Under the pieces are notes generated by a model. It saw nothing but the letters and a program-made list of their open reading frames with translations, was not told the origin of the DNA and did no database searches. Shown piece after piece: positions 1 through 64,000 of a DNA stretch of 64,000 nt. The position numbers and the translations under genes are program-made. Within the stretch, counting starts at the first letter, position 1. Every line of letters starts with the position of its first letter. Source of the DNA: a virus; IMG/VR virus record IMGVR_UViG_3300009194_000004, positions 1 through 64,000 of that record; one strand, written 5' to 3'.

Positions 1-465
1 CCCAGAGCGTTTTACCATATCCAAAAGTCGGCGGTACAACGACTACTCGCAGCAGCTCAAGCACTGCTGTGGCATTGGGGTTACTTGGACATCGCCATTC
101 TGTTGCAGGTCGAACAGATCAATACGACCGAGCAGAACATCCCTGGCATTACCCAGCAACCTCGGAGCAACACGCGGATCTCACGCAAGTACATTGATGA
201 GTTGATGGTGGCGTACCCACACGTTAAACCACAACGCCCGAAAGCAGGCACGGGCGAAATCAACAACCGCAGCGGTAACATCGCAGCCATTGGCATCAAC
301 AATGTCACGCGTCTGATCATGCAAAGCAACTGGTACTACCACGGTCCTCTCGAACTGCGTCAGCTGGCGCAACAAACCGAGGGACGCGGCGTGGTTGCGG
401 TACCACCCGCCATTAAGAACCGCATCACTGAACTGGTGCTAGACTTGGCAAAGATCAATCAGTAA
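1..465 (+). CDS. unknown protein, 5' end outside window
   Basis: The frame is open from the first base of the window to a TAA at 463-465, giving 154 visible residues, so the gene begins upstream. An internal TTG at 85 is not a credible start because coding sequence continues in front of it (visible residues such as Tyr-His-Ile-Gln and Leu-Trp-His-Trp-Gly). I recognise no domain. It lies 40 bases upstream of the next gene on the same strand and probably shares its transcript. Function unknown. Confidence 0.7.
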   Translation, partial: PRAFYHIQKSAVQRLLAAAQALLWHWGYLDIAILLQVEQINTTEQNIPGITQQPRSNTRISRKYIDELMVAYPHVKPQRPKAGTGEINNRSGNIAAIGINNVTRLIMQSNWYYHGPLELRQLAQQTEGRGVVAVPPAIKNRITELVLDLAKINQ

Positions 466-505
466 GCTGATTGTGAATTTTTAACTGCAAAAGAGAGAGA
501 ACCCC

Positions 506-2161
506 ATGTACGGTTTAAACGTTAATATCTCGATCGCGGATTTTATTCTGACGCAGACCGGGACCTACCAGGAGCAGAACCTCCGGCCGTTCACCACCAA
601 CATCCAAGCCGAGGCGATCAACGCGCTGGAGCGTTCGACCCGTGGTGGTCGCAACCTGGGCGTGTCCGCTGTGGAGGAAGTTGCTGGCAGTGTAATCCGG
701 CCCTCCGCCACGCCGGAGGCCAACGTCAACATTCAGCAAGGCTGGGCGTCCCGCCGGTTCCGGTTTCTGATGCGGGTGGTGGAAGAACATCCGTTCAACG
801 CCGGTCAGCGGGTGCAGCGCATCCTGTTCGGCTACACGGACCATTCGGACGCCTCCATCAACCACCTGGACCCGGAAATGCGGGTGTACTTCAACTCCGA
901 AACGGTGATTGCCGATCACATTCGCAACACTCCCAATGGTCCGGTGTCCGAGCCGATCGTGCTGGCGGCAAACCAGATCATCTCCCCACTGGACATGTTC
1001 GGTCCGGCGTCGAACTTCTCGGCGTACTACCAGAGCCCGTCCTCGTACCTGATCCGTCCGGAAGACGTGTTCGGTATGGGTCAGACTCGCAGTGTGACGG
1101 AAAAACTGATGCAGTCCGGTCAGTTTGAAGGCGGTATTGATCTGGTCATGGACTCCCGCAACACGGTGGGTCATGGTGGCACCTATAAGTACTCCCGTCG
1201 TCGTGACACCTCGCCGTCCCGCTACCTCTCAGACACCCTGTCCGCGTACAGTCACGCGGTGAAGGAGTCTCAGATGGAAGAGGAAGGCATCGGTGTGGGT
1301 GATCAGGAAGTACTGTACGGCGAAGCTCAGAGCCACGCCGCGAACCAGGACATCCACAAGAACATGTTCTTCTCCCGTCTGAAAGACGAGGCGCAGTTCA
1401 TGGAGCGCGGGTACGTGAAGTTCAAGGACCTACAACAGATGTTCCCGGAAGTTCAGCACACCACGAAGTACTCGTTGGACGATGGTCGCAGCATTCGTCG
1501 CGTCAATCAGGCGCAGGATAGTGAATATTGGACCGGTTCCGACAACATGACGTTGGCCGCGTGTACGCTGGCGCAGGTAGTCCCGTCCATCATGATGGAC
1601 AACTACATCCGCACCATCAGCTTCGCGGTAACCAACGGCCATGGCTTGGGCGAATACCTCATTGACTTCCACGAGAATGGCACCACCGGTGTGGTTCCTG
1701 GCCTGTCGATGATCGCGCCCTTGCAGGAGTTCCAGCGTCGTTTGATCACCGACGTGCTGAACACCGTCACCATGAGCAATCAGATCGGCTTCCAGATCAG
1801 CATGAGCTCGGATCTGGCCGGCGACAGTGTCATTGACATTGCCATGGACGGGGAACCCGTGCGTCGTTACGTGGCACCCACGTTCAGTGACTCGCTGTTC
1901 GCTCCGGTGATCACCCGTGACCGCCAGCGTCCGCAGGACATTTCCAATGACCTGCTGTACTTGGTAGAGCACACAATCCCCAACGCTCGTGAGACGGGCA
2001 TTGTCGGTGCCCAAGGCCAACCGTTCGATCAAGCCTTTGGACATCAGCCGCCCCATCCGGCCAACGGTCCACACCAGGAACCGATGGTAGGCAATGGTTA
2101 TCCCTCCAACCCGTACAACAACCAAGGTTTTAACAATGGCAACGATACAGGACTTTTATAA
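506..2161 (+). CDS. conserved phiKZ-like protein, 551 aa, disordered C-terminus
   Basis: The start ATG follows an AGAGAGAG ribosome site. The body (residues 1-490) is a mixed alpha/beta sequence without a motif I can name. The last 60 residues are rich in Gly, Pro, Asn and Gln (FGHQPPHP, NPYNNQGFNNGN) and look disordered. The next gene begins inside the last 26 bases, so the two are likely translationally coupled. By position just before the RNAP beta gene it could be a counterpart of the phiKZ gp67-gp70 group, one of which (gp68) is an accessory subunit of the non-virion RNA polymerase. That is a suggestion from gene order only. Confidence 0.75.
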   Translation: MYGLNVNISIADFILTQTGTYQEQNLRPFTTNIQAEAINALERSTRGGRNLGVSAVEEVAGSVIRPSATPEANVNIQQGWASRRFRFLMRVVEEHPFNAGQRVQRILFGYTDHSDASINHLDPEMRVYFNSETVIADHIRNTPNGPVSEPIVLAANQIISPLDMFGPASNFSAYYQSPSSYLIRPEDVFGMGQTRSVTEKLMQSGQFEGGIDLVMDSRNTVGHGGTYKYSRRRDTSPSRYLSDTLSAYSHAVKESQMEEEGIGVGDQEVLYGEAQSHAANQDIHKNMFFSRLKDEAQFMERGYVKFKDLQQMFPEVQHTTKYSLDDGRSIRRVNQAQDSEYWTGSDNMTLAACTLAQVVPSIMMDNYIRTISFAVTNGHGLGEYLIDFHENGTTGVVPGLSMIAPLQEFQRRLITDVLNTVTMSNQIGFQISMSSDLAGDSVIDIAMDGEPVRRYVAPTFSDSLFAPVITRDRQRPQDISNDLLYLVEHTIPNARETGIVGAQGQPFDQAFGHQPPHPANGPHQEPMVGNGYPSNPYNNQGFNNGNDTGLL

Positions 2162-3479
2162 GAAATCCCTGAGCGCTCTGCGTTTCCAGGTGGACGACGA
2201 TGACCTCATCAGCTTCCTGAACCCGGAAGGTCGCGCTACCCCGACAGTCGTGGATGGCCGTCGGTTGGTACTGCCGACCAAGCAGCGACTCCGGGAAGGC
2301 TTCGGTGAGGACCTCCAACCGTTCCATCCGCTGTCTGAGAACATCGCGCGGCGCAGTGCGTCGCCGGTGATCAAGAACATGCAGCGGACGGCCAAAGCGG
2401 TGCTGGCCCATTACTTCACCGAGCTGTCACTGCGACTGCTTGCGGTGGCCTCCGACCCGAGTCTGCACAAGGACCTCCCACCGGCGTGCAGTGAGTACTT
2501 GAAGAAAGTGTCCAATGCGGATGCGAAAACCCTCAAGGACTTCGACACGCTGATTGGTAAGGCCGTGCAGAAGAACAAGCTAATCACGCTGTACCTGCGC
2601 AATGGCGGTACCGTGGATGGGAAGAAGATGAATCGCCTGTGTGTGATTCGCTTCCCAATCATGGACGAGCTTAACGAGGAAAAGCCCTTCGGCATCAAGC
2701 TGCGTAAGAAAGACCGCGCGACGCTGCAGGCGCTCTTCCATCACATCATGCCATTCGGCGACAGCCCAGAGGAATACAGCGCCGGGTCCAACTCGCGGAT
2801 CGCGCCGTTCTTCGACGCGTTCATGCGAGCGTATGCGAAAGTGGCTGAGCAGCTGAACAGCGTGGTACGTAAGTACGCCAAGCCGATGGAGATCTCTCTG
2901 GAGCCCATCGACCTGAGCTACCTCGAAGAGCTGGACAATCTCGGTCAGTACTACGAGAAGATTCCAAGCCTGCGGGGTAACGATGGCGGTACGAAGGAAG
3001 ACACGCCCGAAGAAGCCGAGGCCACCAAGGCACCCACGGAAAAGCCGATCAAATCGGAAACCGTACAAGCACGGACGCCTGGGAAATCCACCCCCCTACC
3101 TCCGGCTGAAAAACCAAGCAGCGGGATGTCGGTGGACGACTTCATGAAGACCATCAACCCGCAGCAGGCACAGCCTGCCCAACCGCAGAACCCGTACCAA
3201 GCGGCACCACCACCCAACCCGTACGCAACCCCCGGTCCGGTAGCGCCTTACGGCCAACCGAACCAACCCATGGGTGGTTACGGCGGCTACGGTGGTGGTT
3301 ACGGCGGTGGTGGCTACGGCGACCCCAGGCGTCCAGGCTGGCTGACTGGTGGTCAACCCAACCAACCTTCCCAACCAGTTAACCCGTTCGCGCAAGCGCT
3401 CGCTGGTGGTGCTCAGGCACAGCCGTCTGGTTATGGGAATCAACCCTACCCCCCAATGGGTGGCGGTAGCAGTCTGTAA
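2136..3479 (+). CDS. unknown protein, 447 aa, with Gly/Tyr-rich low-complexity tail
   Basis: I chose ATG 2136 (AAGG upstream; begins MATIQDFYKKSL) rather than an in-frame ATG at 2094 deep inside the preceding gene. It overlaps that gene by 26 bases. Residues 1-285 look folded. Residues 290-345 are charged and Pro-rich, and the C-terminal 100 residues are low complexity: Pro-Tyr-Gln repeats followed by about 20 residues made almost entirely of Gly and Tyr. Such tails are common in nucleic-acid-binding or condensate-forming proteins, but no nucleic-acid-binding domain can be identified here. A strong terminator follows directly. Confidence 0.75.
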   Translation: MATIQDFYKKSLSALRFQVDDDDLISFLNPEGRATPTVVDGRRLVLPTKQRLREGFGEDLQPFHPLSENIARRSASPVIKNMQRTAKAVLAHYFTELSLRLLAVASDPSLHKDLPPACSEYLKKVSNADAKTLKDFDTLIGKAVQKNKLITLYLRNGGTVDGKKMNRLCVIRFPIMDELNEEKPFGIKLRKKDRATLQALFHHIMPFGDSPEEYSAGSNSRIAPFFDAFMRAYAKVAEQLNSVVRKYAKPMEISLEPIDLSYLEELDNLGQYYEKIPSLRGNDGGTKEDTPEEAEATKAPTEKPIKSETVQARTPGKSTPLPPAEKPSSGMSVDDFMKTINPQQAQPAQPQNPYQAAPPPNPYATPGPVAPYGQPNQPMGGYGGYGGGYGGGGYGDPRRPGWLTGGQPNQPSQPVNPFAQALAGGAQAQPSGYGNQPYPPMGGGSSL

Positions 3480-3494
3480 CGCAGACGCGGCATA

Positions 3495-3525
3495 GAGGGA
3501 GTCCGTTGGGACTCCCTCTTTTTTT
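3495..3525 (+). terminator. intrinsic terminator
   Basis: A perfect 10-bp stem GAGGGAGTCC/GGACTCCCTC with a GTTG loop is followed by seven T. It ends the 506-3479 unit. The convergent minus-strand gene ends at 3527. Confidence 0.9.
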
Positions 3526-3526
3526 G

Positions 3527-3898
3527 TTAACCTGAGACTTTGGTGGAAAGGTAAAGTGTCCGCAGATCGGCCAGAATGTCATCGGGTGGCATCAATAGCG
3601 TAAACCCGATTTCCCGCACGTAGGGGTTGTGCAACTGACGACCGAACTGATTGGGACTTTCCATGCCATTGACCCGCATATAAATCCAGTGTTTATCGAG
3701 CGACACCCCCAACTCACCCAACAGACCGTAGAAATCCCCTTCGTACTGATGGATCTTGTCGGGACTGACGTTCGACCGTTGTGTCGTTGGATGGTACCGT
3801 AAGATTTGCAGGTGCGTCTCCAGGATCGTACGGAACTCCGGTTCGTACATTACCTCATCGCCCGGCGGGCGTTTCAGGGTGGCTATGGTAAAAGCCAT
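3527..3898 (-). CDS. hypothetical protein, 123 aa
   Basis: Minus-strand gene beginning MAFTIATLKRPPGDE; this ATG has a GGAG ribosome site about 8 bases upstream, so I prefer it to the in-frame ATG at 3919. The protein is soluble, with no membrane segment or motif I recognise. It lies convergent to the preceding unit and divergent from the RNA polymerase beta gene at 3981. Function unknown. Confidence 0.7.
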   Translation of the reverse strand: MAFTIATLKRPPGDEVMYEPEFRTILETHLQILRYHPTTQRSNVSPDKIHQYEGDFYGLLGELGVSLDKHWIYMRVNGMESPNQFGRQLHNPYVREIGFTLLMPPDDILADLRTLYLSTKVSG

Positions 3899-3925
3899 GG
3901 ATGTTGCTCCTATTGACATTGAGAT

Positions 3926-3946
3926 CTATATCATCCCGTTGGACAC
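3926..3946 (+). promoter_or_regulatory. candidate promoter upstream of RNAP beta gene (variant early motif)
   Basis: CTATATCAT-N5-TGGAC is a variant of the CTATATCAC-N5-TGAAT element found at several other places in the window. It lies 35 bases before the beta gene start, between divergent genes. Function is inferred from recurrence and position. Confidence 0.4.
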
Positions 3947-3980
3947 TTAAATAACTGCAGTAATTCGAGGATCGATAAAA

Positions 3981-6900
3981 ATGACCGAACGAAACCGTAA
4001 AGAGATTGGGGTGGATATGCTTGGCGTGAACGCCATGGACCCCTACTTCCAAAATTCATCAGGTCCCCGGAAGGCAATGTTCTCCACCCAGATCGGTCAG
4101 GCCCCGATCGTGGATGGTAATACCCCACGCCGGATCTTCACTGGCGTGGAAACCAAATACGCCGACGACACGTTTGATGTGTCACTACCTTGCCACGCAA
4201 CCATTTTGAAAGTCATTCACAAGTTCCCTATCGGCATGGGTCGGGACGTCATTCGGCATAACCCCACCACCGTGGTGATCTACGAAGATTACTACGACCC
4301 ACATAAGACCATTGGGGTGTTGGAAGTCAACGATTTCATGTCACTACACCAGGACTTCGGGTTCCGCATGGAGAAAGATCCGGAAGTGTGGAACGAACTG
4401 GGTCCGCGTGTGATGATGGAGAAAGGGACGCGTCTGGCCAAATCCCCAGCGGTCCGTGAGAACGGTCAGTATGGGATTGGATTGGAAGCAGAAGTGGCGT
4501 TCATGTCCATGCCTGGTACCATCGAGGATGGGTTCGTGGTGTCCCGGACGTTCCTGGAACGGATGACGCCCCGAACCTACAACACGGCCGTAGGTAATTG
4601 GGGGCGGAAAGCGTTCCCGTTGAACCTTTATGGAGACGACGAGCACTATAAGCCGTTCCCGGACATTGGCGATACCATCCGGGACGACGGATTAGTGTTT
4701 GCTCTGCGGGAGATCGATGACGATCTTGGCGTGGCAGAGATGACCCCGCGTGCCCTGCGGGAAGTGGACTACGCGTTCGACAAACCATTCTTCGGGAAAC
4801 CCGGGGCCAAGATCGTGGATGTCAATGTCTACCACGATGACCGACTGAACCCGTCCAGTACGCCGGTCGGTATGGACACCCAAGCTCGGAAGTACTACGA
4901 CGCTCAGGTGGTGTTCTACCAATCACTGATGGACGAGTATAATCGCTTGGCTAAACGGCGCGGTAAGCGTCTGTGCATCACTCCCGAGTTTAACCGTTTG
5001 TTGGTGGAAGCTCAGATGTTCCTGCCAGTGGCAGGGGACCGCCGTAAGCTGACCCGGATGTACCGTCTGGAGCAACTTGACGAATGGCGTGTGGAGGTGA
5101 CCTACGAGAAACGCTTGGAATCCAACATGGGTTACAAGTTCACTGACATGCATGGTGGTAATTAATTTGTGAGGGTTCATCTATCTCCAGCAATATTAGG
5201 AGGTAAGATGAAAAAGAGTAAAGAGTTTAGACGCATTCCCGGATATGATCAATACGCTGTCAGTAAAGACGGTGTGGTGAAGTCCGTGGTTAGAGATATT
5301 GTACTCAGCCAATACCTTTTAGATGGGTATTTGATTGTAGACACGTTCCGTGGATCAAAAACGGAAACCCTACCTGTCCATAGAGCCGTTGCGTTGGCAT
5401 GGGTTGAAAACCCAAACCCTGAGAAGTTTACAGTGGTCAACCACAAAGACGGCGATCGGACAAACAATTGGTACGAGAACCTTGAGTGGACTGACTACTC
5501 AGGGAACAACTACCACGCCATTAATAGTGGTCTGCGCAACGACAACATTCCTTGTCGCATCCGGGATTTCGAAACCGGCGAGATAACGGAATTCAGTTCT
5601 ATGGCACAGGCAGCAGTGGCGATGGGTTTACGGGCATGTGAACCGTACAGTATCTTAAGACCAAAGATGTTCGGGAAGTTAGTTGCCGATAAATACGAGC
5701 TTCGGTTTAAAGACGAACCAACACCCTGGTTCTACGAAAATCGAACCGAGCGAGTTAAGCCTTCACGTTACATGGTTATTGTAACGGAAGAGGACGGTAG
5801 CAGTCGGGAAATCTTCTCGACGCGTGCTCTCCTTAAAGAGTATCAACTCTACGACAGCCCAATGAAATCAATCCCGGAGCTGGCGAAGTTTGGGAATCAG
5901 AAATACCCAAACAAAGAGTTCAAGGTACTTGACAGTTACTCCGGGGATCTTTACCGGGTTACGCGTCAAACCAAAGAGAGCCGTAAGCTACCTGTCCTGG
6001 CACGTAATCCAGATGGGGATATGCATTTCGACTCTTTGACTCAATGTGCCAAACACTTCGGTGTTGATCGTTCCGTCATTCACAATCGACTTGATAAGCA
6101 AATAGATTTGGATGGATGGACCTTCACAAGAAATATTGCCCCTTCAGTCCTTGATGGCTGAAGGAGTCTCCTTTAACTGACGGGAACGCCCTGAGAGCCT
6201 CATACACCAACTACATCGGTGGAAACACATGTAGGGCCAGTCTAATCAGCTGGACGGTAAAAGAGATGAGGATTGGGTGATCCGCAGCCAAGCTCCTACG
6301 GATCGCTGTGAAGCGAGCTACGGAGAAGGTTCAACGACTAACCGTTCACCACGGTGTACCCGCCAAGCGGCGTCGGCTAATTACCGGTTAATAGGGAAAT
6401 GGGGAGCCTCTCATTGAGGGGAAGATATAGTCTGGTCCTTGGGGAAACTCAAGGCGGGTGTCATTGCACACCGGGTACAAGTAGCGATTGTACTGGACAA
6501 AACGAAAGGCGTCGTCTGTAAGATAATGGAGGACGCCGACATGCCTGTGGATGAGAACGGCAACCGAGCCGACGTGGTCATCTATGGCATCTCCACAGTT
6601 AAACGGATGAACTTTGGTCGCTTCTACGAACAGTTCATCAACGCTGCCAGTCGGGACCTACTACACAAAGTCCGTCGTCAGGCGGGTCTGAAACACAACG
6701 TCAAACCCACCGCCTATCAGTTGGCTACGGTCAAACAGAATACGGAGGTAGTGGAGTCCATTTGGCAACAACTGATGGGTTACTACGAGATCGTGGCCCC
6801 ACTGCAACAGGACCTATTGATTGACGACCCAGACCACTGGCGTCATGTAGAAGCGGTGCTGATGGACGAGGGGACCTGGCACGATGGAATCTACCTGTGG

Positions 6901-7461
6901 GTTCCGCCCGATAACCCGGTCAACAACCTAGCGATGGCAAAGGAGTTACGCGACAGTGAGTTCTGCCCGCACTATGGCCCGGTGACCTATCGGGACAACG
7001 CGGGTAAAATGGTGACCACGGTGGACCCCACATTGATCGGTACGCTGTACATGATCATGTTGGAGAAAACCGGGGAAGACTGGTCTGGGGTGGCTTCGGT
7101 GAAAACCAACCACTTCGGGGTACCGGCCAAGCTCAATAACTACGACAAACAAACCGCACCGGGACGGCAGGCACCGGTTCGAGCGCTGGGCGAGTCCGAG
7201 ACCCGTTCGTACATCTCCACGGTAGGTCCAGAAGCCACCATGGAGTTGTTGGACCAGTCAAACAACCACACCACCCACAGCCATGCCGTGGAGACAATCC
7301 TCAAAGCACCCAAGCCAACCAACATCGACAAGGTGGTGGATCGGAAGAAGGTGCCGTTTGGTGGTTCACGTCCGGTGGCACTGGTGCAACACGTGCTGAA
7401 CTGCCGTGGCATCAAGTTTGTCTACCGACCAGACACGGAAGGCAGTGGGAACCAACTGTAA
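3981..7461 (+). CDS. non-virion RNA polymerase beta subunit, C-terminal part; two exons (3981-5162, 6505-7461)
   Basis: Joining exon 1 (394 codons) to exon 2 (319 codons) restores the universal beta-subunit motif: exon 1 ends FTDMHGGN and exon 2 begins KGVVCKIMEDADMPVDENG, matching the RHGNKGVISKI...EDMPYDENG motif of bacterial RpoB. Later, KQTAPGRQAPVRALGESE corresponds to the bacterial GGKAQFGGQRFGEMEVW region. In phiKZ-like phages beta and beta' are each split in two; this piece matches the phiKZ gp71-73 C-terminal beta subunit, which is itself intron-split. The neighbouring beta' gene supports the assignment. Without splicing, translation stops at TAA 5163-5165 and yields a truncated subunit lacking the downstream catalytic-centre residues. 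Confidence 0.9.
5163..6504 (+). ncRNA. group I self-splicing intron in RNAP beta gene
   Basis: The intron starts TAATTTGTGAGGG directly after an exon U (the T4 td intron starts similarly, TAATTGAGG) and ends in G before exon AAAGGC. After the endonuclease ORF comes a typical core: ACGGGAACGCC (P3/P4 region, about 6180), a P5/P6 region, CAACGACTAAC (P7 5' strand, about 6334), AAGATATAGTCTG (P7 3' strand, about 6422-6434), P9 hairpin CCTTG/CAAGG, and hairpins GGTGT/ACACC and GTACAA/TTGTAC near the 3' end. Splice ends are placed by protein reading frame plus the U/G rule. The internal guide pairing was not worked out. The ORF sits between P1 and P3. Confidence 0.87.
5208..6161 (+). CDS. intron-encoded HNH homing endonuclease (NUMOD4-HNH-NUMOD1)
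   Basis: ATG 5208 has a near-perfect AGGAGG ribosome site. Residues 5-30 (FRRIPGYDQYAVSKDGVVKS) match a NUMOD4 DNA-recognition domain. Residues about 52-90 carry the HNH motif: VHRAVALAW, then VNHKDGDRTNNWYENLEW. Two later stretches (EFSSMAQAAVAMG; DSLTQCAKHFGVDRSVI) are NUMOD1-like helix-turn-helix repeats. The enzyme would cut intronless alleles of the beta gene and spread the intron. The base composition is more AT-rich than the exons, consistent with acquisition. The phiKZ counterpart would be gp72. Confidence 0.9.
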   Translation: MKKSKEFRRIPGYDQYAVSKDGVVKSVVRDIVLSQYLLDGYLIVDTFRGSKTETLPVHRAVALAWVENPNPEKFTVVNHKDGDRTNNWYENLEWTDYSGNNYHAINSGLRNDNIPCRIRDFETGEITEFSSMAQAAVAMGLRACEPYSILRPKMFGKLVADKYELRFKDEPTPWFYENRTERVKPSRYMVIVTEEDGSSREIFSTRALLKEYQLYDSPMKSIPELAKFGNQKYPNKEFKVLDSYSGDLYRVTRQTKESRKLPVLARNPDGDMHFDSLTQCAKHFGVDRSVIHNRLDKQIDLDGWTFTRNIAPSVLDG

Positions 7462-7485
7462 TTGTAACACAAAAGGGCTTAGAAG

Positions 7486-9456
7486 ATGAACCGTTACAAC
7501 GCGCGTGATCTGTTGGCCCTCACCGTTGACGAGTTGTGGTCGCTCCCAGAGGAGCGCCACATCATCGTCTTTGACGATGGGGAACTGACAACACATACCC
7601 GGGCAACCATCACCTCGGTGTACCTCTGGTACATCATCCAACAATACCCCGACACTCCGATCTTGAAGGAGTTCCATCTGGGGGGCCAAACCTTCAGCAG
7701 TAAGCTGATGGTCGGGTTGATCAACAAAGTGATCTGGACGGTCCATGATCACCATCAAGTGGACCCGGAGGTCTTGGCCAAATGGGCATTCGATACCACC
7801 AACCGTTTCTACAACGACTTCACCGTCCGCTTGGCGGCCCACGTCTCCAGCATGAGCATGTTCGACGTACTGGAGATCATGTATCACCCAGAGGTGCAGA
7901 AAGCCAACAAGGAAGTGGAGCCCACTCAAGCGTCCATCGAGGAGGAATGCTACCCCCGTTTGAAGAAGGTGTTGACCGAGGCGCCGGAATTGAACGGCAA
8001 CCCGATGGCGGATGCCTGTCGATCGGGCACCGCTTCAGCCGGTCAGGTGTTACAGTGCGTGGGCCCTCGTGGGTTCATGACCGACATCAACTCGGACATC
8101 TTCCCCGAACCGATCATGACCGGGTACATCGAGGGCATCAATGGGCTGTACGAGTCCACGATCGAATCCCGTTCCGGCTCGAAGTCACTGCTGTACAACA
8201 AGGAGCTGCTGCGGTCCACGGAATACTTCAACCGGAAGACCCAGTTGATTGCGGAGTACGTTCGCAACCTGCACCCTGGCGATTGCGGTACACCGCACGT
8301 TCGGGATTTCCCGGTCATGCACGACAACCTCAAATCCCTGGAAGGGAAGTACCACGTGGTGGATGGGAAGCTGGAAGTCCTGCGTGGTGATGAGGAACAC
8401 CTGTGCGGAAAACACATCAAGCTTCGTTCGGTTTTCGGGTGCATTCATCCCGACCCGGCGGGCGTGTGCTTGACATGTTATGGCGAGCTGGGTCTGGCCA
8501 TTCCGTACGGCACCAACGTCGGGCAGGTCAGTGCGGTGTCCATGGGGGACAAGATCACCTCCAGCGTACTGTCGACCAAGCACTTGGATTCCACATCCCG
8601 TGTGGAGAAGTTCCACCTGGAAGGGGTTGAGGCCAAGTATTTGGAGTACGGCAAAGAACCGGAGATGCTCTACCTCAAGAAGAAACATCGGAACAAGTCG
8701 ATCCGTTTGGTGGTGGCACGCCAGGAAGCCCCGAACTTGGCGGACGTTTTGATGCTGAATGATCTGGATAATTACCCGGTCGCCAACGCCAGTCAGATTA
8801 CGATGATGCAATTCATCGTGGATGAAGGTGACGAGGGTCAAACGCAGGACGTCCTTCGGGTCTCCCTGTACAACCGTCGTTCCAGCTTCTCCAAAGAGTT
8901 GCTGCGCCACATCTCCAAGACGCGATGGACCCACGACAGTCGGGACAACATCGTGATCGATCTGACCGGTTTCGACCTTACCCAACCACTGCTTTCACTG
9001 CCGTTCAAGCACGTTAACATGCACGAGGTCATGAAGCGCATTCAGAGCTTCCTGCATTCGTCCAGCGACAGTGAGAACAAGAAACTGAAGGTGTCTACAC
9101 GTGACGTATCCCGAAACAAACTCAAGTTCCTGAAAAACTACAAGGACCCGACAGAGGCCTTGGTCAGCTTCACGGCCATGTTGAATGAAAAGCTCAACAT
9201 CAACATTGTGCATTGTGAGATCCTGCTGTACGCCATGATGGTTCGGTCCTCAGCGCAGCGCGATTATCGACTCCCCATCCCGGGATTCGATGGCTCGTTT
9301 GAGAACTACAACAACCTCATGATGAACCGCAGTCTCAGTGCTGCCATGGCTTACGAGAAACAAAGCGCCCCGCTGGTCTCTCCTTCCAGTTTCGTCTACA
9401 CTGATAGGAATGACCACCCGTACGATCTGATCGTGTTGGGAGGGCGTGTGAGCTAA
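7486..9456 (+). CDS. non-virion RNA polymerase beta' subunit, C-terminal part
   Basis: 656 residues. NPMADACRSGTASAGQ from about residue 172 matches the bacterial bridge-helix region (MADSGARGSAAQIRQ), followed by GPRGFMTDINSDIFPEPI (bacterial MRGLMAKPDGSIIETPI). The trigger-loop region and PGDCGT follow. Cys307, Cys319, Cys328 and Cys331 form a four-cysteine zinc site, then GDKITSSVLSTKHLDS corresponds to the GEPGTQLTMRTFHIGG segment. The catalytic NADFDGD motif is absent, as expected for the C-terminal half; the N-terminal half must be encoded outside the window. It lies 24 bases after the beta exon 2 in one transcription unit. It corresponds to phiKZ gp74. Confidence 0.9.
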   Translation: MNRYNARDLLALTVDELWSLPEERHIIVFDDGELTTHTRATITSVYLWYIIQQYPDTPILKEFHLGGQTFSSKLMVGLINKVIWTVHDHHQVDPEVLAKWAFDTTNRFYNDFTVRLAAHVSSMSMFDVLEIMYHPEVQKANKEVEPTQASIEEECYPRLKKVLTEAPELNGNPMADACRSGTASAGQVLQCVGPRGFMTDINSDIFPEPIMTGYIEGINGLYESTIESRSGSKSLLYNKELLRSTEYFNRKTQLIAEYVRNLHPGDCGTPHVRDFPVMHDNLKSLEGKYHVVDGKLEVLRGDEEHLCGKHIKLRSVFGCIHPDPAGVCLTCYGELGLAIPYGTNVGQVSAVSMGDKITSSVLSTKHLDSTSRVEKFHLEGVEAKYLEYGKEPEMLYLKKKHRNKSIRLVVARQEAPNLADVLMLNDLDNYPVANASQITMMQFIVDEGDEGQTQDVLRVSLYNRRSSFSKELLRHISKTRWTHDSRDNIVIDLTGFDLTQPLLSLPFKHVNMHEVMKRIQSFLHSSSDSENKKLKVSTRDVSRNKLKFLKNYKDPTEALVSFTAMLNEKLNINIVHCEILLYAMMVRSSAQRDYRLPIPGFDGSFENYNNLMMNRSLSAAMAYEKQSAPLVSPSSFVYTDRNDHPYDLIVLGGRVS

Positions 9457-9465
9457 CCACGGAGG

Positions 9466-9491
9466 ACGGGGGAGGGTGACAGCTCCCCCGT
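9466..9491 (+). terminator. hairpin between beta' and helicase genes
   Basis: A perfect 9-bp stem ACGGGGGAG/CTCCCCCGT with an 8-base loop, followed by TGTTGT rather than a pure T tract. It either attenuates transcription into the helicase gene or, if GTG 9476 is the start, folds over the translation start. Confidence 0.55.
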
Positions 9492-12073
9492 TGTTGTACC
9501 CAACAATGAAATCATTACTGACGCTCGACGTTTATTCTCACGGGGTCCGCATCAGTGGATACACCCGTGAGACCTTTCGTATCATTGCTGTTTTTTTGGA
9601 ACGACTGGCGCTAAAAGAACCACGCCACATTCCACAGGAACGGCGAATGGTCATGGAACTGAAGAAACGGTTCTACGGCCTAACCGATTCCCGCAAGGAA
9701 TCTTTCATCCACCGCTACCAGCTTGAAGAGTTTCTGCTCTACTTGAAAGACCGTGGATTGGAAGGGCGATTTGAGATCAACCATATCGACGCCCCGGTAC
9801 CCACCCCAGCCACGTTTGATATTTACGATCACTATGAAACCCGTGGATACCAGATTCCCATCGTTGAGTTCATGACCACCCCCGATAAGCGCTCTTGCCG
9901 CCTGGACCTCCAGACCGGCAAGGGGAAGGCCGAGACACTCTATTCTCGAATTAAAGTGCCTGGTGGTTGGTCTACAATGGGTGAGATGGAGGTTGGTACG
10001 AAAGTCACAGCATGGGATGGAACCACCACCCATGTAACGGGAGTATACCCACAGGGAACCACTCCCGTTTATAGGGTAACGTTTTGGGACGGACGTCATG
10101 TTGATGTTTGTCCTGAGCATCTCTGGAAAGCGTTCTATGTGAACACTGTACCCCATAGACGGTGGCGGGTTATTGATACCTTGGAACTCAAAAGACTAAG
10201 TGAAATGCCCAATCCACGGGTATATGTTCCTTTGTGTCAATCCGAAGACGGCCCTGAGGTTGATGTCACAATACCGCCATACACACTGGGCGTACTTATT
10301 GGAGACGGTAACCTAACCGGAACCGGTATAAATATATTCAAACCAGATAACGAGCTGTTCGAAAATATTAGGGAGGAATTATTACCGGGTCACGAGTTAC
10401 GCGACTCTCTAAAGAAGCCGGGTTTACGTTCCTTGGTAAATGCCAACGGAGGTGAAAACCTATACCGTCGCTACCTCAAAGAAATGGACATTGACGGAAC
10501 CTATTCTTGGGAAAAATACATTCCCCAGAATTACCTCCACGGATCTACGGAACAACGGTGGGCATTACTACAGGGATTGATGGACACAGACGGGACAGTC
10601 AACACCAGAGAAACCGGTGGGGCTGTGTCGTTTAACTCCACCAGTCGTCGTTTGGCGGGGCAAGTTCAATACCTTGTGCGTTCTCTTGGCGGTATTGCCT
10701 CAATCAGTGAACGCAATACACAATACACATACAACGGAGAAAAATGTCAGGGACGTAAGTCTTACGATGTTAACATCCGTCACCCGAAACAACGAAAACT
10801 ATTCCGCCTACCACGGAAGTTAGAACGTATACCTGAAACTAACCAATATTCGGAGGATTTAAAACTCAGAGTTCGTTCGGTTGAATACCTTGGTGAGGAA
10901 CCAACTCAATGCATTTCAATCGATCATCCGGAGCGCCTGTATGTAACCAATGACTTCATTGTGACACACAACACCTATTGCGCCTTACGGTCGGTGGCCA
11001 CCCTGGGCGTTCGGACGGTGGTGATGGTGTCGCCCAAATACTTCGGCATTTGGGAAAAAGCCCTGAAAGAAACCTACAAAGACATAGATGGACGTTACTG
11101 TACGGTTTCCGGTTCCGCCGAGTTGCGGGCGTTGATTGAGAAGGGCGTGGAAGGAGACCTGGACTACGATGTGATCATTGTCTCCAACGTAACCTACCGC
11201 AGCTACCTGGAATCGTACGAGCGGTTCGGTGAGGCGATCACCAGCATCGGCTATTTGGTCCCGCCCCCACGGTTTCATGAAGCCTTGGGCGCTGGGGTGC
11301 AAATCAACGATGAGTTCCAAGACGACCCCGGTCTGGTGTTCCGCACGGATGTTTACACGAATGTCAGAAAACAGTTGTACTTGTCCGCCACGCCATTCAC
11401 TGGGAACGAGTTCGTCACCCGCATGATCGACGTGATGCTCCCCAAAGAGACGTCCTGTCCCTTGCCGGAATACGACCAGTACATCAATGTGATCGGACTG
11501 ATGTACCACGACCCGGACGTTAAACGCAAAGACTACCTGACGCCCTTTAAGAACACCTACAATCACACCCGGTACGAGAAACGCCTGCTCAAAGCCAAGC
11601 GTCGATTGGAACGGTACAAGCGGATGGTGTTCAAGGTCATCAACGGCATTTACATCAAAGACCGGGAGCCGGGCCAGAAGCTACTGGTTCTGTGCGCCAC
11701 GGTGGACTTCATCAAACACCTGACCAAGGAGTTGAAGCTGAAGTACCCCGACTTGACCATCGGTGAGTTCGTGGCGGGGTCCAACCCCAAGACGCTGCAA
11801 ACCAACGACATCACGGTGTCGACCATCAAGTCGGCCGGGACCGGTCAAGACATCATTGACTTAAGAGAAGTACTGCTGCTGCAAGCAACGGATTCCAAGA
11901 AGGACAACATCCAAATCCTGGGCCGTCTGAGACGCATGAAAAACTGGCCAGAACACACACCACGCATGACGTATATGGTGTGTATGGACATCCCACAGCA
12001 GATTCGTTACTTCAAAAATAAGAAGGGTCATTTCGATGGACGCGTCGTGTCCCATCGGGTGATGCGTATCTAG
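9476..12073 (+). CDS. SF2 DNA/RNA helicase with in-frame intein
   Basis: 865-residue precursor. The extein P-loop reads LDLQTGKGK|TYCALR after removal of residues 152-499, giving a proper Walker A (TGKGKT). Downstream are VVMVSPKYFGIWEKAL (motif Ia-like), INDEFQDD near 611-617 (a DEAH-box variant), QLYLSATPFTG (motif III, SAT), and the second RecA domain with TIKSAGTGQDII and QILGRLRRMK (motif VI). Mature helicase is about 517 residues. The start is uncertain: GTG 9476 has GGAGG 10 bases upstream, while ATG 9506 lies past the hairpin but lacks a clear ribosome site. It follows the RNAP genes directly and may serve phage replication or transcription. Confidence 0.88.
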   Translation: MTAPPLLYPTMKSLLTLDVYSHGVRISGYTRETFRIIAVFLERLALKEPRHIPQERRMVMELKKRFYGLTDSRKESFIHRYQLEEFLLYLKDRGLEGRFEINHIDAPVPTPATFDIYDHYETRGYQIPIVEFMTTPDKRSCRLDLQTGKGKAETLYSRIKVPGGWSTMGEMEVGTKVTAWDGTTTHVTGVYPQGTTPVYRVTFWDGRHVDVCPEHLWKAFYVNTVPHRRWRVIDTLELKRLSEMPNPRVYVPLCQSEDGPEVDVTIPPYTLGVLIGDGNLTGTGINIFKPDNELFENIREELLPGHELRDSLKKPGLRSLVNANGGENLYRRYLKEMDIDGTYSWEKYIPQNYLHGSTEQRWALLQGLMDTDGTVNTRETGGAVSFNSTSRRLAGQVQYLVRSLGGIASISERNTQYTYNGEKCQGRKSYDVNIRHPKQRKLFRLPRKLERIPETNQYSEDLKLRVRSVEYLGEEPTQCISIDHPERLYVTNDFIVTHNTYCALRSVATLGVRTVVMVSPKYFGIWEKALKETYKDIDGRYCTVSGSAELRALIEKGVEGDLDYDVIIVSNVTYRSYLESYERFGEAITSIGYLVPPPRFHEALGAGVQINDEFQDDPGLVFRTDVYTNVRKQLYLSATPFTGNEFVTRMIDVMLPKETSCPLPEYDQYINVIGLMYHDPDVKRKDYLTPFKNTYNHTRYEKRLLKAKRRLERYKRMVFKVINGIYIKDREPGQKLLVLCATVDFIKHLTKELKLKYPDLTIGEFVAGSNPKTLQTNDITVSTIKSAGTGQDIIDLREVLLLQATDSKKDNIQILGRLRRMKNWPEHTPRMTYMVCMDIPQQIRYFKNKKGHFDGRVVSHRVMRI
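9929..10972 (+). mobile_element. intein with LAGLIDADG homing endonuclease, inserted in helicase P-loop
   Basis: 348 residues. The N-terminus is Ala1 (AETLYSRIKVPGGWSTMGEM), matching class-1 Ala1 inteins (pattern ...TP.GW.TMG.I..GD.V). The C-terminus is YVTNDFIVTHN followed by extein Thr+1, giving the His-Asn pair plus a Thr nucleophile. Two LAGLIDADG-type motifs are visible: LGVLIGDG (precursor residues 271-278) and LLQGLMDTDG (364-373), each with the expected acidic residue. Removing it restores TGKGKT. The DNA is more AT-rich than the exteins, suggesting later acquisition. Confidence 0.92.
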
Positions 12074-12076
12074 TTT

Positions 12077-12100
12077 GGGCGTCCTTCGGGACGCCCTTTA
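12077..12100 (+). terminator. intrinsic terminator
   Basis: 8-bp stem GGGCGTCC/GGACGCCC with a TTCG tetraloop and TTTATTCC downstream. It ends the RNAP-helicase unit. Confidence 0.8.
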
Positions 12101-12142
12101 TTCCGCCAGCTCGGCATAACCAACGACAACGGAGCAATACCC

Positions 12143-12877
12143 GTGACTACTGCATTACTTAAGAAAGGAAGTTTCAAGATCCTGGATGACCTGGCCTGCG
12201 ACATGTCGCGCGTCATGTTGGTCGAACTCAAAGACATGAATTTGGCCAACTTTGTGGACACCACCCCCTTCTTCAGCGATGGGGGCGAGGCGGTGAAAGA
12301 ACTGCTGGAATGGTTCGGTGTTCCTGACGACAACGTGATCATGGCTCACTGCCACTGGTCTCGCGGTAACAAGCGTCAGCTGCGCGGTACCGGCATGACC
12401 GCGTACCACCCTTTCATCGTTCGCGTTAACGGACAGACCCGGATCTGGGCGTTTGCTATCCCCAACGAACTATCCCGGAATTGGTTGATCGGTACGTACC
12501 TGGGTTACCCACAGTGCTGCGTTGCGGAGTACGAGGAAGACCTGAAAGTCAGTGCCACCGACGGGTTGTCACCGCTGGAAGAGAAACGCAAGCACTTGGA
12601 AGAACACGCCCCCAACCACACCGCTGGGGAAGTTCCCTGCTGGCAGTGCATTCGGGACGTGTTCTCTGATCCCAGTCGGACCGGCAATCGATTGATTCAG
12701 ATCTCAACCCGCAGTCAGGAAACGTTCTGGAACGATTCGAACGAAGCGTTCTTGGCGTTCTTCGATGCGGTGAATGCCTATCTGGGCCACCGCCTCAGCC
12801 CGTGGACGCCTGAGGGTCACACGGTTTCCGAAGCCAACGAATCCTTGAGGGTAAAAGATGAAACGACTGCTGCATAG
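12143..12877 (+). CDS. unknown protein with GYPQCC motif, paralog 1
   Basis: Starts at GTG 12143 with GGAG upstream; 244 residues. The core contains IWAFAIPNELSRNWLIGTYLG then YPQCCVAEY, and later PCWQC. The gene at 13815 shows the same order (WxGVP, IWAI, GYPQCC, PCNAC), so the two are diverged duplicates. The paired cysteines in GYPQCC plus a distal CxxC could bind a metal or a cofactor; this is inference. The tail after residue 190 is variable. No known function is assigned. Confidence 0.75.
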   Translation: MTTALLKKGSFKILDDLACDMSRVMLVELKDMNLANFVDTTPFFSDGGEAVKELLEWFGVPDDNVIMAHCHWSRGNKRQLRGTGMTAYHPFIVRVNGQTRIWAFAIPNELSRNWLIGTYLGYPQCCVAEYEEDLKVSATDGLSPLEEKRKHLEEHAPNHTAGEVPCWQCIRDVFSDPSRTGNRLIQISTRSQETFWNDSNEAFLAFFDAVNAYLGHRLSPWTPEGHTVSEANESLRVKDETTAA

Positions 12878-13313
12878 AACGTTATCGTTTCTGGGGTTTG
12901 GACATCTGTACGAGACCCCAGCCCAACGCATCATGAAAGAACACAACTTGGGGGCGGTTGAACACCACACAGTGCAAGAACACAACATGGCAGCACCGCC
13001 GCCCGAACCGGAAGAAACCACGGAACACGAAGATGACTTTAACGAGTTCGAGCGTCAAGTGGATCAGTTGTTCGATTGGTTGTTAGAACAGATCAATTGG
13101 TGTTATTACCAACTCAATCGTGGTCCGGTTGGTCCGCCAGCGTATGCCAATCTGGAAGAGAAGTTGGCGGCGTGCGAATTCATGGCCAACAACCTCCAGG
13201 CGTTAAAGGAAACGCTGGATCATCAGACCAGTTCGCTGACCCCCGAAATGAAACAGCGGTACAACACGGTTTTGGAGAAAGTCGGTTACGAGTACCGGGG
13301 TCACGACGGATAA
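12858..13313 (+). CDS. hypothetical protein, 151 aa
   Basis: Starts inside the end of the previous gene (20-base overlap) with GAGGG as ribosome site. The N-terminal 25 residues are basic and mildly hydrophobic (MKRLLHRTLSFLGFG), then a Pro/Glu-rich acidic linker, then helical sequence with FDWLLEQINWCYYQLN. No membrane segment is convincing and no family is recognised. Overlap suggests coupled translation with paralog 1. Confidence 0.65.
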   Translation: MKRLLHRTLSFLGFGHLYETPAQRIMKEHNLGAVEHHTVQEHNMAAPPPEPEETTEHEDDFNEFERQVDQLFDWLLEQINWCYYQLNRGPVGPPAYANLEEKLAACEFMANNLQALKETLDHQTSSLTPEMKQRYNTVLEKVGYEYRGHDG

Positions 13314-13373
13314 ATTTCACTCGCCCTTTAAATTGTCTGTTAAACCGTTTGTCATAAAAGGAGCTAACCGTAT

Positions 13374-13760
13374 ATGGGCCTACAACTGATCCCTGGCCAG
13401 CTTGAGAAGTTTGTTGGGGTGTTTTACCGAATCAACGCAAAAACGCCACCAGCGCGTCCTGACGTCCATGTGGACGGTGTCCTGGAACGACTGGTGATCT
13501 CCAAAGGCCAACTGCAGGTACTGATTGACGGTCAGTCGGTGGACGTGAACATCCCGCCCGAGGAACAGGTGGATGAGGCGACCTACCAAGGCATGCTGCA
13601 GTTGCTGGTTAACCAACTGGTGGAAATGTTACAAGTCCCACAGTACACCCACGACGTTCTTCAAGCGATGCAGAAGGGCGGACTGATTGCACAGTTCCAA
13701 GGGGTTACCCTACGGATGAACCCACTGACCGCCGGTGTCGGTGAGGTCGATCAGTTTTAA
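13374..13760 (+). CDS. hypothetical protein, 128 aa
   Basis: ATG 13374 with AAAGGAG 10 bases upstream. Soluble protein of mixed strands and helices (MGLQLIPGQLEKFVGVFYRI ...). Nothing in it matches a family I know. It is followed by a terminator, closing the 12.1-13.8 kb unit. Confidence 0.7.
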   Translation: MGLQLIPGQLEKFVGVFYRINAKTPPARPDVHVDGVLERLVISKGQLQVLIDGQSVDVNIPPEEQVDEATYQGMLQLLVNQLVEMLQVPQYTHDVLQAMQKGGLIAQFQGVTLRMNPLTAGVGEVDQF

Positions 13761-13766
13761 ACGCAC

Positions 13767-13794
13767 CATGGGTCCTTCCGAGGGCCCATGTTTT
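13767..13794 (+). terminator. intrinsic terminator
   Basis: CATGGGtCC ... GGgCCCATG hairpin followed by TTTTATTCC, directly after the 13374-13760 gene. Confidence 0.7.
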
Positions 13795-13814
13795 ATTCCG
13801 TCAAGGGAGTTGTC

Positions 13815-14429
13815 ATGATCATAGCCGAACGCGAAGAAGAAGGACGGTACGTCGGGCTGGTAGAGATGCCAGTCCCCGAATCGGTTCGGATGAAGAACCC
13901 AGCAAAACCAACCAAAGATTTTTACGAACTCATGCAATGGCTCGGGGTTCCTCAAGCGGAATCGGTCATCAGCATTGAGTTTGCCAGAGACCTCGCAACC
14001 AAGGGAAAGAACCACGATGATCGTCCTGGGTACCACACCTGGATGCCAACTATCGTGCGCTTCCCGGATCGGGTTGTTATTTGGGCCATCACCTTACGTA
14101 AACCTGTACACAAACACTGGGTCATCGGCATGTGGTACGGGTACCCTCAATGCTGCATCAAAGAACATCTAATCGACATCGAACATTACCGTCGAAGTGG
14201 ATTTACCGACAACCCCATCGCCAAGAAACGGAAAGAAAACCACCCGTACCGTGGTGGGCCCGTACCTTGCAACGCATGCCTGACCGACCCTTATCCCGAT
14301 TTTAAGGAACAGGTCAAACGCCACCGCCAGTGTCCAATCCCTTACCCTACCGCAGTTCCTGGGAAGACCTGGTTTGGTGCGGTGCTGTGTTACGGTCGCG
14401 GTGAGCTGAAACCTTGGGGCCGACGTTAA
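13815..14429 (+). CDS. unknown protein with GYPQCC motif, paralog 2
   Basis: ATG 13815 has AAGGGAG upstream; 204 residues. It aligns by eye along its length with the 12143 gene: MQWLGVPQAESVI vs LEWFGVPDDNVIM, VIWAITLRKPVHKHWVIG vs RIWAFAIPNELSRNWLIG, then GYPQCCIKEH, and PVPCNACL vs EVPCWQCI. The four cysteines are kept while much else differs, pointing to a structural or catalytic role for them. Function unknown. Confidence 0.75.
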   Translation: MIIAEREEEGRYVGLVEMPVPESVRMKNPAKPTKDFYELMQWLGVPQAESVISIEFARDLATKGKNHDDRPGYHTWMPTIVRFPDRVVIWAITLRKPVHKHWVIGMWYGYPQCCIKEHLIDIEHYRRSGFTDNPIAKKRKENHPYRGGPVPCNACLTDPYPDFKEQVKRHRQCPIPYPTAVPGKTWFGAVLCYGRGELKPWGRR

Positions 14430-14435
14430 ACAATC

Positions 14436-14456
14436 CGTCCCACGGGACGCTTTATA
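14436..14456 (+). terminator. weak terminator-like hairpin
   Basis: CGTCC(CACG)GGACG stem followed by CTTTATATA, between two same-strand genes; short stem, so perhaps only partial termination. Confidence 0.4.
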
Positions 14457-14481
14457 TACCACAAAACGAGGAGTAGCAATA

Positions 14482-14805
14482 ATGAGCAACGATGAGAACA
14501 AAACCCTGGACGACGCTTACGACGCCATCCGTGCCGAGCTATTGAAACACATCGGTATGAACGGTGGGTTCATCAGCCAAGGCGCCTTGATGGCCGTCAT
14601 GTTCAACGGCGACGGTGCCGTGAATGCCGCTGGCAGTCTGATCATCCAGGTTCTGGAACGGATGGTTGAGGAAGGCGATGTGATGGAGATGAAACTCAAA
14701 CACAAAGCCTTGGGTGGGTTTGGTCAACCGTACTACGTGGACCACAACACCGAGATCCATTTCACCGACAACAGTCAGAAGCGTACCCAGACCCGGAGTG
14801 TTTAA
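14482..14805 (+). CDS. hypothetical protein, 107 aa
   Basis: ATG 14482 follows GAGGAG. The protein has a helical N-terminus (DDAYDAIRAELLKHIGMNGG) and FISQGALMAVMFNGDGAVNAAGSL-type alternating helix and loop, then VLERMVEEGDVMEMKLK. The pattern of two to three helices and a wing is compatible with a winged-helix fold, but this is only a visual impression. A terminator follows. Confidence 0.65.
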   Translation: MSNDENKTLDDAYDAIRAELLKHIGMNGGFISQGALMAVMFNGDGAVNAAGSLIIQVLERMVEEGDVMEMKLKHKALGGFGQPYYVDHNTEIHFTDNSQKRTQTRSV

Positions 14806-14810
14806 TCAAA

Positions 14811-14852
14811 GGCACCCTTCGGGGTGCCGTCTATGCCCTTTCTTTTTTTTTT
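14811..14852 (+). terminator. intrinsic terminator with delayed T tract
   Basis: 7-bp GGCACCC/GGGTGCC stem with a TTCG loop, then GTCTATGCCC and a run of T interrupted by one C. Closes the plus-strand unit before convergent minus genes. Confidence 0.75.
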
Positions 14853-14867
14853 GGTCAACGACATAAA

Positions 14868-14887
14868 GCCCGCCCCGAAGGGCGGGT
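14868..14887 (-). terminator. terminator of the minus-strand chaperone unit
   Basis: Read on the minus strand: ACCCGCC, six-base loop, GGCGGGC, then TTTATG. It lies three bases beyond the stop codon of the minus-strand unit that ends at 14890. Confidence 0.7.
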
Positions 14888-14889
14888 GT

Positions 14890-15408
14890 TTAATCGTCAC
14901 TGTTAGTGAAGTCCAAATCCAGTTGACGCTGCACACTGCGGTGGGTGTTCTCTTGCTGCGTGGCATCGGCTTGAGAGATGTCGTACAGCAAGTCCACGAC
15001 GTACGGCGGTAGGTCCAAGAACTCAGACAGCGACAAACCAAACTGTTTGCGGATCTGGTAATTGTAGTAACGTCGAATGTGGCTGAACAGCATGCTACCT
15101 TCCATGGCATCCTCTTTGGGATGCATGGCCACCAACGCCAGCGGCTTGTGGGGATGGGGCTTCTCATGATCGAAGATCCCATACTCGGTTTGGTAACACG
15201 ACAGGGTGATGATCTCAGCGGCCGTGGCACGGACCGCTGGGAGTTCGCGCAGCAACGCATCGATTTGGCCGGTGCTGTTTAGTTGATGCAACCCAAAGCT
15301 GGAGAACGCCACGTGCCCGTTCGCGTCGTCAAGATCGAGCGTTAGACGACTGAAACGGGCGTCCGTGTTGGTCTCCGGGTCTAGCTGTGCTTCAGGCTGA
15401 CCAACGTA
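14890..15408 (-). CDS. -1 frame extension: probable tail/baseplate assembly chaperone C-terminal domain made by frameshift
   Basis: This frame has no credible start: its only early start codon (GTG 15312) lacks a ribosome site, and clearly coding sequence (FYVGQPEAQLDPETNTDARF, then SRLTLDLDDANGHV) continues upstream without a stop to the T7 run at 15408-15414. It is exactly -1 relative to the gene in front. About 172 residues would be appended after residue 558 of that protein. The late segment FGLSLSEFLDLPPYVVDLLY resembles the short helical motif of T4 gp51-like and G/GT-type assembly chaperones. Expected product: a 730-residue fusion made at low frequency. Confidence 0.75.
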   Translation of the reverse strand, partial: YVGQPEAQLDPETNTDARFSRLTLDLDDANGHVAFSSFGLHQLNSTGQIDALLRELPAVRATAAEIITLSCYQTEYGIFDHEKPHPHKPLALVAMHPKEDAMEGSMLFSHIRRYYNYQIRKQFGLSLSEFLDLPPYVVDLLYDISQADATQQENTHRSVQRQLDLDFTNSDD

Positions 15409-17081
15409 AAAAAAGTGGTAAGAACATCAAGGGGAACCAGATGCTCAAACCGCTCCTTAAACTTCTCAGCGACCGGGGTCTGACATTTGGGACAGTTGAA
15501 CGATGGGATGGCAATCATGCTGATGAGGCTGTCGTCCATGTAACGATTCACCTCACCGAAGAACGTGTCCACGAACTCGTCGGTGGAGAAGATGTGGTTC
15601 AACGTTTCATTGATCACATCGGTGTCTTCCGACACCAGTTCTTCGTTGCCGTCCTCGTCCTTCTCGTGGATCGAGGTAACCCAATGGCTGTACTGACGGG
15701 CCGTGGTGGCCATCCCCAGACGGGTGATGTACTGATCCCGGTTACTGCCGTGAGGTGGTTCGTTGAATGCCCCTTGGGTCATTTCGATGATACCGTTTAT
15801 CCATGCCTGACCGGAGTCCTCATACTCCTGAATGCTTGGGACTTTCAGGGTCACCCCCAACTCGCCAAACCAGACCAGTCGTTGCCCGCCCCGAGTGTGT
15901 TCGGTCAGATACAGGCGCTGCTCATCGTCGGTCATCTTGGTGAATTTCCGAGCCATCAGTTTCTTCTGACCTTGGGTCAGTGAGGTACTGTCGGTCCAGT
16001 ACAGGCGGTTGAGGTTCAGTGTTTCCTTAGTGACGTGTTGGCACTTCTCCACATCTGCCAGACACGGATGGGCATATGGGAACCCTTTCGGGTACAACGT
16101 CACCGCCAAACCCCAGAGTACCATGGGGGCGTCCAACAACAGGATCTTTTCCTTCAGGTCACTTGGCGTTGTGTAATGCACGTTGCTGTCAATGACATAC
16201 TGGAGTGCGAAGTCCAGTGCTGCCGACATCAACACCTGGGCGGTGTTGGAGAACGCCATGCCCTTACTGTCCGCACCCAGCGTCACCTTGATCTGCTGTA
16301 GCTCGTATTGCAAACCGGTGATAGCTGACAGTGGTGGTGTCTTCATTCGCAGCCAAACGCCACTGTGCCACAGCGGCACATCAAATACGGTACCCACACC
16401 GGCTCGCCGAGCCAGGTAGGTCATGGTCTCCTCGCGACTGTGGTGGGTACCACCCAACTTCTGTTTGGGTTGACCCGGACGCAAGCCTTGACCTTCGTGA
16501 TCCAGGATCTGTTGCCAGTCACTACCTTCCCGTGCCAGACTGTTCTCGCCAAATCCGTTGAGTTGGGCGTAGGTCAGTGCGTTCATCGCCGTACGGAACC
16601 AAGCATTGCCTTCGTTGTCCGCAACCTCCCGGCCTTGCTTGGTGGCTTTCCTCTCCAGTTCCTCTTCCCGCGCGTTAATGTTTTCCAACATAGTCGTGGA
16701 ACGGTCGAGAACCTGACTTACCGTGCTGTAAGCTTCCCGGAAGACAGTCAGGATGTCAGTCAGCGCCGGGTCGGTAGTCAATTCCCCAGTAGTTTTCAGT
16801 TTCTCTTCAAACTGGTGGTACGGCTGGTCGGGCACGAACGCATCGGTGGCCTCATCTTCGGGCTCTTCGTCACCCTCATTGCTGGGGTCGTTCCCGGTAT
16901 CGGCTTCGCCTTCCTCGGTGGTTTCCTGTGTTGGGTGGTCGTGGTCTTCAGGCTCGGTGTTCAGAGCCATGTCTTCAGGCTCCGGCTCGCCGAACCGCCC
17001 CTGAAACTCTTCGGGAGTGGGTTGGGTATCGGACGACTCGTTGTTGACGTTCGGATTTTCGTTAGAATCGTTCTGATCCAT
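15381..17081 (-). CDS. probable tail/baseplate assembly protein, 566 aa, zero-frame product
   Basis: Start ATG 17081 follows immediately after the previous minus gene. The first 85 residues are very acidic and low in complexity (Glu, Asp, Pro, Thr), then a folded body. Near the end is FNCPKCQTPV ... LVPLDVLTTFF; this CxxC followed by PLD..FF resembles the C-terminus of T4 gp26-like baseplate hub assembly proteins, which supports the chaperone idea. The zero frame stops eight codons after the slippery T7 site. Alternative: an unrelated structural protein of the phiKZ gp78 region. Confidence 0.75.
   Translation of the reverse strand: MDQNDSNENPNVNNESSDTQPTPEEFQGRFGEPEPEDMALNTEPEDHDHPTQETTEEGEADTGNDPSNEGDEEPEDEATDAFVPDQPYHQFEEKLKTTGELTTDPALTDILTVFREAYSTVSQVLDRSTTMLENINAREEELERKATKQGREVADNEGNAWFRTAMNALTYAQLNGFGENSLAREGSDWQQILDHEGQGLRPGQPKQKLGGTHHSREETMTYLARRAGVGTVFDVPLWHSGVWLRMKTPPLSAITGLQYELQQIKVTLGADSKGMAFSNTAQVLMSAALDFALQYVIDSNVHYTTPSDLKEKILLLDAPMVLWGLAVTLYPKGFPYAHPCLADVEKCQHVTKETLNLNRLYWTDSTSLTQGQKKLMARKFTKMTDDEQRLYLTEHTRGGQRLVWFGELGVTLKVPSIQEYEDSGQAWINGIIEMTQGAFNEPPHGSNRDQYITRLGMATTARQYSHWVTSIHEKDEDGNEELVSEDTDVINETLNHIFSTDEFVDTFFGEVNRYMDDSLISMIAIPSFNCPKCQTPVAEKFKERFEHLVPLDVLTTFFTLVSLKHS
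15399..15414 (-). promoter_or_regulatory. programmed -1 ribosomal frameshift site
   Basis: On the minus strand the zero-frame codons read ACT TTT TTT ACG, i.e. the heptamer T TTT TTT (15408-15414) in the correct X XXY YYZ phase. Two bases downstream GTTGGTC (15399-15405) can pair perfectly with GACCAAC (15367-15373), placing the zero-frame TAG in the loop, a typical stimulatory layout although the spacer is short. After slipping, the next codon is TAC and the -1 frame is open for 172 codons. Confidence 0.75.
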
Positions 17082-17083
17082 TG

Positions 17084-17596
17084 TTAAGCCTCTTCCGTTG
17101 CAGGGGTGAGTTCCAGCATGTCACCGTGTTGCTCACGAATGACTTCAATCAGTGAAAGAATCAGCGGGGCAATAACCGTTTCGAAATGCGTTTCCAGGTT
17201 ACTATATTCCATGCTGATTGAGAACATCACCGGCCAATCTTTCTCAGGCGGTACGCCCGAACGCCCTGCGTGTTTCTGATGGAGCGCGTCCAGGTTTTCT
17301 TTGTACTGTTTGATGTCACCAAGCAGTGTGTTGAAGCAACGAGAGAAACCGTCGGGGTCGTCCAGCTTCTCTTTCAGAGTGTCGAGCTGGTTCATGACTG
17401 GCAAGGTGAATCCCTGCGTGTGCAGAAGCTTCTTGGCACATTGGTGATACATCTGGTTAAGGACTTCCCAACCGGTTTCCGACTTCAATACAGCGTCGGC
17501 AACTACGCGTTGTGTTGCCTCGATATCTTCCTTGGTCAGGTCAACATCTTGTACATCAGCCGGTGCTTCATTAAGGTTCTTTTCGTTGGAAGACAT
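17084..17596 (-). CDS. hypothetical protein, 170 aa, first gene of the minus chaperone unit
   Basis: Begins at ATG 17596 and ends two bases before the next start, so the genes are tightly coupled. The sequence is helical and acidic at both ends, with a central stretch rich in His, Lys and Leu (MYHQCAKKLLHTQG). No domain is recognised. From its place it may help tail or baseplate assembly. Confidence 0.65.
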   Translation of the reverse strand: MSSNEKNLNEAPADVQDVDLTKEDIEATQRVVADAVLKSETGWEVLNQMYHQCAKKLLHTQGFTLPVMNQLDTLKEKLDDPDGFSRCFNTLLGDIKQYKENLDALHQKHAGRSGVPPEKDWPVMFSISMEYSNLETHFETVIAPLILSLIEVIREQHGDMLELTPATEEA

Positions 17597-17765
17597 AAAG
17601 CGTTATAACTCCGTTATTATGAAATCGTGATAAGCCGAGCGGGTGGTGAGACGTCATTCTCGTCATATATTAGCTGCCCCAAGTAGTTTAACCCACATTT
17701 AAGTACCACGGGATTTCGTAACAGTATGTTAAAACTCATTCCCAAACCGACCCGAGGCTGTTGTC
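17597..17765. promoter_or_regulatory. divergent promoter region
   Basis: Between divergent genes at 17596 (minus) and 17766 (plus). On the plus strand ACAGTATGTTAAAA (17721-17734) resembles the TATG late promoter; on the minus strand AATATATGACG (around 17663-17672) does too. No ORF or stable hairpin is seen in the interval. Confidence 0.45.
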
Positions 17766-18617
17766 ATGTACGAAGAAATACAGGTGGGGCTAGATGGCGT
17801 CGTTACGCCCGAACGCATGGATGTGCTTCTCGAAACTTACCGTCAATTGACCAAATCAGGATTGGACGCATTGAACGATGAGTTGATTGGCATTTTTAAC
17901 ATGCAAGACGGTATCGCCGATAACGCCATGTTTGCCAGTCGGGTGGAAGATTGTCTGATGATCGGGGCAATCGAGGTTCTGCGGACACACGGCATTACCG
18001 TGAACCCACAAACCGCCGAAATGACAACATTGACCGACACGATCCAGACACTGAATGACTTCGAGCACTACATTGTTCCGGAGGTGTTGGTTGGTCTGGT
18101 GGGTCCGGATGAAGAACCCGACTTGGCACTGGCGTCGGTCGTTGCTTTGTTTACCGACAGCACTGAGGACGACGTGATTAATGCGGTGGACGCGGTGGAG
18201 ACCTCGGTCATCGAACGAATGCGGGCCGTGGCGGAACGCCAAATGGAATACGAGGCGGAGGCGCAGTCGGTCCCGCCAGACCACAACGAACGGATCGGTC
18301 ACATCAACACATTGATTCGTCAGTACGAAGGGCGTCACCCAGCGATCGTAATGGAGATGGCCGAACATGGTATCCCCAGTGGTCAGCGACTGAACAACTT
18401 GTTTGAGCAGGTCTTTGAACAGATCGACGGATACACCCCCAAAGAGCTGGGGGTTGAGTTCCTCGGGCTGGTACTGTACAGCGACACCCCCTTGTCCGAC
18501 GTGTATGAAGTTGCCAGCGGGTTGCCCCAAGAATTCACCGACAGTCATTCAGAACAGTACCGCATCGGTCATGCTCTGGATCAGGCGTTCTCGTATATTA
18601 AAGGTGGCTCGTTATGA
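17766..18617 (+). CDS. hypothetical protein, 283 aa, upstream of virion RNAP beta'
   Basis: ATG 17766; ends with ATGA overlap into the next gene, so translation of the RNAP subunit is likely coupled to it. All-helical, acidic protein with no motif I recognise. Its fixed position before the virion polymerase subunit suggests a virion or head role, but this is only context. Confidence 0.7.
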   Translation: MYEEIQVGLDGVVTPERMDVLLETYRQLTKSGLDALNDELIGIFNMQDGIADNAMFASRVEDCLMIGAIEVLRTHGITVNPQTAEMTTLTDTIQTLNDFEHYIVPEVLVGLVGPDEEPDLALASVVALFTDSTEDDVINAVDAVETSVIERMRAVAERQMEYEAEAQSVPPDHNERIGHINTLIRQYEGRHPAIVMEMAEHGIPSGQRLNNLFEQVFEQIDGYTPKELGVEFLGLVLYSDTPLSDVYEVASGLPQEFTDSHSEQYRIGHALDQAFSYIKGGSL

Positions 18618-19936
18618 ACAAACGGGAATACTTTTTCACCGCCCTGAAAGCCGGGGCCTGCAAAAAGCGGGCCTGGGTGAACAGTGTGTTTGCGGTGGTT
18701 GAAGACGAACAGTACCCCACACAACCTTTCCCGTACCAGTTGGTGCGGTTACCGGAACACGACCGGTTGATGTTTGCCGACCCCGAACAAGACATGGACT
18801 GGGTAACCATTGAGGACAGCGATCGGGAGACCGCGCTTTGTGCGTTCAAAGAAAAGGTAACATTGAACCCGGGCGAGTTGGCCAACTTCCAGGGTGAGGA
18901 ACCGATCGTTACCGCGTACGGCAACTTGCTGGTGAACTACCTTTTGTTGGTGATTCCATTCGGCGACGCCATTCCTTTCCAAAACGGCAGTGTGGACATC
19001 GGCAAGATCGAGAAAGAAATCCTGGAGCGTTTGATCGACGACCCAGAAGACGACGACGGGGTCAGCTTTGCCCCCGACGGTCAGATCTACGTCCGCCAGT
19101 ATGTGCAGTTCTGTGATTACGCGCTGTCCATGGTGGCGTACACGTCACTGGCCGTGGTGTCATCCACCCCGAAAGCCATGCAGTCGCACCCCAAAGCCCG
19201 TGAGGTTCGAGAAGCGTTGGTTGAGCAGTACAAGGACCAACTGACCGACCCGGCGATCGTGGCGAAAATTGCCGACGCTCTGGAAGAGTTGGATCAGGAG
19301 TGGTTGGCAGACGACCCCACCAAAGACTTCTACGCGGTGAATCCGAAGAAGTCGCGCCCAGCCCGGAAGAAGATGTACTACCTGTTCGGTGGGGAATCGG
19401 CATTCCAGGACGGCACCAGTGTTGAGTTCATTAAGAAATCGCTGGAAGAAGGGATCGACCCCAATCACCTCCCAGCCATGATCAATAGCATCCGGGCCGC
19501 TTCGTATAACCGAGGCGCTCAGACGCAGTTAGGGGGAGAAACCACTAAGACGATCTATCGGATGTTGGGAACCGTCCGTATCGCCGAAGACGACTGCGGT
19601 ACGAAGTTGGGGATTCCCATGCCCATCACCAAACGCAACAAACACCAATACCTTGGTTTTTGGGTCATTGACGGAACCCGAGATATATTGTTGGACAAGG
19701 AGAACATTGAGCGTTACGTAGGTAAATCGCCGTTGCTTCGAGGACCGCTTACCTGTAAGACTGAGGGTAAGAACGTGTGTAAGAAATGCGTGGGTACGAA
19801 ACTCTCTGAACAACCCAACGGCATCGCCGCCACTGCTGCTCAGGTGGGTGGTGCCTTCTTGACCGTGTTCTTGAAGAAGATGCACGCGTCCAGCATTTCC
19901 ACGCATAAGTGGGATTTCAAACAGCGCATTGGTTAA
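18614..19936 (+). CDS. virion RNA polymerase beta' subunit, C-terminal part
   Basis: 440 residues. The last 120 residues match beta': MLGTVRIAEDDCGTKLGIP (bacterial QDLVVTEDDCGT), LRGPLTCKTEGKNVCKKC, then AATAAQVGGAFLTVFLKKMH (bacterial [21 protein letters not shown]). Cys328, Cys381, Cys389 and Cys392 form the zinc site. An upstream segment DGTSVEFIKKSLEEGIDP precedes a bridge-helix-like SYNRGAQTQLGGETTKT. Unlike the other beta' at 7486 it stops right after the trigger-loop anchor, as in the packaged polymerase of phiKZ (gp80). It would act with subunits outside the window to transcribe early genes after injection. Confidence 0.87.
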   Translation: MNKREYFFTALKAGACKKRAWVNSVFAVVEDEQYPTQPFPYQLVRLPEHDRLMFADPEQDMDWVTIEDSDRETALCAFKEKVTLNPGELANFQGEEPIVTAYGNLLVNYLLLVIPFGDAIPFQNGSVDIGKIEKEILERLIDDPEDDDGVSFAPDGQIYVRQYVQFCDYALSMVAYTSLAVVSSTPKAMQSHPKAREVREALVEQYKDQLTDPAIVAKIADALEELDQEWLADDPTKDFYAVNPKKSRPARKKMYYLFGGESAFQDGTSVEFIKKSLEEGIDPNHLPAMINSIRAASYNRGAQTQLGGETTKTIYRMLGTVRIAEDDCGTKLGIPMPITKRNKHQYLGFWVIDGTRDILLDKENIERYVGKSPLLRGPLTCKTEGKNVCKKCVGTKLSEQPNGIAATAAQVGGAFLTVFLKKMHASSISTHKWDFKQRIG

Positions 19937-19943
19937 GCGCCTG

Positions 19944-19954
19944 ATGGTATGTTT
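19944..19954 (+). promoter_or_regulatory. candidate late promoter (ATGGTATGTTT)
   Basis: The 11-mer is identical to one at 24623 and near-identical to 45729, each shortly upstream of a plus-strand gene; here 55 bases before the 20010 start. phiKZ late promoters share a TATG core. Confidence 0.5.
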
Positions 19955-20009
19955 GTCCGTTTGGGACATGGATTACAACTCGTAAACGTGACGTCACAGG
20001 AGACCAGTC

Positions 20010-21104
20010 ATGACTGAAGAAAACCAAACCCCGGAAACTGAGGGTACTGAAACCGCCCCGGAGACTCAAGGTGAAGCGGTTGAGGAAACCACCGATCAGC
20101 AGGGGTCTGAAGATCAGGCGCCTGAGCCTGAAGTTGCCAAGACCGAAAATGGTGTGGTGATCAATGATCCCCAGCGGGCTCAGAAGAAGCTGGCGGACTG
20201 GGAAACGGCGGAACTGACCGCCTACCTTAAGGGCGAACTGGAGAACGTGCCCAAGAACCTGCAGTCCGGTATCGTGAAGGAATACCGTCGCCGGGTGGAA
20301 CTGCCGGAAGCGTGGTCTGAGCAGGAAGTGCTGAACTACTTCCGTCAGGACATCCTGCCGGAGAAGACCGAGAGTGGTCTGTGGGTAAACGACGTTACCC
20401 GCGCCAACCGTGCCCCGGCCGACTGGTCCAACGAAGAACTCGAAGCTTGGGTTCACAATGAGATCAAGCCGGTGGGTAAAGCCAATGCCGGCAAGCTGGC
20501 CCACGAAGTGGTCAACCGTTTCGAACTCTCCGCGTCGCCGAACGACATCAACAAGGTGCGTGCGGAATTTGACCACAAGTTCGCCCAAGAAACCGAAGAC
20601 GACGAATCCACCGAGCAGGCCACTCCGGAACCTGCCAAACCCACCGCGCCGAAAGTGGCCGAACCAGTTGGAGCCCTGACTGCAATGAACGTCAGTTTCA
20701 TCGACACTACCCTGGAAAACTACGTCCGTGCGGTAAGCCCGAATGCCCAGGTCGGCGAAGAAGAAGGTGGTAAAGCCCAGCGTTCCCTGGAAAGCCTGTT
20801 CCAGTACGTACTGCGCCTGGAAGGTAAAGCCCTGAAGGATGGCCTGAATCGTGTGAATGCGTTCATCAACAAGCACCGTGATGGCGTGTTCTCTCCGAGC
20901 AATGCGTACCGCTTCGTTCATCACCTGAAAGGCAACCCGAAACACCAGGTCCAGCACGTCAACATGATTGAGTTGTTCCTGATGACCGGCGATGCCAACC
21001 AGGCCCGTCGCCAGCAAGTCGATATGCGCCATATGCTGAAGGAACTCCCCAACGACAAGATCGAGCTGTTGGTGGACTACTTCAAGAACCACGCTCCAGC
21101 GTAA
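20010..21104 (+). CDS. 364-aa acidic protein with repeated helical WxxxEL units
   Basis: ATG 20010 preceded by AGGAGA. The first 45 residues are acidic, Thr/Glu/Pro-rich and probably disordered. Residues about 50-170 contain three related helical units: DWETAELTAYLKGEL, AWSEQEVLNYFRQDI and DWSNEELEAWVHNEI; the first and third also share an NDxxRA lead-in, so this part arose by duplication. The units look like small SAP/HeH-type helix-extension-helix modules, which would fit nucleic-acid binding, but this is unproven. The C-terminal 150 residues are all helical. The codon bias is that of a well-expressed gene. Confidence 0.75.
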   Translation: MTEENQTPETEGTETAPETQGEAVEETTDQQGSEDQAPEPEVAKTENGVVINDPQRAQKKLADWETAELTAYLKGELENVPKNLQSGIVKEYRRRVELPEAWSEQEVLNYFRQDILPEKTESGLWVNDVTRANRAPADWSNEELEAWVHNEIKPVGKANAGKLAHEVVNRFELSASPNDINKVRAEFDHKFAQETEDDESTEQATPEPAKPTAPKVAEPVGALTAMNVSFIDTTLENYVRAVSPNAQVGEEEGGKAQRSLESLFQYVLRLEGKALKDGLNRVNAFINKHRDGVFSPSNAYRFVHHLKGNPKHQVQHVNMIELFLMTGDANQARRQQVDMRHMLKELPNDKIELLVDYFKNHAPA

Positions 21105-21107
21105 CAC

Positions 21108-21137
21108 CATAGAGCCCTCCTACAGGAGGGCTCTATG
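21108..21137 (+). terminator. long perfect hairpin CATAGAGCCCTCC/GGAGGGCTCTATG
   Basis: 13-bp perfect stem with TACA loop directly after the 20010 gene; no T tract follows, but TATG sits at its 3' end, as at several other hairpins in this window. Confidence 0.7.
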
Positions 21138-21158
21138 TCGATCGACCAAATTACACAT

Positions 21159-21177
21159 CTATATCACCCAAGTGAAT
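21159..21177 (+). promoter_or_regulatory. candidate early promoter CTATATCAC-N5-TGAAT
   Basis: Copy of the recurrent element, 36 bases before gene 21213. The core resembles the TATATTAC element used by phiKZ virion RNAP. Confidence 0.6.
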
Positions 21178-21212
21178 CCCCTACGAAGTAATCACTGTAC
21201 CGGAGAATAATT

Positions 21213-21797
21213 ATGTTAACCATACACACTGGAAAACCACGGTTTGAGATCATGTTCACCAAGACCCACGACAAAGGACACCTGATATGGACGTTAAACT
21301 TCCCGTACCTACTGCGGCTAATTTATCGCAACCGTCTCATGTTGCTCGACCCGGATACGTTGCCAAAAGCGGTACTGTTTGGACGGGGCGTTACCCTGTT
21401 TGACATCGAACTCGGATTATTGGGATTTCGCTACAACATCAAATGGCGCGGTCGGAAGTGGGCGAAGACCGTCTCTCTGTTGGACATAATGCTAGGTAAG
21501 AAAGAACAACAGGTGTATCCAGCCAAGAACCCAAAGACCGTACCAATCACCAAATCAAACGGCAATCGGTACCAACTGGTGTGGGGGCGACAGTACACCA
21601 AGAGAGCCAGGCTACCGTTTGGTAGAACCACCAAACGTGGCTGGTTGGTGATCCCCATCAAGGCACCGCATGACCCTGTTTTAAACACGATGGTGTTCGA
21701 GGACTCGGTCCATTTTCACGAGTACCTGAAAACAACCGCCGACTTTAAACAACATTTAGAGCAACTTGCTGAGGAGGGTCGACACGACCACGGTTAG
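21213..21797 (+). CDS. hypothetical protein, 194 aa
   Basis: ATG 21213 with GGAG 9 bases upstream and a candidate early promoter in front. Basic protein rich in Arg, Lys, Trp and Tyr, without a membrane segment. The middle (GLLGFRYNIKWRGRKWAK type composition) suggests a beta-rich fold. No family recognised. As an early-type small gene it could be a host take-over factor; that is inference from the promoter only. Confidence 0.65.
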   Translation: MLTIHTGKPRFEIMFTKTHDKGHLIWTLNFPYLLRLIYRNRLMLLDPDTLPKAVLFGRGVTLFDIELGLLGFRYNIKWRGRKWAKTVSLLDIMLGKKEQQVYPAKNPKTVPITKSNGNRYQLVWGRQYTKRARLPFGRTTKRGWLVIPIKAPHDPVLNTMVFEDSVHFHEYLKTTADFKQHLEQLAEEGRHDHG

Positions 21798-21913
21798 TCT
21801 GGCAGCCGGTAAATCGGATTGGGACCCGCCGTTCGCACCATCATACACCCCGGATGAGATGTTAGCATCGAAGAACAACAAAAGAAAAAACCACCAACCT
21901 TGTGAGCCTGATT

Positions 21914-22486
21914 ATGTTTGACTACAAAGCGCAACTGGACGACCTTAAAAAGGAACTGGATATGCTCCAGAAACACATAAAAGATAAACTGAACAGCGGC
22001 GATGATCCGACGGAGCTGTGCCGGGACGTACGACATGTTCTGAAGCGGCTTTCGATGGATCGGGACTTCGTGGTTGAGGACTACCTGGGCATGACCGAAG
22101 AGGAGTTTCGTGAAACAGTCCGGACGCTGTTGACGGAAGTCATCGGAGATAACCTGGTGGCAGATAGCGTCATCCAAGACAGCCAGCGGGTCCTTGATGA
22201 AGTCGGACTGGAGTGTCCGAGCTGGCGCGTTGAACCCTGGGATCAACGGGTGGCGCGAGACGCCGCCAAGATGCTGACCGCACAACAGTTCGTTGAGGGT
22301 CTGGTATTAAAGGAAGGTGTGTTCTACCGTGCCCCATGGACTGCTTCCGAAGGTGAGCACCACCGAACGAACAAGAAGATCGCATCGATCTTAACTCAAC
22401 CCCCAAAACATCGACGAATTGTATTGACTGGAATCGAAGTCATCGTCGAAGAACTGAAGAAACCTAAACTCATGCGAGGAGACTGA
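21914..22486 (+). CDS. hypothetical protein, 190 aa
   Basis: I prefer ATG 21914 (MFDYKAQLDDLKKELDML); a GTG at 21902 is in frame and neither has a strong ribosome site. N-terminal helix looks coiled-coil-like, followed by charged helices. The last gene bases run into a GAGGAGA ribosome site for the next gene at 22488. The window 21798-21913 before it shows no feature. Function unknown. Confidence 0.6.
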   Translation: MFDYKAQLDDLKKELDMLQKHIKDKLNSGDDPTELCRDVRHVLKRLSMDRDFVVEDYLGMTEEEFRETVRTLLTEVIGDNLVADSVIQDSQRVLDEVGLECPSWRVEPWDQRVARDAAKMLTAQQFVEGLVLKEGVFYRAPWTASEGEHHRTNKKIASILTQPPKHRRIVLTGIEVIVEELKKPKLMRGD

Positions 22487-22487
22487 C

Positions 22488-22865
22488 ATGCAACGCGAAG
22501 ACTTTACCAAAGAGATGAACACCAAGATCACCGAACTGGTCAGTGATACCAAAATCCACAGCGACATCATCAGTCGCGGTCAGCAGTTGATCGATGGTCT
22601 TGAAGGGACCGTAGACGACGACAACGAGTGGGACGGGGAATTCGCCGACCTTTACCTCGGTACCATCGACCGCGATTACCTGTTCCGGGGCGCTGAAGTG
22701 ATTAACGGCGTGGCGGTACCTGAAAGCAACCCCACTGATGAAGAGTTGGGCGAGGCGATCGAAATGATCAAGGGGCAGGCCCGCTTAATGCCTAACGCCG
22801 CTCGCGTGGTGATGTTTGAAGCGTCCCGTTCGATCCAGAACGTTCTGGCCGCAAACCCCGCGTAA
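22488..22865 (+). CDS. hypothetical protein, 125 aa, paralog of gene 23519
   Basis: ATG 22488 after AGGAGA. Acidic and helical. Shares with the 23519 product the pattern: short N-terminal helix, RG...L, a DDxxWxxEFA segment, IxxxVxxPExNPTxEE and a final helix ending xxxxNVx. The pair are duplicates about 1 kb apart, separated by two unrelated small genes. No known domain. Confidence 0.7.
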   Translation: MQREDFTKEMNTKITELVSDTKIHSDIISRGQQLIDGLEGTVDDDNEWDGEFADLYLGTIDRDYLFRGAEVINGVAVPESNPTDEELGEAIEMIKGQARLMPNAARVVMFEASRSIQNVLAANPA

Positions 22866-22871
22866 ACCACC

Positions 22872-22900
22872 AAAGGACATGGGTCACCGTGTCCTTTATG
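22872..22900 (+). terminator. intrinsic terminator
   Basis: 8-bp stem AAAGGACA/TGTCCTTT with a 10-base loop followed by ATGTCGACATG; the stem's own 3' T's and following TATG repeat the hairpin-TATG arrangement. Confidence 0.6.
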
Positions 22901-22917
22901 TCGACATGAGGAACAAC

Positions 22918-23238
22918 ATGACAACCGGTATTGCTGTTATCAAGAAAACCACACTGGATAAGGCTTTAGAAAAAGCCAAGCGAAAACCAGGACGGTATGA
23001 GGGTGCGTTCATGCCCGGGGAGTGGGTACGAATGAAAGCCAATGTTGATCGTAATAACGAGATGTTTGTGGACGCTCGAATTGTGAGCGTTACGTGGCTA
23101 CATAATGCGGATGTTCCTGTCTATTCAGTTGCTTTACCTATTGAAGGTTGTCCGGAACTGTTAGCTCGGACCGAAGCCCGCATTCCACATCCATGGTTGG
23201 TACACAAAGATGCCCCCAACCTGAAACTCATCACCTAA
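22918..23238 (+). CDS. hypothetical protein, 106 aa
   Basis: ATG 22918 preceded by GAGGAAC; the longer frame from 22816 overlaps the previous gene and lacks a ribosome site. Basic N-terminal helix (LDKALEKAKRKPGRYEG), then beta-rich sequence. Not recognised. Confidence 0.65.
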   Translation: MTTGIAVIKKTTLDKALEKAKRKPGRYEGAFMPGEWVRMKANVDRNNEMFVDARIVSVTWLHNADVPVYSVALPIEGCPELLARTEARIPHPWLVHKDAPNLKLIT

Positions 23239-23254
23239 CATATCGAGGTGACCC

Positions 23255-23431
23255 ATGCCCAGCAAAAGTGAGAAACAGGTCCGTCTGATGCGGGCAGCGG
23301 CACACGACAAAGAGTTCGCTGACCGTGTTGGGATCGATCAAGAAACCGCCAAGGAGTGGGTTGAAGCTGACCAAGCTAAGAAGCGACAAACGACGGGTAA
23401 CGAAGACCGTCCCCCGTATCTGGATTGGTAA
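23255..23431 (+). CDS. small protein, 58 aa, with helix-turn-helix-like segment
   Basis: ATG 23255 lies 8 bases after GAGGTG. The 58 residues include HDKEFADRVGIDQETAKEWV, a short helix-turn-helix-like pattern (x-A-xxxG-I-xxxTAxxW), then a Lys/Arg-rich segment and PPYLDW. Many phages carry similar short proteins of the pattern ...A.. .GI.. ..A.E.VEAD; function unknown. Confidence 0.6.
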   Translation: MPSKSEKQVRLMRAAAHDKEFADRVGIDQETAKEWVEADQAKKRQTTGNEDRPPYLDW

Positions 23432-23455
23432 TCTTTAATCAATTGCAATTGACGT

Positions 23456-23474
23456 CTATATCACTTAGATGAAT
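23456..23474 (+). promoter_or_regulatory. candidate early promoter CTATATCAC-N5-TGAAT
   Basis: Perfect copy of the element 45 bases before gene 23519, preceded by an AT-rich stretch with the inverted repeat CAATTGCAATTG. Confidence 0.6.
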
Positions 23475-23518
23475 CCAGTACTCACTGGAACTAAAACCCA
23501 AGTCGCAGGAGACTTATT

Positions 23519-23902
23519 ATGAACAAAGAACAATTTTCAATTCTAATGACCCACGATGTTGAAGCCATGTTCGCCGACTACCGTTTTTCTGAAACTTTCA
23601 TCGAACGTGGCGAGAAGGCACTTACTGCGTTGCCTCCGGTAAACGATGACTCCTGGAACGAAGAGTTCGCCGAACATGTGCTCACGAAGCTCAAAGAAGA
23701 AGACACCGATCGGTTCTTGAAATGCACTGTGATCAAAGACAATGTCGTTTATCCAGAGAACGAGAACCCCACCACAGAGGAAATCGAAGACGAAATCCTT
23801 CACCTCGCGGCGGCCACCGATGGCATTCCAGAGGACTGTGTAGCGGTCCTTGTGGAAATAGCTCAAGTGTTCCAAAACGTCATCACGGATCGAGCGGTCT
23901 GA
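23519..23902 (+). CDS. hypothetical protein, 127 aa, paralog of gene 22488
   Basis: ATG 23519 after AGGAGA. Acidic helical protein; shares with the 22488 product the DDSWNEEFA and YPENENPTTEE-type landmarks and total length. It has its own early-type promoter and a strong terminator, so it is a single-gene unit. Function unknown. Confidence 0.7.
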   Translation: MNKEQFSILMTHDVEAMFADYRFSETFIERGEKALTALPPVNDDSWNEEFAEHVLTKLKEEDTDRFLKCTVIKDNVVYPENENPTTEEIEDEILHLAAATDGIPEDCVAVLVEIAQVFQNVITDRAV

Positions 23903-23912
23903 AGCGACAAGT

Positions 23913-23953
23913 GGGCGGTGCTTCGGCACCGCCCAACTTACCTCTTTTTTTTT
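23913..23953 (+). terminator. intrinsic terminator
   Basis: 9-bp perfect stem GGGCGGTGC/GCACCGCCC with TTCG loop, then AACTTACCTC and ten T. Confidence 0.85.
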
Positions 23954-23964
23954 TATTTACTCAG

Positions 23965-24112
23965 GGTGTAATTATATGTGAAGGTACTTGTGTTGCTCAG
24001 GTGCCGACTCAGGGGTCTCCGGGCGGTCATACTCGGAGTTCTCTTTACGGTTCGATTCCTTTTGTTTTGCAGTTAACATCCCTCCCCGTTTTGGGGAGGG
24101 CTTTTTTTACGT
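23965..24112 (+). ncRNA. possible small structured RNA between two terminators
   Basis: No ORF with a ribosome site fits here, yet a second strong terminator (24080-24109) ends the stretch, implying a transcript. It holds hairpins GGTAC/GTGCC (23983-24005), GAC/GTC, CTCCGGG/CTCGGAG (one GU) and GGTTCGATTCC, which looks like a tRNA T-loop. A full cloverleaf cannot be formed: the T stem has mismatches and I found no acceptor partner. Could be a degenerate tRNA or an unknown small RNA. Confidence 0.35.
24080..24109 (+). terminator. intrinsic terminator
   Basis: 8-bp stem CCCTCCCC/GGGGAGGG followed by CTTTTTTT. Confidence 0.85.
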
Positions 24113-24129
24113 CTAACAGGGTCAGTGCC

Positions 24130-24618
24130 ATGAATACCAAGTTACCGCTGGAGACCATGATTGTGGGTGAGATCCACACCAGTCAGAAATCGATCAAACG
24201 TGTTGTTGAACTCACGGAGATGTTCAAACCGGACATCTTGCTCCATGAGTTACTGTACGATGACCTCTGTATGACGCCTGATGTCATTAAGGAACGACTC
24301 CGTAAGTGTCGGATGGGATCACTATGCGACCCACGATTGAACAAGGACATATACGAGTTGGGACACCGGTTGGAGTTACCGTTGGTGGGTATTGACTTGC
24401 CAAGAGGTGGGACGTTTCGAGAGCGGGAGACCCACATGGTGTCGAAAATTGAAAGCTGGTACCGCAGGCATCGCGTCTTGGTGGTAGTTGGCGATACCCA
24501 CCTTAGGGACCGACCCATCCCGCGTGTTCCTCACCGTTCGTTGATCCGGGACCGGTTTGACAACGACCCCAAGGTAACGATCAGTCGTGTCCCACAACAC
24601 CTTCGGGAGGTTCGATAA
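24130..24618 (+). CDS. TraB/ChaN-like (EreA-type) domain protein, 162 aa
   Basis: I take ATG 24130 (MNTKLPLETMIVGEIHTSQ) because the longer frame upstream runs through a terminator and the possible RNA. Landmarks: IVGEIH, then PDILLHEL, LVGIDLPRG and RVLVVVGDTHLR. The GExH, hhhE and VVGxxHL series is typical of the TraB/ChaN/erythromycin-esterase-like superfamily, whose conserved Glu and His residues line a putative active site. At 162 residues it would be a minimal version. Biological role in a phage is unknown. Confidence 0.55.
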   Translation: MNTKLPLETMIVGEIHTSQKSIKRVVELTEMFKPDILLHELLYDDLCMTPDVIKERLRKCRMGSLCDPRLNKDIYELGHRLELPLVGIDLPRGGTFRERETHMVSKIESWYRRHRVLVVVGDTHLRDRPIPRVPHRSLIRDRFDNDPKVTISRVPQHLREVR

Positions 24619-24622
24619 AACA

Positions 24623-24633
24623 ATGGTATGTTT
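24623..24633 (+). promoter_or_regulatory. candidate late promoter (ATGGTATGTTT)
   Basis: Identical 11-mer to 19944-19954, 25 bases before the 24659 gene. Confidence 0.5.
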
Positions 24634-24658
24634 CTAAACCTACTGGAAGGAAAATGGA

Positions 24659-25576
24659 ATGCGGGATCTACTTGAGAAAAACTTCCCCTTGGGCACCACC
24701 GAGACCAGCGCTGCGGACATTGAACAGTCAATGACTGTCTCGGCTGAAGGTTTTCGGGATGTGTTTAATAAACTGTTTGGTGGTGGTAAGGTCGCGAAAA
24801 CCGACGACACCAACGGGAACATGGACTGGTACCGCCAGCACGTTATTGACGGTAAGGTAAAGGATCTACAGCTTCGTTCGGCTGGACACGTTCTGTTTGG
24901 ACCACGGTTTGCGCCGTTTATGGGTCGTGGCACCACCCAGGTCGTGGACTTTGTACGTGAGGCCAAAAAAGACCTGGTAATGTATCAAGGGTTGTTCAAT
25001 AAGTACCAGCCGAAAGCAGCGGATAACAACCGCAAGCTGCAGAAGATCGAAACCGAGGCAGCGCAGTTCCTGAAACGGGACACCCACCCTGAGGGGCTGG
25101 ACGAATTCATCAAACTGATGGAAAAGTGGGACACTTGGATCACACCTCTCAACGGGTTGTTTCGTGATCCGTCTCACGTGTTCTTGGGTTACGGCAAAAC
25201 CTCGTTTTTGTCGGAAGGTGGTATGTTCGCAGGCGGGCCCGGTACCCTCGACAAAAAGAAAACCCTTCAGTCCGTTAAGATGTCGCTGTTGAAGGAAGAC
25301 GAGGTCAACCCATTGGTGGGCCTCATTGAACAAGCCGCTCTGTTGATGTATCGGTGTTCCGAGGTAACCGAAGACGCCATGGGGATCGATTTGACCGACC
25401 CACCGTTCCGAGGTTACTACGCCGAAGCGATCGAGGCTCGGGATGAAGGGTTCAAGGCCCAGTTTGCACACCCGGATTATGAGATGATCAACACCGACCT
25501 GTTTGTGGACCTCAATACCCGTGTGGGTGAGTTGATGAATGCGATGGTGGCGTACCTGAAGCATTCAGCGGTGTAA
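24659..25576 (+). CDS. internal head-type protein, 305 aa, with probable propeptide
   Basis: ATG 24659 with GGAAGGAAA upstream. Residues 1-32 end in MTVSAE|GFRDVFNKLFGG: the S-A-E site fits the (S/A/G)-x-E consensus of the phiKZ prohead protease, and the following GF..-amphipathic helix resembles that of the other internal head proteins in this window. The remainder is helical. It has a TATG-type late promoter, as expected for a structural gene. Probably packaged in the head and processed; not proven. Confidence 0.65.
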   Translation: MRDLLEKNFPLGTTETSAADIEQSMTVSAEGFRDVFNKLFGGGKVAKTDDTNGNMDWYRQHVIDGKVKDLQLRSAGHVLFGPRFAPFMGRGTTQVVDFVREAKKDLVMYQGLFNKYQPKAADNNRKLQKIETEAAQFLKRDTHPEGLDEFIKLMEKWDTWITPLNGLFRDPSHVFLGYGKTSFLSEGGMFAGGPGTLDKKKTLQSVKMSLLKEDEVNPLVGLIEQAALLMYRCSEVTEDAMGIDLTDPPFRGYYAEAIEARDEGFKAQFAHPDYEMINTDLFVDLNTRVGELMNAMVAYLKHSAV

Positions 25577-25580
25577 CGAC

Positions 25581-25638
25581 ATAGCTGCCTCCCCAAGGGG
25601 AGGCGTCTATGCCGACGATCGTTTACTTTTTTTTTTTA
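25581..25638 (+). terminator. terminator between convergent genes
   Basis: GCCTCCCC/GGGGAGGC stem (25587-25604), then GTCTATGCC and, further on, a run of T (about 25627-25637). Flanked by CATA and TATG. Confidence 0.7.
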
Positions 25639-26562
25639 TTTCAGGGTGTCGATCACGAAGTTCATGTGGAAGTTGCGCATCTGTTCGTGACAGTACCCGC
25701 GTGTGCCAAACTGGGGCGACCATTCAAAGAAGCCCAAGTCGCCAGTCTTGGTCCGATACAGATCAACCGACCCCAACCTGATGTCGAACAATTCGATCAG
25801 CGCTTCGATCTGTTCGACCTCGGTAGTGGTGAACAGGTCTTTATAGTCCAACAGCTCAGCAGGTGCACCCGACAACGGGGTGTTCAAATCGAGATTGGCT
25901 TGCCGGTATTCCTTTTCTTGAATCCCACGTTCGAGGGCGAGACGTTGGTGACCACCCACCAGCAGGCGATACTCCGCAGTAATGCCTTCAACGTACTCGG
26001 TGATCAGGATTTTGTCATGGGTGAATGGGCCGGATGCGCTATCTGGGTAGCGGTCTGTGAACACAACGTCGGGGAACCGTTCTTTTAGCGAGTCCATGGA
26101 TTCGTCACAACACACCCTCAAGAAGTTATCCAACTGATGCGTCGGTACCACTGCTTGGTCACACCCACGAGCGCCGTTCTCGCGCTTCACAACGACCTTT
26201 CCTTTTAATGGGTGTCCGAACTCAGACACACCCATGGCAAAGTGACCACGGCCTTCTGTGTGGTACAGTGTCGGGGTTTCCATGATCTGTTGATCGGCCA
26301 TCAGTAGTCGAGTCATCTGCAACGACTTGGCTTCCCGTGTAAACGGGATATAATACTCACCCATCAACAACTGAGCCCGTTTGTTCACCTTACTGCTGAA
26401 ATCAAAGTACCAATCGCAGTTTGCTTCCACCACGTCCCCGTCCTGTTCAATCACTGGGTTTTGGTGAATGACGTATCGGGTTTTCCCGTGGTAAAACGAC
26501 GGCGGAAGGTAATGGATGTTGTCCACCCCTTTGTTATTAATGCCGATCACTACCGTTTTCAT
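25636..26562 (-). CDS. ATP-grasp domain protein, 308 aa
   Basis: N-terminal region MKTVVIGINNKGVDNIHYLP, then a central ATP-grasp-like domain: GKVVVKRENGARGCDQ (nucleotide-binding Lys and Gly-rich loop), ILITEYVEGITAEYRLLVGG (the E-Y-V-x-G hinge and strand) and IRLGSVDLYRTKTGDLGFFEW, ending with a metal-binding-like E-W-S-P. The order fits ATP-grasp ligases of the RimK/GshB type, which join a carboxylate to an amine via an acyl-phosphate. The substrate is not known; T4-like and jumbo phages carry a few such enzymes. Confidence 0.7.
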   Translation of the reverse strand: MKTVVIGINNKGVDNIHYLPPSFYHGKTRYVIHQNPVIEQDGDVVEANCDWYFDFSSKVNKRAQLLMGEYYIPFTREAKSLQMTRLLMADQQIMETPTLYHTEGRGHFAMGVSEFGHPLKGKVVVKRENGARGCDQAVVPTHQLDNFLRVCCDESMDSLKERFPDVVFTDRYPDSASGPFTHDKILITEYVEGITAEYRLLVGGHQRLALERGIQEKEYRQANLDLNTPLSGAPAELLDYKDLFTTTEVEQIEALIELFDIRLGSVDLYRTKTGDLGFFEWSPQFGTRGYCHEQMRNFHMNFVIDTLK

Positions 26563-26589
26563 GAAATCGATTCCTTTTTCTTTTATGGG

Positions 26590-26886
26590 TTAGGTTTGGT
26601 TCAAAATGTCCGCCAGGGCCCGGGCCTGACTGATGGGGGTGGTGGCAAACCGATCCGACAGTAAATAGTCGTGGTCTTTGGTCAAACCTCTGAGTTCGTC
26701 AATGAGGTGTGGGTTTTCATTTGCCCACTGTTCCCACAGAGCCCGATAGGCAAGGTACAATTCCTCGCCTTGCCAGTTTCCTCTCGGAGGTTTGCCTTTC
26801 CCAACGCGCCAGTCGTCCACACCGAGCACACCGTAGCCTTTTACAGTCAACTGGTAATGCTCTTCAATGGAGTATCCATCCGACAA
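26590..26886 (-). CDS. hypothetical protein, 98 aa
   Basis: ATG 26886; between the polymerase gene and the ATP-grasp gene on the minus strand with short gaps. Sequence features RVGKGKPPRGNWQGEELYLAYR and a helical C-terminal half; no family recognised. Likely in one unit with its neighbours. Confidence 0.65.
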   Translation of the reverse strand: MSDGYSIEEHYQLTVKGYGVLGVDDWRVGKGKPPRGNWQGEELYLAYRALWEQWANENPHLIDELRGLTKDHDYLLSDRFATTPISQARALADILNQT

Positions 26887-26894
26887 CCGAGCGA

Positions 26895-28841
26895 CTAAAG
26901 CAGAGAAACGTCGGTCGCCTCGGGTTGAGAGTTCGTATCCGCCGAACCGGGCCCATCGGACTTTTTTCCATGACTGGCCACAAAATCGGTGAGCAGTTCG
27001 TCCAGGGTTGGGGCACCCAAGATCTTCTGGCAGATCTCAACGGAGTTAACACGCCCTCCTGTGAGGTTGACGCCGACTTCTCGCCGATGATGCTCAGTGA
27101 TACCCTCCATGCGAGAAAACTCCATCACGCACGTCTCACGGGCGATGTTGAGCAACTGTGACACGTTGGGGTACGTGGATACGATGTCCAGGTCGGCTAC
27201 GTGGGCAAACACCAACGTTTTATAGTCGGGGAACTCCTGCACGCACTTCAGACCGGTCGGTCCAGCCATGTACGATGGCAACGTCACGATCCAGTCGTCA
27301 TGTCCGATAACGTGTTTGTCCAGCTCGTCCACCGGTTCGTCTGAGCTGGTGCCGATCACACACGCCGGTTCCCGGTTGAGGTACCAGAAGTGCATGTCGT
27401 CACACAGTCGTTTTGGGTTGGAGTTGAAGTTCTTGTAATCTGAGTTCTTGGCAAACATGGAGATGCTAGACGCCAAATCGTTGGTCTTTTCGTCCAACAA
27501 TTCCAGCGCGATACTATCGAAGACGTTGTAGATACCGTATTCGATCTTGTATTTCTCCTGCATGACTTCGTGCCAGCGCAGACCTGAGAGATGGGAGGTC
27601 GGTTCAAACTTCAGCTTACCAAAGTCCACCGCCAGCTCCAACGTGTCCCCCACGACGGCCCCGGCAATACCTTCGCGATCCACCCGTTTCTTGTTGATGG
27701 TGTATTTGGGGGTACCGCCCGGGTTGGTGACCAGCTTTTCGTCGCACTCTTCCAGAAACTTAGTGATGTCCTCCGGTGCAGCGACTTTCTTACTGACCTT
27801 AAAGCTGAGTTCTTTGTCCAGGATGAAATCGAGGGCGTACGAGCTGTCCTTCCCGTTCGCTACCCGCAGGTTGCGGTAAACGGGCATGGAATCGATCGCC
27901 TGAAAACTGGCCGGGTGGGTCAGCCAGTTCCAACGGTCCTCAATGTTGATGGACATGGTCTTACCGGAGGCGGTGACTTTCTGAGCCGGACCCCGACGGT
28001 AGTAGCAGTATTTGTACTTGTCCGGTACCCGGGGGTCAGAGAACACCTGAGCGGGATCGATAGCCGCATCTTCCAATGCAGCGATCATGCGCGTGATATC
28101 GAAGTCCATGTTCCAGAAGGTGAAGAACTCCGGTTGCCATTCGTGTAGTCGGTTCAGGATGGTGATGACAATGTCCGATGGGTTATCCACCACCAACACT
28201 TCCAACTTGGTGTTCCGTTTCCGAAGCAGTGGACCGATGTACTGTTCGGCAAGTGCGTGGGTTTTACCGATGGGATCATCAACGTCCCCAATCCACGATT
28301 TAAGGTAAACCAGGGTCGCGTTTTCCTTACATGTGGCGGACATGCAAATGATTTCGCCGTCCTTGGAGTGGACGTTGGTCTCAATATCGCCAGCGGCGAC
28401 TTTGTTGAAGGTGATCAGATCTGGCCACCGCTGACGGTAGTCGGCTTTAAACAAACAACTGCTGGAAACGTCGGCCCCGTAGAGGTACGGACTACGGGCC
28501 AGTCGTTTCAGTGGCGGGTTCGGCCCGGCGGAAAAGTCCCTAAGGGTTTGGGCAATCCGACGCGGCAATTCAATTTGGGTACTGGAGTATTTCTGGCAAT
28601 TACTGACGTACTCGTAGTCTTTCTTATCGCGGTGGGTTTGCCGTCCGGGTTGGGTTACCCAGAACGGACGTTCGTAATCTTCCTTCAGTCGCAGGTTCGG
28701 AACCTTGCGTCCGTCTTTTAGGTGGATGATCTCTTTGGCAACCAACAAATCGTGGTTACTACCGTCTTGGGCTTTAACGTAGGTAATGTGCTTTGGTTCG
28801 ATGCCCAAAACATCTTCTTTGGAAAACGAGTTGTTAGCCAT
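26895..28841 (-). CDS. family B DNA polymerase-like protein (exonuclease domain and palm motif A), 648 aa
   Basis: Start ATG 28841 with AAGGAG upstream. The proofreading exonuclease is clear: AAGDIET (Asp152, Glu154; Exo I), FTFWNMDFDI (Asn244, Asp248; Exo II) and YNVFDSIALELLDEK (Exo III region). Palm motif A is DLDIVSTYPNV near 550-560, and NLTGGRVNSVEIC follows. The protein stops about 90 residues after motif A with a polar tail. I could not find motif B (Kx3NSxYG) or motif C (DTD), so either these are very diverged here or the rest of the polymerase is in another gene. The assignment as phage replicase is likely. Confidence 0.8.
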   Translation of the reverse strand: MANNSFSKEDVLGIEPKHITYVKAQDGSNHDLLVAKEIIHLKDGRKVPNLRLKEDYERPFWVTQPGRQTHRDKKDYEYVSNCQKYSSTQIELPRRIAQTLRDFSAGPNPPLKRLARSPYLYGADVSSSCLFKADYRQRWPDLITFNKVAAGDIETNVHSKDGEIICMSATCKENATLVYLKSWIGDVDDPIGKTHALAEQYIGPLLRKRNTKLEVLVVDNPSDIVITILNRLHEWQPEFFTFWNMDFDITRMIAALEDAAIDPAQVFSDPRVPDKYKYCYYRRGPAQKVTASGKTMSINIEDRWNWLTHPASFQAIDSMPVYRNLRVANGKDSSYALDFILDKELSFKVSKKVAAPEDITKFLEECDEKLVTNPGGTPKYTINKKRVDREGIAGAVVGDTLELAVDFGKLKFEPTSHLSGLRWHEVMQEKYKIEYGIYNVFDSIALELLDEKTNDLASSISMFAKNSDYKNFNSNPKRLCDDMHFWYLNREPACVIGTSSDEPVDELDKHVIGHDDWIVTLPSYMAGPTGLKCVQEFPDYKTLVFAHVADLDIVSTYPNVSQLLNIARETCVMEFSRMEGITEHHRREVGVNLTGGRVNSVEICQKILGAPTLDELLTDFVASHGKKSDGPGSADTNSQPEATDVSLL

Positions 28842-28974
28842 ACGGTCAATTGCTCCTTTTGGTCTCTGTAGCATTGACAGAACCGGTAGAGTTTCCAACG
28901 GCCTAGTTCTGGAGCACGCATTATTTCTATGATTGTGCTTAAGCCTCAACGACCCACGAACAAGGAGTATACCC
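28842..28974. promoter_or_regulatory. divergent intergenic region
   Basis: Separates the DNA polymerase gene (minus) and the metallopeptidase gene (plus). TTTCTATGATTG (28925-28936) on the plus strand carries a TATG core about 40 bases before the GTG start. No other feature seen. Confidence 0.35.
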
Positions 28975-30279
28975 GTGTCTGAAATTTTACAAGTGTCGCA
29001 GGAATTTTTGAAAATCGGCGGCAACAAACAGCTTGGCGCGTTATTGCTGGCCAAGGTGGAAACCCTGATGGAGCGGTACAAGACCTCCAAGTTTTTGACC
29101 CAACCTGAGATGTTCGAACTGAACGAGATTATCAAGGGCTCTACCAACCTTGATGTTAAAGTGGAATACGTACCAACTCGGGAGTTGGTTTTTGGTATTT
29201 TGATACCTGGTTTCAACGGGCACAGTGGTACCACTGCCCGTCGGGGCGGTGCGCCAATCTCACTGAAAAGTCGTGAGATGCAGGAAAAGGTGTTGAAGTC
29301 CACCGTGGATCTGGAAAAGGCCCAGGTCACTGGAGAATTCACCAAAGTTCCATTTACCATGTTGATTCCGGAAAAGGTGTTCACGGGTCGGTATACGGCC
29401 GAGGAAGTTACGGCGGGAATCCTTCATGAGATCGGTCACGCGTTCTTCTCACTGGCAACGATCGGCGAGTACACCTGGTTGAACTATTACCTGACCGATG
29501 GCATGGAAGTACTACTGGGTAAGAAACCCAACAAGTACCGGGTGGACATTCTCAACTACGACTACCTAGAAAACCAGATCACCGATCAGAAACAGCGGGA
29601 AAAGTTGATCGCCGACCCCAGTGAGAAGAACCTCCGGCGAGCGATCCTTGAAGTCTGCCACAAGAAACCCCGTAACCACATGACCAACCAGGTCACGCGT
29701 GGGGCTTTGAAACGAGACGAGCAGTTGGCCGACGTCTTTGCCATGCGGATGGGATTCTCGCGCCACCTGGCAACCTTCATTGACAAGATCAGTCGTGAGG
29801 GTCCGGAAGGCAAACGGTACGCCCGAAAGCGCGGTATGTTCGTTACCATGGAAATCGTCAAGCTACTGAAGAACATCATCGCCGGCACGCTCGGGGCTGT
29901 GTTCACGATCCACACACTGGGCCTCTCAGGGATCTTCGCGTTCTTTTACATCTTCGGTAACAGCGTGGATGGCGACTTCGACAAAGACTACGACAACCCC
30001 ACAGAGCGGATTGTTAAGATGCGCCGGGAGGTGGTGACACAGATCAAAGACGCGGGTACGTCGCCGACTGAAAAGCTGGCACTGGACGAAGACCTCAAGG
30101 TGATCGACCAACTGCTGGACAAGCGCAACCAGTTCGAGAGCGTCTGGGAGTCTTTGGGATACATGATCGCTCCACGTGCCCGTCGGGAAAAACACCGACT
30201 GAAACACGAAGAACTCCTGGAAAGTTTGCTCGCCAATGATCTGTTCGTGCAAGCCAACCGTTTCAATCAACACACTTAA
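28975..30279 (+). CDS. membrane-associated zinc metallopeptidase-like protein, 434 aa
   Basis: Start GTG 28975 with AAGGAG 9 bases upstream; an upstream TTG is less likely. ILHEIGHAFFS contains HEIGH (His151, Glu152, His155), the zincin signature, and DEQLADVFA (Glu249) resembles the ExxAD third-ligand motif of M48-type peptidases. A hydrophobic stretch near residues 300-330 (NIIAGTLGAVFTIHTLG, then FAFFYIFG) could span a membrane. C-terminal region is charged and helical. In phiKZ-like phages the gene in this neighbourhood encodes a virion protein. It may process peptides during entry or assembly; the substrate is unknown. Confidence 0.7.
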   Translation: MSEILQVSQEFLKIGGNKQLGALLLAKVETLMERYKTSKFLTQPEMFELNEIIKGSTNLDVKVEYVPTRELVFGILIPGFNGHSGTTARRGGAPISLKSREMQEKVLKSTVDLEKAQVTGEFTKVPFTMLIPEKVFTGRYTAEEVTAGILHEIGHAFFSLATIGEYTWLNYYLTDGMEVLLGKKPNKYRVDILNYDYLENQITDQKQREKLIADPSEKNLRRAILEVCHKKPRNHMTNQVTRGALKRDEQLADVFAMRMGFSRHLATFIDKISREGPEGKRYARKRGMFVTMEIVKLLKNIIAGTLGAVFTIHTLGLSGIFAFFYIFGNSVDGDFDKDYDNPTERIVKMRREVVTQIKDAGTSPTEKLALDEDLKVIDQLLDKRNQFESVWESLGYMIAPRARREKHRLKHEELLESLLANDLFVQANRFNQHT

Positions 30280-30294
30280 CGATAGGGTACTATC

Positions 30295-30750
30295 ATGAAA
30301 GCAGCAACCGCCCTGGCCAAACAATTGCGCCAAGCCGATTTTCCGGACTCTCATAAGCGTCAGCTCCGTGCGATGCATGTGGCTCAGGCACTGGCTTACC
30401 ACTGCAGCATTGAAGGCTGTGACAACCTGGAAGCGGTTCGGGAAAAATACAACCCGATCATCAAGAAGATGGTCAACGACGTCAACGAGTTCCTGCCGGT
30501 TGATACCCGTCTGGTGAACGAACTGTTTGATCAGATGATCGCCAGCCGTCTGGAACTGCTGTACGGCGTTAAGAAGCCGGCCCTGTTGAACATGGTGCTC
30601 AATTCCAGCGCCCTGTCCGACCGGGTTTCTGACGACTTCCACACGGTCGTTCGCAGTTACACCACGCAGCCCAACTTCGGGGGCATTCAGCAATCGGTGT
30701 GCGAATTGATGGCCAACGAACTCACCGTCGAGGCCGGGGACGAGGCATGA
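30295..30750 (+). CDS. hypothetical protein, 151 aa
   Basis: ATG 30295 lies 12 bases after the metallopeptidase stop. All-helical soluble protein (MKAATALAKQLRQADFPDSH). It ends in an ATGA overlap with the next gene. Not recognised; may work with the metallopeptidase by operon position. Confidence 0.7.
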   Translation: MKAATALAKQLRQADFPDSHKRQLRAMHVAQALAYHCSIEGCDNLEAVREKYNPIIKKMVNDVNEFLPVDTRLVNELFDQMIASRLELLYGVKKPALLNMVLNSSALSDRVSDDFHTVVRSYTTQPNFGGIQQSVCELMANELTVEAGDEA

Positions 30751-31043
30751 AACGACCACCCGCACCGGTCGGGCGGTTGGGGTATCCACAACTCACCGAT
30801 GAGTACCTCGAATCTTTGATCGTCCATGAAGACCATCATCATTTTCCCCAAACCGGGGTAACGGTGTATTGTCTGGTGGTCAAGAACGGGTACTCGGTCA
30901 CTGAGGAGGCGGTGTGTGCTAACACCGCCAACTTCGACCCGGAAGTGGGAAAACGACGCGCTCGCCGAAAGGCCATCGACGCTCTGTTGAAGCTGGAGTA
31001 TTACCTCCTGCGACAACGGATCTACGAAAACGACAAAACTTGA
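30747..31043 (+). CDS. hypothetical protein, 98 aa
   Basis: ATG 30747 overlaps the previous stop (ATGA). It reads MKRPPAPVGRLGYPQL then VEDHHHFPQTGVTVYCLV-type beta strands and EAVCANTANFDPEVGKRRARRKAIDALLKLEYY. This compact profile resembles small T4-like proteins annotated as Gp49-like or N4 gp49/SF6-like, which share the pattern hPQTxxTVChLhh.NGF.VxGxSxCVdPxNFDxExGxxxAxxxAxxKLWxLEGYxL. The match of VTVYCLVVKNGYSVTEEAVC and NFDPEVGKRRA to that pattern is good. Function of the family is unknown. Confidence 0.75.
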   Translation: MKRPPAPVGRLGYPQLTDEYLESLIVHEDHHHFPQTGVTVYCLVVKNGYSVTEEAVCANTANFDPEVGKRRARRKAIDALLKLEYYLLRQRIYENDKT

Positions 31044-31059
31044 TTGGGAGTCCCTTTCA

Positions 31060-32265
31060 ATGGAACAGACATTTACCGAAGAGCAGGCACGATACCAGTC
31101 TGAACTCAAAACCATCAGCACGGCCGTTAACTGGCTTCAGGACCTGTACGATCGAATCATCAACGATGGGGTCTCTCGTTACGACATCGAAGCCTTGATG
31201 TCCATTCGCAACACCATCAACGACGCCGAGGACGTTCAGCTTGACGCAGTCCCGGCACTGGAGAGTTACGGAAGTGGCAGCTTCACCGACGAGCGCTCCA
31301 GTGTGAACCTGGACGCCGGCCTGGAAGGCATTGGTGGAACCATTGTCCAGACCATCAAACGGTGGATCAAGAAGCTGATCGACTACATCCGCAGCATCGT
31401 TCGTTGGTTCCGTAAGAACATGCGCGATGAGGAATACCTCCAGTCGCGACTAACAATGCACAAGAAGGCCATCGATCGCATGGCCACCGGCAGTAGCGAG
31501 ATGGCTACCCGTTACGTCAAGATTGATGAGCGGGAGTTTAAAGTCCAGCTCATGGAGCGTTGGAAGAAACTGCTGGCGGACTCGGGGATGGAATACACCC
31601 ACGAAAACCTGGCGGTCTTGGGTCACCCGGACATGGTGAAGGAATTCAACGAACTAGTTCAACACACCAGTGGGTTGACCACCGTGTTCCTGAACATGAC
31701 CCAAGGTCTCTACCAGTTCTTGGTTGAAACCGAGACGTCGCCAGATTCGTTTACTGCCGACTTCAACGTGTTTGACGGCATCCATCAGCAGAAGCTGGCG
31801 GTGGAGCAACTCAAACAGGTCCGTCCCGGCAAGACCATCGTGCGACACCATGACGCCAAGCGCAGTTACTTTAACAACGTAACTCCAAGCGGCGGTTTCC
31901 GTCTACCTACCGCACTGGTTGAAATCACCAAGTACGCGTACGTTTACGAAGCCATGGAAAAAGCGTCGGATACCCTGCGTGAGATCGAACGTAAGGTGGA
32001 CGTGGTGGATGAAACTGGGGACGTGGTGCGGATACTGAACAACGCTTCTCAATCGGTCGATGAACTGAACCACGTTGCGGAGTTCTTGTACCAGCACAAC
32101 AAGGTCAAAATGAAGATGTTGAAGATGATCGCCGATTACGAGAACTACCGGTTCTCGGTGATCTTCAAGCGGGCCAAGGACAACGCGGTGAACGACTACC
32201 AAGAACGGTCGTTGGGTAAGATCCGTAAAGAAGTGGAGAAGTTTCTGCGTGAGATCATGCAGTAA
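31060..32265 (+). CDS. internal head protein paralog, 401 aa
   Basis: Starts at ATG 31060. Residues 1-88 are an acidic propeptide-like region containing PALE|SYGSGSFTDERS and AGLE|GIGGTIVQTIKR, two sites of the (S/A/G)-x-E type; an amphipathic basic helix (WIKKLIDYIRSIVRWFRK) follows. The next gene has the same landmarks (PALEAYPIKSFTSERT; VALEGIAQAMVQTL), so the two are tandem duplicates. The phiKZ inner-body proteins (gp93, gp95, gp97) show the same plan of propeptide plus helical body. Likely packaged with DNA and cleaved by the prohead protease. Confidence 0.75.
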   Translation: MEQTFTEEQARYQSELKTISTAVNWLQDLYDRIINDGVSRYDIEALMSIRNTINDAEDVQLDAVPALESYGSGSFTDERSSVNLDAGLEGIGGTIVQTIKRWIKKLIDYIRSIVRWFRKNMRDEEYLQSRLTMHKKAIDRMATGSSEMATRYVKIDEREFKVQLMERWKKLLADSGMEYTHENLAVLGHPDMVKEFNELVQHTSGLTTVFLNMTQGLYQFLVETETSPDSFTADFNVFDGIHQQKLAVEQLKQVRPGKTIVRHHDAKRSYFNNVTPSGGFRLPTALVEITKYAYVYEAMEKASDTLREIERKVDVVDETGDVVRILNNASQSVDELNHVAEFLYQHNKVKMKMLKMIADYENYRFSVIFKRAKDNAVNDYQERSLGKIRKEVEKFLREIMQ

Positions 32266-32294
32266 CCACTGTTCCGGACATTGTGAGGTAGTGT

Positions 32295-33542
32295 ATGAAT
32301 ACTACAGATGAACAGTCGGTGTTGCTTCCCAATGAGTACGCAACGACACAAAAGTCGTTGGTGGCGGCGTTGGAATGGTTTTCTGATTTACACCAACAGG
32401 TGAGCGATCACGGTGTCAGTCAGGAGGAGGTGCGTGCTTTGGGTGATATGCTCGGGCACGTACAAAAGCTGCCGGCCCCAGAAATCACCGAAGACGACTT
32501 TGAGTTTACGCGCACGGTGCCTTGGGCCACCCCGGCGCTGGAGGCGTACCCGATCAAGAGCTTTACCTCGGAGCGCACCACGCTCAATCAGGAGGTGGCG
32601 CTCGAAGGGATTGCGCAGGCCATGGTACAGACGCTTCAAAAGCTGTTGCGGACGTTGTCGGCGGTGGTCGGCACCACTATGGATTACCTGAAGAAGGCGA
32701 TTCGCAGTGAGACCATCAGTGGGTTCAAGTTGAAGAATCTGTACAACGCAGTACTCAAGGCAGCGGAAGGGGCGACCCAAATTGAAACGAAGTACCTGCA
32801 CGACACATCGAGGATTGAAAAGGAATTGGTGAAGTATCGCCACAAGATCCTGGACGACTCCCCGGTCAAACGGACTCCGTTTCAGTTAGCTGCCTTTGGT
32901 GATCGTGAGTTTGCTCCGAAAGTCGAAATGACCATCAAGCAGATCCACGATTCAGCGCCTGCACTGGAACGCTACTTGACCCAGGTCAAACAAGTCCTGG
33001 GCCAACGTAACGCAACCAACACCGAGGCGTTATCAAACCACCCGGTGTTTCGCAAGCTGAAGGAACTGCGGTGGGACGTGGAGAACCTCTCGGAGAAATC
33101 CTCCAGTAAAGATTACGTCAGTACTCGACGGGGGTTGACGTATCTGACCGACGGACCCAAGCCCCGGGCTCGGTTCCCAGAGAAAGCAGGTAAGCTGGTG
33201 CAGTATAAGAAACAACTGTCCATGTTCGAACAGTTGGATCGACAACTCAACCAGATCTGGAAACAGAACCTGGTGGGGGACGGTGAGGATTTGAAACCGG
33301 TCTTGGAAGGTTTGCGAAAAGCCTCCCGGGCGGTGGAAAACCTTCAATCTGTAACGGAGTTCCTGTTCCGTTACAACCAAGCAAAACGCTCAGCACTGAA
33401 GGTGGCCTACAAACTGGAGAACAAACGGTTTTCCATGATGTACGGTGCCGCTAAGGAAGCGGCGATTACCGAGCCTCAGAAAGAAGGGCTCCGTGAACTC
33501 AAAGACGAGTACACGCAGGTGATTGCAACGCTGTTGAGTTAA
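32295..33542 (+). CDS. internal head protein paralog, 415 aa
   Basis: ATG 32295 with GAGGTAG upstream. It is a tandem duplicate of the 31060 gene: the same SLVAALEWFSDLH start, ATPALEAYPIKSFTSERT and VALEGIAQAMVQTLQK processing region, and a C-terminal helical bundle ending SVTEFLFRYNQAKRSALKVAYK against HVAEFLYQHNKVKMKMLKMI. Divergence is high outside these landmarks. A terminator follows. Confidence 0.75.
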   Translation: MNTTDEQSVLLPNEYATTQKSLVAALEWFSDLHQQVSDHGVSQEEVRALGDMLGHVQKLPAPEITEDDFEFTRTVPWATPALEAYPIKSFTSERTTLNQEVALEGIAQAMVQTLQKLLRTLSAVVGTTMDYLKKAIRSETISGFKLKNLYNAVLKAAEGATQIETKYLHDTSRIEKELVKYRHKILDDSPVKRTPFQLAAFGDREFAPKVEMTIKQIHDSAPALERYLTQVKQVLGQRNATNTEALSNHPVFRKLKELRWDVENLSEKSSSKDYVSTRRGLTYLTDGPKPRARFPEKAGKLVQYKKQLSMFEQLDRQLNQIWKQNLVGDGEDLKPVLEGLRKASRAVENLQSVTEFLFRYNQAKRSALKVAYKLENKRFSMMYGAAKEAAITEPQKEGLRELKDEYTQVIATLLS

Positions 33543-33549
33543 GGCATAA

Positions 33550-33578
33550 CTGGCGGCCCCGAAGGGCCGCCACTATGT
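33550..33578. terminator. bidirectional terminator between convergent genes
   Basis: Perfect 9-bp stem TGGCGGCCC/GGGCCGCCA with CGAA loop, framed by CATAAC and ACTATGTCC. Confidence 0.75.
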
Positions 33579-33581
33579 CCG

Positions 33582-36479
33582 TTACTTGGTGTGTTTCATG
33601 AACCCGATGTCGATGTCGTCCTGTACCGTCAACAACTGGTTGGAGAGGATGGTCAACCGTTTACGCAGTGACATCCGAACCGCGTCGTCCTGTATGGTTA
33701 CCACACTGAACTCGCCGTTCTTGTTCCCCAAACCACCCGCTTCGATGTTGATCACATCGTCACCGGCGTTGGCTTTCAGTCGGGCAATGATGTCCGACAC
33801 TGCCACGGTCTTACGGCCCAACATCTCGTTGACAATGGTTCGGGTGCTGCGACTGAGCGCGTCACGCAAACTGGCATTGCCAAACGCCGAGTCCCGGAGG
33901 TAGTAGTTCACGTAGAACTTCTGTTCCAACGGGATGGTGGTTTCGTCGCCGTCACGTACCAGGGCCAGCGTATCACCCAGGGTTACCGTTGGGTGCAGGT
34001 ACAGTTCACTCTGTTCCAGCAGACGGTCTCGGATGGTGTCCAAATCGTTCCGCAGCCACCCGACGATCTGAAGCGGCACTTCTTCACGGTACGCCAAGGT
34101 CTGTTGTTCTTCAGCAAAGTAATACTTTCCGTCAAACAACAACAGGGTGAACTCCCGAAGAATCTTTCGGGGCGCAACCAGTTCCGGATGACCGTCACTA
34201 CCCAAGACCACGTCGCCTTTGACGTGACGATAAACCACGTTACCGTCGCTGTCGTACTTGACGTCACCCACCGCGTGTTCCACCTCGTACGTGATGTTGC
34301 CATCGGCGTCCTGACCCAGAATCAACTGGCCGTTCTCATCACGTTTGTAGACAGTTTGCTGGTAAGTGTACGGTACGTTGCTGTTGTAACGCTTGTAGCT
34401 GGCCTCGCTGATCAAGCTTCGGTTCCGACGCCACAATCCAGACAGGTCATAGCCCAAACGCAAACGCAGACGTTCACGGCCGACGACCATGAAGTTTTCC
34501 GGCAGTAGGTGAGTCTGCACCAACGCGTCCAACTCACCGTGTTGGTAGCCTACGGTGGCGCGACTGCTGGCAATGAAGCTGATGTCGAAGTCGGCTTCCA
34601 GTGGGACAAAGAACTCATTCTGGACTTCGTTGTACATGGTGAAGTTCTCAGTACGCAACTCACCCCGTTCATTGATGTCGTAATTGGTTTCGATGTCAAA
34701 CTGGTAAACCCGCTCGTCACCATCCTTACCTACCAGCGTCCCGTTCAAGCTGGCGTAGTTGTTCTCACCTCCCGGCCGGTAACCCAACTGAATGTGGACC
34801 TTATCATCCTTGATTTCTTTGAACTGGTCACTGGAGACCAATTTCACCAACAGCCGGTAACCGGTTGCCGTGCGTTCCAGTCGGTGTTGATCCACTGAGA
34901 CCTGCATTGCCGAGGTTTCGTTTTCACCGACAAACACCTTGCGAAGCACTTCGGGCTGGTCCAGGTAATACGGGCGCACGTCGAACCGTTCGTCGGTAGC
35001 TTCCAGAACGTAATGGAACGGGGTATAGAGGAACCGCCGCTCGTTGATCTGACGGGTTTTGATATCGCCCTGAACGGTGTTCAGCTGGTTCAGATCGTAG
35101 TCCGAGACCACCGACACCACCCCGTCCTTGTACTCGTACAGCAGGTCGGGCGTCAGCGTGATGCGTTGGCCGTTGTCGTACACGTACTGAGACTTGCCCA
35201 GTTGTTCCAGGGTTTGCTGAACCTGACCCATGGTGCAGCCAATCGCACTGGCGGTGAGGTTGTTGTTCGTAGTCGGCAAATTACGCGACGCCAGGAACTG
35301 TCGGTTGGTGATGTTGTCGATGTTGGTCACGACCGAGAACCCAAGCGTTTGCAGTTCGGTCTCCAGCTGCGCGTGTGTGATGGGCACACGCATACCACCA
35401 AGGCTGTTATTGATCACCCGGTCACGCAGGGTTTCGAAACTCACCGCCGGACTGCCACCACTGAACCGTTCCGGGCTGATCGCCTGCAGTCGGTTAAACG
35501 TGTGCAGCGGTGCGGTGAACCGATCATCGTTGTCCAACTCACTCATCTGCATGACAAACTGACTGGCTTGGTAACTACCCAGGTCCATCTCCAGTCGACC
35601 CTTGGTCGTGTAGATATCGACTCGAACCTCACCGTCGATACTGCCAGTGGTGTTGTAAATCAACGGCAGTTTCACTTTTAGTGTGTTACCAACGACCTGT
35701 AGTACCGCCGTCAACTGCGTGGGATCGTACACCTGTTCAGTGTGGGTCGTTTTGATTTCCTGCCAGGTTCCGTCGTCTTGCGAGACATACACCCGGGCGT
35801 AATAGAACGAGTCTTGGAAACTGTATTCGGAGGAGTACCCCGATGTGGCGTTGAGCGTTTCGGTGAACGTTTCGATTTTGAATTGCCCCACCGGCACGCG
35901 GAGCACCAGCAGCTCATCGCGGTCGATGTTAACCACGTCCCAATCCACGATGTTCGATTCCAACGTTTGCACCGGAGATGGCCGATCGACGTCGTACACA
36001 ATTTGCAGACCACCATGGGACATCACCCGCAGTTCGATGGGGTACTGCATGGTGAACGTCGTTTCGGCAACGGTAAAGCTGGTGGCGCGTGGGATGGTCA
36101 GTTTCCGAACACCGTGACCCACACCGGTCGTGACGGCCTTGGCCATCACTTCGGCTTTACTCAGGTAAATCTCAAAGGTGGTCCAAGCCGGGCTGGCAAA
36201 CCGCCCGAGGTAATCGACGTCGGCCATGTGCAGGTACAGCTCGTCAGGGGTCAGCGCCATGCTCGGGTAAATGCGACGCAGCAATGCCTCGCCCTCGGTA
36301 ATGGCCATGCTGGTATTCAAGATGCCGGCTTCCATCAAAAATGGAAACGGACTGCTGGCGTCAGGAACGTCGTAATCGCCCTGACCACTCAGCTGCGATT
36401 CAAGCTCTCCATAAACAACGTCCTGCATCAAACTGGGGTTGAAGCGAACGTCCTGAAGACGCTTCTTAAAATCACTCAT
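33582..36479 (-). CDS. large virion structural protein (tail/baseplate), 965 aa
   Basis: ATG 36479, read through to 33582. Beta-rich protein with many Thr/Tyr/Val strands after a short helical N-terminus (MSDFKKRLQDVRFNPSLMQD). No enzymatic motif. Length and beta-richness fit a baseplate wedge or tail-fibre-associated protein, and the upstream gene in the same unit is also structural. The two minus genes sit inside a plus-strand head-gene region, as in other phiKZ-like genomes. Exact part not determinable from sequence. Confidence 0.7.
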   Translation of the reverse strand: MSDFKKRLQDVRFNPSLMQDVVYGELESQLSGQGDYDVPDASSPFPFLMEAGILNTSMAITEGEALLRRIYPSMALTPDELYLHMADVDYLGRFASPAWTTFEIYLSKAEVMAKAVTTGVGHGVRKLTIPRATSFTVAETTFTMQYPIELRVMSHGGLQIVYDVDRPSPVQTLESNIVDWDVVNIDRDELLVLRVPVGQFKIETFTETLNATSGYSSEYSFQDSFYYARVYVSQDDGTWQEIKTTHTEQVYDPTQLTAVLQVVGNTLKVKLPLIYNTTGSIDGEVRVDIYTTKGRLEMDLGSYQASQFVMQMSELDNDDRFTAPLHTFNRLQAISPERFSGGSPAVSFETLRDRVINNSLGGMRVPITHAQLETELQTLGFSVVTNIDNITNRQFLASRNLPTTNNNLTASAIGCTMGQVQQTLEQLGKSQYVYDNGQRITLTPDLLYEYKDGVVSVVSDYDLNQLNTVQGDIKTRQINERRFLYTPFHYVLEATDERFDVRPYYLDQPEVLRKVFVGENETSAMQVSVDQHRLERTATGYRLLVKLVSSDQFKEIKDDKVHIQLGYRPGGENNYASLNGTLVGKDGDERVYQFDIETNYDINERGELRTENFTMYNEVQNEFFVPLEADFDISFIASSRATVGYQHGELDALVQTHLLPENFMVVGRERLRLRLGYDLSGLWRRNRSLISEASYKRYNSNVPYTYQQTVYKRDENGQLILGQDADGNITYEVEHAVGDVKYDSDGNVVYRHVKGDVVLGSDGHPELVAPRKILREFTLLLFDGKYYFAEEQQTLAYREEVPLQIVGWLRNDLDTIRDRLLEQSELYLHPTVTLGDTLALVRDGDETTIPLEQKFYVNYYLRDSAFGNASLRDALSRSTRTIVNEMLGRKTVAVSDIIARLKANAGDDVINIEAGGLGNKNGEFSVVTIQDDAVRMSLRKRLTILSNQLLTVQDDIDIGFMKHTK

Positions 36480-36506
36480 CGGAACGGTCCTTTTGGTTTA
36501 ATGTGC

Positions 36507-37547
36507 TCAGTCTCGTGGAATCGTGCTATTGCGAATGATGTTGTCGCGTTCGTCTTCGTACACGTGTTTAAACACCCACCATTCGAGTTCCATGGTCATC
36601 TCGTTAATCCGGGGATACGCGTGGTAATTGAAGAACTCTTTCTCAAACGGGGAGAGCTTGTGCATCTTTTCCTCTCGGAGCTCTTCTCGCATGTTTGGGT
36701 TGCGCATTTCACCCAAGGTGTTGAACTCGTAAATCAAAATGTGATCGTAATAGGTGAAGCCCATGCATTGGAAGGACATGGAAATCTGATCGTTCACGGT
36801 GGTAAACGGTGACTCCGCCCCATCCCCTTCGAAGTTGAAGATGTTACCGATGGGGGCCACCACGGGGAACGACGCACCGGTGGCACCGATGCGTGTCACG
36901 TACGTTCGCGATTTGTCCATGATCAAACGGTAGATCCGGGTCTGGTAATCGATCTCATTGTTCATGACCATTTCCGGGTAGGGCATGATCCGACCTTCGT
37001 ACACCAGCCCCATATACCAACCCCACATCAAAAACATGAATGATATAGGGTCTCCCAAGATATTGCGGAAATTCGCTTGCAGGCTATACACCTCGTAGTT
37101 GTAAGGAACATCGTCAATGTACGAGTAGGATTCCCGGTACAAACCTGGCGCCGTGCTCTGAGTTTGCAGGGTAAAATCCGGCCAGCCGGACAGCGACACC
37201 AAGTTGTTGGACAACAGTGGAATGAATGGATTCATGTTATCCACGCCGGGGGATTCGATCCCTTCTTTCTCCAACCACGGGTCCAGGTACAAACGGATCA
37301 TCCGTTGGACACTGTATCGGTTTTCCTGTAAGAGGTTTGACAGTACTCGGTCCACCACCAAGTTATCGTATGACATATTCATGGCAGGTCGAGTGAAGAA
37401 CGTGTACCCGTGGTTCTCGGTATTGCCTGGAATCGGGGCATTACGTCCGACAATGTTCAGACCGTAAAACGAATTGGATATGGACTGATCCATGGGCATC
37501 TGCCCAATGTTTCGAGTTATCCGCGATATGTAATCATCAACTGCCAT
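36507..37547 (-). CDS. virion structural protein, 346 aa
   Basis: ATG 37547 with GGAG upstream, 28 bases before the next minus gene. Contains GYTFFTRPAMNMSYDN near residue 50, a segment that recurs in structural proteins of large myoviruses, and aromatic-rich strands (SFMFLMWGWYMGLVYEG). Likely a tail or baseplate component partnering the 965-residue product. Confidence 0.7.
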   Translation of the reverse strand: MAVDDYISRITRNIGQMPMDQSISNSFYGLNIVGRNAPIPGNTENHGYTFFTRPAMNMSYDNLVVDRVLSNLLQENRYSVQRMIRLYLDPWLEKEGIESPGVDNMNPFIPLLSNNLVSLSGWPDFTLQTQSTAPGLYRESYSYIDDVPYNYEVYSLQANFRNILGDPISFMFLMWGWYMGLVYEGRIMPYPEMVMNNEIDYQTRIYRLIMDKSRTYVTRIGATGASFPVVAPIGNIFNFEGDGAESPFTTVNDQISMSFQCMGFTYYDHILIYEFNTLGEMRNPNMREELREEKMHKLSPFEKEFFNYHAYPRINEMTMELEWWVFKHVYEDERDNIIRNSTIPRD

Positions 37548-37583
37548 ACATGCTCCAGAAACTTTAGAAAAGGAAGTGTTACC

Positions 37584-38729
37584 ATGCCTATAATGACACC
37601 AGCTGCCGTCACTGCTGCAGTAACCGGTGCAGCAGTAAAACTCGGCAGTACGCTGCTGGGAAAACTTGCCAAAGCTGTGACTAAAGGACAGAAAGTATCA
37701 TCGCTGTCCGACCTGGCTCGTCCTGCGCGAGTCGAGCCTTTGGTGATCATTGACAAACCATTGGCCGAACAACCGTACATGGAAGACGTCATGAAGATGG
37801 CTCTCACCACGTTTGCAGGTTATTACATGCAGGCGGTGGCCATGGTACTGAACGTTGGACGTGTTGAAACACTGAAAGTTCTTGACTCGTTGAACCCCCA
37901 CCGCAGCCAGGGGGACCTCGGTGACGTGAAGAATGCGGTGTGGTCAAAAGAGAGTTACGCGCAGGGTCTTCCATCGATGGAATCGTTTAACCAGCCCATG
38001 GAAAAGAACTTGATCGTTTCTATGGAGGCCGGTGAGGTTGATCGTAGCGACCAGAGCCTGGCCGTAACCGACGAATCGGTTAAGAAACTGTACGAGGTAG
38101 AAAACCTGGCGGTTGGTAAATTGATCAACGTTGAACTCAAGGATGGTGAGAACCAAGCCAAAATGCCGATCCTGCTGCGTCTGATCCCCACGAAGGTGGC
38201 CCCGCAGGTATTGACTCATATCTTTACCGCAACCGCTAAAAATTCCACGTGGAAAGAACGCTATCACCTGTGGCGTGCCGGTCAAATCCGTCTGGTGCGG
38301 GACCTGATTTTCTCGGTTGATCTGATCGATGAGCATCGTAAGGCGTTGGTGAACGACACCAGCAACGTTTACATGACCATGAACGATCGTCGTCGCAACA
38401 ACAGCATGAAGGCGGCTTATACCGACGTGCCCAGCATGGCGGACGCTTCCAACATTGCGGTGATCTCCAAGGAAACCGCCAAGGACATTGGTCGGGCCAT
38501 GCACGGCAAGATCGAGAGCGCGAAGGTTCGGAAGAAACTGTTCGACGCATCTTACCTCATCCTGTTGGTCGTGGTTGACGAACAATGGGAACGGGTGACC
38601 GTGTACCATCGTGGCCTGGAGATGCCGACCGAAATGAGCTTCCGGGAAATCAAAGCTCAGGAAAAAGGCAAAGGTCCGGACATCACCGAGATCCTCAAAG
38701 CCTACCAGCTCGGCTCCACACCCATTTAA
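37584..38729 (+). CDS. virion structural protein, 381 aa
   Basis: ATG 37584 preceded by AAAAGGAAG; the longer frame to 37410 overlaps a divergent gene. The first 45 residues are Ala/Thr/Val-rich and weakly hydrophobic (TAAVTGAAVKLGSTLL). Around residues 130-155, SME sites (PSMESFNQPMEK; VSMEAGEVD) match the prohead-protease consensus. The C-terminal half is well ordered alpha/beta (LILLVVVDEQWERVTVYHRG). It begins the plus-strand head block, so it is probably a head protein; precise role unknown. Confidence 0.65.
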   Translation: MPIMTPAAVTAAVTGAAVKLGSTLLGKLAKAVTKGQKVSSLSDLARPARVEPLVIIDKPLAEQPYMEDVMKMALTTFAGYYMQAVAMVLNVGRVETLKVLDSLNPHRSQGDLGDVKNAVWSKESYAQGLPSMESFNQPMEKNLIVSMEAGEVDRSDQSLAVTDESVKKLYEVENLAVGKLINVELKDGENQAKMPILLRLIPTKVAPQVLTHIFTATAKNSTWKERYHLWRAGQIRLVRDLIFSVDLIDEHRKALVNDTSNVYMTMNDRRRNNSMKAAYTDVPSMADASNIAVISKETAKDIGRAMHGKIESAKVRKKLFDASYLILLVVVDEQWERVTVYHRGLEMPTEMSFREIKAQEKGKGPDITEILKAYQLGSTPI

Positions 38730-38795
38730 CTTCGAATGGTGGGCACGCCCCACCGTTCCTTTCATTTTTTGTCGCAACGTCGTGAGGTTTCCTTC

Positions 38796-39692
38796 ATGAA
38801 CATTTTGAACTATGTGCGGTCGCTGGCGCCAGTATACGAGCGCAAGGAACTGCTTTCCACGGTGAGCCAACTCCAGGAAGAACTTCGGGACTACACCCTG
38901 CCGGTAGCCCGAGACATCCAGGAAGTCTTTGCCGACCAAACCCTGAAGTCTCGTTACGCTGGGGAACTGACCAAGGCCCTGCGTAAGCGGATCATGTTTC
39001 AGGGCAATGGCATTGATATCCTGATCCAGTCGCTGGAGCAGTTGGACAACAACATCCCGCTGATCGAGAAAGAAATCAAACGTCTGTTCTCGTTCCAGTT
39101 CACGCCGGAGAAACTGACGTACAACCGCGCCAACCTGATGCGGTACATTGAGTCCGCCAGCTTCTACGTAAGGTACTTCCGCAAAATGTCCCTACGGTTG
39201 GTGGCCGAAGAAGCCCTGGCCCGTGGCAGTGCTACCCCGATGAGCTGGGCCCGTGCTGAGCGGGAGTGGTTGGACGAAGGCCTGCGCAGTTTTGTAGGTC
39301 TGTACAAGTCCATTGCCCAATCCGAAAGCAACCTCAAGCAAATGCTGGCGAAAACCTCCAGTGCTGAGATTGACGAAGAAACGCATGAAATGGCCGAGAA
39401 GTCCATTGGTCTGAGCAAACTCGACCCGATGAGCTTCAGTCAATTCGCACCGAATCGCAACCCACTGTTCTCCCTGGGCAAAGCCATGGCCGAGATGAAG
39501 GTCAAGCGGTTCCAGGCCAGTAAGGAAGAGCATCAGGCTCTGCAATTGCGCCTGCAAGAAATGCGGGAGATGGAACAGGAAGGTAAAACCAACCCGAAAC
39601 TCCAGAAGCTGATCAAGCACACCGAACAGCGGATCGAGCAGTTGGATTACCGGATCACCAAGATCGAAGAAGAAAACCAGATGGATTATTAA
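38796..39692 (+). CDS. coiled-coil structural or scaffold-like protein, 298 aa
   Basis: ATG 38796 with GTGAGG upstream. Almost wholly helical with long heptad-like stretches; the C-terminal 60 residues (LQLRLQEMREMEQEG ... HTEQRIEQLDYRITKIEEE) form a clear coiled coil. Head-gene context and late-gene style suggest a capsid assembly factor or inner protein (phiKZ gp91 position). Confidence 0.7.
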   Translation: MNILNYVRSLAPVYERKELLSTVSQLQEELRDYTLPVARDIQEVFADQTLKSRYAGELTKALRKRIMFQGNGIDILIQSLEQLDNNIPLIEKEIKRLFSFQFTPEKLTYNRANLMRYIESASFYVRYFRKMSLRLVAEEALARGSATPMSWARAEREWLDEGLRSFVGLYKSIAQSESNLKQMLAKTSSAEIDEETHEMAEKSIGLSKLDPMSFSQFAPNRNPLFSLGKAMAEMKVKRFQASKEEHQALQLRLQEMREMEQEGKTNPKLQKLIKHTEQRIEQLDYRITKIEEENQMDY

Positions 39693-39702
39693 GGAGACCA
39701 CC

Positions 39703-40236
39703 ATGGCAATGCCAAATCGTGTGAAGGTCTTCCCACGAGGCTACAGCGGTGGTCAATCCACACGCCCGGACAAACACAAGAACCGTTCGGGCGATGAGGA
39801 AATCAACGCACTGTGGGAAAAGTACAACGAGCCGGTGAACCAGTCCACGGCTTGGTCGTTCCGCAAGCAGGTCATCCAGGCCGCGAAACGGTTGCTGGGC
39901 GGTCGCCCCAACTGGTTCATGGCACAGGATCACAACCCGCTGTTGTTTGAGTACAACTATCAGTTCGTCATCGACACCCTGCGGTTCATCGCTACCGGTA
40001 AACGTCGCGTCAGCATTCACGCGTGGCCCGACCTGGTAACGAACTACCCCGAGGGTGAACTCAGCGACGTCAGCACCCGGCATGACGTCGCGGACCTTTT
40101 TGAGTCCTACGCCATGTCCACGTCGGTGGATCGTTTGATTCAGTTGTGGTGTCAACGGCACGGCGGGTTCGACGACATGATATGTACCTTGTATATCCTC
40201 TTCGGGGATATCCCGTTGAAAATCGAAAACCGCTGA
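39703..40236 (+). CDS. hypothetical head-region protein, 177 aa
   Basis: ATG 39703 after AAGGAGA, 10 bases from the previous stop. Basic first 30 residues, then alpha/beta sequence rich in Trp, His and Asp. No motif recognised. Transcribed with the flanking head genes. Confidence 0.7.
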   Translation: MAMPNRVKVFPRGYSGGQSTRPDKHKNRSGDEEINALWEKYNEPVNQSTAWSFRKQVIQAAKRLLGGRPNWFMAQDHNPLLFEYNYQFVIDTLRFIATGKRRVSIHAWPDLVTNYPEGELSDVSTRHDVADLFESYAMSTSVDRLIQLWCQRHGGFDDMICTLYILFGDIPLKIENR

Positions 40237-40277
40237 TCCGGTTATCCCTTTCTACCCAGCACATGGAGTAATAACAC

Positions 40278-41657
40278 ATGTCTAAAGCACATCTTAAAGA
40301 ATTCCTGGCTCAGTCCGGTGCCCTGAGCACAGGAATGGAAGAGTTCAGCGATGGCGAACAGAAACTGGACGTTGTGACTTCCAGCGAACCCAGTGTGGAT
40401 CACGAAGTCGCTGAAATGGTGGAGTCCAAGATCGAACAGGACGAAATCAGCCGCGACACCGATACCCTGGTTGAAGCTCAGGAATCCCTCGAAGCCTACA
40501 TGGACCTATTGTCCGAAGGCATGGAAAACGGTGGCATCTCTGCTCAGTCCGCCGCGTTCATGCGCTTGGGCATGGAGCGGTTCGAAGAAATGTTCGGTCT
40601 GGAGCAGCCCCTGACCCCGTCCGTGGAAGCCTTCGGCGGCAGCGCCTCTCAGATGCATTCTACGACCGTTTCCCTGGAAGCCCTGTCTGACACACTGAAG
40701 AAGGGTTGGGAGGCGCTCAAGCGTGCCCTGAACGCTCTGATCAAAGCCGTGCAGGACGTTTACGCCAAAGCCACCAAGGCCAGCGCCAAACTCGAAGACC
40801 GCGCTTCCAAGATTCGCAGCGCCGCCAGTGGCCTGGCCGGTAAGAAGCCGTCCAGCGACACCATCGAAATCAAAGGCGCCAAGCGTCTGTTCGCCGACGG
40901 CGAGTGGGTTGGTGAGAACGTGGACCTGGTTCGCGGTCTGATGGAAATGATGTCCAAGAAGTACCCCGAAGCGGTACTGCGTTACGTCAACGACGTGGCC
41001 AACGCGGTGTCCAAGTTCGACCCCACCGCTGAGAACGCCGACGCTCAGATCCAAACCATCCTGGATTTGGACGGCGTGTTCAATCAGTTCCCGGGTAGCA
41101 ACATCCCATCCAACGACACCCGTTTCGGTGGCAAGGTTGACGCCAAGCGCACCAAGATCATGCCGGGTAACCAGGCCCTGTACATCGCTCGTCCCAACCT
41201 GACCGAGAAGGGTGACCTGGAAGGCCTGAAGAGCCTGAACGGCAAGCTGATCGTGGCGCTGATGGAAGCACCGGATGCGAAGAAAGCACCGGAGTCCTAC
41301 GAACTGAAAGTGGGCAAGCCCCTGGACCTGGTTCAGAGCGCCTCCAAGATCGCCTCCTGTGCGGCCCTCATCGGTAAGATGGGTAAAGACCGTGAGAAGA
41401 TCGACAAGGCCATTGACGAGCTGCTCAAAGCCGGCGATGCTCTGAAAGAGAAAGCCGACAAGGCCGAACTCAACGAAGAGCAGAAGAAGACTGTCAATGC
41501 CATGCTGCGCGGTCTGGTGGCGGTTCAGAAGCTCCTGGGTACTGGCCTGAACGGTGCGGTGTCTTACGGTGTCTCTACGCTCAACGCTCAGTTGACTGTG
41601 GTTGAACGTCAAATCGCGGCGTACGGTGAGAGCAAGTCCGACGACGACGGTGAGTAA
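40278..41657 (+). CDS. internal head protein paralog (phiKZ gp93/gp95/gp97-like), 459 aa
   Basis: ATG 40278 after GGAGTAA. The 130-residue N-terminal part is acidic and carries the family pattern: ESLEAYMDLLSEGMENG, MFGLEQPLTPSVEAFG, then VSLE|ALSDTLKKGWEALKRAL. The sites GLE, SVE and SLE fit the prohead protease. The body is Lys/Ala-rich and helical. High use of optimal codons indicates strong expression. It would form part of the DNA-surrounding inner mass of the head. Confidence 0.8.
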   Translation: MSKAHLKEFLAQSGALSTGMEEFSDGEQKLDVVTSSEPSVDHEVAEMVESKIEQDEISRDTDTLVEAQESLEAYMDLLSEGMENGGISAQSAAFMRLGMERFEEMFGLEQPLTPSVEAFGGSASQMHSTTVSLEALSDTLKKGWEALKRALNALIKAVQDVYAKATKASAKLEDRASKIRSAASGLAGKKPSSDTIEIKGAKRLFADGEWVGENVDLVRGLMEMMSKKYPEAVLRYVNDVANAVSKFDPTAENADAQIQTILDLDGVFNQFPGSNIPSNDTRFGGKVDAKRTKIMPGNQALYIARPNLTEKGDLEGLKSLNGKLIVALMEAPDAKKAPESYELKVGKPLDLVQSASKIASCAALIGKMGKDREKIDKAIDELLKAGDALKEKADKAELNEEQKKTVNAMLRGLVAVQKLLGTGLNGAVSYGVSTLNAQLTVVERQIAAYGESKSDDDGE

Positions 41658-41677
41658 ACACCTTTCGACCATCACAC

Positions 41678-41706
41678 AAAAGGAGCCCTTTGGGGCTCCT
41701 TTTATT
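41678..41706 (+). terminator. intrinsic terminator
   Basis: 11-bp stem AAAAGGAGCCC/GGGCTCCTTTT with a four-base loop and ATTTT after it. Confidence 0.85.
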
Positions 41707-41719
41707 TTGGAGTACGATC

Positions 41720-42883
41720 ATGGGTAGACTTAAAGAATTCTTCCATGACCAGATCGAAACCGAGGTTGAGGCCGGGGATGCACCGCAGACCGAACCTGAA
41801 TGGCTGGCGGAACAGTTGGAAGGGGATACCGACGAGGTCCAAAAAGCGTTGATGTTGATGGACGGTACTGAAACCTTCTCGATACCGGAACCGGACATGG
41901 ACGAGGGCTACCTACTTCCACGTGTGTCAACGGAAGGGTTTGGGGAACGCTTGGATCAGATCTGGCGAACCATTCAGCGGTTCATTCGGTACTTGGTGGA
42001 ATCTTTCACCAACGATAACAAGGCTGCATTGGTGGCTTGTCGCGTACTGTCCTTCCAAGCGGAAAACCTGAAGATGGAAGCCCGGGGGGCGTTGATGAAA
42101 CCCAGACGCAAAAACGATCGTTTGGTGATTCAGTCCCACATCACGGCACTGTCGGTCTTTTATCGTCCACCGGGTAAAATCGGTGACATCATTGCCGGTA
42201 TGAAAACGTTGGAGTCCATACTGAACGATTACTACAGTTACGTGGACCGTACCCTGACCCCCGGACTGGGACGCATCACCACCATGGTGCGCAGCATTGA
42301 CCCAACCGCCGAAAGCTTCCAAGAGGACGCCCTGCGGATCGGTCAGGAACTTCAACGACTGTCGCCGACCACGGTACTGAATCGGTACATGGAAGGCAAC
42401 AACCCGAAAAACCTATTGGGTCCGCACATTCTGGGGAACCAACGGTTAGCGGGTGTGGGGGTGCCCAACAACCCAACGTTGAATGAGATCACACAGAGTC
42501 GTCTGACGCTGCGTCATTCGGAGCTCACCCCACGTCGGATGCCGAATCAGATCTACTTGCCCCGGTTTAACATGCTGAACACGGATCAGTGCATCGATCA
42601 GGTTCTGCGTATGACCAAAACGATCAAGGCAACCCTGGAGGGTAGTGCCGCCGCCAAACGCGAACGGGCATTGAGCGACCTGACCACGGCGGTGAATCGG
42701 TTTGTCGAACGGGCAGGTGAGTTGGAAGACGGTCAACGGCAGGAGAAAGAAGACGCTCAGGCCATTGCTCAGATGGTTCGGGTGGCCGGTCAGTGGATGC
42801 ATAACCCCTACCACGGTTTAACAACGAACGCACTGCGCTCCATGCGCGGGGCAATCATGGTTTGTCGTAAAAACATTGAATGA
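41720..42883 (+). CDS. internal head protein paralog, 387 aa
   Basis: ATG 41720 after GGAGTACG. N-terminal acidic region (GRLKEFFHDQIETEVEAGD), then VSTE|GFGERLDQIWRTIQRFIR, the same junction type as VSAE|GFRDVFNKLF in the 24659 gene. Remaining 300 residues helical, ending VRVAGQWMHNPYHGLT. It overlaps the next unit's leader by four bases. Probable processed inner-head protein. Confidence 0.7.
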   Translation: MGRLKEFFHDQIETEVEAGDAPQTEPEWLAEQLEGDTDEVQKALMLMDGTETFSIPEPDMDEGYLLPRVSTEGFGERLDQIWRTIQRFIRYLVESFTNDNKAALVACRVLSFQAENLKMEARGALMKPRRKNDRLVIQSHITALSVFYRPPGKIGDIIAGMKTLESILNDYYSYVDRTLTPGLGRITTMVRSIDPTAESFQEDALRIGQELQRLSPTTVLNRYMEGNNPKNLLGPHILGNQRLAGVGVPNNPTLNEITQSRLTLRHSELTPRRMPNQIYLPRFNMLNTDQCIDQVLRMTKTIKATLEGSAAAKRERALSDLTTAVNRFVERAGELEDGQRQEKEDAQAIAQMVRVAGQWMHNPYHGLTTNALRSMRGAIMVCRKNIE

Positions 42884-42897
42884 GGAGTAACCTTGCC

Positions 42898-44211
42898 ATG
42901 CGGCATTTGAAACATATTTTGGGAATGGAAGGGATTGACACGGTGTCCGACGAGCCGGTGAGTCCCGAACAGGAAGCCGAAGCGGAAGCGGTGCTGGAGG
43001 AAGAGCACCTGCAAGATGACGCGGACTACCAGAAACAGCAGGCCGAGTTTGACGACAGTCAGGCCGCTCGGGAAGAAGCGGAAGCGCTGGAAGATTTCTG
43101 TGGCATTCTGGGTCACGGTTTGGAAACACAAGACTATCAGCCACAGCTGGCCGCTGCGGTCAACGCCTACGCCCGCCGGTATGGGAACCTAGGATTGGAA
43201 GGCAGTGACCAACTGTCTCTGGAACATTACGATCCGGCCGATCTGGAGCAGTTCTACACGGTGTCCCAGGAGTTCTTTGGGAAGGTGTGGCAGAAGATGA
43301 AGAAAGGGTTCAAAGACCGTTTCGAGCTGTCGGTGTCGAATTACCGGGAAGCCGATCGGGACGACCGTCGTCAAGCACGTGCCCGTGCGATGAAAACCAA
43401 AGCCACGGCGTTGCAGCAGCGCCTGAACGAATTGCCGAACGGTAAGGTCACCATCGAACTGGGCGATGCTTTCCGGGTGTTTACGTCTCAAGGTTCCTTG
43501 GTCAAGAACATGGACAAGGCCCTGGAACGCGACGCCAAATCTGTGGAGTTCATTCTTCGCAATTACGTGCCGTCCACTTTGAAGTGGTTGGAAGGCATGC
43601 GGGCAGTGTCGGTTCAGGCGCTGGGCGCAGCATCGATCTCCAGTGACGGCAGCATTGGTCAGGCCAAAGAAGAAGTGGAGAAGTTCTTCAAGAACCGTCC
43701 GTACCCAGGCACGTTACTCACCCGCGAACTCCTCGACGGTAGCGGCTTTGTCAACAACGAGCGTATGCGTTACGATCCGGAGCCTCGCCGTGGGTCGGAT
43801 ACCGCTGACATCATCAACAGTCAGGTTAACACTATCCCGCCGTACATGGGCGACTGCGCAGTCAAGGCGCCGAAGAAAGGAACCGTCACGGTCACTAAGG
43901 CGGAACTGTCGGGCATGTTGAAAGTGATCCACCAGTACGCCAAGCTGTTGTCCCTGTCCAGCTCCGAGACCCGGGGTGTGATGAAGAACCTGCAGGCGGA
44001 TGTCAAGCTCCATTACCCGGAAGGTCAGAACGCACCTTGGATGGGTGCCGATCAGTACGTGGTTGAACGTCTGTTGAGTCTGCTCATGTTTGCGCCAGAG
44101 TTCATCGATTACGCCATGACAGGCACCTATCGCCACATCGGTAAAGTCACCGATGGGGTCTTCTGTGCGGTCGAATGTGCGTTGGCGCAAGTCAACTCCG
44201 ACGAAGAGTAA
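42898..44211 (+). CDS. internal head protein paralog, 437 aa
   Basis: ATG 42898 (MRHLKHILGMEGIDTV) with GAGGAG 11 bases upstream; an ATG at 42880 overlapping the previous stop is in frame but poorly placed. The first 75 residues are strongly acidic; ALEDFCGILGHGLETQDY ... LGLEGSD ... LSLEHYD ... LEQFYTV repeats the pattern of the next gene. C-terminal helical body of about 300 residues. Member of the phiKZ inner-body family. Confidence 0.78.
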   Translation: MRHLKHILGMEGIDTVSDEPVSPEQEAEAEAVLEEEHLQDDADYQKQQAEFDDSQAAREEAEALEDFCGILGHGLETQDYQPQLAAAVNAYARRYGNLGLEGSDQLSLEHYDPADLEQFYTVSQEFFGKVWQKMKKGFKDRFELSVSNYREADRDDRRQARARAMKTKATALQQRLNELPNGKVTIELGDAFRVFTSQGSLVKNMDKALERDAKSVEFILRNYVPSTLKWLEGMRAVSVQALGAASISSDGSIGQAKEEVEKFFKNRPYPGTLLTRELLDGSGFVNNERMRYDPEPRRGSDTADIINSQVNTIPPYMGDCAVKAPKKGTVTVTKAELSGMLKVIHQYAKLLSLSSSETRGVMKNLQADVKLHYPEGQNAPWMGADQYVVERLLSLLMFAPEFIDYAMTGTYRHIGKVTDGVFCAVECALAQVNSDEE

Positions 44212-44218
44212 TCCCAAC

Positions 44219-44265
44219 AACCCGGAAACAGTGCTTTACACTATGAGCAGAAATTCCGGGTTTTT
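44219..44265 (+). terminator. terminator with nested hairpin
   Basis: Outer 9-bp stem AACCCGGAA/TTCCGGGTT followed by TTT; the loop contains a smaller stem AGTG/CACT and TATG. Confidence 0.7.
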
Positions 44266-44304
44266 GCTGCCCTTTAACAATCACGTGATTTTGGAGTAAC
44301 ACTC

Positions 44305-45666
44305 ATGAGTCTACTGAAACAATACCTGTCCATGGAACAGCACAGCGAAGCGCCGGCGGACAGCGAAGACCAGCCCATCGAAGTTCCTGAAGTGGAGCCG
44401 GTGACTGAAGAAGAAGAGTACGAGGCGGAAGAAGTGCTCGAAGAAGTCGAACATGATCAGCGTACTGAAGATCATGAAAGCAGTCGTCGTGAAGCGTTCA
44501 TTGAGGAAGCCGAAGAGGCAATGGAATCTCTGGAAAACTTCCACGACATTCTGAGTCATGGTCTGGAGAACAACCAGTATTCCCCGCAATTTGCGGCCGT
44601 GGTCAGTTCTTCTTTGGAAAGCTACAAGGATGTTCTGGGCCTTGAACATTTTGAACTCGGTCTGGAAAACTACAACAGTGGTAACTTGGAAGAGTTTTAC
44701 ACCGTGGCGCTGGAAGCAACCACCGAAGCGGCGTACCGCATCGGCCATGCCCCCGAGCAGATTATCAGTGCGCTGGTCGACAAGTTCATGGGCGACAAGG
44801 CCATCAACAAACGCCGGAACGCTGCCAAAGCGATCAACAAGAAAGCTGACGCGGTCTTGGAGAAACTGTCCGGCGCCGGTTCTTCTGAGACAGTAACTAT
44901 CTCAATCAAAGGGGTTAATAAGAAATTGTCTCAAGGCGGTTCCTTCCCCGGGAACCTGGTCAACGCAGTTAAGCAAGACCAGAAGTCCGTTGAATTCCTC
45001 CTGGGTAAGTATGCACCCGCCTCCATTACTCGCCAGCAGGAAATCGTCAAAGCGATGATGGAAGGGGTTAAAGACATCCGTTCCAAGAAGGGCGAAGAAG
45101 CATCCAAGCGCGCGTCGAAATTTGCAACCGAACCAACTCCTGAGTCGAAGATCCCGGCTGGTATTAAGGACGGTTCCACATTGTTGGGTGGCGTCAAGCT
45201 TGCAGTTCCGTCGGTCGAGAAAGGCGAAGATACCGCTGCGACACTTCTTGCCGAAGCCAAAGCAGGCAAGATCAAGTTTGAAAGCATCGGTAAGGTCGGC
45301 GATCTCCCTACGGAAGTTGAGCTGAAGGTGAGTGAAGTCCGGACCCTCCTCACTACCGCCAAGGCGTACGCGGTTATTATTGAGAAATCCGGAGATGATC
45401 TCGGTGCGAAACTGAAATCTGGTGTTAAAGCCAGCTCCATGCAAAAGCGCTACACCAAGCATGAGGGTGACTGGTTCGTCAAGGTGTTCCGTAAGAACAA
45501 GGACATCCAGGCACTCCGTAAACTATCGATCAGCTACGGCAAGGTCGGCATCGGTGTGGCTAACGAGACGTTCGGTCACGCACATGACGTGGCCAAGTCA
45601 CTCATCAAAATTGGTGAACGGGCTGCCAAGAAAGCGGGTAAGAAAGAAGAGAAGTCTGAAGATTAA
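44305..45666 (+). CDS. internal head protein paralog, 453 aa
   Basis: ATG 44305 after TTGGAG. Mirror of the preceding gene: acidic propeptide (EEEYEAEEVLEEVEHD), SLENFHDILSHGLENNQY, LGLEHFELGLENYNSGNLEEFYTVALE with several x-L-E processing sites, then a Lys/Ala-rich helical body. The tandem arrangement of four such genes from 40.3 to 45.7 kb points to repeated duplication. A terminator and a TATG promoter follow. Confidence 0.78.
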   Translation: MSLLKQYLSMEQHSEAPADSEDQPIEVPEVEPVTEEEEYEAEEVLEEVEHDQRTEDHESSRREAFIEEAEEAMESLENFHDILSHGLENNQYSPQFAAVVSSSLESYKDVLGLEHFELGLENYNSGNLEEFYTVALEATTEAAYRIGHAPEQIISALVDKFMGDKAINKRRNAAKAINKKADAVLEKLSGAGSSETVTISIKGVNKKLSQGGSFPGNLVNAVKQDQKSVEFLLGKYAPASITRQQEIVKAMMEGVKDIRSKKGEEASKRASKFATEPTPESKIPAGIKDGSTLLGGVKLAVPSVEKGEDTAATLLAEAKAGKIKFESIGKVGDLPTEVELKVSEVRTLLTTAKAYAVIIEKSGDDLGAKLKSGVKASSMQKRYTKHEGDWFVKVFRKNKDIQALRKLSISYGKVGIGVANETFGHAHDVAKSLIKIGERAAKKAGKKEEKSED

Positions 45667-45690
45667 TCGACTTTCTTGAACGCTGATTAG

Positions 45691-45713
45691 AGGGCGCCTT
45701 CGGGCGCCCTTTA
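45691..45713 (+). terminator. intrinsic terminator
   Basis: Perfect 8-bp AGGGCGCC/GGCGCCCT with TTCG loop, then TTATGACG. Confidence 0.8.
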
Positions 45714-45728
45714 TGACGCGTCTGGCCG

Positions 45729-45739
45729 ATGGTATGATT
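45729..45739 (+). promoter_or_regulatory. candidate late promoter (ATGGTATGATT)
   Basis: One base from the 11-mers at 19944 and 24623; lies 26 bases before the tail operon at 45766 and just after a terminator. Confidence 0.55.
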
Positions 45740-45765
45740 AAACTCACCAGCCAATGAGGTGGCCC

Positions 45766-47460
45766 ATGCCCCACGCATTGATCGCAATCCCAGACGTGTA
45801 CGAATCGGTCACCCGGCGGGTGGCGGTCGCCGTCACCGAACAACTCGCACGCATTATGCGCCTTCCTGGGGAGACTCAGGTTTATTTACCCGGCAACACC
45901 GAATCGGTTCCGATGAACGGCGGTAGCTTTGGGAACTGCACCGACACGGGGGTTCGTTTCCCAGCCGAATCGCGACTGGTGGTTCGGTTTAATGAAGAGG
46001 TGGACGAAAACACCACGCTCTTGACGCAAGTGAACAAACCCGAGTACCCGCCCCTGTTTCACGACCAAGAACGAGACATTGTGTTCCGACCGGTGTATCG
46101 GTACGTGTCGCTGATCGTGTCATTGGAGTACAACGCCCCGAACGTGACGTTGGCTCAGCGGTGGGTGGATGAGATGCGTTCCCGGATCTCCATGGGACGC
46201 GCTGAGCTCTATCAGGACCTCGAATACCACTACGCCTTCCCAGTCCCCGTCTTGCACCTGTTATCCCACCTACACGAGACGAGAGAGACGTCTGAGGTAC
46301 CCACCGGACAATCGTTCGAGGATTACCTTAAAGAACACCTGATGGTGCCCACGACCGTGGCGGACACACTGACCAATACCTCGCCGACTCGGGTGGTTCA
46401 GGAACACCAGCACGAAGTGTTGGGGTGGTTCGATTTCACCACCACTCCACCAACGCCTGAAGCGCAAGAACAGGGAAACTACCAAAGCACGATCACCTAC
46501 ACCTTACAGTACAACCGTCCCATGCAGGTGTACTGCCGATGGCCCATGCTGGTACACAACAAGGCCATCGGGAAAAAGTACCGCCCGGAAGTGCCGTACC
46601 AAACGTTCCGTCGGTTGGATCGGAAAGTCAGTACCACCAAAGGCAGTTTCGATGGCCTGCTGGACTTGATTCGTCGAGACAACATTCCGTACATTCAGTA
46701 TCCGGAAATCGATGACTGGGTGCCGGCAACCCAACCCAAGGGCCGACTGACGTTCTTTACCGGGCTGCTGCAATTGAAGAAGAAAGACCGGACGACGTTG
46801 TTGGATTTGTCCAACATGGGGAACATGGCGTTCACGCCGTACTTCCTGGAGTACTTCTACCACATGGGCGATCGCCTGTTCGAGCGGAATCAGGTGTTTG
46901 AGTTCCGACTGTACGAAAACCACCGCTGGCGGACCGACGTTCAACTGAAGATGAAACCCGGCACGGTTACAATTGAAACCGACCGACCGCTGGACTTGGA
47001 AAAGTATTACCACATCCAGATCTCCATTGTAAGAAATTGGCTGCTATTGCCGTACGAAAACATCGAACATCTGAGAAGATACCCTACTGTCCTGTACAAT
47101 ACGTTGAAGGCACTTGGGGTTCCATTGGCGAATCGGGAGTATGACAAACTCCCGGTGGTCGGCAGTGGGTCCAAGCGGTATGACAACCCCGACTACCCTG
47201 GCGAAGGCACCACCCTGAAAGACCCGTCCGAAGGGGGTGAATGGCCATGGCCGTGGCTGAACACTGAGTGGGGTGAGATTCCGTGGGAAGGTGGTGACTG
47301 GGAAAGCCCATACCACACCGGGGTCGTCAAGACCAACGACCTGCGTGATGCGGTTGAGTTGACCGATAACCGGGCGGGTGAACCGATCGACCGGGAGCGT
47401 ATTGGCCCACTGACGGTTCTCTACGGTGAGATACTGGCATTAAAAGCGAACAAGAGGTAA
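45766..47460 (+). CDS. tail/baseplate structural protein, 564 aa
   Basis: ATG 45766 with GAGGTGG; an in-frame ATG at 45754 lacks one. Alpha/beta protein rich in aromatic residues and Arg, with a Gly/Trp/Pro-rich C-terminal part (EGGEWPWPWLNTEWGEIPW). First gene of a tightly packed six-gene unit (gaps of a few bases to 50807, then short) that looks like a tail module. No enzymatic motif. Probable baseplate component. Confidence 0.65.
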   Translation: MPHALIAIPDVYESVTRRVAVAVTEQLARIMRLPGETQVYLPGNTESVPMNGGSFGNCTDTGVRFPAESRLVVRFNEEVDENTTLLTQVNKPEYPPLFHDQERDIVFRPVYRYVSLIVSLEYNAPNVTLAQRWVDEMRSRISMGRAELYQDLEYHYAFPVPVLHLLSHLHETRETSEVPTGQSFEDYLKEHLMVPTTVADTLTNTSPTRVVQEHQHEVLGWFDFTTTPPTPEAQEQGNYQSTITYTLQYNRPMQVYCRWPMLVHNKAIGKKYRPEVPYQTFRRLDRKVSTTKGSFDGLLDLIRRDNIPYIQYPEIDDWVPATQPKGRLTFFTGLLQLKKKDRTTLLDLSNMGNMAFTPYFLEYFYHMGDRLFERNQVFEFRLYENHRWRTDVQLKMKPGTVTIETDRPLDLEKYYHIQISIVRNWLLLPYENIEHLRRYPTVLYNTLKALGVPLANREYDKLPVVGSGSKRYDNPDYPGEGTTLKDPSEGGEWPWPWLNTEWGEIPWEGGDWESPYHTGVVKTNDLRDAVELTDNRAGEPIDRERIGPLTVLYGEILALKANKR

Positions 47461-47466
47461 TGACCC

Positions 47467-48867
47467 ATGGCATTGTTTGATGACGAGCAGGAGCCATCGA
47501 CTCCGGCTCCACCACCAACCGTGAAACCCAAGATCGAGCCCAAGACGTTCGATGGGATCACGGTGGATACCAAGTACACACCCAGCTCAGCCCTGTTGAC
47601 GTGGGTGGAAGGGTCCAACTGGACCGTGGATTATTTCTCACAGGTACTGGGGGCGGACAACGAACCGACCGCTCAGGACCTGCATCGTGAACCGATCTAC
47701 CAACAGTACCGTCGCCTCAAAGCGATGGACCTGAAGGTCACCACCCCCTTGAGTTTCAGTCAAGACCCCAGCCTGAAAACTATGGACGTGCGGGGCAGTG
47801 GTATCACCTACCCGTTCTTGGTTCCGAACAAAGGGGACATGTTCGTTGCGGACATTGGTGATGGACGCATTGGTGCGTTCACGGTCACCGAAGCGACCCG
47901 CGCCACCATCTTGAAAGACTCGGTGTACAACATCGAGTACGCCTTGGTGGCTGAACTGGACAACCAGCGACTGGCGGATCTGGAACGCAAAACCATTGAG
48001 ACGTACCACTACTCACAGGCGTCGTTGATCAGTGGGTGCGGACCGTTCGTTACGGGGGAAGAGAAAGCCCGGTCAGAACGGTACCATGAAATTTACCGGG
48101 AGTTGATCAAGCGGTATTTGACGGATTTCTTCAGCACTGAACACAGTACTTTGTTGGTTCCTGACCAGTTGCGTAAGACGTACGACCACTTTGTCACCCG
48201 GGCGGTGTTGCAGTCCGTGGACACGTCACTGGATTCTCGCCTGCGTCGAGTACGGGAGATGAACGTCTCAGCTGAGCCGGTGATGAAACAACCCACGGTG
48301 TGGGATGCGATCCTGCGCATGGACGACACCCGTTTGTACGGCGCTACCCAGAAGGCCGACCTGGTCACCACCACGTACTTTAAAGGCCGTCCGACGCTAC
48401 AGGCGTTGGGGTACACGGGCATTGATCGACTGGTCTTCCCGATTGACGTGGCCACCGACGTGGACACGCAGTACGACACCCGATACGAAGACCGCGCGGG
48501 GTTGCCGTTCCGGGAAGGCCGTCCCCGTCGTCCGTTACCGGGTGAGCCCAAGACGCAAGCGGAACGCAAGCTACGGTACTTTGAACCCACCCCCATGATG
48601 GAAGGCGTGGACCCGTGGCGCTTACCGCCGGATATTCACCCGGTGGTGAAAGACGAGTACTACGTATTCAGTGAAGCCTTCTACGAGGACGATCGGGACC
48701 AACAATCCAAATTGGAACTGTTGGTTGGTCAGGCGATCCGACGCGAGGCCCTCAACCTCGAAGCCTTGGATGGTCTACTGACCCACATTTACGATTGGGA
48801 CAACCTGGAACGGTTCTACTACTACCCGGCGGTGTGGTGTCTACTGAAACGCGCGGGAGCGAGGTAA
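47467..48867 (+). CDS. tail/baseplate structural protein, 466 aa
   Basis: Starts six bases after the previous gene. The first 30 residues are Pro-rich and likely a linker (STPAPPPTVKPKIEPK). Then VRGSGITYPFLVPNKGDMFVADI and GRIGAFTVTEATRATILKD, a beta-rich domain typical of myovirus baseplate or tail-tip proteins. C-terminal half helical. Exact equivalent unknown. Confidence 0.65.
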   Translation: MALFDDEQEPSTPAPPPTVKPKIEPKTFDGITVDTKYTPSSALLTWVEGSNWTVDYFSQVLGADNEPTAQDLHREPIYQQYRRLKAMDLKVTTPLSFSQDPSLKTMDVRGSGITYPFLVPNKGDMFVADIGDGRIGAFTVTEATRATILKDSVYNIEYALVAELDNQRLADLERKTIETYHYSQASLISGCGPFVTGEEKARSERYHEIYRELIKRYLTDFFSTEHSTLLVPDQLRKTYDHFVTRAVLQSVDTSLDSRLRRVREMNVSAEPVMKQPTVWDAILRMDDTRLYGATQKADLVTTTYFKGRPTLQALGYTGIDRLVFPIDVATDVDTQYDTRYEDRAGLPFREGRPRRPLPGEPKTQAERKLRYFEPTPMMEGVDPWRLPPDIHPVVKDEYYVFSEAFYEDDRDQQSKLELLVGQAIRREALNLEALDGLLTHIYDWDNLERFYYYPAVWCLLKRAGAR

Positions 48868-48870
48868 ACT

Positions 48871-49458
48871 ATGGCACGGGAAAAGAAACCCAAGACGGCC
48901 GCGTACCGGCTGTTCCATTTCAAATACGAAATGCGGATTCCGCAGATCTTCATGTACGGCATGGATTACCTGGAGAAGAACGGGTACCATGTCAGTGGGG
49001 ACGTGGCGCTGGACCGACAACGGTTGATGGAGCCGTCGGTGATGCGCCAAACCGCCGCTGGTTTGGCCATGTTGCACGACGAAGGGGCACCCATCGACTT
49101 TGTGAATGAGCGGGACGCAGTGGATGTGTACGAAGACATTCAGGAGCACCTACATGACTGGGAGCGGGTCGCGGTTCAGGGCATTCACCCGGACGACGCG
49201 CCATCCATTGAAGAATTCCGCCAGCTCGAAGCGGTGGCCTCGGCGTTGTACACCACGTCCAAGTTCTACGAGCCGGACGAGTCTTCCGGTGACCCGCTGC
49301 GCGATCGTTTGATGATGATGAACCGCCGACGCAACCCGGTCCGCACCGAGCGGTACCTTCGTGACAAGATCACCACGGAGAAAGGGGAATTGAAACCCTA
49401 CGTCTCGATCGTGGATCGAATTGAGCGGGCCTTGGTGGAGAATAACCCATGGGCGTAG
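48871..49458 (+). CDS. tail-module protein, 195 aa
   Basis: ATG 48871 follows the previous stop by three bases (AGCGAGG ahead). Helical, with many Arg, Glu and Tyr residues; begins MAREKKPKTAAYRLFHFKYE. Overlaps the next gene by 10 bases. Not recognised; co-expressed with the tail genes. Confidence 0.65.
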   Translation: MAREKKPKTAAYRLFHFKYEMRIPQIFMYGMDYLEKNGYHVSGDVALDRQRLMEPSVMRQTAAGLAMLHDEGAPIDFVNERDAVDVYEDIQEHLHDWERVAVQGIHPDDAPSIEEFRQLEAVASALYTTSKFYEPDESSGDPLRDRLMMMNRRRNPVRTERYLRDKITTEKGELKPYVSIVDRIERALVENNPWA

Positions 49459-50807
49459 ATGCAACCTTATTGATGCGGGAGGTTCAGGCCATTGCCGATA
49501 AGGGCGATGGCTTGCAACACTACCGACTGACCTGTCGGATTCGGGCGGGGAACCATTGGATGTCCCCCATGCGACTGACACATTTCTCACTGGAACGGGA
49601 CTACGAGTCCGCCAATGGCGACGGTGTCAGTTTGGAACTCCAAATGGGTCGCGGGGAATACACGTACCGTATCGTGCCTAACCGGGACGAGCTGTGGGTG
49701 GATCTGACCGCCACACCCCTGTACGAGAACTCCGACATTCAGCGTGGTGATAAAGGCAGTAACACCCGCCGCTACCGAGCGATTCTCGTGGACCAAGAAG
49801 ACGACGCCGTGACGGGTCGCTCGCCTCAAGCCGGCTCGGAGGAAGACCTCAATCGATCCAGCCCTAAGGTAGTCCACTTGCAGTTGATGGACGAAGGGTT
49901 CTACCAATCACGTATGGTGAGTGTGGGTCGGAACTACCGGAAGATTCCACCGGCACAGGCACTCCGTTCATTGTTGACCGAAACCCGGAGTCTGGTGACT
50001 GGGAAGGACCAGCAAAAGATCCGAGGGGCGGATCTGGTGGAGGGGTTCAACACCAAACCCCGAGAACAGATCGTCATACCCCATGGGACGCCGCTGCTGA
50101 AGGTTCCCAAGTTACTGCAAGAAGAGGAAGGGGGTATCTACCCCACTGGGTTGGGGTGTTATCTACAGGACGGTCTGTGGTACATCTACCCGTTGTATAA
50201 CCTGGAACGGCATAAGAAGGACCCCCGGGTCCTGACGGTGTTGAATGTCCCTCCCAACCGGTACCACGGTGCCGAGCGAACCTTTCGGAAAACCAAGAAC
50301 CAAGTGGTGGTGGTGGCTACTGGGAACATGGCGGGCTACGACACAGGTCTGTACGGTCAGTTGAACGAAGGCAACGCCATGCGGTTCATGGACGCGGACC
50401 AGCTACTGAACCCGGTGGAGCATGGCGACAACAAAGCCATTGCTCGTCGTCAGGACAACATGTTCGAATTCGAAGGGGCAAAGCTGAAGTCCGGTTTCTC
50501 CAACGCGCGTTGGGCACCGGAGCGGGCGACCTCCAACCCGTTCAAGTACTACAGCAAACTGGCCCACCGGAAAGGTCGTTACGTGTTGGTTCAGTGGCAG
50601 CACGGGGATTCGTCGCTGTTGTACCCTGGAATGCCTGTGAAATTTTTAACTAACGCCAACAATGAGTTGAAGACACTCCACGGTGTGTTGGTTGGGGTCC
50701 ATGAACAACGGATGGCCCAAGAGCCCGGTCCGGTCAACAGTCGGTACCCGGCGATCATCACGCTGAAACTCTTTTTGGAACGCGAGGAAACGCGACCACA
50801 ACAGTAA
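49449..50807 (+). CDS. tail/baseplate hub-like structural protein, 452 aa
   Basis: ATG 49449 within the end of the previous gene. The protein contains an IPHGTPLLKVPKLLQEE...GIYPTGLGCYLQDGLWYIYPLY segment, whose layout (short helix followed by Gly-x-Tyr strands) is like the LysM/hub portion of gp27-type baseplate hub proteins, and a final region KYYSKLAHRKGRYVLVQW. The assignment to the hub is tentative; structural role in the tail is more secure from context. Confidence 0.6.
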   Translation: MGVDATLLMREVQAIADKGDGLQHYRLTCRIRAGNHWMSPMRLTHFSLERDYESANGDGVSLELQMGRGEYTYRIVPNRDELWVDLTATPLYENSDIQRGDKGSNTRRYRAILVDQEDDAVTGRSPQAGSEEDLNRSSPKVVHLQLMDEGFYQSRMVSVGRNYRKIPPAQALRSLLTETRSLVTGKDQQKIRGADLVEGFNTKPREQIVIPHGTPLLKVPKLLQEEEGGIYPTGLGCYLQDGLWYIYPLYNLERHKKDPRVLTVLNVPPNRYHGAERTFRKTKNQVVVVATGNMAGYDTGLYGQLNEGNAMRFMDADQLLNPVEHGDNKAIARRQDNMFEFEGAKLKSGFSNARWAPERATSNPFKYYSKLAHRKGRYVLVQWQHGDSSLLYPGMPVKFLTNANNELKTLHGVLVGVHEQRMAQEPGPVNSRYPAIITLKLFLEREETRPQQ

Positions 50808-50817
50808 GGTGCGGTAG

Positions 50818-51090
50818 ATGTTCAATAAAAAACAACGAATCATTGACCAGCTTCGGATGGAGCTGTCCATGTCCGAACAGTCCTTGAGTGCCCTGCGGGA
50901 GCAACGGGACAAAATGGTAGCGGAGATGTTCCAGAAAGATAAGAAAGTGGAATACCTGCAAGGCGAGTTGGTCAGTGCTCGGCGTGACGTGGATTCCCTG
51001 CGTGGCCGCATTGGTCAACTGCAGGACCGTCGTTGGTTCAAGAAACCCCAGTTGTCCGGATTGAAACGGTTGATCGGTCGTCAACACTAA
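50818..51090 (+). CDS. small coiled-coil protein, 90 aa
   Basis: ATG 50818. Residues 5-75 are continuous heptads (MELSMSEQSLSALREQRDK, then LQGELVSARRDVDSLRGRIG), followed by a basic Trp/Pro tail. Sits 10 bases after the hub-like gene. Could be a spacer or assembly factor for the tail. Confidence 0.7.
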   Translation: MFNKKQRIIDQLRMELSMSEQSLSALREQRDKMVAEMFQKDKKVEYLQGELVSARRDVDSLRGRIGQLQDRRWFKKPQLSGLKRLIGRQH

Positions 51091-51099
51091 GGAGGGTGC

Positions 51100-51465
51100 A
51101 TGCGTTGCTTCATTGCCAACGAACGCACCGCCTTGGACGACATGTGGCAACGGCTTTCTAAGGACTACTACATCGACCCCGACTTGACCCTCATGCTGGT
51201 GGAGTCACTCGGGTCGTATTTGTACATCCGGTGGTATTTGGAACAACGCAACGAGGCGCACCACATCGACGTCTATCTGGACGACCTGATGGAAGCGGCG
51301 TTGTTGACTCATATTCCAAGGAATCAGATCCTGGCGTGTTGGGACCAAATCTACCGAGCGGTTCATTCGTCATTGTGGGAGTTCCACCAGAAAGCGGGAA
51401 CGATACGTGGCGTGAACCCCCTCTTGGAAAACCACCACTTGTTGGGGTTAATGGTGTTCTCATAG
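51100..51465 (+). CDS. hypothetical protein, 121 aa, related to next two genes
   Basis: ATG 51100 after AAGGAGG. Layout MRCFIANERTALDDMWQRL ... LMLVESLGSYLYIRWYLE ... DDLMEAALLTHIP ... CWDQIYRAVHSSLWEF is shared in outline with the genes at 51557 and 51965, so the three are a tandem family. Soluble, helical. Unknown function. Terminator follows. Confidence 0.65.
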   Translation: MRCFIANERTALDDMWQRLSKDYYIDPDLTLMLVESLGSYLYIRWYLEQRNEAHHIDVYLDDLMEAALLTHIPRNQILACWDQIYRAVHSSLWEFHQKAGTIRGVNPLLENHHLLGLMVFS

Positions 51466-51467
51466 AT

Positions 51468-51491
51468 GGGGTCCCCAAGGGACCTCGTTTA
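51468..51491 (+). terminator. terminator
   Basis: GGGGTCC/GGACCTC (one GU pair) hairpin followed by GTTTATG; ends the tail unit. Confidence 0.65.
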
Positions 51492-51515
51492 TGACGAATC
51501 CAGTGTCCGTTACAT

Positions 51516-51534
51516 CTATATCACCCTAATGAAT
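51516..51534 (+). promoter_or_regulatory. candidate early promoter CTATATCAC-N5-TGAAT
   Basis: Perfect copy, 23 bases before gene 51557. Confidence 0.6.
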
Positions 51535-51556
51535 CGACCCACAGTAAGGCAGAGTC

Positions 51557-51955
51557 ATGCGCACGTTTTTCATTCATGTTGATCCAGTCATGTGGACCAA
51601 CCACTTCCTTCCGGCGTTTTGTGAACAACTGGAGGATGCTCCGGATACCGTGGACTGTTTGATCGGGATCGTCCGGGAATACGTCTTGTTCCGTCACGAG
51701 ACCACCAACAACATCTTAGAGGGCGTTGTCGATGGGGCTCAGGAAACGCCCGAGGAAATCACAACGTTGGTCTTGGACAACGAGAACATCACGTACGTGG
51801 ACATCCCACATTTCGCCACACTGTTGGAAGATCTGTATCGATCCATTTACACATCCCTGGCACAGGCTGGCCCTGCGGAAGGTTTCCGGAACTTCCAGAC
51901 CCATCAAAGCGACACGGTCTTGACGGGGTTCAGCGGGTGTCAGGTATTACAGTGA
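51557..51955 (+). CDS. hypothetical protein, 132 aa, tandem family
   Basis: ATG 51557, AAGGCAG upstream. Opens MRTFFIHVDPVMWTNHFLPAF, very like MNRFFIHADRRLWEDHLLPGF of the next gene, and both continue with a D-T/F-hDC hh.hh..Y..FR helix and a final LYRSIYTSL / LYCSIHPDL. Recent-looking tandem duplicates driven from an early-type promoter. No known domain. Confidence 0.7.
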   Translation: MRTFFIHVDPVMWTNHFLPAFCEQLEDAPDTVDCLIGIVREYVLFRHETTNNILEGVVDGAQETPEEITTLVLDNENITYVDIPHFATLLEDLYRSIYTSLAQAGPAEGFRNFQTHQSDTVLTGFSGCQVLQ

Positions 51956-51964
51956 GGTAACCCC

Positions 51965-52378
51965 ATGAATCGGTTTTTCATTCACGCCGACCGGCGGTTG
52001 TGGGAGGATCATTTGCTCCCCGGCTTCTTCACCCATTTGGAGTTGTCTCCGGATTTCATTGATTGTGTCATGGCGGCAATCGAGCATTACATCAACTTCC
52101 GGTTTTCACCGGACAATCTGGACATCATCGACAACCCCGAAGTCCGACACGCGTTGGTGTGTTCGATTCTCAACGACGAAGGTCTGATCGACGTGGACAC
52201 TCACACGTTCACGGACCTGATGGAATTGTTGTACTGCTCCATCCACCCCGATTTGAAAGACGTCCAACAGCGACACAATGTGTACTTTGTGGAGACTGAG
52301 TACGCAGGGACATCCTTGATTGGATTCACCGGGGAAATCTTCAATAGAACCCAAATGACACCTATATCACCTACATGA
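51965..52378 (+). CDS. hypothetical protein, 137 aa, tandem family
   Basis: ATG 51965 after GAGGTAA. Duplicate of the 51557 gene with the same N-terminal and C-terminal landmarks, and a shared THxxTDLMELLY region. The last 17 bases contain the next early promoter motif, so the gene overlaps a regulatory element. Confidence 0.7.
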   Translation: MNRFFIHADRRLWEDHLLPGFFTHLELSPDFIDCVMAAIEHYINFRFSPDNLDIIDNPEVRHALVCSILNDEGLIDVDTHTFTDLMELLYCSIHPDLKDVQQRHNVYFVETEYAGTSLIGFTGEIFNRTQMTPISPT

Positions 52379-52380
52379 AC
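52362..52380 (+). promoter_or_regulatory. candidate early promoter CTATATCAC-N5-TGAAC
   Basis: The element lies inside the 3' end of gene 51965, 33 bases before the 52413 start; a partial second copy (CTATATCCG) follows at about 52389. Confidence 0.55.
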
Positions 52381-52412
52381 AAAGCCACCTATATCCGAAG
52401 GAGGGTATCATC

Positions 52413-52832
52413 ATGGCTGCTTTCTTAATAGTACTGTTCATCTTTGTCATCATCGCCTTAGGGATGGCCAAACTGGTCGCGCCGTTCATGCGCCGACCGG
52501 AAGCCAAACCCAAAGCCGAAAAGCTCCCCACGAACCCTGAGATGCGGGCGTTGATTCTAACGCTGCGCAACGAAGGGTATTACGGTCGAACCCGGATGCG
52601 GGATGAAGACATCATCTACGTGGATAACCCGATCATCACCGAGATGCTTGAGGAGTTGGCCACCAAGTACGATCTACGGTGGAAACTTCCCATGTACCGA
52701 CTCCGTGTACGGAAAGTGGGTAAACACATGCCTGAGTGGATCACAGAGCGTTTCACGCACGTTCTGATGACCCCCACCCATGCCATTGGCTTTACCCCAA
52801 AACCCAAAGAAGAAGAACCGGTCTATAGCTAG
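52413..52832 (+). CDS. small membrane protein, 139 aa
   Basis: ATG 52413 with AAGGAGGG. Residues 3-25 (AAFLIVLFIFVIIALGMAKLV) form one hydrophobic helix, followed by a basic segment (FMRRPEAKPKAEKL), so an N-out/C-in orientation is likely. The remaining 95 residues look soluble. No family recognised; early-type promoter suggests a host-modifying role, by inference. Confidence 0.7.
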   Translation: MAAFLIVLFIFVIIALGMAKLVAPFMRRPEAKPKAEKLPTNPEMRALILTLRNEGYYGRTRMRDEDIIYVDNPIITEMLEELATKYDLRWKLPMYRLRVRKVGKHMPEWITERFTHVLMTPTHAIGFTPKPKEEEPVYS

Positions 52833-52855
52833 TGGGGCAAACGCCCCACTATGCC
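52831..52855 (+). terminator. hairpin terminator
   Basis: AGTGGGGC/GCCCCACT with AAAC loop; its 5' side overlaps the stop codon and ATGCC follows. Confidence 0.65.
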
Positions 52856-52860
52856 GTCTG

Positions 52861-52878
52861 CATAAATCGAAAGAATAA
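52861..52878 (+). repeat. leader repeat CATAAATCGAAAGAATAA
   Basis: First of three near-identical 18-base copies placed just before ribosome sites (others at 54581 and 55290). See the finding. Confidence 0.6.
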
Positions 52879-52891
52879 CGAGGAAAGAACC

Positions 52892-53311
52892 ATGTTGACT
52901 ATTCAAACTACCGACACCGCCAAGACCCTTGTTGAAGCCATGAAAAACGGTCGGTTCATGGACTGGGCGTTCAGCAAAGAAATCGAATTCTCCGGCATCA
53001 CCGTCGAGGTGGATCACGATACCTTCTCGGGCGAGTACAAGCTCAAGCTGGTTAAGATGAACCGCCAGCGCATTCGTCCAGACGCGGACTTTATCCGCTC
53101 CAATGAAAGTCTGGTCGCAGCAACCATGATGTACCTGGAAATCCCAATCATGAAAGTGGGCCGGGAAATGGTGGTGTTGAACGAATCAACTCAAGAGCCG
53201 CGTTCCGAGGACGTAATCCATAGCGGTCATCGCGAACGCGATTTCCGCTTTGTCTTCTCATTTGGTAAGAAGACCCCATGGCAGAATCTGGCCGACGAAC
53301 TGACACAATAA
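52892..53311 (+). CDS. hypothetical protein, 139 aa
   Basis: ATG 52892 (MLTIQTTDTAKTLVEA) after AGGAAAG. Alpha/beta; KEIEFSGITVEVDHDTFSGE suggests strands. Preceded by the CATAAA leader repeat. Not recognised. Confidence 0.7.
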   Translation: MLTIQTTDTAKTLVEAMKNGRFMDWAFSKEIEFSGITVEVDHDTFSGEYKLKLVKMNRQRIRPDADFIRSNESLVAATMMYLEIPIMKVGREMVVLNESTQEPRSEDVIHSGHRERDFRFVFSFGKKTPWQNLADELTQ

Positions 53312-53348
53312 ACTAAAAAAAAACGAAAGAACGAAAAAGGAAAGGACG

Positions 53349-54569
53349 ATGAACAAGCAACGCAATGACGACAAACGAGAACTGTCCCCCAACGAATTGT
53401 TGCACCGCTTTGAACGCAGTAAGGTGGTGAAACAGTTGACCGAACGACTGGTGGTTAATGGCCTTTATTCTTCGGACGCTAAGGACCCAAAAAACCGGAG
53501 GGTCGTGGACATCACCCAGTTGGCGAAAGCTGGCGAAGACGTCGATCACGAAGTCTTGGGTAAAGAACTTCGCCACGTGTTTAATAACAACGATCGCATA
53601 CGGCGGTTGGCGCGGGTCGGGATCGTTTACTTCAGACACTCCGACAAGATCGTCACCCCGGGAGCGTTCATACATTTAAAACCAGCCGGTGCTACCGTGC
53701 ACACCACACTTGGCCTGATGACGCGAATCAAAGAAACCGGTGAGGACGGATTCACCCATGCATTTTTGATGGAGCAGTTCTCCAAGATACCGAAGACCCA
53801 GACGGTGATCAGTTTCATCGTCAATAACAACCTGTACCACCTGGAATACCCAGGTGATCGGAAACTCATTCGACTCACAAACCTACAGTCAATCAGCTCG
53901 ACGCGGTTTGCCCACGAAGAACTGGTCGATGAGCTGAAGAATACGTTTGGAGATACTTACTACCGCGAATGTTTGGAAGCGGTTGGTATCACCTACTGTT
54001 CTGAAACCGGTTGGTTAACCACCCCGGGCTGGCACATTGATTGTGAGGAACACCTGCTGGGTAAAACGACGTCGGAAAAACAGGCGGAACAAACGTCAGA
54101 CGACGAGTCGTCAGAGCCCACCGTCATGGATCTTCTCTCAAATAAAGGCGGTTACATTCAACGCCGCTGGGGCACCCGCCGTGTGTTCGCCCCCAACCGG
54201 GATGCACAGTCCTCCTTGGATGACTCGACGCCCGCATCGATCGAACATACCGACACGTGTGCTCAATTCATTCGTGACATGATGCTTAAGAAATGGAAAA
54301 TAAAATACGGTTCGGCGAACGTGTACACACAGTGTTACCCTTTGGACGGCCCTCACCATGACTTAGTGCTGAGTGATCTACTGGAACAATTTTCCACCTT
54401 TCCAAACTATGCCCACACATTGCTCGATTACGACATTGTTATTGGGTATGGTGGTCGAGCTGATGGTGGTGCGTATCGACTCATTGCTACCCTGATGTGC
54501 CCTGAAGGGAACGTCCAAGCCGAGTTCACTGCCAGCACGGTCTCGGCGTACGACCTCGACGCCCTGTAA
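53349..54569 (+). CDS. hypothetical protein, 406 aa
   Basis: ATG 53349 after GGAAAGGA. Charged alpha/beta protein. Several roughly 70-residue segments look alike: LTERLVVNGLY, LRHVFNNNDRIRRLARVGIVY, LVDELKNTFGDTYYRECLE and FIRDMMLKKWKIKYGSAN, so it may be built of repeated helix-turn-strand modules. No catalytic motif. Function unknown. Confidence 0.7.
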   Translation: MNKQRNDDKRELSPNELLHRFERSKVVKQLTERLVVNGLYSSDAKDPKNRRVVDITQLAKAGEDVDHEVLGKELRHVFNNNDRIRRLARVGIVYFRHSDKIVTPGAFIHLKPAGATVHTTLGLMTRIKETGEDGFTHAFLMEQFSKIPKTQTVISFIVNNNLYHLEYPGDRKLIRLTNLQSISSTRFAHEELVDELKNTFGDTYYRECLEAVGITYCSETGWLTTPGWHIDCEEHLLGKTTSEKQAEQTSDDESSEPTVMDLLSNKGGYIQRRWGTRRVFAPNRDAQSSLDDSTPASIEHTDTCAQFIRDMMLKKWKIKYGSANVYTQCYPLDGPHHDLVLSDLLEQFSTFPNYAHTLLDYDIVIGYGGRADGGAYRLIATLMCPEGNVQAEFTASTVSAYDLDAL

Positions 54570-54580
54570 CACACCAACCC

Positions 54581-54598
54581 CATAAATTGAAAGAATAA
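54581..54598 (+). repeat. leader repeat CATAAATTGAAAGAATAA
   Basis: Second copy, 12 bases before the 54611 start and adjoining its AAGG ribosome site. Confidence 0.6.
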
Positions 54599-54610
54599 AA
54601 GGTGACCATT

Positions 54611-55225
54611 ATGACCCTCATTGTTGTAGATCAATTTCGTACCACAGTTGATTCCCACGCCCTCGTTACCGACGAACGAACCGGTGATAAGAGCCACGAA
54701 CCTTACATGAAACTCCGTCGTCTGGTGGCCCCGATCCGCCATGAGTTTGGACGCACGTTCCAGACCATCACCGTGGCGGGCGATGCCGGTGGGTTTGAGT
54801 TGTTCCTGCACAAACTCAACAAGGAACTGACGATGGCGGAAGAAGCCGATAGTGGTGTAACTGACACGGACCTGGTGCGTATTGCCAGCGAAGTGAAAAG
54901 CCCTCGGCCGACGATCGCCATCATTCCATCCCCTTGCGCTGTTCTGGTGGTGACGTTTGGTGGTGGCAAACCGGTGGAAGTGGAATACCGTCCAGGTGCG
55001 GTTCACGGGTTTGGGTCGGATTACGAACCCATTCCCGGTGAGGAAGAGGAAACCCGAGCATGGTTCTCCATCTTCATCGATGCCAAGCGGGCGGGTAAAC
55101 TCAAAGACGACACCATCCACTTCATGGCCCATGACAGCGACACCGTACACACGGACACGTTGAAACCGGCCCACAAAGCGAAGAAATTTCGCAGTCGGTT
55201 TCCGTTCCGTCGCCGTTTGGGTTGA
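54611..55225 (+). CDS. hypothetical protein, 204 aa
   Basis: ATG 54611 (MTLIVVDQFRTTVDSHALV) with AAAGGTG. The N-terminal pattern (a strand, then TDERTGDKSH...FGRTFQTITVAGDAGGFELF) resembles the start of Ntn-hydrolase-like or proteasome-type folds in which an early Thr is the nucleophile, but key residues cannot be verified. The C-terminus is very basic (KAKKFRSRFPFRRR). Unknown. Confidence 0.6.
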   Translation: MTLIVVDQFRTTVDSHALVTDERTGDKSHEPYMKLRRLVAPIRHEFGRTFQTITVAGDAGGFELFLHKLNKELTMAEEADSGVTDTDLVRIASEVKSPRPTIAIIPSPCAVLVVTFGGGKPVEVEYRPGAVHGFGSDYEPIPGEEEETRAWFSIFIDAKRAGKLKDDTIHFMAHDSDTVHTDTLKPAHKAKKFRSRFPFRRRLG

Positions 55226-55243
55226 TTGAAACAAATTTGAAGA

Positions 55244-55262
55244 CTATATAACCCTTGTGAGT
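55244..55262 (+). promoter_or_regulatory. candidate early promoter variant CTATATAAC-N5-TGAGT
   Basis: One-base core change relative to CTATATCAC, same 5-base spacer; about 55 bases before gene 55318. Confidence 0.45.
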
Positions 55263-55289
55263 AAACCCAAGAAAGGTTGCTCACATCAA

Positions 55290-55307
55290 CATAAACTGAA
55301 AGAAGAA
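55290..55307 (+). repeat. leader repeat CATAAACTGAAAGAAGAA
   Basis: Third copy, directly before the AAGG of gene 55318. Confidence 0.55.
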
Positions 55308-55317
55308 GGTGATTATC

Positions 55318-55560
55318 ATGACCGAAGCAAACAACACTCAGGCTACCGAAGTTGCAAACAAGAACATCAACACTGAAGAATCTAAAGTAAAAGGATTCTT
55401 CCGTCGCCACGGTAAGAAGATGGCGATCGGTTTTGGTGTTGGGCTCGTCGGCGGTGGTGTCTACGCTGGTGTTCGTCGCTATATGGAAGGTGGTGTCGGC
55501 ACCGCCAGCGAAGCTGTTGGCGACAAGGTCGAAGAAGTCATCAGCAACCTGATGAAGTAA
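55318..55560 (+). CDS. small glycine-zipper membrane protein, 80 aa
   Basis: ATG 55318 after GAAGAAGG. A basic patch (FFRRHGKKM) precedes a Gly-rich hydrophobic helix (AIGFGVGLVGGGVYAGV) of the glycine-zipper type, then an acidic amphipathic tail. Such helices pack in membranes or in head-tail proteins. Function not known. Confidence 0.7.
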   Translation: MTEANNTQATEVANKNINTEESKVKGFFRRHGKKMAIGFGVGLVGGGVYAGVRRYMEGGVGTASEAVGDKVEEVISNLMK

Positions 55561-55568
55561 TCGACCGA

Positions 55569-55604
55569 CTGGGGGAGTATTGCTCCCCCAGATCTTTATT
55601 TTTT
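55569..55604 (+). terminator. intrinsic terminator
   Basis: 9-bp perfect CTGGGGGAG/CTCCCCCAG stem, then ATCTTTATTTTTT. Confidence 0.85.
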
Positions 55605-55635
55605 ATTCCCCATACTGTCCGAAGGAGGACTGAGC

Positions 55636-56079
55636 ATGACCATCGTTAACAAAGCAGCGGACCTGAACGAATACACCAAGGCGTTCGACGCCCACATGAC
55701 CAAAGCCCAGCAGCAACATTTCGGCACCCCCGAGCGAGTGATTGAAGTCGTGGAAGGTCGCATCGGCGAGCGTCGCTTTGGGAACTTCGGCGTCTACCAC
55801 GCGGTCCTGACCGCCGAAGACCATCGTTACATCATCGTTGGCGGCGTTCATGGAACAGTCGTGTTCGACGAAGATGGTAACATCCACGTCAACGGTGGTT
55901 TCGCTGACCCAGAAAGCGACGCCTTCCGGCCGGAGTACCATCACGCGTTGATGAAACTCTTTCTGGGCGGCTACCCCATGCATCTGTTGATTGATGTCAT
56001 GGATTACGACCACGCCTGCCAACCGCTCCCAACTCGGGAATTCGCGGATCGGTTCATTGCCCTGGTGGGAGAACTGTGA
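55636..56079 (+). CDS. hypothetical protein, 147 aa
   Basis: ATG 55636 with GGAGGA. Begins MTIVNKAADLNEYTKAFDAH; then beta-rich (RRFGNFGVYHAVLTAEDH). The longer minus-strand frame over the same DNA lacks a ribosome site. Last base pairs overlap a GTG of the next gene region. Not recognised. Confidence 0.7.
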   Translation: MTIVNKAADLNEYTKAFDAHMTKAQQQHFGTPERVIEVVEGRIGERRFGNFGVYHAVLTAEDHRYIIVGGVHGTVVFDEDGNIHVNGGFADPESDAFRPEYHHALMKLFLGGYPMHLLIDVMDYDHACQPLPTREFADRFIALVGEL

Positions 56080-56087
56080 GGTGTCCA

Positions 56088-56489
56088 ATGTCTAATGAAA
56101 GACCTGAAGGTGATTGGTACGAAGACTTCTGGTCGGACGGTACCCGGACGTTCCACGCGCATGAAGGTACTGTCTTCATTCGCAAGGCACACAACAGCGA
56201 TCAGTACTACATCGACATTGAAACCGATCGCGGGTTGTACGAAGACGTCCGGGCCGGTGTGATGGGAATTGAGACCAATGCATTCTCAAACGCGCTGGTG
56301 CGTCGTAAGGGTCGCGCTGAGGGGTTCTTCACAGGCTACGTGTATTACCCCCTTCCCCTGATCTTCGCCTCACCAGAGGAGCGTAGGATCGCCGCAGAAG
56401 CTCTTGGTAAACGTCCTCCACCGGAACGCTGGGCACGGCGTCGTCGGGAGGAGATCGAAAAACTATTCAATATGAAAAAGCGAGCGTAA
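56088..56489 (+). CDS. hypothetical protein, 133 aa
   Basis: ATG 56088 with GTGAGGTG upstream. Mixed strand-helix protein, basic C-terminus (ERWARRRREEIEKLFNMKKRA). No known family. Followed two bases later by a small membrane protein gene. Confidence 0.7.
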   Translation: MSNERPEGDWYEDFWSDGTRTFHAHEGTVFIRKAHNSDQYYIDIETDRGLYEDVRAGVMGIETNAFSNALVRRKGRAEGFFTGYVYYPLPLIFASPEERRIAAEALGKRPPPERWARRRREEIEKLFNMKKRA

Positions 56490-56491
56490 TC

Positions 56492-56665
56492 ATGACCGAA
56501 GAAACTAAGAATCAGGAACCCCAACCGAAGATGTTTAAAACCTCATGCTTCAAACGTGTTGTTAGTGCTGCATGTGCCGGGGCATCAGTGGGGATTGTAT
56601 CCGGGTTAATGGTTGGCGCAACCGTAGTTGTGTCCCGTGCACTCACCGGTCAAATAAGAGGGTAA
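56492..56665 (+). CDS. small membrane protein, 57 aa
   Basis: ATG 56492 two bases after the previous stop. After a polar start (MTEETKNQEPQPKMFKTSC), residues 22-47 form one hydrophobic helix rich in Ala, Gly and Val (VVSAACAGASVGIVSGLMVG). No ribosome site beyond AAAAAGCGAG. Single-pass protein of unknown role. Confidence 0.6.
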   Translation: MTEETKNQEPQPKMFKTSCFKRVVSAACAGASVGIVSGLMVGATVVVSRALTGQIRG

Positions 56666-56669
56666 GTCC

Positions 56670-56792
56670 ATGTGTGAAGAAATCAAGAAAGCCGAACGTA
56701 AAGAACAAATTTGTCACCGCGTATGTGTTGGAGCATTCTTCGGCACCATGGTCGCCACCTACGTGTGGGTGGTCAGTCGCTGCACTAAGTAA
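56670..56792 (+). CDS. small cysteine-containing membrane protein, 40 aa
   Basis: ATG 56670, GGGTAAG upstream. 40 residues: a charged N-terminus (CEEIKKAERKEQI) and a hydrophobic helix with two Cys and Trp (CVGAFFGTMVATYVWVV). It resembles the preceding gene in plan. Terminator follows. Possibly a pair of small inner-membrane proteins. Confidence 0.55.
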   Translation: MCEEIKKAERKEQICHRVCVGAFFGTMVATYVWVVSRCTK

Positions 56793-56802
56793 CGACGACA
56801 TA

Positions 56803-56832
56803 AAGCCCTCCCACACGGGAGGGCTTTTTATT
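56803..56832 (+). terminator. intrinsic terminator
   Basis: 10-bp perfect AAGCCCTCCC/GGGAGGGCTT stem with ACAC loop, then TTTATTCC and a run of T. Confidence 0.9.
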
Positions 56833-56846
56833 CCGCTTCTTTTTTT

Positions 56847-58385
56847 TTATTCGGCCCACCATGCCACTTCGTTATCGCTGCCCAGCGGACCACCGCCTGG
56901 CATTGCCAGCGAGATCTCTTCGTCTTTATCGACGTCCCATGGGATGGTGCCCACTTCTTTAAAGGGTAGGCAAACGTAGAGGTCTTTCTCGGGCGTTACC
57001 GTGTTCCGGTGTTTACCACGCTGGACCGTCAGGTAACTGGCGCCATTGACTTTGAGAATGTGAATGAAGATCTCCAAGTCAGGCTCCTGACCCAGACGAC
57101 GACAACCGTCGTAGTAACCTTTGTTGGCCACCACCTTAACGAAGTCCTCGACGTTCTCCCGAGTCAACTGCAACGCATCCGAGGAGAGCTGGTGTGGGGT
57201 GATGCACGCAATACCGCGCGGTGCACAGTAGTTACGGACGCGACGGAACAACAGACGAATGTCATCACCGGCCACCTTAGCATCAATGCCAGACTTGGAC
57301 ATCATGTTCAGGTAGTCGATGAACAGACCAACGATCTCATACCCATCGGCGTAGATACCATCCAAGAACCCGATCAACGACGCCACGGTAAAATCACTGG
57401 GGTCAAACCGATGCATTCGAACTTCGAACCCGGTTTCACGCAGACGCTCGGAGACATACGCGGATGCTTCTTCGACGTTGACCTCAGAGACCACCACCGG
57501 TTCGCCCGTATCGTTCTCCTTCAGATACTGGTAGATCCACATCAGGTTGTCTGGGATCTCGTTTTCGTAGGTGATGAACAACAGCAGTGGCGTTCGGGTC
57601 TCATCGCGCAGTTGCGGTTTATTGAACAGGGCAGCTTGAGTGAACAGAGACAGCATAAAGCCGGACTTAAAGTTGTGTTGCAAACCACCGACGGTACAAA
57701 ATTCACCACGACGTACCGCGCCAACTTTACCCAGCATCCGGTTGAACCCTTTCCAACCGAACTTCAACGCACCCTCGGTGGACAACGCCACCTTGACGTC
57801 TTTAAAGTGTTGCGTCAGTCCTTCCGGATCGCCAAAATCCATGGACCCCATCATCGCTGGGTGTTTTTGTTTGGTCCGGGCTTCCAGATACGGTTCCAGC
57901 TTGGAACCCATCTCCGTCACCTCGGCGGCAATGTCGTGAATGGCGTTGCGTTTGAACGTGAACTTGTGACTGTATTCTTTCAGGATAGAGAGGATGCGTT
58001 CGTCGTTCAGGTGTTGGTTCAGATTGGCCCGGTACGATTGGATGACCTTGACGACACTTTTCACGTCCGGATACTTTTCCATCAGTGCGTTCATCAACGC
58101 TTCGTACAAGAAGTTCTCTTCCCGACACGCGACTTGGATCTGTTGCAACACCTCAGCATCGGTGGGGAAGTTATCTTCGGTGCGGGTGTTCAACCACATG
58201 ACCGCCGAGCGTAATTCCAGGAACGTTTGACGACCATGGTCGTGATCAATGGTGGACTCGGGAATCGGAAGACTGTTTAGGATGTTCGACACCAGCTCGT
58301 TGGAAGGAGACGTCGCAACACCCTCACGGTGCTCCAAACACAAGAGAGTCGCACAGTTGATCAGCAGTTGTTTGGGTGAAAACAT
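56847..58385 (-). CDS. DnaB-like replicative helicase/RecA-fold ATPase, 512 aa
   Basis: I use ATG 58385 (MFSPKQLLINCA), whose AGGAT site lies upstream, not ATG 58406. The N-terminal 180 residues are helical, like a DnaB N-domain. The ATPase domain has GGLQHNFKSGF (P-loop position; Walker A lacks the usual Gly before Lys), EIVGLFIDYLNMMSKSG (Walker B hhhhDY), GIACITPHQLSSD (sensor-like) and VQRGKHRNT. This order fits DnaB-family proteins of large phages. Because of the unusual P-loop, activity cannot be assumed. Confidence 0.7.
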   Translation of the reverse strand: MFSPKQLLINCATLLCLEHREGVATSPSNELVSNILNSLPIPESTIDHDHGRQTFLELRSAVMWLNTRTEDNFPTDAEVLQQIQVACREENFLYEALMNALMEKYPDVKSVVKVIQSYRANLNQHLNDERILSILKEYSHKFTFKRNAIHDIAAEVTEMGSKLEPYLEARTKQKHPAMMGSMDFGDPEGLTQHFKDVKVALSTEGALKFGWKGFNRMLGKVGAVRRGEFCTVGGLQHNFKSGFMLSLFTQAALFNKPQLRDETRTPLLLFITYENEIPDNLMWIYQYLKENDTGEPVVVSEVNVEEASAYVSERLRETGFEVRMHRFDPSDFTVASLIGFLDGIYADGYEIVGLFIDYLNMMSKSGIDAKVAGDDIRLLFRRVRNYCAPRGIACITPHQLSSDALQLTRENVEDFVKVVANKGYYDGCRRLGQEPDLEIFIHILKVNGASYLTVQRGKHRNTVTPEKDLYVCLPFKEVGTIPWDVDKDEEISLAMPGGGPLGSDNEVAWWAE

Positions 58386-58507
58386 GGTTGAGTATCCTAA
58401 GCGCATTTATGAAATTGTCGTATTATCTTATCATTGCGTAGTTTTTGGTGTCCCTATTTCTATGAGACTCACCGTATTCCCTTTCTTTCATGCTATAGGT
58501 AATCGCT
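58386..58507. promoter_or_regulatory. divergent intergenic region
   Basis: AT-rich interval between the DnaB-like gene (minus) and gene 58508 (plus). TTTCTATGAGACT (about 58457-58469) carries a TATG core on the plus strand. No further feature identified. Confidence 0.3.
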
Positions 58508-59038
58508 ATGCCAGTCTTGTATGTGACGTCACCGGAGACGGTGGCCATGCTGGAAGCCGAAGGGTTGTCGCTGAAAACACTCGCCGATACCGATACTATG
58601 GCTCAACAGCTTTCGCCGTTGGACCTAGCGGAAATGGAGCGAGCGTTTCACGCCTTCCCTTTCAAAATGGATGCCGATCTCGGGATTGAATTGGCACCAC
58701 CCCCATTGCAGCGCCTTGCTGTGAGCGGGGAACATGAAGATGTAATGTCCCGTGTTCGTGAGCGTGTGGAGACCGAAAAACTCAAGGAGTCGGTCGATGG
58801 AGGAAAGTTTACTCCTGTATACACCCTCAATCCTGTAGACGAGAATACTTGGGTCGCGGTGCAGCAGAGGTTGCACGATTCTGGTACCGATCCTTCAAAC
58901 TCGCTGCTCTCGTCTAATCAGGGTTTCTTTGATTCCCTGATTGCCCAAGCGTTGCACGCACACTCCTTTGAAAAGGTAAGTGCCAGCAACATTTTCCGTT
59001 ATTATCTGGAATCACTCCCGCAGCGTAAGTCTGCGTGA
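58508..59038 (+). CDS. hypothetical protein upstream of capsid gene, 176 aa
   Basis: ATG 58508 with ATAGGTAAT. Acidic, helical (MPVLYVTSPETVAMLEAEG). Its place immediately before the capsid gene matches phiKZ gp119, but similarity was not tested. Ends 64 bases before the capsid start, with a TATG motif between. Confidence 0.65.
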   Translation: MPVLYVTSPETVAMLEAEGLSLKTLADTDTMAQQLSPLDLAEMERAFHAFPFKMDADLGIELAPPPLQRLAVSGEHEDVMSRVRERVETEKLKESVDGGKFTPVYTLNPVDENTWVAVQQRLHDSGTDPSNSLLSSNQGFFDSLIAQALHAHSFEKVSASNIFRYYLESLPQRKSA

Positions 59039-59049
59039 GTGTGTACCTG

Positions 59050-59060
59050 ATGATATGCTT
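59050..59060 (+). promoter_or_regulatory. candidate late promoter of the capsid gene (ATGATATGCTT)
   Basis: Matches the ATGGTATGTTT series with two changes; 42 bases before the capsid ATG. Confidence 0.5.
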
Positions 59061-59102
59061 ACATAGCAACCAATTCCGTTTCTCCTACGTAGGGTATTTC
59101 AA

Positions 59103-61382
59103 ATGGATAATCTGAAGAAACTGTTTTCCGATCGCCACGACGCAATGAAAGGCGATTTCGAACTGACTGAATTTGTGGCCTCCCTGGAATCTGCTGGCGA
59201 CGTCGTCGGTGGTCCCATGGCCGTATCTCGTGAGCTGGCTGCTCGTGTTTCCACCGAGTCTTTCGGTGAGATGGACCAGGAGTCCATGCACAGCTGTCGC
59301 GAACTGTACTCTTCTCTGGAAGACACCCTGGAGCGTCTGGGCTTTGAAAGCTTCAACGCCAAGCGCGGTGCCGACGCTTCCCGTATCGGCGAGAACCAGG
59401 TTCTGGCGGCAACCGTTGCCAACATCGCTTCCGGCGACGAAGTTCGCTACAAGAAAGCCCTGCGCGGCATGACCAGCGCTCCTCAGTCCAACAACCCGAA
59501 CGTGGTTAACTTCAACCCGATGGTTGAAGGTCCCAACGGTAACATGCCGGTACTGGCCGAAGGTCAAGGCCTGGAAAACTACAACGAGAAGTCCCAGCGT
59601 GATTTCCGTGTGGTTTCCGTTGCCTACAACCTGGCTGCTGCTCGTCAGGACGCGTTTGGCGAAGCCATCTACCCGACTGTGGTTGTGAACCCGACTGAAG
59701 GTGGTGTTACCCAGAACCTGACCTACGCTGCCGTTCTGAAGGACGTGTTCCACGAAGTTACTGGTGCCCTGTTCGACACCCGTGAAGTGAACATGGTTGA
59801 AGCCTTCCGTGACCCGGCCGTTCTGGAAGACGCCAGCACCAAGCTGGTTCCGGTAGTTGACGAGAAAGGCACCAACTCTGACGTATTCGTTGCCGACACC
59901 ATTGTGGCTCCGAAGACCATCGAACTGGACCGTGGCGGTTCTGTTGAAACTGCACCGCTGAAAGTGGGCCACAAGTTCGACCTGATCGGCGTTTCCAACC
60001 GTCAGCAGCTGATCGCTGGCAACCTGCTGGACAGCTCCGACACCATCGATCCGGCCATGCGTCTGAAGAACCTGTACGTTCAGACTGGCGGCACCAACAA
60101 GAAGGTTATCCGCTTCACTGTTGAGCGCATGCCGACTGCTGTGTTCCAGCCGAGCCTGACCAACGACACCCGTATCGCTCAGCTGAACTTCACCACCGAA
60201 GACATGGTTGTGAAGGCCGGCACCAAGGCGGTTGACGGTTCCACTGGCGCTGAGCTGGACGAAATCGCTTCCCGCGAATGGACCCTGCGCCTGAGCGTTG
60301 GCGTATCCGGTTCCGTGAGCCTGTCCAAAGGTGACACCTGGATCAACGCTACTCCGGTAGTGGTTGAGAAAGTACTGGACGCTGAAGGTACTGCTCTGAG
60401 CAAGAAAGACGGCGACGTTGCCACTCTGCTGAACGCCCTGGGCGATCTGACTGTTGTGGGTTACGACCTCGACGCACGCTTCACCAACACCAACCGTCGT
60501 GAGCGCGGCCAGCTGGTACAGACTCGTACCCTGCAGTTCCGCTACCCGGTTCCGATGCACAGCCCGATCACTCTGCCGATGTCCACCATGGACGAGAACG
60601 GCCCGGGCGACGTGGTGAAGACGCTGACTGTTGCGACCAACATCCGCAACTCCAACAACGCTGTAACTCGCCTGCTGAACTACCTGTCTCAGCTGCGTGA
60701 AGTGACTTCTTCCGGTTACGACCGTCCGAAGTTCGGTGCTGTTGAAGGTGCTCTGTCTGCCCTGATCCGTCCGACGTACCGTCACGCCAACCTGGACCTG
60801 CGTGAAGTCATCGACTCCACTCGCAGCGGCGAGCGTTGGGAAGACGTGTGCCAGGCCATCCTGAACACTGTGAAGAGCATGCTGTTCCCGGCCTACCGCG
60901 ACTCCAACATCGAAGCGGCTTACCAGACTGTAACTGGTAACGCAGATGAGCGTCCGAAGTTCATCATCGCGACCGACAAGGAAATCGCGCACTACCTGAT
61001 GCTGAAAGGCGACGACCGGACTCTGGGTGCTTACCTGAAGTACGACATCGTCTCCACCAACAACGAGCGTTTCGATGGCAAGATCGTCATCATCCCGACT
61101 CGTGAGAACCCGGTTGAGAACGACATCCTCAACTTCGGTCAGTTCTACTACGTACCGACCATCGTTGCGGACCTACCGATCAGCCGTAACGGCCAGATCT
61201 CTCGTGAGATCGCTGCCGTACCGTTCAACCTGCACGTTAACAACATTCCGTTTGCGATCGAAATCGACGTATCCGGTCTGCGTGACGTCATGGGTGAGTC
61301 TGTATTCATCAACAAGATCGGCTCTGCGGCCGACGCTGGTGATACTACAGCTGACAGCGGTGGCACCACTACTACTCCGTAA
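59103..61382 (+). CDS. major capsid protein precursor, 759 aa
   Basis: ATG 59103 with GTAGGG. Length (phiKZ gp120 is about 750) and expression signs (strongly biased codons, Ala/Gly/Val/Thr-rich beta sequence of an HK97-fold capsid) support the call. Residues 1-158 read as a helical, acidic delta-like domain and contain x-x-E sites; GQGLE|NYNEKSQRDF at Glu158 matches the prohead protease consensus and the position of the phiKZ capsid cleavage (about 163). The C-terminus is Asp/Thr/Ser/Gly-rich (AADAGDTTADSGGTTTTP). Flanked by a TATG promoter and a strong terminator. Confidence 0.9.
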   Translation: MDNLKKLFSDRHDAMKGDFELTEFVASLESAGDVVGGPMAVSRELAARVSTESFGEMDQESMHSCRELYSSLEDTLERLGFESFNAKRGADASRIGENQVLAATVANIASGDEVRYKKALRGMTSAPQSNNPNVVNFNPMVEGPNGNMPVLAEGQGLENYNEKSQRDFRVVSVAYNLAAARQDAFGEAIYPTVVVNPTEGGVTQNLTYAAVLKDVFHEVTGALFDTREVNMVEAFRDPAVLEDASTKLVPVVDEKGTNSDVFVADTIVAPKTIELDRGGSVETAPLKVGHKFDLIGVSNRQQLIAGNLLDSSDTIDPAMRLKNLYVQTGGTNKKVIRFTVERMPTAVFQPSLTNDTRIAQLNFTTEDMVVKAGTKAVDGSTGAELDEIASREWTLRLSVGVSGSVSLSKGDTWINATPVVVEKVLDAEGTALSKKDGDVATLLNALGDLTVVGYDLDARFTNTNRRERGQLVQTRTLQFRYPVPMHSPITLPMSTMDENGPGDVVKTLTVATNIRNSNNAVTRLLNYLSQLREVTSSGYDRPKFGAVEGALSALIRPTYRHANLDLREVIDSTRSGERWEDVCQAILNTVKSMLFPAYRDSNIEAAYQTVTGNADERPKFIIATDKEIAHYLMLKGDDRTLGAYLKYDIVSTNNERFDGKIVIIPTRENPVENDILNFGQFYYVPTIVADLPISRNGQISREIAAVPFNLHVNNIPFAIEIDVSGLRDVMGESVFINKIGSAADAGDTTADSGGTTTTP

Positions 61383-61408
61383 GCTTTGACTTACCGTAGC
61401 TAGTGCAC

Positions 61409-61437
61409 AAAAAGGCGCCCTTCGGGGCGCCTTTTTT
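61409..61437 (+). terminator. strong intrinsic terminator after capsid gene
   Basis: 12-bp stem AAAAAGGCGCCC/GGGCGCCTTTTT with TTCG loop, then TTATGTCG. Confidence 0.9.
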
Positions 61438-61502
61438 ATGTCGTTCAAGGAATTACTCATGGTGGTGATACTATACACCCAAGCAAACACAAGGAACGAA
61501 TC

Positions 61503-62153
61503 ATGACCGAACAAGATTGTACTGTTGAAGCCCATGTCCCGACTTTGAAAGAACGCTTCAGTGATTGGTGCCGCCGTACCTTCTCCCGACGGGACAATGA
61601 CTCCGAAATGACGTCCCACGCCATGCGGGAATTGACCCAAGCAGGCTTCTTTGATATCGACAGCGACTACGTTGGCATGTTGGGTCCTGCGGTACTGCGT
61701 TTGATCCAAACTCACGCCAAAGAGAACCACAGTGGTTTCTCCTCGTCGATTGCAGTGTCGCTGTTTGACCGGCTGGTGCAAGGTGAACCACTGTCGCCCC
61801 TAACGGGTGAAGAGAAAGAATGGAGCGAATGGTACGAGGGCGAACTCCGACAAAACCTGCGTTGCAGTAAGATCTTCCAACGTAAAGATGGAACCGCCTA
61901 CACGCTGGATGCGGTGATCTTCATTGACCCCAATGGCGCGTCGTTTACTTCCAAGGACAGTATTCGTGACATCCAGTTCCCGTACATGCCTCCGGCTCGA
62001 CCGGAGTACCAACACAACCCACCCAAGGAAGTGATTCCGGAGAATCCGGTTAAAGGTACCGAGTTCATGTATAAAGGAGAACACTGGATCTACGATGGCG
62101 AATACTGGGTCGATGCTGACGACTACCACGGACCCACGGTGATCAGGAGTTAA
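61503..62153 (+). CDS. conserved phage protein, 216 aa
   Basis: ATG 61503, AAGGAACG upstream. The segment PLSPLTGEEKEWSEW ... QNLRCSKIFQRKDGTAYT ... AVIFIDPNGASFTSKDSI ... FPYMPPARPEY is a pattern seen in many Caudoviricetes proteins of unknown function. The C-terminal 50 residues (KGEHWIYDGEYWVDADDY) form an extra acidic and aromatic tail. Lies before the structured RNA region. Confidence 0.75.
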   Translation: MTEQDCTVEAHVPTLKERFSDWCRRTFSRRDNDSEMTSHAMRELTQAGFFDIDSDYVGMLGPAVLRLIQTHAKENHSGFSSSIAVSLFDRLVQGEPLSPLTGEEKEWSEWYEGELRQNLRCSKIFQRKDGTAYTLDAVIFIDPNGASFTSKDSIRDIQFPYMPPARPEYQHNPPKEVIPENPVKGTEFMYKGEHWIYDGEYWVDADDYHGPTVIRS

Positions 62154-62164
62154 CTTTTACTCGG

Positions 62165-62450
62165 TGGGTTATAGTATGCCAGTAACGGGTTTGCCTGCCC
62201 TGCATCGTTGACCTCGCCCGTTACTGAGACCCCTGTGATCCAGTCACAGCTTTACGACAAACGGTGGAAGCACTGGAGTACCACCAAAGGGCAATGTTGG
62301 CTTTTCATAAATGTCCTCTTCACTATAGGACTGCCGATAACTGCCCCGTGAGTTGGGAGCCTGACCCAATGCCTTCGAGCAATCGAAGTGCAAACCCTGC
62401 ACGGGGCAACCTATTCCAAACTCCCCTCCCCAAGTGGGAGGGGTTTATGT
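62165..62450 (+). ncRNA. candidate structured non-coding RNA with multiple perfect helices
   Basis: No credible ORF. Stems visible: CAGTAACGGG/CCCGTTACTG (62180-62189 with 62217-62226, 10 bp); CTGTGA/TCACAG (62233-62238 / 62244-62249); GGTGG/CCACC (62263 / 62281); GTCCT/AGGAC (62313 / 62327); TGCCCCGTG/CACGGGGCA (62342-62350 / 62400-62408, 9 bp) enclosing TTGGG/CCCAA and CTTCGA-GCAA-TCGAAG with a GNRA loop, i.e. a three-way junction. GTTATAGTATGCC lies at the 5' end and an intrinsic terminator (62423-62446) closes it. Not a tRNA, tmRNA or hammerhead by inspection. Confidence 0.6.
62423..62448 (+). terminator. intrinsic terminator of the RNA element
   Basis: 8-bp CCCCTCCC/GGGAGGGG with CAAGT loop, followed by TTTATG. 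Confidence 0.75.
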
Positions 62451-62474
62451 TTCCCATCCCACGCAATTTAACCT

Positions 62475-62493
62475 CTATATCACTTAGTTGAAT
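62475..62493 (+). promoter_or_regulatory. candidate early promoter CTATATCAC-N5-TGAAT
   Basis: Perfect copy, 34 bases before gene 62527, immediately downstream of the RNA element. Confidence 0.6.
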
Positions 62494-62526
62494 CAAACCA
62501 ACCCAATCCAACAAAAGGATGACACA

Positions 62527-62976
62527 ATGATCAAAGTTACTTCAGTTGACCCAGTGATCGGTACCAACGAACTGACCAAAGACGACATCATGTACGTCGA
62601 TACACATTGGTCAGAAATCGACGGCATTCGCTTCGTGGGCAATCGGTCCGATCTTGAACGGGCCAGTCTGCCTGTTCTGGAGCCGGTAAAGGTCGGCGAT
62701 CGGTTCTACGGTGTGACAGTGCAGGTCCATTGGTCCGGTATGGTCGAATTCTGGTTCCATGCGGCGGATAAAGAAAACACACTGCATCTGGCCAAAGCCC
62801 TGGCGACTCAAAAGAAGTTGATTACAACGGTCACACACTTGGCCCGCATCTTGGTCCGTTTCGACCGTGACGGTTCAAGAGTGGGTGAAGTCGATACCTT
62901 GGATCGGTTCTATGAGAACTTGGACCCGAAACAGCTCGACTACTCCACGTTCACTGGTGATATGATTCCGACATAG
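62527..62976 (+). CDS. hypothetical protein, 149 aa
   Basis: ATG 62527 (MIKVTSVDPVIGTNELTKDD) with AAAAGGATG. Alpha/beta soluble protein; final hairpin ATTCCGAC/GTCGGAAT spans its stop codon. No domain known. Early-type promoter, own terminator. Confidence 0.7.
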   Translation: MIKVTSVDPVIGTNELTKDDIMYVDTHWSEIDGIRFVGNRSDLERASLPVLEPVKVGDRFYGVTVQVHWSGMVEFWFHAADKENTLHLAKALATQKKLITTVTHLARILVRFDRDGSRVGEVDTLDRFYENLDPKQLDYSTFTGDMIPT

Positions 62977-62987
62977 TCGGAATACCG

Positions 62988-63018
62988 GGGAGGGCTACGG
63001 CCCTCCCTTTTTTTTTTC
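62988..63018 (+). terminator. intrinsic terminator
   Basis: 8-bp GGGAGGGC/GCCCTCCC with TACG loop and 11 T. Confidence 0.9.
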
Positions 63019-63066
63019 ATCCCATTTTATTTCAAATCTACATTATAAAGGAGAGTAACGACCCAC

Positions 63067-63723
63067 GTGGAGTACCTCCTTATGTTTGACATCGAAGAGT
63101 TGGGCCGACGGGCCTACCTTCAGGAGCTTCAGTTTCCTGAAGTGCATCGTAAAACCAAAACCAAACGCAGTGGTCGGTATGTTGTAACTACGACCACCTA
63201 CACCGCAACGTTCAACGATCACGAGACCGCCGACATTCTGGTGGACAACATGCCCGACGTTCCGGACTGGGTGAAAGAAGACTGGTTCAGTCAAGACCAT
63301 CCGGTCCGGGTGGCTGTGAAGGTCGAAGAAGAAGTAGCCGAAGGCGAGGAGATGCTCGCCCTCTTAGACCAAATGAAAAGCGGTGGTGCCGCTGATCTAC
63401 TCTTGGGCTTTTACAGTCACCGAAACGTGCAGTGTACGCACGAAGACAAAGGCGACAATCCAGAGGTCACGGCACTTCGAAAGGCATTGCAGGACGCCAT
63501 GGCACCAAAAGGAGCGCCCCGACAAAAATTGTCCCGGCGGGCAGGGAGTGAAGCAACCCCCAAAGCCTGTCCGCCGGAGCAACACCATTCGGGGGGAACG
63601 CAGTGTCAACGGAAAGGTCCGGAGAACCGGACGTCAAAAAGGTCGGGTGGTCATACGCCCGGGAAAGCGATACCACACGTGAGTCTGAGTGTGGTGTCGG
63701 TGGAGACTCAATCAATGCAATAG
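63067..63723 (+). CDS. hypothetical protein, about 213-218 aa
   Basis: Start uncertain: GTG 63067 (AAAGGAG lies 13 bases further up) or ATG 63082 (GGAG 9 bases up); the interval GGAGTACCTCC is self-complementary. Residues 1-150 look coding (MFDIEELGRRAYLQELQFPE; EEEVAEGEEMLALLDQ). The last 70 residues are Ser/Gly/Thr/Lys-rich, and other frames over 63540-63720 also look partly coding (see findings), so a frameshift or mis-assembly cannot be excluded. Function unknown. Confidence 0.55.
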   Translation: MEYLLMFDIEELGRRAYLQELQFPEVHRKTKTKRSGRYVVTTTTYTATFNDHETADILVDNMPDVPDWVKEDWFSQDHPVRVAVKVEEEVAEGEEMLALLDQMKSGGAADLLLGFYSHRNVQCTHEDKGDNPEVTALRKALQDAMAPKGAPRQKLSRRAGSEATPKACPPEQHHSGGTQCQRKGPENRTSKRSGGHTPGKAIPHVSLSVVSVETQSMQ

Positions 63724-63732
63724 GGGATAAGA

Positions 63733-64000
63733 ATGGGACGGTTGAACCACATCTTCCCGTCGCTAGTGTCAGATGTGGTGCCACGACCAGCCACAACCAA
63801 GCCTGGGTTGAAGCATACCTGTGTGCAGTACAGCATGCATAGTACCATGCGCTCGCCGATCTTCTGGCGGAACGCACTAGGGATTGTGGTATGCGAACCC
63901 GGAGCCTTATCGACAACAGCGGACGAGTATTTTTACATTACGATCGAGTACGAATTCGACCCCGGTGTAAAAATTGACTCGCGGGAGTTATTGTCTGAGT
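63733..64000 (+). CDS. unknown protein, 3' end outside window
   Basis: ATG 63733 (MGRLNHIFPSLVSD) with AGGGGATAA upstream. Open to the window end (89 codons); it would continue past 64000. The last visible residues (ADEYFYITIEYEFDPGVKID) look like a beta-rich fold. The frame overlaps a GTG-started frame (63603-63842) which I consider less likely. Confidence 0.55.
   Translation, partial: MGRLNHIFPSLVSDVVPRPATTKPGLKHTCVQYSMHSTMRSPIFWRNALGIVVCEPGALSTTADEYFYITIEYEFDPGVKIDSRELLSE

Follow-up and report, generated by a model that had tools for sequence, protein, structure and literature searches.

A putative programmed −1 frameshift in a gp26/gp51-like assembly chaperone gene of phiKZ-like jumbo phages

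A minus-strand locus of a phiKZ-like jumbo phage most probably gives rise to two forms of one assembly chaperone, 566 and 730 aa long, the longer of which would be made by programmed −1 frameshifting. The locus lies in a stretch of 64,000 nucleotides, hereafter called the window, which represents positions 1 to 64,000 of the 131,438-base virus record IMGVR_UViG_3300009194_000004. A first-pass annotation of the window had proposed such a frameshift, and the proposal is supported by a slip site and a −1 frame that are kept in relatives, as well as by substitutions of coding type ahead of any potential start in the −1 frame. On these comparative grounds we consider it very likely that the site supports programmed −1 frameshifting. 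The slip site, the two frames, their conservation, their coding-type evolution and a distant homology to known chaperones are all apparent at the sequence level.

The 0-frame gene occupies positions 15381 to 17081 (minus strand) and encodes a 566-aa homolog of phiKZ gp077, PhiPA3 gp074 and 201phi2-1 gp136; an identical protein is also encoded on a 231,818-base IMG/VR contig. As had been claimed, the gene carries an in-phase slippery heptamer, T TTT TTT (15414–15408, minus strand), eight sense codons before its TAG stop (15383–15381), and the −1 frame is open for 172 codons (15408–14893), ending with TAA at 14892–14890. This extension is homologous to PhiPA3 gp073 and 201phi2-1 gp135, and the predicted fusion comprises 558 + 172 = 730 aa. 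Directly adjoining upstream is a 170-aa gene (17084–17596, minus strand) that belongs to phrog_14050, a family of unknown function, and is of the phiKZ gp078 type by position; the other neighbours examined were a homolog of a head protein, assigned to phrog_5038, and a gene for the beta subunit of a phage RNA polymerase. By tblastn, the 0-frame protein was found in 220 of 50,697 phage records (E ≤ 1e-5), while homologs of the −1 frame protein were found in 72 records. As a comparison set for chance we used the 48 non-overlapping window ORFs of at least 150 aa. Seven of these have a −1 frame that continues for 100 codons or more beyond the stop, and in two the overlap contains a TTT TTN pair; this ORF alone has both.

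With regard to the identity of the protein, the first-pass annotation had noted a likeness to baseplate or tail assembly chaperones, for which fold and profile comparisons argue in the form of a distant homology, with no Pfam hit or named PHROG. AlphaFold2 models reached a mean pLDDT of 85.3 for the 0-frame protein (78-row alignment), which has a low-confidence N-terminal stretch, and 91.8 for the −1 extension (59-row alignment). In a Foldseek search of BFVD, the 0-frame model matched T4-like baseplate hub assembly proteins at E-values of 1.0e-4 to 1.0e-3 and TM-scores of 0.45–0.55 by target length, with 19 better matches above them. These 19 include proteins of the jumbo phages vB_KvM-Eowyn, Special G, RP12, RSF1 and phiEaH2, unnamed entries, and a 'Baseplate protein' of Myoviridae sp. 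ctLnO19. Ranks 20–26 are mostly T4-like hub proteins (A0A6J5KPC0 with E 1.0e-4, SP-15, phiA8-29, A0A6J5S556 and ACP17), and the 'baseplate hub assembly chaperone' of ACP17 gave a TM-score of 0.55 by target length and 0.28 by query. Searches of the PDB by Foldseek and VIA-align 2 yielded nothing significant for either model, which may nonetheless have known folds. The profile comparison with T4 gp26/gp51 pointed towards the same relatives: hhalign aligned the profile of the 78 rows with an alignment of 14 gp26/gp51 members over 194 columns, collinear up to the terminal FF (probability 73, pairwise E 3.1e-05), and the score of 44.8 stands against maxima of 22.9 for 60 shuffled decoys and 18.8 for the reversed profile. 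The CPKC codons of the window gene (C530/C533; 15483–15494 on the minus strand, counted by hand) would correspond to the CxxC at the C-terminus of T4 gp26; this cysteine pair is invariant in a 15-member alignment and absent from several contig relatives.

The window protein itself had no Pfam match, did not reach the PF12322 cut-off and did not match phrog_150; for the window proteins PHROGs gave families of unknown function only. Three of the 78 alignment members matched phrog_150 weakly (best E 4.4e-4). Judged by predicted fold and profile, the 0-frame protein is likely a distant relative of gp26/gp51-type chaperones and not a PF12322 member. For the −1 extension, there was no phrog_634 match, the hhalign comparison with the hub-assembly-catalyst profile was marginal (score 19.5 vs. 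a decoy maximum of 17.7), and Pfam returned a single BrxL_N match far below the cut-off (E 0.24) for the window sequence and single-member matches only for the 59 rows of extensions.

In phage lambda, −1 slippage near the end of the chaperone gene G yields a minority C-terminally extended form, as proposed here, and phage P2 uses a T-rich site. That tail assembly chaperones share a conserved −1 frameshift was reportedly described by Xu, Hendrix and Duda in 2004. The frameshift could be real and the protein nevertheless act on the tape-measure protein, as classical G/GT chaperones do, instead of on the baseplate hub, a reading that we regard as unlikely though still to be reckoned with. It draws on weak BFVD fold matches (E 0.19 to 1.2) to the G-type tail assembly chaperones of Gemini, 9NA, Finch and K1H and likewise to gp181/gp182 of phage G, which are ranked among unnamed entries, but the E-values of the T4-like hub assembly proteins in BFVD are lower by about three orders of magnitude and the profile match goes to gp26/gp51. 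Moreover, unlike lambda G/GT, the gene does not lie beside a recognised tape-measure gene, none being found among the neighbours examined. Churi gp256, a homolog of phiKZ gp077, is included by one study in a selection of non-structural proteins that were seen 15 min post infection (PMC11849849). The 201phi2-1 record carries the remark 'identified using mass spectrometry' at gp138 and gp139 and not at gp135–137.

To follow the slip site across relatives, we used 83 distinct viral contigs, of which 81 have distinct junctions. An in-phase TTT TT(T/C/G) is found at the same place in 75 of the 81, the codon after TTT being TTT in 52, TTC in 22 and TTG in one. The site types among these 75 are T_TTT_TTT (44), T_TTT_TTC (19), G_TTT_TTT (8), G_TTT_TTC (3) and T_TTT_TTG (1), and the distance from slip to stop is 8–19 sense codons in 72 and 37 in the other three. 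The remaining six junctions (L026, L096, L103–L106) have a T5 run, GTT TTT or CTT TTT. The heptamer is imperfect in some relatives, as in the G_TTT_TTC sites and in the named phage PS119XW (A_TTT_TTC). Runs of at least six T occur in the final 125 nt of 73 of the 81 genes, compared with four in the 119,592 other bases of the same genes (last 120 nt removed). Elsewhere in these genes, 484 of 1251 Phe codons are TTT and none of the 25 other Phe-Phe pairs starts with TTT. Since both TTT-first pairs and long T runs are so rare elsewhere, the run is kept as nucleotides and not merely as Phe-Phe. When the junctions were clustered at 75% identity, 65 remained, which still share common ancestry and are not independent events; TTT TTN was present in 62 of them, a run of at least six T in 61 and a long −1 frame in 64.

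The same T runs raise the question of transcriptional slippage, in which the phage RNA polymerase would add one U on the run and the fusion would be read from the altered message. Such slippage is conceivable at runs of 7 to 9 T, which are found at 57 of the 75 scored sites (seven at 39, eight at 16 and nine at two), and a gene for the beta subunit of a phage RNA polymerase is close by. In contrast, 18 of the 75 sites have runs of just five (3) or six (15) T, the second codon is TTC in 22, and the six further relatives have T5 only. These short runs disfavour polymerase slippage as a general mechanism. The runs also keep their phase relative to TTT TTN, a constraint unnecessary for a slipping polymerase, although the Phe-Phe pair may have been kept for other reasons. 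Overall, we consider a transcriptional origin of the fusion improbable.

The −1 frame is preserved as well. It is open over the end of the 0-frame gene in all 81 contig junctions, and in 80 of them it goes on beyond the stop for 122 codons or more; that of L097 is short because its contig ends. This open passage over the gene end recurs in 18 named phages (Noxifer, phiKZ, PhiPA3, 201phi2-1, PS119XW, Psa21, D6, Phabio, RVTF4, Viktualia, RAY, pEa_SNUABM_54, KpHz_2, Goslar, SPLA10, Moabite, SPAsTU and BONAISHI), in 17 of which the −1 frame continues for 100 codons or more beyond the 0-frame stop; the exception is RVTF4, where the −1 ORF is interrupted by an apparent indel.

Alternatively, the downstream ORF could encode its own protein from an internal start, with no fusion. 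This is how the downstream gene is annotated, with a start past the slip, in 16 of 17 annotated named phages (RAY has a start upstream of the slip; KpHz_2 carries no annotation), and many PF12322 relatives do have a start at the junction. In the window, the −1 frame has no ATG within its first 94 codons, and the earliest candidate start is GTG 15312 at codon 33, for which inspection by eye revealed no clear ribosome-binding site. The first-pass statement that the frame lacks a usable start of its own is slightly overstated in view of this GTG. Among the 75 phiKZ-type relatives, the first ATG, GTG or TTG lies at least 20 codons past the slip in 69 (85 codons in L029 and 101 in L044), and the first ATG lies at least 20 codons past it or is missing in 72; as exceptions, seven have an NTG in the −1 frame ahead of the slip, and two have one two codons past it.

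The segment ahead of the first start also looks protein-coding. Closer relatives retain residues immediately past the slip (FYxG..E, SRL, GHV and FG), and between the stop and the first start the differences at codon positions 1/2/3 amount to 71/36/134 in 293 codon comparisons, which come from 24 non-independent pairs, five of them with a named-phage locus, with 19 pairs contributing and four providing 168 of the comparisons. The rest of the −1 frame downstream shows a similar bias (652/393/1462), and synonymous and nonsynonymous codon changes number 82 and 76 before the first start and 1009 and 732 downstream. Separate initiation would leave out this conserved part, which counts against a separately started protein, and it would leave the T run unexplained. 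We reject it for the phiKZ family, where it seems very improbable, and do not extend this rejection to PF12322 phages. Since the annotated starts lie past the slip, the N-terminal part of the downstream product would be missing from the 16 annotations, which would be corrected by the frameshift. A sequencing error that split one gene, homopolymers being prone to such errors and RVTF4 showing an apparent indel further downstream, is refuted by the recurrence of the junction in 18 named phages and 81 contigs and by 0-frame conservation beyond Phe-Phe (L560 is nearly invariant), and its probability is close to nil.

Programmed frameshifting would then operate as follows. Most ribosomes would terminate at TAG 15383–15381 and release the 566-aa short form, whereas a fraction would slip one base back on T TTT TTT, resume at TAC 15408 and add 172 residues. 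The core would bind a client and the minority long form would recruit the next component, with the −1 part standing in for the C-terminal extension of gp51 ('hub assembly catalyst'), in the manner of T in lambda G/GT; both forms would depart before the virion is completed. We infer the ribosomal nature of the slip, its efficiency, the ratio of the two forms, their clients and their absence from the virion; the clients and the task of the long form in particular are modelled on lambda G/GT.

A two-form chaperone of this kind may shed light on phage T4. Both gp26 and gp51 of T4 belong to PF12322/phrog_150, and the C-terminus of gp51 matches phrog_634, 'baseplate hub assembly catalyst'; gp51, a paralog of gp26, resembles a built-in long form. 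The phiKZ-type protein resembles gp26/gp51 in predicted fold and in the profile match that runs collinearly to the terminal FF. The C-terminal CxxC is found in T4 gp26, PhiSH19, VH7D and others, whereas cyanophages have NPKT-like residues instead. In contrast to T4 gp26 (208 aa) and gp51 (249 aa), the phiKZ-type protein measures 474–612 aa in the 81 contig relatives, has the low-confidence N-terminal stretch, does not score with PF12322 and requires a frameshift for its long form; the extension of 172 aa also exceeds the catalyst of roughly 60 aa. The end of T4 gp26, GAG TTC TTT GAG TTA CTA TAA, is without a T run, and its −1 frame is gene 25, which starts at an overlapping ATG, so that the frame layout is absent. 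A published paper describes G-T frameshifting as widely conserved among long-tailed phages 'except T4' (PMC5009743); the phiKZ-type family, as kin of T4 gp26/gp51, would thus be related to proteins of the very phage named there as the exception.

Next we considered phages that score with PF12322 and carry a gp26-type gene followed by a catalyst ORF, namely cyanophages, Pootjesviridae, Schizotequatrovirus and Ackermannviridae. Nine named phages were compared (Sf-FS3, S-CAM1, PhiSH19, K5lambda5, VH7D, K444, RHph_Y68, RL38J1 and Cygsa01), all nine with proteins above the PF12322 cut-off. As in phiKZ-type phages, the chaperone gene is followed by a −1 frame ORF that is open across its stop, in all nine cases. 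Of these ORFs, eight have matches to phrog_634 (E 0.0028 to 4.5e-29), while that of K444 matches phrog_9633 only. The codons before the stop are TTT TT(C/G) in five, ATT TTC in three and CTT TTT in one. Unlike in the phiKZ type, a start codon lies near the junction in most of them: an ATG overlaps the stop in five of the nine, while PhiSH19, K5lambda5 and S-CAM1 have no NTG until 17–29 nt past the stop. It should be underlined that, with a start codon so often at the junction, the PF12322 layout alone does not demonstrate frameshifting.

The cyanophages give the most uniform picture. The gp26-type gene of Sf-FS3 ends with AGT TTT TTC GCT TAA, a site through which the catalyst ORF stays open in frame −1, and all 57 distinct relatives of this cyanophage type have T_TTT_TTC, one further codon and then the stop; two of their −1 ORFs run off the contigs. 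However, TTT is already the commoner Phe codon elsewhere in these genes (448 TTT vs. 200 TTC), so a TTT-first pair is less telling there. Each of the 57 also has its first ATG as the fourth −1 codon past the site, close enough that coupled or separate initiation could suffice. Across the gp26/gp51 superfamily, from nucleus-forming jumbo phages to cyanophages and Ackermannviridae, we tentatively suggest, at somewhat less than even odds, an ancestral −1 frameshift at the C-terminal Phe-Phe that T4 replaced by duplication. In T4, gp26 would be the fixed short form and gp51 the fixed in-frame long form, and we propose that gp26 plus gp51 could be the two-form chaperone of this phage.

If correct, this reading suggests a function for two uncharacterised genes that occur together in every phiKZ-type relative examined, and it adds a likely recoding event to the nucleus-forming jumbo phages. 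It also offers a testable idea as to why T4 has both gp26 and gp51, seemingly without the widespread chaperone frameshift. Among the titles and abstract openings listed for an open-licence library, we found no report of a frameshift in phiKZ gp077 or in gp26/gp51.

Finally, we looked at RNA structure around the site. Downstream RNA structures that stimulate −1 frameshifting are common and not obligatory. The first-pass annotation had pointed to a perfect 7-bp stem after the heptamer, and its arms, GTTGGTC (15405–15399) and GACCAAC (15373–15367), are indeed present and complementary, forming a candidate stem with a 25-nt loop (15367–15405, minus strand). A role as stimulator is not borne out: the 3′ arm is altered in the closest relatives L024, L025 and L026, and no family-wide stem signal was seen at the site (mean z −0.35 at +6 nt for a 60-nt stretch and −0.26 at +10). 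The window stem itself scored z = −1.52 in a hand-chosen 57-nt stretch and +0.23 in 82 nt, and over offsets from −90 to +160 the mean z ranged from −0.23 to −0.85 with its minimum at +40 nt. The stem is not conserved and is probably no part of the system. A terminator-like hairpin, identified by consensus match, is located 3 nt past the −1 frame stop (14869–14886, minus strand), a position that would allow one transcript end possibly common to both frames; such consensus matches number nine in the region against 3.4 expected. The relatives L042, L073 and L075 form a subgroup with a common strong hairpin that starts about 7–9 nt past the site.

The distance between the slip site and the 0-frame stop codon was not the same in all relatives, being 37 sense codons in phage Moabite and the related loci L134 to L136, as compared with 8–19 codons otherwise. 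For SPLA10, which belongs to the same subgroup, a distance of 44 sense codons was counted from the 15-member alignment of the 0-frame protein. In this subgroup, the private tail of the short form is therefore longer. In another subgroup of relatives (L042, L073 and L075), a strong hairpin starts about 7–9 nt 3' of the heptamer and represents a candidate stimulator.

In Pseudomonas phage RVTF4, an apparent indel at about 4050–4120 breaks the -1 ORF, and the rest of the -1 domain carries on in a different frame past this point.

The Ackermannviridae phages PhiSH19 and K5lambda5 have about 505 bases without annotation (at about 2005–2520) 3' of their gp26-type gene. The first 158 of these bases hold a -1 frame ORF, which matches phrog_9633 and, weakly, the hub assembly catalyst profile phrog_634; this ORF has no early start codon.

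In the window itself, the gap separating convergent genes contains a minus-strand run of ten A (14843–14852), flanked on each side by a terminator-like hairpin. The ORF at 49449–50807 carries a C TTT TTG pair in an overlap with a short -1 frame (25 codons), probably by chance. Finally, an 865-aa ORF (9476–12073) matches DNA helicase (phrog_16) as well as terminase and primase profiles.
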